Made by a program: the position numbers and the translations under genes. The notes beneath the pieces are model-generated. The model had not been told where the DNA came from. It worked only from the letters and a program-made list of their open reading frames with translations, and made no database searches. From NCBI GenBank assembly GCA_023250585.1, contig JAHFAK010000070.1, positions 1-12,540 of the forward strand: a stretch of 12,540 nucleotides of DNA, read 5' to 3'. Origin of the DNA: Deltaproteobacteria bacterium (GTDB lineage: Bacteria; Bdellovibrionota_F; JAHFAK01). Within the stretch, counting starts at the first letter, position 1. Each line of letters begins with the position of its first letter. Positions 1 to 12,540 of this stretch are shown here, in pieces.

Positions 1-8
1 TATGGAAC

Positions 9-39
9 TGGATCCCGCGGTCAAGCCGCGGGATGACAA
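9..39 (+). repeat. Palindromic repeat, unit 1
   Basis: A 31-nt unit beginning TGGATCCC and ending GGGATGACAA. Inside it ATCCCGCGG (12-20) and CCGCGGGAT (26-34) form a perfect 9-bp stem around the loop TCAAG. A second copy lies in opposite orientation at 57-88 and differs at two positions that pair with each other. From memory it resembles dispersed hairpin repeats of Rickettsiales and other intracellular bacteria; I could not search this. No gene overlaps it. Confidence 0.85.
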
Positions 40-56
40 TTTGAGAGTGTTTCCCG

Positions 57-88
57 TTTGTCATCCCGTGGCTTGACCACGGGATCCA
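57..88 (-). repeat. Palindromic repeat, unit 2 (inverted copy)
   Basis: The reverse complement of this stretch matches unit 1 except that GCGG/CCGC becomes GTGG/CCAC, so the 9-bp stem (63-71 with 77-85, loop CTTGA) is kept by a paired change. Being head to head with unit 1 across 17 nt, the two units could also pair with each other into one stem of about 30 bp. No U-tract follows on either strand, so a standard terminator is not evident. Confidence 0.85.
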
Positions 89-127
89 TCTTCATTTTTC
101 CCATTTAACTGAGCTATTACTTTTACT

Positions 128-159
128 CCTGGATCCAGGGGAACGATAGTTTGAGTAGA
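128..159 (+). repeat. Probable decayed third copy of the palindromic repeat
   Basis: CCTGGATCCAGG (128-139) is a perfect 12-bp palindrome that starts like unit 1 (CTGGATCC). The following GATAGTTTGAGTAG resembles GACAATTTGAGAG, which follows the unit 1 stem. The simplest reading is a copy in the same orientation as unit 1 that has lost its central hairpin. The match is short and could be chance. Confidence 0.45.
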
Positions 160-171
160 GATAAAGGCATA

Positions 172-245
172 TGGCTCCGCAGGGAGTCGAACCCCGGACA
201 CTGCGGATATGAGCCGCATGCTCTAACCACCTGAGCTACGGAGCC
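172..245 (-). tRNA. tRNA-Met, elongator type (anticodon CAT)
   Basis: The minus strand folds into a full cloverleaf: acceptor GGCTCCG/CGGAGCC, D stem GCTC/GAGC, anticodon stem TGCGG/CCGCA with loop CTCATAT (anticodon CAT), five-base variable region and T loop TTCGACT on a stem with one G-T pair. The discriminator is A and no CCA is encoded, so the tail must be added by nucleotidyltransferase. It is not initiator tRNA: position 1 pairs with 72 and the three G-C pairs of the initiator anticodon stem are missing. A CAT anticodon is also used by the lysidine-modified tRNA-Ile2, which I cannot exclude from sequence alone. It lies immediately after the inverted repeat that follows rpoC and is probably co-transcribed with it. 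Confidence 0.93.
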
Positions 246-338
246 AAATCGGTTAGCGGTGTGCGGTTAGAGGTTTTCGTCAGTGAGCGGTCTAAGTTTT
301 CTTACGAAAACCTCTAACCGCACACCGCTAACCGATTT
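246..338. repeat. Perfect 35-bp inverted repeat between rpoC and tRNA-Met
   Basis: The arms 246-280 and 304-338 are exact reverse complements of 35 nt, separated by 23 nt. The outer end of one arm overlaps the rpoC stop codon (337-339) and the other touches the first base of the tRNA (245), so the repeat fills the whole gap. In transcript sense the stem runs straight into the tRNA with no U-run, which argues against a simple intrinsic terminator. The arm contains CGGTTAG twice. The loop (283-303) looks like a degenerate direct copy of 259-280, so the region seems to have grown by duplication and inversion. It would make a very stable RNA hairpin, perhaps protecting the rpoC 3' end or serving as an RNase III site before RNase P trims the tRNA; those roles are inference. 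Confidence 0.95.
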
Positions 339-3300
339 ATGTGGTTTTTTCCACTACGCTTTCTTTGGAACTTTTATCCGATGACAGTGGCATTTCGTAA
401 TCGCCAACCATAGCCTCACGAGCTTGGAAATCATAGTCAATTTTGATCTTCTTATATTCTTCAATACCCGTACCAGCTGGGATAAGGCGACCCATAATAA
501 TATTTTCTTTCAAGCCTCTAAGATAATCAATCTTTCCTAGGATACTCGCTTCAGTGAATACTTTGGTTGTTTCTTGGAAACTCGCTGCAGATATAAAGCT
601 TTCAGTACTGAGAGAAGCTTTAGTAATACCTAAAAGCAATGGTTCTCCAATAGCAGGTTTTTTACCTTCTTTTACTACTCGACGATTTTCTTCTTCAAAA
701 ATGTGTTTTTCCACACTTTCTCCCTCAAGTAAATTGGTATTTCCTGCTTCGTTAATTTTTACTTTTTTGAGCATTTGTCGAACAATAACTTCGATATGTT
801 TATCGTTAATTTTTACACCTTGGAGTCTATATACTTCCTGTACTTCATCAACGAGATACTTAGCTAATTCTTTTTCACCCAACACGCGTAAAATATCATG
901 AGGATTGGAAGATCCATCCATCAAAGGCTCTCCTGCATTTACTCTATCGCCTTCAATAACACTTATATGTTTACCTTTTGGAATCAAGTATTCTTTTGGA
1001 TCTCCAACATCAGGAGTAATAACAATTTTACGTTTACCTTTCGTATCCTTACCGAATGAAACGACTCCATCTATTTCTGAAATCACCGCAACTTCTTTTG
1101 GCTTACGTGCTTCAAACAATTCCGCAACCCGTGGTAATCCTCCGGTAATATCCTTTGTCTTCGTAGTTTCTCGAGGAATCTTTGAAATAACTTCACCTGC
1201 ACTAATCTTCTGATTTTCAGAAGCTACAAGGTTTGCTCCAACAGGAAGAAGATATTTTGCAAACAACTGTTCAGTAATCTTTTTAACTTTACCATGTTCA
1301 TCAACAACGGTAGCAGTAGGACGATAATCACCTTTTTTCGATTCAACAATAACCTTCGTTGCTTTACCGGTAACAATATCGACTTTCTCTGTCATTGTTG
1401 TACCTTCGATAACATCGTGGAATTTTACCGTTCCCTCTACCTGCGTTAAAATAGGCATTGTATAAGGATCCCACTCAGCAAGGAGTTGGCCTTGTTTTAC
1501 CATATCCTCAGCATGAACCTTGAGCGTGGCTCCATAAATAAGAGAATATTTTTCTTTTTCTCTTCCAGAAGCATCAGTTACTGCCATAGCAGCATTACGA
1601 TTCATAACAATCTGCTCGCCCAATCTATTTAAGACATATTTAACACCTAAAAATTTTACCTTACCATCATTACGAGCTTCAAGGGTGCTTTGTTCAACCT
1701 TTCGTGTTGCTGTTCCTCCAATGTGGAACGTTCTCATGGTAAGCTGCGTACCTGGTTCACCAATCGATTGTGCTGCAATAACACCGATAGCTTCACCAAT
1801 GTTAACTTTCTTTCCTCGTCCTAAATCACGGCCATAGCATTCAGCACAAACTCCGAATTTTGACCGACAGGTAAGCACGGATCTAATTTTTACTTTCTCA
1901 ATACCTACATTTTCGATGAGTTTAACTTCATCTTCGCCTAATTCGGTATTCTGTTTTACTAAGGTTTTATCGCTATAAGGGTCTTTCACATCTTCAGCAG
2001 TAACACGACCCAAAATTCTATCTCCAATTGGTTCTATAATTTCTCCACCTTCGACAAGGCTTGCAATGTAAATACCGTCGAGCGAGCCACAATCGTATTC
2101 AACAATAATTGCATCCTGTGCAACGTCAACGAGTCTTCGGGTGAGATACCCTGAATTTGCTGTCTTGAGCGCTGTATCAGCCAAACCTTTACGAGCTCCG
2201 TGAGTAGAAATGAAATACTGTAAAACCGTAAGACCTTCTCTAAAATTAGCGGTAATCGGTGTCTCAATAATTTCACCTGATGGTTTTGCCATCAAACCTC
2301 TCATCCCCGCAAGCTGACGTATCTGTGCAGCACTTCCTCGTGCACCAGAATCAGCCATCATATAAATTGAATTGAAACTCGATACACGTTTTACTTCACC
2401 ATTAATGATTACTTCTTCTTCTCCGAGTTCCTTCATCATCGCATTGGCAATACTATCCCCGACTTGCGCCCACACATCGACTACTTTATTATATCGTTCT
2501 CCATCGGTAATAAGACCATCGCGATATTGTCTATACACTTCAGCAATTTCTTTATCGGCTTGTTTTAAAAAATCTTCCTTACTTTTTGGTATTTTCATAT
2601 CGTCGATACAAATAGAAATTCCTGCATATGTAGCATACTTATATCCCAAACTTCGAAGTTTATCTGACAATATTACGGTTTCTTTTGTTCCTACTTCTCT
2701 AAATGATTTATTAATCAAATTTGCTAATTCTTTTTTATCCATAACGGTGTTAATGGATTCAAAAGAAATTTGTTTGGGAATTATTTCATAGAAAAAAATA
2801 CGTCCTACGGTCGTTTCGGTAATCTTCCCCTTGAGTCGCACTCGAATACCTGCGTGTAACTCAACCGCACCAGAATCATATGCTATACGGACTTCATCTA
2901 TATTTGAGAAGAGTTTTCCTTCACCTCGCGCAAATTCTCGTTTTCTCGTCAAATAATATAATCCCAAAACAATATCCTGAGTTGGCATAATAATTGGCTT
3001 ACCATGCGCAGGTGAAAGAATATTATTTGTAGAAAGCATAATCGCACGTGATTCAATTTGAGCTTCAATTGATAAGGGAACATGCACTGCCATTTGGTCT
3101 CCGTCGAAGTCTGCGTTGAACGCAAAACAAACAAGAGGATGAAGGCGAATTGCTTTTCCTTCGATGAGCACAGGTTCAAATGCTTGAATACCTAATCGGT
3201 GAAGTGTAGGAGCACGGTTTAAGAGAACAGGATGCTCCCTCGTTACTTCTTCAAGAATATCCCATACAATATTGTCTCCACCTTCAACCATTTTCTTTGC

Positions 3301-4515
3301 GCTTTTAATAGTCGTAACTAATCCACGTTCCTCAAGTTTATTATAGATAAATGGTTTAAAGAGCTCTAATGCCATTTCTTTTGGAAGACCGCACTGATGA
3401 AGTTTAAGCTCAGGACCAATAACAATAACTGATCGACCTGAATAATCAACGCGTTTTCCTAAAAGATTTTGTCGGAAGCGACCCTGCTTTCCTTTGAGCA
3501 TATCGCTTAAGGATTTTAATGGACGCTTATTCGATCCCATAATAACTTTACCGCCTCGACCATTATCAAAGAGTGCATCACATGCTTCTTGTAACATTCG
3601 TTTTTCGTTACGAATAATAATCTCAGGTGCATTAAGTTCCAGAAGACGCTTTAATCTATTATTTCGGTTAATTACTCTTCTATAAAGATCATTCAAATCG
3701 CTTGAAGCAAATCGTCCTCCTTCGAGAGGAACAAGCGGGCGTAAATCTGGAGGAATAATCGGAACAACAGTGAGAATCATATCATGAGGTTTATTGCCTG
3801 AATCTTTAAATGATTCTACTATACGTAATCTTTTAATAATTTTTTTTCGTTTTACCTCAGAAGTAGCTTCATGGAGTTCTTCTCGTAGCGTGGTAGCTAA
3901 TTCTGGAAGATCCAATTGTTCAAGTAGCTTTCTAATTGCCGCAGCTCCCATTCCCGCTTCGAACTTAGCTCCAAATTCATCGAGAGCTTCTTGATACTGT
4001 TCTTCAGTAAGGAGTTGTCCATCTTTTAAATCAGAATCTCCTCCTTCAGTAACAATATAACTCTCATAGTATAAAACGCTTTCAATACTCTTTAACGTCA
4101 AATCAAGAATAGTAGCAATTCGAGAAGGTAAACTCTTTAAATACCAAATATGCGCTACAGGAGATGCTAATTCAATATGTCCCATTCGTTCACGGCGAAC
4201 TTTTGATTGAATTACTTCAACGCCACATTTTTCGCAGATAACTCCTCGATGTTTCATTCTTTTGTATTTTCCGCAATTGCATTCATAATCCTTCACAGGA
4301 CCAAAAATCTTTGCACAAAAGAGTCCATCACGTTCAGGCTTAAATGTTCTATAATTAATAGTCTCAGGTTTTTTTACTTCACCATGAGACCATTCTTTAA
4401 TTAAGTCACGTGAAGCGATTGAAACACGTAAGGCACTAAAAGTTTCAGGATTAACAGGTTTTTCAAAAATATTATACGCTTCTTCTAATTTTGTCGGTCG
4501 TTTCTGTTTTTCCAA
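337..4515 (-). CDS. rpoC: DNA-directed RNA polymerase subunit beta'
   Basis: The largest subunit of RNA polymerase, which with beta forms the active-site cleft. It has 1392 residues, the usual length for Gram-negative bacteria. The N-terminal zinc-binding cysteines are C79, C81, C94 and C97. The catalytic motif NADFDGDQM lies at about 467-475, with the three magnesium-binding aspartates at 469, 471 and 473. The second zinc site is C809, C883, C890 and C893. The bridge helix and trigger loop follow ([29 protein letters not shown]). The trigger loop is interrupted by an insertion of about 180 residues (roughly 935-1118) before [17 protein letters not shown], matching the SI3 insert of Gram-negative beta'. 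The C-terminus has the usual [20 protein letters not shown] block. The start is TTG, chosen because a perfect AGGAGG lies 5 nt upstream and the N-terminus aligns with the family. It follows rpoB by 9 nt, which suggests translational coupling. Confidence 0.99.
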
Positions 4516-4520
4516 AATTA

Positions 4521-4526
4521 CCTCCT
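4521..4526 (-). promoter_or_regulatory. Shine-Dalgarno of rpoC, overlapping the rpoB stop
   Basis: The minus strand reads TAGGAGG, where TAG is the rpoB stop codon (4525-4527) and AGGAGG is the ribosome binding site. The TTG start of rpoC follows after 5 nt. This decides the unusual start codon and means ribosomes finishing rpoB end on the site that starts rpoC. Confidence 0.85.
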
Positions 4527-7500
4527 AATGGACTTTTTCATCTTTTTTAAGCATTTCCACATTGAGCCCTAATCCTTTTAATTCTTTAATTAAAACATTA
4601 AAAGATTCAGGTAAACCGATTGTTACATCAGTTTCTCCTTTAACAATAGCTTCATATGTTCTCGTTCGACCATAAATATCGTCTGATTTTACGGTCAAGA
4701 ACTCCTGTAATGCATATGCAGCACCATAAGCTTCGAGCGCCCACACTTCCATTTCTCCCAGTCGCTGACCACCGAATTGAGCTTTACCTCCAAGTGGTTG
4801 CTGGGTTACTAAGGAGTATGGTCCAATTGAACGTGCATGAATTTTATCTTCAACAAGGTGATGTAATTTTAATATGTACATTACTCCAACGGTTACATTA
4901 TTAGCGAATTTTGTCCCCATTCGGCCATCAAATAATATCAATTGTCCACGAGATGGAAAGCCAGCTTCTTTAAACATATCTTTAATGTCATCTTCTCGTG
5001 CGCCATCAAATACAGGTGTATCCAAGAAAACTCCTCGCTTGGCCAATTTTCGAGCAAGGACATACACTTCTTCTTGGCTTAATGAATGGAGTAATTTTTT
5101 AATATGAGTATTATCTCCATATAATTGAGCGATATGATTTCGTAGAGAAGTAACGCCTTCTTTTTCATTTAAAAGAAGATTTAGTTTTGCCGCTATACCT
5201 TTTGCAGCCCATCCCAAATGAGCTTCAAGAATTTGTCCAACATTCATTCGGGAAGGTACACCGAGTGGATTGAGAACAATATCTACAGACGTGCCATCTT
5301 CCATATATGGCATATCTTCTTCAGGGAGAATCTTCGAAACTACTCCTTTATTACCGTGACGACCAGCCATTTTGTCGCCAACATTAAGCTTTCTCTTTGT
5401 TGCGATATAAACCTTGACCATCTTCACAACTCCAGGAGGGAGTTCATCGCCACGTTTTATTCTATCGATCTTTTCACTAAAGATCATTTTTACCATATCA
5501 ACTTGTTCGTTCATCGTAATAAGAATGGTATTTATTTCTCGTTCAACAGATTCTCCACTCTTCAGAGAAATATCAGTATAAAGCTGAGGGTCAATAGCAT
5601 CAAGAATACTCGCAGTTAGTTTCGTGTTTTTTGCTATAAGTTTCTTATTTCCACTTGAGTCAGTAAGCGGCGCAGCAGTCGTTTTACCAAGCAATACCTT
5701 TCTAATTTTCTGATAGGTATTATCTCTAATAACTTTTATTTCATCTTGCTGATCCTTAAGTAAACGAGCCATCATTTCATCATCTTCTTTTTTGGTGCGG
5801 TCATCTTTATCTACACCTTCTCGAGAAAACACACGTGCTCCAATAATAGTTCCTGTAACTCCTGGAGTTACTCGTAATGAAGTGTCTTTCACGTCTCCAG
5901 CCTTTTCACCAAAAATTGCCCGCAATAATTTTTCTTCAGGAGAAAGTTGCGTTTCACCCTTAGGAGTAATTTTACCAACAACAATATCTCCGGGTTTTAC
6001 TAATGCACCTATTCGAATGATTCCGGCTTCATCGAGATTAGCCAAGGCTTCTTCATTAACATTCGGAATATCTCGTGTGATTTCTTCCTTACCTAACTTC
6101 GTATCCCGTGCAACACACTCAAATTCTTCAATATGAACTGAAGTATAGATATCATCTTTGACTAATTTCTCACTAACTAGAATTGAGTCTTCAAAGTTAT
6201 AACCTCCCCAAGGCATAATTGCTACAACGACATTTTGCCCTAACGATAACTCCCCGAGACTCGTTGAACTTCCATCGGCAAGAACCTGGCCCTTTACAAC
6301 TTTGTCACCTAGATCAACAATAGGTCGCTGATTAAGACAAGTACTCTGATTAGATTTTTTGTATTTAGTGAGATTATAAATATCAATATCATGGCCATCT
6401 GTTTTTTCGTCTCTTTTTATAACTATTCTCGTCGCGTCAACACTATCAATAACTCCAGCTGCCTTGGCAAGAATAGTTACTCCAGAATCTTGTGCAACTT
6501 TACCTTCTATTCCAGTACCAACGATAGGTGCAACTGGTTTTAAAAGTGGCACCGCTTGCCGTTGCATGTTTGATCCCATGAGCGCTCTATTTGCATCATC
6601 GTTTTCTAAGAAAGGAATAAGGGAAGCAGCAACACTCACGAGTTGATTTGGAGAAACGTCCATATAATTTACTTCAGCAGGGCCCACAATAACAAATTCT
6701 CCACCCTTACGAGCAGAAACAGATTTATTAATAAACTTACCCTTTGGATCCAATGGAGCATTGGCTTGAGCTATAATATATCTTTCTTCCTCTAGAGCGG
6801 ATAAATATTCAACATCTTTTGAAGCAATTCCATTGTCTACTTTCCGATAGGGTGTTTCAATGAAGCCAAATTCATCTACTTTTGCAAATGTGCTGAGAGA
6901 TGCAATAAGACCAATGTTTGGACCTTCAGGAGTTTCAATAGGACACATTCTTCCATAGTGAGTAGGATGAACATCTCGAACTTCAAATCCTGCGCGGTCT
7001 CTGGTCATTCCCCCTGGTCCTAAGGCACTGAGCCTTCGTTTATGGGTTACTTCAGAAAGAGGATTTGTCTGATCCATAAATTGAGAAAGTTGACCACTAC
7101 CAAAAAATTCTTTCAGCACTGCAGAGACTGGTTTTGCATTCACGAGCTCATGTGGCATAAGTGTCTCAACTTCCTGTAAGCTCATTCTCTCTTTAATCGC
7201 ACGTTCCATCCGTACGAGACCAATACGGTATTGGTTTTCAACTAATTCACCGACTGATCGTACGCGACGATTACCAAGATGATCGATATCATCAACTTCT
7301 TTAGTTCCATTTTTTAAATCAATAAGATATCGAACAACTTCAAGAATATCTTCCTTTCGTAATGTCTGATAATCGAGCGGAATATCATTAAAATTGAATT
7401 TGAAATTAATTTTAAGTCGTCCAACTCGAGAAAGATCATAACGAACAGGATTGAAAAACAGATTATTAAAATAGGTTGTAGCGCTATCAACTGAAGGCGG

Positions 7501-8646
7501 ATCACCAGGTCGCATTCTTTTGTAAATTTCCAGTAATGCCTCTTCATGATTTTTTACTTTATCGATAAGCAGTGTTTCGCGAAGTGAAGCATCGATATTA
7601 AAATTGTCTATATATAACATATCGAATTCTTTGAGTCCTGCTTTTTGAATTTCTTCAAGTTTTTCAAAAGTAATTTCTTCATTACAACGAACGATAACGT
7701 CTCCTGTTTTTGGATTCGTAATATCATTTGAAGCTATTCCACCAATTATATTTTCTTCAGTGATTTGTATTTCTTTTATTTTAGCTTGCAGTAACTTCTT
7801 AAGAGAAAATTTTGTAAATTTTCTATCTTTTTTCAGAAGGATTTCGCCAGTCGTTGGATGCTTAATATTATAGGGGTTCTTTTGGCCTGAGAGTAAATCA
7901 GGATCTGTACTTACAAAAAACGTTTTATCTTTTATTTTGATATGCTCAGATTTATAAAAATAATTTAAAAGTTCTTTTTCAGAAAATCCAAGCGCTTTAA
8001 GAAGAATTGTTGCAGGAATTTTTCGTCTTTTATCAATTCTTACATAGAGAATATCTTTATGATCAAATTCAAAATCGAGCCATGATCCTCGATAAGGAAT
8101 AACACGACCAAAATAAAGAACTTTGCCGCTTGAGTGTGTCTTTCCTTGATCATGATCAAAAAAAACACCCGGCGATCTCTGAAGTTGACTTACAACAACA
8201 CGCTCAGTTCCATTAATTACAAACGTTCCTTCATCAGTCATTAAGGGAATTTCACCAAAATAAATTTCTTGTTCTTTAATGTCACGGATTGACTTTGCTC
8301 CCGTAATTTCATCAACATCCCAAATAACCAGACGAACAACAACACGGATAGGAGCAGAATACGTCATCCCACGTTCTTTGCATTCATTGACATCATACTT
8401 TGGCGCATCAAAAGAATAACTTACAAATTCAAGTGAGGCGGTACCACTAAAATCAGAAATTGGAAATACACTGGCAAATACTTTCTGTAACCCTATAGCT
8501 TGACGCGCTTCAGGTTTAATATTTTTTTGCAAAAAGCTTGCATACGATTCAATTTGAACTTCAATAAGATTAGGAATATCAATGATTTTATCTATTTTTG
8601 CAAAACTCTTCCTTGTCCTTAGAACTTCTGTTATTCCCGCACTCAT
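4525..8646 (-). CDS. rpoB: DNA-directed RNA polymerase subunit beta
   Basis: The second-largest subunit of RNA polymerase, 1373 residues from the chosen start. The rifampicin region begins [13 protein letters not shown] at residue 514; against E. coli as I remember it, the main contact residues (Q513, D516, H526, R529, S531, L533 and I572 in E. coli numbers) are kept, while S509 is G and N518 is T. The motif [10 protein letters not shown] carries K1100, with K1092 eight residues before it, matching the two active-site lysines. An acidic and charged segment ahead of these lysines ([18 protein letters not shown] and onward) corresponds to the second lineage-specific insert. The end, [19 protein letters not shown], is canonical. 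I chose ATG at 8646 because GGGAG lies 5 nt upstream and the N-terminus fits the family; an upstream GTG at 8670 would add eight residues inside the intergenic palindrome. Text similarity is highest to deltaproteobacterial RpoB, from memory. Confidence 0.99.
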
Positions 8647-8660
8647 AGACTCTCCCTTTA

Positions 8661-8783
8661 TACACAACACCAGAACTTCGTATACCTATGTTGCTCTTTC
8701 ATCTCGTCGCTGCAGCGTACTAATGTATACGCCTCACTCCTCGATTTTGGAACGACTGGATCTACTCATTCTGGAGTTGTGTA
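8661..8783. repeat. Long imperfect palindrome in the rplL-rpoB gap (element A)
   Basis: The outer arms 8661-8675 and 8769-8783 pair at 14 of 15 positions. At the centre (8716-8735) lies CGTACTAATGTATACGCCTC, whose GCGTA/TACGC (8715-8719 with 8728-8732) forms an apical stem. The segments between pair poorly. A second pairing, CGTATAC (8679-8685) with GTATACG (8725-8731), competes with the apical stem. The central 20 nt match the centre of the secE-nusG palindrome at 16 of 20 positions. The outer stem ends about 5 nt before the rpoB Shine-Dalgarno. In E. coli the same gap carries an attenuator and an RNase III site, so a similar role is possible; there is no U-run to mark a terminator. Confidence 0.75.
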
Positions 8784-8811
8784 CCAGATTACTTATGTCG
8801 TTTTATATAAT

Positions 8812-9204
8812 TTATTTCAGTTCTACTTTAGCGCCAGCTTCTTCTAATTGCTTCTTCATTTTCTCAGCTTCTTCTTTTGGAACAGCTTCCTTGAGAACTT
8901 TTGGAGCATTATCAACGAGATCTTTCGCGTCTTTTAAGCTTAAACTCGTAAGAGCCCGCACTACTTTAATAACTTGAATTTTTTGTTCTCCTGAGCTTAC
9001 AAGATGAACAGCAAAGTCAGTCTTTTCTTCAACTGGTCCAGCAGCAGCTCCTGCAGCTGCTGGCATTGCTGCCCCAGCAAAAACAGGCGCAGCAGAGCTT
9101 ACACCAAATTTTGTTTCTAATTCTTTAATTAATTGAGATAACTCCAGTACTGACATTTTTTCAATAAATGAAACAACATCTGCTTTTGTTATGTTTTCTG
9201 ACAT
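8812..9204 (-). CDS. rplL: 50S ribosomal protein L7/L12
   Basis: The stalk protein of the large subunit, present in several dimers, which recruits and stimulates the translation GTPases. It has 130 residues. The N-terminal dimerisation part (about 1-32) binds L10; an Ala/Gly/Pro-rich hinge (about 36-57) follows; the C-terminal factor-binding domain holds the conserved block [20 protein letters not shown] and ends [14 protein letters not shown]. The start is ATG at 9204, with GGAGG 7 nt upstream; the TTG twelve bases earlier lies in that Shine-Dalgarno and is not a credible start. It sits 56 nt after rplJ, and a 165-nt gap with a palindrome separates it from rpoB. Confidence 0.98.
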
Positions 9205-9222
9205 ACGAACCTCCAATGAGTA

Positions 9223-9251
9223 GAACTTTCGAGATAATTCACCTAAAGTTC
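9223..9251. repeat. Small inverted repeat in the rplJ-rplL gap
   Basis: GAACTTT (9223-9229) and AAAGTTC (9245-9251) can form a 7-bp stem with a 15-nt loop in the transcript, ending a short way before the rplL Shine-Dalgarno. It might tune the high L7/L12 output or stabilise the message, but a stem this short may be chance. Confidence 0.4.
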
Positions 9252-9260
9252 CGAGTAATA

Positions 9261-9788
9261 TTATTTATTCTTCTCCTTCATGTCCTGAACGGCAGTTAAG
9301 GCATATAACAGCTTTCGTGGTATTCCAGCAAGTACATTCACAAAATTACTGATTGGAGCATTAAATGTGCCCAGCAATCGAGCGAGCAATACTTCACGAG
9401 AAGGAAGCTCTGCTAATGCTTTAACTTCATTAAAGGACAAAACCTTATCTTCTAAAAATCCAGCTTTAATCTTAATTTTTTGATTTTCCCGAACATAATT
9501 ATAAAGTACGCGAGCTGGATCTATTATTGAATCCAAACTATATCCAATAGCAGTAGAACCTTCGAAATAAGCGGACAGCCCTTCTGCTTTACTTCCCTTT
9601 AGCGCCTTTTTTGCCAAAGTGTTTTTAATAACTTTAAATTTAACGTGGTTAGTCCGCGCTGTTTTGCGTAATACATCAACCTCAGAAACTTTGATGCCCG
9701 TAAAATCAATAAGAACAGCAGATTTCATGTTGCTAAAATCATTAACCTGACTATTAATAATCTGACTTTTTTTCTCTTTCGTAATCAA
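9261..9788 (-). CDS. rplJ: 50S ribosomal protein L10
   Basis: The base of the ribosomal stalk: it binds 23S rRNA beside L11 and holds the L7/L12 dimers on its C-terminal helix. It has 175 residues, slightly longer than E. coli L10. The N-terminal half shows the family pattern, with [17 protein letters not shown] and [13 protein letters not shown] near residues 29-67, and the C-terminal stalk helix runs from about [20 protein letters not shown] to the end. The start is TTG, chosen because AAGGAG (9796-9801) lies 7 nt upstream and no ATG or GTG fits. Only 31 nt separate it from rplA, leaving no room for the long structured L10-binding leader found before rplJ in E. coli. Confidence 0.97.
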
Positions 9789-9819
9789 TGGTCGTCTCCT
9801 TCAATTAGATACAATTTTC

Positions 9820-10527
9820 TTAATTGCCCATATAGTTTTTTAAATCATTAGGATCTACTTTGATTCCAATCCCCATAGTAGAACTTACCGCAATACCTTT
9901 CAAATATACTCCTTTTGAGGTTTGGGGTTTTAATTTAATTATAAGATCCATAAGTGCTAAAAAATTTTCTTGTAATTTTTGCGGGCCAAAAGAAACCTTT
10001 CCGAGAGATACATGAACAATACCACTTTTTTCAGCACGAAATTCAATTTTACCTGTCTTTTGTTCACGAACTGCACGACCCACATCAAACGTTACGGTTC
10101 CTACTTTTGGATTAGGCATAAGACCCTTAGTACCTAAAATTTTACCTACTTTACCAACTGTACCCATAACATCAGGCGTTGCAATCACTTTATCAAAGTC
10201 AAGCCACCCACCTTTAATCTTTTCCAAATAATCTTCTAAACCAACATAATCAGCGCCGGCTTCTTCTGCCTCTTTAATTTTCTCTCCTTGAGTAAAAACT
10301 AAGACACGCACTTTCTTACCTAAACCATGGGGCAATAAAGCAGCGCTTCTTACCATCTGGTCGGCGTGTTTAGGATCAACACCTAAATTAATTGCAGCAT
10401 CAACCGTTTCATCAAATTTAACATGTGCAGTTTGTGTTAAAAGCGAAAACGTTTCAGTAACGGAATAAACTTTTTCCCGATCAATTTTCTCTAATGCTGC
10501 ACGATATTTTTTACCTCTTTGTGACAT
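9820..10527 (-). CDS. rplA: 50S ribosomal protein L1
   Basis: L1 forms the mobile stalk at the E site of the large subunit and helps release deacylated tRNA; in many bacteria it also represses its own rplK-rplA message. It has 235 residues, the normal length. Typical blocks are the N-terminal [33 protein letters not shown], and the signature region [18 protein letters not shown], followed by [19 protein letters not shown]. The start is ATG with GAGAGG 5-6 nt upstream. It follows rplK by 23 nt, the usual order. Confidence 0.98.
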
Positions 10528-10550
10528 ATCTACCTCTCAAAAACGTATCT

Positions 10551-10973
10551 TTATTTTATTTCTATTCCCATGCTACGAGCCGTGCCTTCAATAATCTTAA
10601 TAGCCTGCTCAAGACTTCCTGCATTTAAGTCAGGCATTTTAAGTTCAGCAATTTCCTTAACCTGATTTTTTGTTACAGAGCCTACTTTGTTTTTGTTTGG
10701 CTCCGAAGAACCCTTTTCAACTTTCGCTGCTTTTCTTAATAATACTGAAGCCGGTGGAGTTTTTGTTATAAAACTAAAAGATCTATCTGCATAGACAGTA
10801 ATAATAACAGGAATTACTAAATCCCCTTCTTTTTGCGTTTTTGCATTAAATGATTTACAAAACTCCATTATATTGACGCCATGTTGTCCTAATGCAGGAC
10901 CAACAGGGGGAGCAGGATTTGCCTTACCTGCTGGAATTTGTAATTTAATTTGGCTCACAATTTTTTTTGCCAT
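10551..10973 (-). CDS. rplK: 50S ribosomal protein L11
   Basis: L11 is part of the GTPase-associated centre: it binds 23S rRNA next to L10 and takes part in factor binding and the stringent response. The 140 residues are the standard length. The N-terminal domain has the proline-rich [20 protein letters not shown], and the C-terminal rRNA-binding domain has [16 protein letters not shown] and ends in an [14 protein letters not shown] helix. The start is ATG, with AGAGG (10980-10984) 6 nt upstream. Only 9 nt separate it from the nusG stop, and that stop codon overlaps the Shine-Dalgarno. Confidence 0.98.
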
Positions 10974-10979
10974 ATTATA

Positions 10980-10984
10980 CCTCT
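10980..10984 (-). promoter_or_regulatory. Shine-Dalgarno of rplK, overlapping the nusG stop
   Basis: The minus strand reads TAGAGG; TAG (10983-10985) ends nusG and AGAGG serves rplK. This repeats the arrangement at the rpoB-rpoC junction and suggests that L11 translation is coupled to NusG. Confidence 0.75.
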
Positions 10985-11513
10985 ATGCCTTCTCGACTTG
11001 TGTAAAATCAAGCTCTACGGGTGTTGATCTTCCAAATATACTCACCAACACGCGTAATTTTCTTTTGTCTGGTTTTATATCTTCAATAATGCCATTAAAA
11101 TTAGAAAACGGACCATCGACAACTCGTATATTTTCCCCTTTTTCAAACGCCTCCTTCGGCTTTGTTTTTAACACACCTTCAGAAATTTGATTGGTTATTC
11201 TGCTAACCTCAGACTCACTTAACGGAGCTGGATTCAGAGAGTTCCCCACAAAACCACTAATTTTAGGAGTATCCTTAACAACATGCCACGTTTCATTAGT
11301 CAATGCCATTTTTACTAAAATATATCCGGGAAAATACTTTTTTGACTTCTTCTTTTTTTCTCCCCTAACTAATTCTTCAACCTCTTCGCTTGGAATTAAA
11401 ATTTCATCAAAAAAAGGTTCTACTTTTTTTATTTTAATAATCTCCTGCAAATTCTCTTTTGCTTTATGCTCACATCCGGACTGCGTATGAACAATATACC
11501 ACTTTTTTTCCAT
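10983..11513 (-). CDS. nusG: Transcription termination/antitermination factor NusG
   Basis: NusG binds RNA polymerase through its N-terminal domain, suppresses pausing, and links polymerase to ribosomal protein S10 or Rho through its C-terminal domain. It has 176 residues, near the E. coli length. The start MEKKWYIVHTQSGCEHKAKENL is the typical NGN opening, KKYFPGYILVKM (about 59-70) is the conserved core, and a linker around 100-120 leads to the KOW domain with GENIRVVDGPFSNFNG and a final VELDFTQVEKA. The ATG at 11513 fits the family start, but the sequence before it (GAAAGTAGCTGCATAGTAT) has no strong Shine-Dalgarno, unlike its neighbours. A 202-nt gap with a large palindrome separates it from secE. 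Confidence 0.98.
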   Translation of the reverse strand: MEKKWYIVHTQSGCEHKAKENLQEIIKIKKVEPFFDEILIPSEEVEELVRGEKKKKSKKYFPGYILVKMALTNETWHVVKDTPKISGFVGNSLNPAPLSESEVSRITNQISEGVLKTKPKEAFEKGENIRVVDGPFSNFNGIIEDIKPDKRKLRVLVSIFGRSTPVELDFTQVEKA

Positions 11514-11535
11514 ATACTATGCAGCTACTTTCTTC

Positions 11536-11714
11536 AGGTCACCTCTGGAAACTATCTTCTACTGCAAAAACATGCTCTGGTCTCGACTTCGTCAGATTTC
11601 GCAAAAAGTTCTCAACGTACTTATTGGTACGCCTCCGAACTTTTCACTCATCTTCCTTGTCTCGAACTCCAGATCATGTTTTTTCGTTACGAACATAATT
11701 TCCAGAGGTGCCCT
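11536..11714. repeat. Very long imperfect palindrome in the secE-nusG gap (element B)
   Basis: Three nested pairs share one centre: 11536-11555 with 11695-11714 (18 of 20), 11566-11580 with 11669-11683 (14 of 15), and 11604-11611 with 11637-11644 (8 of 8). An apical CGTAC/GTACG (11616-11620 with 11627-11631) tops the stem. The element runs from just after the secE stop to about 20 nt before nusG. Its central 20 nt (11616-11635) match the centre of element A at 16 of 20 positions. As RNA it would form a hairpin of about 180 nt with internal loops. It could be a mobile palindromic element, a processing site or an attenuator; no U-run supports a classical terminator. Confidence 0.9.
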
Positions 11715-11715
11715 A

Positions 11716-12093
11716 TTATAAAAAAATTCCCAATATTTTAATCCAGAGAAAATCAAAAATTCCCAATATTGATGCAGCAATAAATACCAACACCAACACA
11801 ATCAGTGTAGATGCACTTGTTTCCTTACGAGGAGGCCACACTATTTTTTTTAATTCATTTATAACGTCATTCGTAAAATCAACACTACGAACGTTTCGTT
11901 GCAAATAAACAAACAATCCTAAAGCTGGAAGTACTGCTAAAGGAGTAAGGATGGTCACATCACCAATGAGCGGATATACTGTTATTCCAAATAAATCAAC
12001 TATAGATAATAATATTTTTTCAGTAATGTACCATAAAAGTGTAGCTAAAGCTAAAAAACTAATAATAATCCATTTTTTATTTTCATTATTCAT
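11716..12093 (-). CDS. secE: Preprotein translocase subunit SecE, three-helix form
   Basis: SecE clamps SecY in the inner-membrane translocon. The 125 residues match the E. coli three-helix form and not the 60-70-residue single-helix form of most bacteria. Hydrophobic segments lie at about 8-33, 37-64 and 96-125. The conserved part is the amphipathic helix and turn NDVINELKKIVWPPRKET (75-92), with the invariant W86-P87, followed by the last membrane helix. The two N-terminal helices show no motif I recognise. The start is ATG with a modest AAGGTG 7 nt upstream. It lies 21 nt after tRNA-Trp, in the usual place before nusG, and its stop abuts the long palindrome. Confidence 0.96.
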   Translation of the reverse strand: MNNENKKWIIISFLALATLLWYITEKILLSIVDLFGITVYPLIGDVTILTPLAVLPALGLFVYLQRNVRSVDFTNDVINELKKIVWPPRKETSASTLIVLVLVFIAASILGIFDFLWIKILGIFL

Positions 12094-12114
12094 GTATCAC
12101 ACCTTATTAATACA

Positions 12115-12189
12115 CAGGCCAGGAGGGATTCGAACCCCCAACCCGCGGATTTGGAATCCGCCGCTCTAGCCAATTAGAGCTACTGGCCT
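12115..12189 (-). tRNA. tRNA-Trp (anticodon CCA)
   Basis: The minus strand folds into a complete cloverleaf: acceptor AGGCCAG/CTGGCCT, D stem GCTC/GAGC, anticodon stem GCGGA/TCCGC with loop TTCCAAA (anticodon CCA), and T loop TTCGAAT on stem GGGGG/CCCTC. The discriminator is G, as expected for tRNA-Trp, and no CCA is encoded. A tRNA-Trp gene between rpmG and secE is a common arrangement in this cluster. It must be cut out of a transcript that goes on into secE 21 nt later. Confidence 0.97.
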
Positions 12190-12194
12190 TTAGC

Positions 12195-12263
12195 TAGGGA
12201 TTGGGATTTCAGCTTAGCAAGAGCGCTTGAACCTAATCCCCAAATCCTAATTCCTAAATCCTA
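12195..12263. repeat. Tandem heptamers with an inverted copy in the rpmG-tRNA-Trp gap
   Basis: In transcript sense the stretch beginning at the rpmG stop codon consists of about four heptamers of the form AGGAWTT (AGGATTT, AGGAATT, AGGATTT, GGGGATT; 12232-12263). An inverted counterpart lies at 12195-12209, so the two can pair imperfectly with a bulge. The loop between contains CAAGCGCTCTTG, a small CAAG/CTTG hairpin. The rpmG stop TAG is part of the first repeat. The structure ends just before the 5' end of tRNA-Trp. Confidence 0.65.
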
Positions 12264-12410
12264 CTTACCTTCTTTATGCTCCGTATGTTTCCGACAAAAT
12301 CGACAATATTTACGCAACTTCAATTTATCAGGATCATTCTTTTTATTTTTTGTTGTACTATAATTTCTTCTTTTACACTGCGGACATTCTAATCCAATAA
12401 TATCAAACAT
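12261..12410 (-). CDS. rpmG: 50S ribosomal protein L33
   Basis: A small zinc-ribbon protein of the large subunit near the E site, 49 residues. The translation begins [19 protein letters not shown] and continues with [19 protein letters not shown]. Four cysteines (C9, C12, C36, C39) form two CxxC pairs, so this is the zinc-binding form of L33 and not the cysteine-free form that replaces it under zinc limitation. The start is ATG with AAGGA about 9-10 nt upstream. It lies 21 nt after tuf, and its stop codon runs into the heptamer repeat. Confidence 0.97.
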
Positions 12411-12431
12411 AAAATTCTTTCCTTACCTTAT

Positions 12432-12540
12432 TTATTCAATAATTTCGCTAACGACGCCAGCGCCGACGGTACGACCACCTTCACGAATAGCAAAGCGAAG
12501 TTCTTTTTCCATAGCTATAGGAGTAATTAACTCTACCTCT
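12432..12540 (-). CDS. tuf: Elongation factor Tu, C-terminal end (partial)
   Basis: The last 35 codons of EF-Tu, the GTPase that brings aminoacyl-tRNA to the ribosome; the rest lies beyond the right edge. The visible part contains [20 protein letters not shown] and [15 protein letters not shown], the final strands of domain 3 with the conserved [15 protein letters not shown] motif. The stop is TAA. Its place before rpmG, tRNA-Trp and secE is standard. Confidence 0.98.

Follow-up and report, generated by a model that had tools for sequence, protein, structure and literature searches.

The two long palindromes that occupy the rplL-rpoB and secE-nusG gaps of the window, the whole 12,540-nt stretch analyzed here, are probably copies of a single MITE-like element, an extragenic palindrome that is non-autonomous and works in the manner of ERIC/IRU repeats.

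Two palindromes in one gene cluster

Both palindromes lie in sense orientation within one ribosomal-protein/RNA-polymerase gene cluster, in which the identities of rplL, rpoB, nusG, secE and rpoC were confirmed with NCBIfam. The features are as follows.

4525..8646, minus strand: rpoB (TIGR02013)
8658..8790, minus strand: palindromic part of copy 1 (covariance model R1, 112.8 bits; R2, E 8e-8)
8659..8809, minus strand: copy 1, complete element in the rplL-rpoB gap, bounded by imperfect 17-nt inverted ends
8659-8675, plus strand: copy 1 end TATACACAACACCAGAA, 2 mismatches to the ends found in further copies from G000 and G171
8713..8735, minus strand: conserved tip of copy 1, GAGGCGTATACATTAGTACGCTG, exact pattern match
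8793-8809, minus strand: copy 1 end TATATAAAACGACATAA, 1 mismatch to the ends found in further copies from G000 and G171
8812..9216, minus strand: rplL (TIGR00855, E 1.6e-41)
10983..11513, minus strand: nusG, downstream of copy 2 (TIGR00922, E 7e-65)
11536..11714, minus strand: copy 2, a longer and more diverged palindrome that fills the secE-nusG gap
11536-11559/11691-11714 and 11566-11580/11669-11683: inverted arms of copy 2
11564-11690: R2 covariance match in copy 2 (E 3e-5)
11613..11635, minus strand: conserved tip of copy 2, GAGGCGTACCAATAAGTACGTTG, exact pattern match
11716..12093, minus strand: secE (TIGR00964, E 4.9e-13)

Between the left end of copy 1 and the stop codon of rplL (TAA, 8812-8814) there are 2 nt; its right end sits just ahead of the rpoB ribosome-binding site and is followed directly by GGGAG and the ATG of rpoB (TATAAAGGGAGAGTCTATGAG). 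In copy 2, 1 nt intervenes between the palindrome and the TAA stop codon of secE. The operon has its sense strand on minus, and read there the two copies run GAGGCGTA..TACG.. in one orientation. The minus-strand RNA folds of the rplL-rpoB and secE-nusG palindromes reach -50 kcal/mol (z -4.4) and -84.2 kcal/mol (z -11.2), respectively.

The initial annotation had described a shared core at the center of each palindrome. Specifically, positions 8716-8735 (CGTACTAATGTATACGCCTC) and 11616-11635 (CGTACTTATTGGTACGCCTC) are indeed identical at 16 of 20 positions, and both lie near the center of these folds. For the two window palindromes alone this agreement is borderline, a best 20-mer match of 16 being reached in 1 of 60 shuffles; the core similarity is decisive because the genome-wide counts exceed the control. 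The same annotation had called the arms unrelated, a description that does not hold, as R2, a covariance model built only from copies other than these two, mostly of other genomes, recovers both window copies (the training set of R1 includes copy 1).

Copies and distribution

The host draft genome contains more than 25 copies of the hairpin element. Copy 1 used as a DNA query matches at least a dozen additional places, and a consensus query about 30. The core pattern occurs at 28 sites per strand, where its reversed control has 6 and 13; when no mismatch is allowed, the counts are 22 for the core and none for the control. The proposed family, in which the tip is conserved and the arms are free but self-complementary, is borne out by further copies in the host genome and elsewhere, and by an empty orthologous site described below.

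Across Bacteria, the exact core GAGGCGTA-N5..11-TACGCCGC is present in 20 of the 386 genomes sampled, 12 of which hold multiple exact cores (3-28 copies); the reversed control pattern gives single matches only. Each carrier genome has its own loops and arms, arms also vary from copy to copy, and the same fold recurs in other genomes. Furthermore, a covariance model made from three genomes finds the family at unrelated loci and in many other genomes, and matches none of 15 control rpoB loci. Copies are also carried by IMG/VR contigs, with several in one contig, and no match was found in the plasmid and phage records searched. The exact core is absent from the other genome of the host's class (the host phylum is represented by two genomes in the sample), the exact pattern has no match in the genome-contig collection, and the flanks examined of rpoB relatives (54-65% identical, the top ones mostly 'Deltaproteobacteria'/Myxococcales MAGs) hold no hairpin copy. 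The spread of the family over many bacterial families is patchy.

Fold, mismatches and covariation

The palindrome has a median length of about 126 nt (126.5), and on the GAGGCGTA..TACGCCGC strand a typical copy reads ATACACGACGCAAGAACGAGCAGACCAAGGCACGACGAAGTCGAGGAATGAGGCGTAC-loop-GTACGCCGCAGTGACGAGACGAGGAGTAACGAAGGTATGCGAAGTTATGGCGTCGTGTAT. Standard pairs fill 96.7% of the paired cells among 24 related copies, and 22 of 37 pairs have changed on both sides, versus 11.3 in shuffles. Cells with double changes number 97 versus 25 in shuffles, and sliding the partners abolishes the signal. In the cross-genome alignment, 18 of 27 pairs have changes on both sides.

The unpaired bases follow a pattern of their own. 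On the GAGGCGTA..TACGCCGC strand 86% of them are purines. Folding of both strands favors this one over its complement in 83 of 87 copies under DNA parameters and in 76 of 87 under RNA parameters. The mismatch types G/A, GA/GA, AA/GA and GA/GAA are kept as strongly as the pairs, and would most naturally be read as tandem sheared G.A pairs. The earlier suggestion of selection for a long hairpin therefore agrees with the covariation, but not its rider that the sequence is indifferent, since ordered purine mismatches are conserved as well.

A second suggestion was that template switching or inverted duplication renews the symmetry of the arms around a fixed tip. Double changes do far exceed single mismatches, as this would predict, and some outer arms of at least 20 nt are near perfect. 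At loci L004 and L005 a perfect GGAAT/ATTCC pair has replaced a GA/GA mismatch, a change of the kind that template switching would produce; it resembles a repaired mismatch and is a local exception. Across the 1x1 and 2x2 loops, however, only 8 of 216 cells are complementary, the purine mismatches being nearly always retained, between genomes too, and an empty site described below shows no arm remnant. Because arm copying would erase the mismatches, the better account of the arms is compensatory change driven by selection, and we regard renewal by template switching as very unlikely.

Inverted ends and mobility

Copies in the host genome G000 and in G171, an unrelated genome, carry an additional stretch, CTATACACAACGACATAAATAATTGCG, to the left of the palindrome, which gives the unit inverted 17-nt ends, of consensus TATACAnArCGnCATAA. 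About 20 G171 copies have such paired ends, mostly 152-180 nt apart, the unit length of the subfamily is about 154 nt, and G000 and G171 copies start and finish with TATA. The two marks of a MITE, terminal inverted repeats and a constant unit length, are thus present in the G171/G000 subfamily, the one in which they were sought. No inverted-end pair surrounds a gene in G171. In MITEs the conserved part is usually the ends; a conserved tip with free arms across phyla is unusual for an element of this kind.

The initial annotation had proposed a search for empty sites, and one clean case was found, in a genus represented by genomes G092 and G360. Opposite copy L289 of G360, G092 has the sequence CTCCTTCGC|TTAGATG, from which about 139 nt are missing, including the core and both arms. 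Species of one genus therefore differ in presence and absence of the element. The arms at L289 came with the element, because neither arm is present at the empty site. An origin of the arms by insertion into a pre-existing terminator hairpin was rejected at L289, the empty site being without a hairpin. The difference may instead reflect a precise loss. In the same genus, L290, and L288 with L282, are positions common to both genomes; L292 is shared but rearranged, and L281 has decayed to a right arm.

Flanking direct repeats of 9-12 nt accompany 6 of 59 copies, versus 0.4 expected from mismatched flanks. Target duplications differ by subfamily, with TA-like ends in G000 and G171, 9-12 nt in a few others, and at most TT at L289.

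We propose that the element would be moved in trans by some enzyme, for which one strand would be the recognized or folding strand. The arms would drift by compensatory change because folding is required, whether of RNA or of DNA that is single-stranded while being transposed or replicated. Y1_Tnp was not detected in G171 (100% complete, about 20 copies), G286, G155 or G255, and most carriers, among them G171, G286, G132, G148 and G360, gave no DDE_3 match. RAYT/IS200 and IS630 were rejected as general mobilizers, neither transposase being detected in G171. Searches in that genome, the most complete strong carrier, found no autonomous parent or mobilizing enzyme.

Placement relative to genes

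Orientations were counted after codon-usage gene scoring; a longest-ORF count was dropped, as antisense ORFs intrude in GC-rich genomes. Copies are intergenic in 85 of 88 cases, and codon-usage calls put 3 of 87 inside genes. The 63 classified gaps comprise 23 sense, 20 antisense, 16 convergent and 4 divergent placements. There is no preference between sense and antisense, which makes a general role in the transcript sense unlikely.

These counts bear on the reading that the family is a structured RNA, namely a cis-regulatory or RNase III processing hairpin or a small RNA selected for its function in transcripts. Aklujkar et al. took the Geobacter elements as RNA, naming them 'predicted short RNA elements', and a position between dapB and dapL is conserved in two Geobacter species (PMC2700814). 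The strong covariation would fit such a role, as would the sense orientation of both window copies in ribosomal-protein operons and the presence of another copy between rplJ and rplL in G360. But that G360 copy is antisense, sense and antisense copies are nearly balanced overall (23 versus 20), no tie to a single gene class is seen, Rfam has no match to the hairpin family, and some orthologous sites lack a copy. We therefore consider an RNA function an improbable basis for the family. For copies of a mobile palindrome that lie inside operons, the long RNA hairpin would probably come to influence how transcripts are processed or how stable they are, here those of rplL-rpoB and secE-nusG, as a by-product, and ERIC in Yersinia offers an analogue for such effects (PMC2229807).

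Gene ends show a regularity of their own. The right ends of copies tend to abut opposite-strand stop codons, with 34 of 46 lying 59-73 nt away from the center. In viral contigs, most copies lie behind genes at a constant core-to-stop distance of 49 nt, several per contig and in one orientation. Both patterns are what would be given by an attC-like attachment hairpin that some enzyme recombines at gene 3' ends to form gene-plus-hairpin units. In attC it is the bottom strand that folds, and here too the better-folding strand is the antisense one. Against this, 23 of the 63 classified copies are sense and have no such gene, the tip is conserved here whereas attC conserves its ends, and ORF calls may extend into stop triplets supplied by the element. 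The clustering at stop codons may itself come partly from stop triplets in the element ends, and we treat it as a lead; an attC-like hairpin is the remotest of the readings that we weighed. The MITE-like extragenic palindrome is the reading that we carry into the comparison below.

Relation to known systems

ERIC and other small palindromic repeats are treated as specific to a lineage. In the present family, a tip and a mismatch ladder are kept in genomes of many bacterial families and the arms coevolve; recognition thus appears separable from sequence. The searchable motif given above could unite unnamed repeats of many genomes and lead to the mobilizing enzyme, a matter that concerns ERIC as well.

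Published features of ERIC (PMC2229807, PMC2759123) served for the comparison, and its consensus was verified in 5,376 genomes. Like ERIC/IRU/RU-1, the present element is an imperfect palindrome of about 126-128 nt, intergenic and dispersed, and its G000/G171 subfamily shares TATA-like ends with ERIC. In ERIC copies from E. coli, 78-84% of the unpaired bases of one strand are purines, and the same strand folds better with DNA parameters. Similar words, GGCGGCAAG and CGCAGCCAAC, occur in G032 copies. However, the ERIC tip reads ..GAGCTTAC..GTAAGTGA.., in contrast to GAGGCGTAC..GTACGCCGCA in the present family, and our carriers are far from enterobacteria. In searches with the family covariance models, ERIC is the third-best match and in the right register but at E 0.19 with R2, and has E 0.065 with R1 unfiltered; a filtered search with the family model does not find ERIC. 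We do not claim ERIC membership, because the tip differs and the models give no significant ERIC match.

REP and REPIN sequences are also extragenic palindromes, often near stop codons (PMC12306157), but a REP measures 20-40 nt and bears GTAG or CGTC tags (PMC3733652). The palindrome described here differs from the REP/RAYT system in its 126 nt and in the lack of a detectable RAYT gene in the four carriers searched for Y1_Tnp. It resembles RUP and other IS630-type MITEs in being short and non-autonomous, with inverted ends and, in one subfamily, TA ends (PMC2229807, PMC10969869), and differs from IS630-derived MITEs in that most carriers have no detectable DDE_3. The Chunjie MITE of Geobacter uraniireducens differs in its length of 178-235 bp.

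Elements of Geobacter metallireducens also bear comparison. Aklujkar et al. (2009, Additional file 4) list 24 intergenic elements with the central palindrome GRCGTAGCGCTGCTACGCC, and place such elements in other Geobacter species and Desulfotalea as well (PMC2700814). Compared by tip alone, the reverse complement of GRCGTAGCGCTGCTACGCC is the tip GGCGTAGCAGCGCTACGCC of L226 and L227; the Geobacter tip is found in G230 and G309, and the window copies match only the outer part of the Geobacter tip. From this tip, GRCGTA..TACGCC, the Geobacter elements probably belong to the same family.

A wider scheme would make ERIC, the Geobacter elements and the present family branches of one ancient class of mobile hairpins across phyla, in which an uncharacterized enzyme would recognize the tip and a ladder of sheared G.A mismatches on a folded single strand, not the arm sequence, and insert the element beside stop codons; we put it forward as a speculation that is more likely wrong than right by a wide measure. 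We found no name for the family in the mainly open-access literature searched, and an earlier description is possible. The initial annotation had recognized no named repeat family, which stands for the core; the kind, ERIC-like and MITE-like, is known, and members in Geobacter were noted in 2009.

A second palindrome nested in the main family

In the host draft genome, several copies of the main family of dispersed intergenic palindromes contain an insertion of another palindromic element, TCCTGCTTCG..CGTAGTAGGAC:

Contigs C70, C113, C115 and C157: second palindromic element, in loci L018, L023, L024 and L030

The insertion point is identical across these copies, immediately 3′ of the main-family tip. 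In L024, L030 and L018, the second element is accompanied by a 7-bp duplication (GCAGCGA, GCAGTGA and GCAACGA, respectively), each of which matches its own host copy.

Clustered, shortened and repeated copies

Elsewhere in the host genome, at locus L097 (contig C163, outside the window), two main-family copies lie back to back with a third close by, around what looks like an rRNA/tRNA region. Their outer arms are near-perfect and individual to each copy. Shortened copies, which retain outer parts but lack the tip or one of the inner arms, are present in contigs C6, C43 and C14 (L102, L104 and L108).

In two genomes of one genus, G092 and G360, the right end of the element recurs as a direct copy in the left flank (L282, L284 and L288), together with a few nucleotides (TCACAT, TCAGCC) from the end of the adjacent gene, as though one site had served two elements in succession.

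IMG/VR contigs (L378, L380, L385 and L401) each carry several copies in a single orientation, with 49-61 nt between a copy and the next gene's stop codon; gene 3′ ends seem to have been used repeatedly.

Other repeats in the window

11722-11737 and 11755-11770: perfect 16-nt direct repeat AAAAATTCCCAATATT, 3′ end of secE
246-338: inverted repeat, 38 nt, 97% complementary, 17-nt loop, directly at the rpoC end
2-95: TCATCCCGYGGCTTGACCRCGGGATCCA palindrome, two mutually inverted copies

The inverted repeat is apparently another palindrome family or a terminator. The TCATCCCGYGGCTTGACCRCGGGATCCA palindrome resembles the CGTC-type REPs, which are known in Rickettsia and others.
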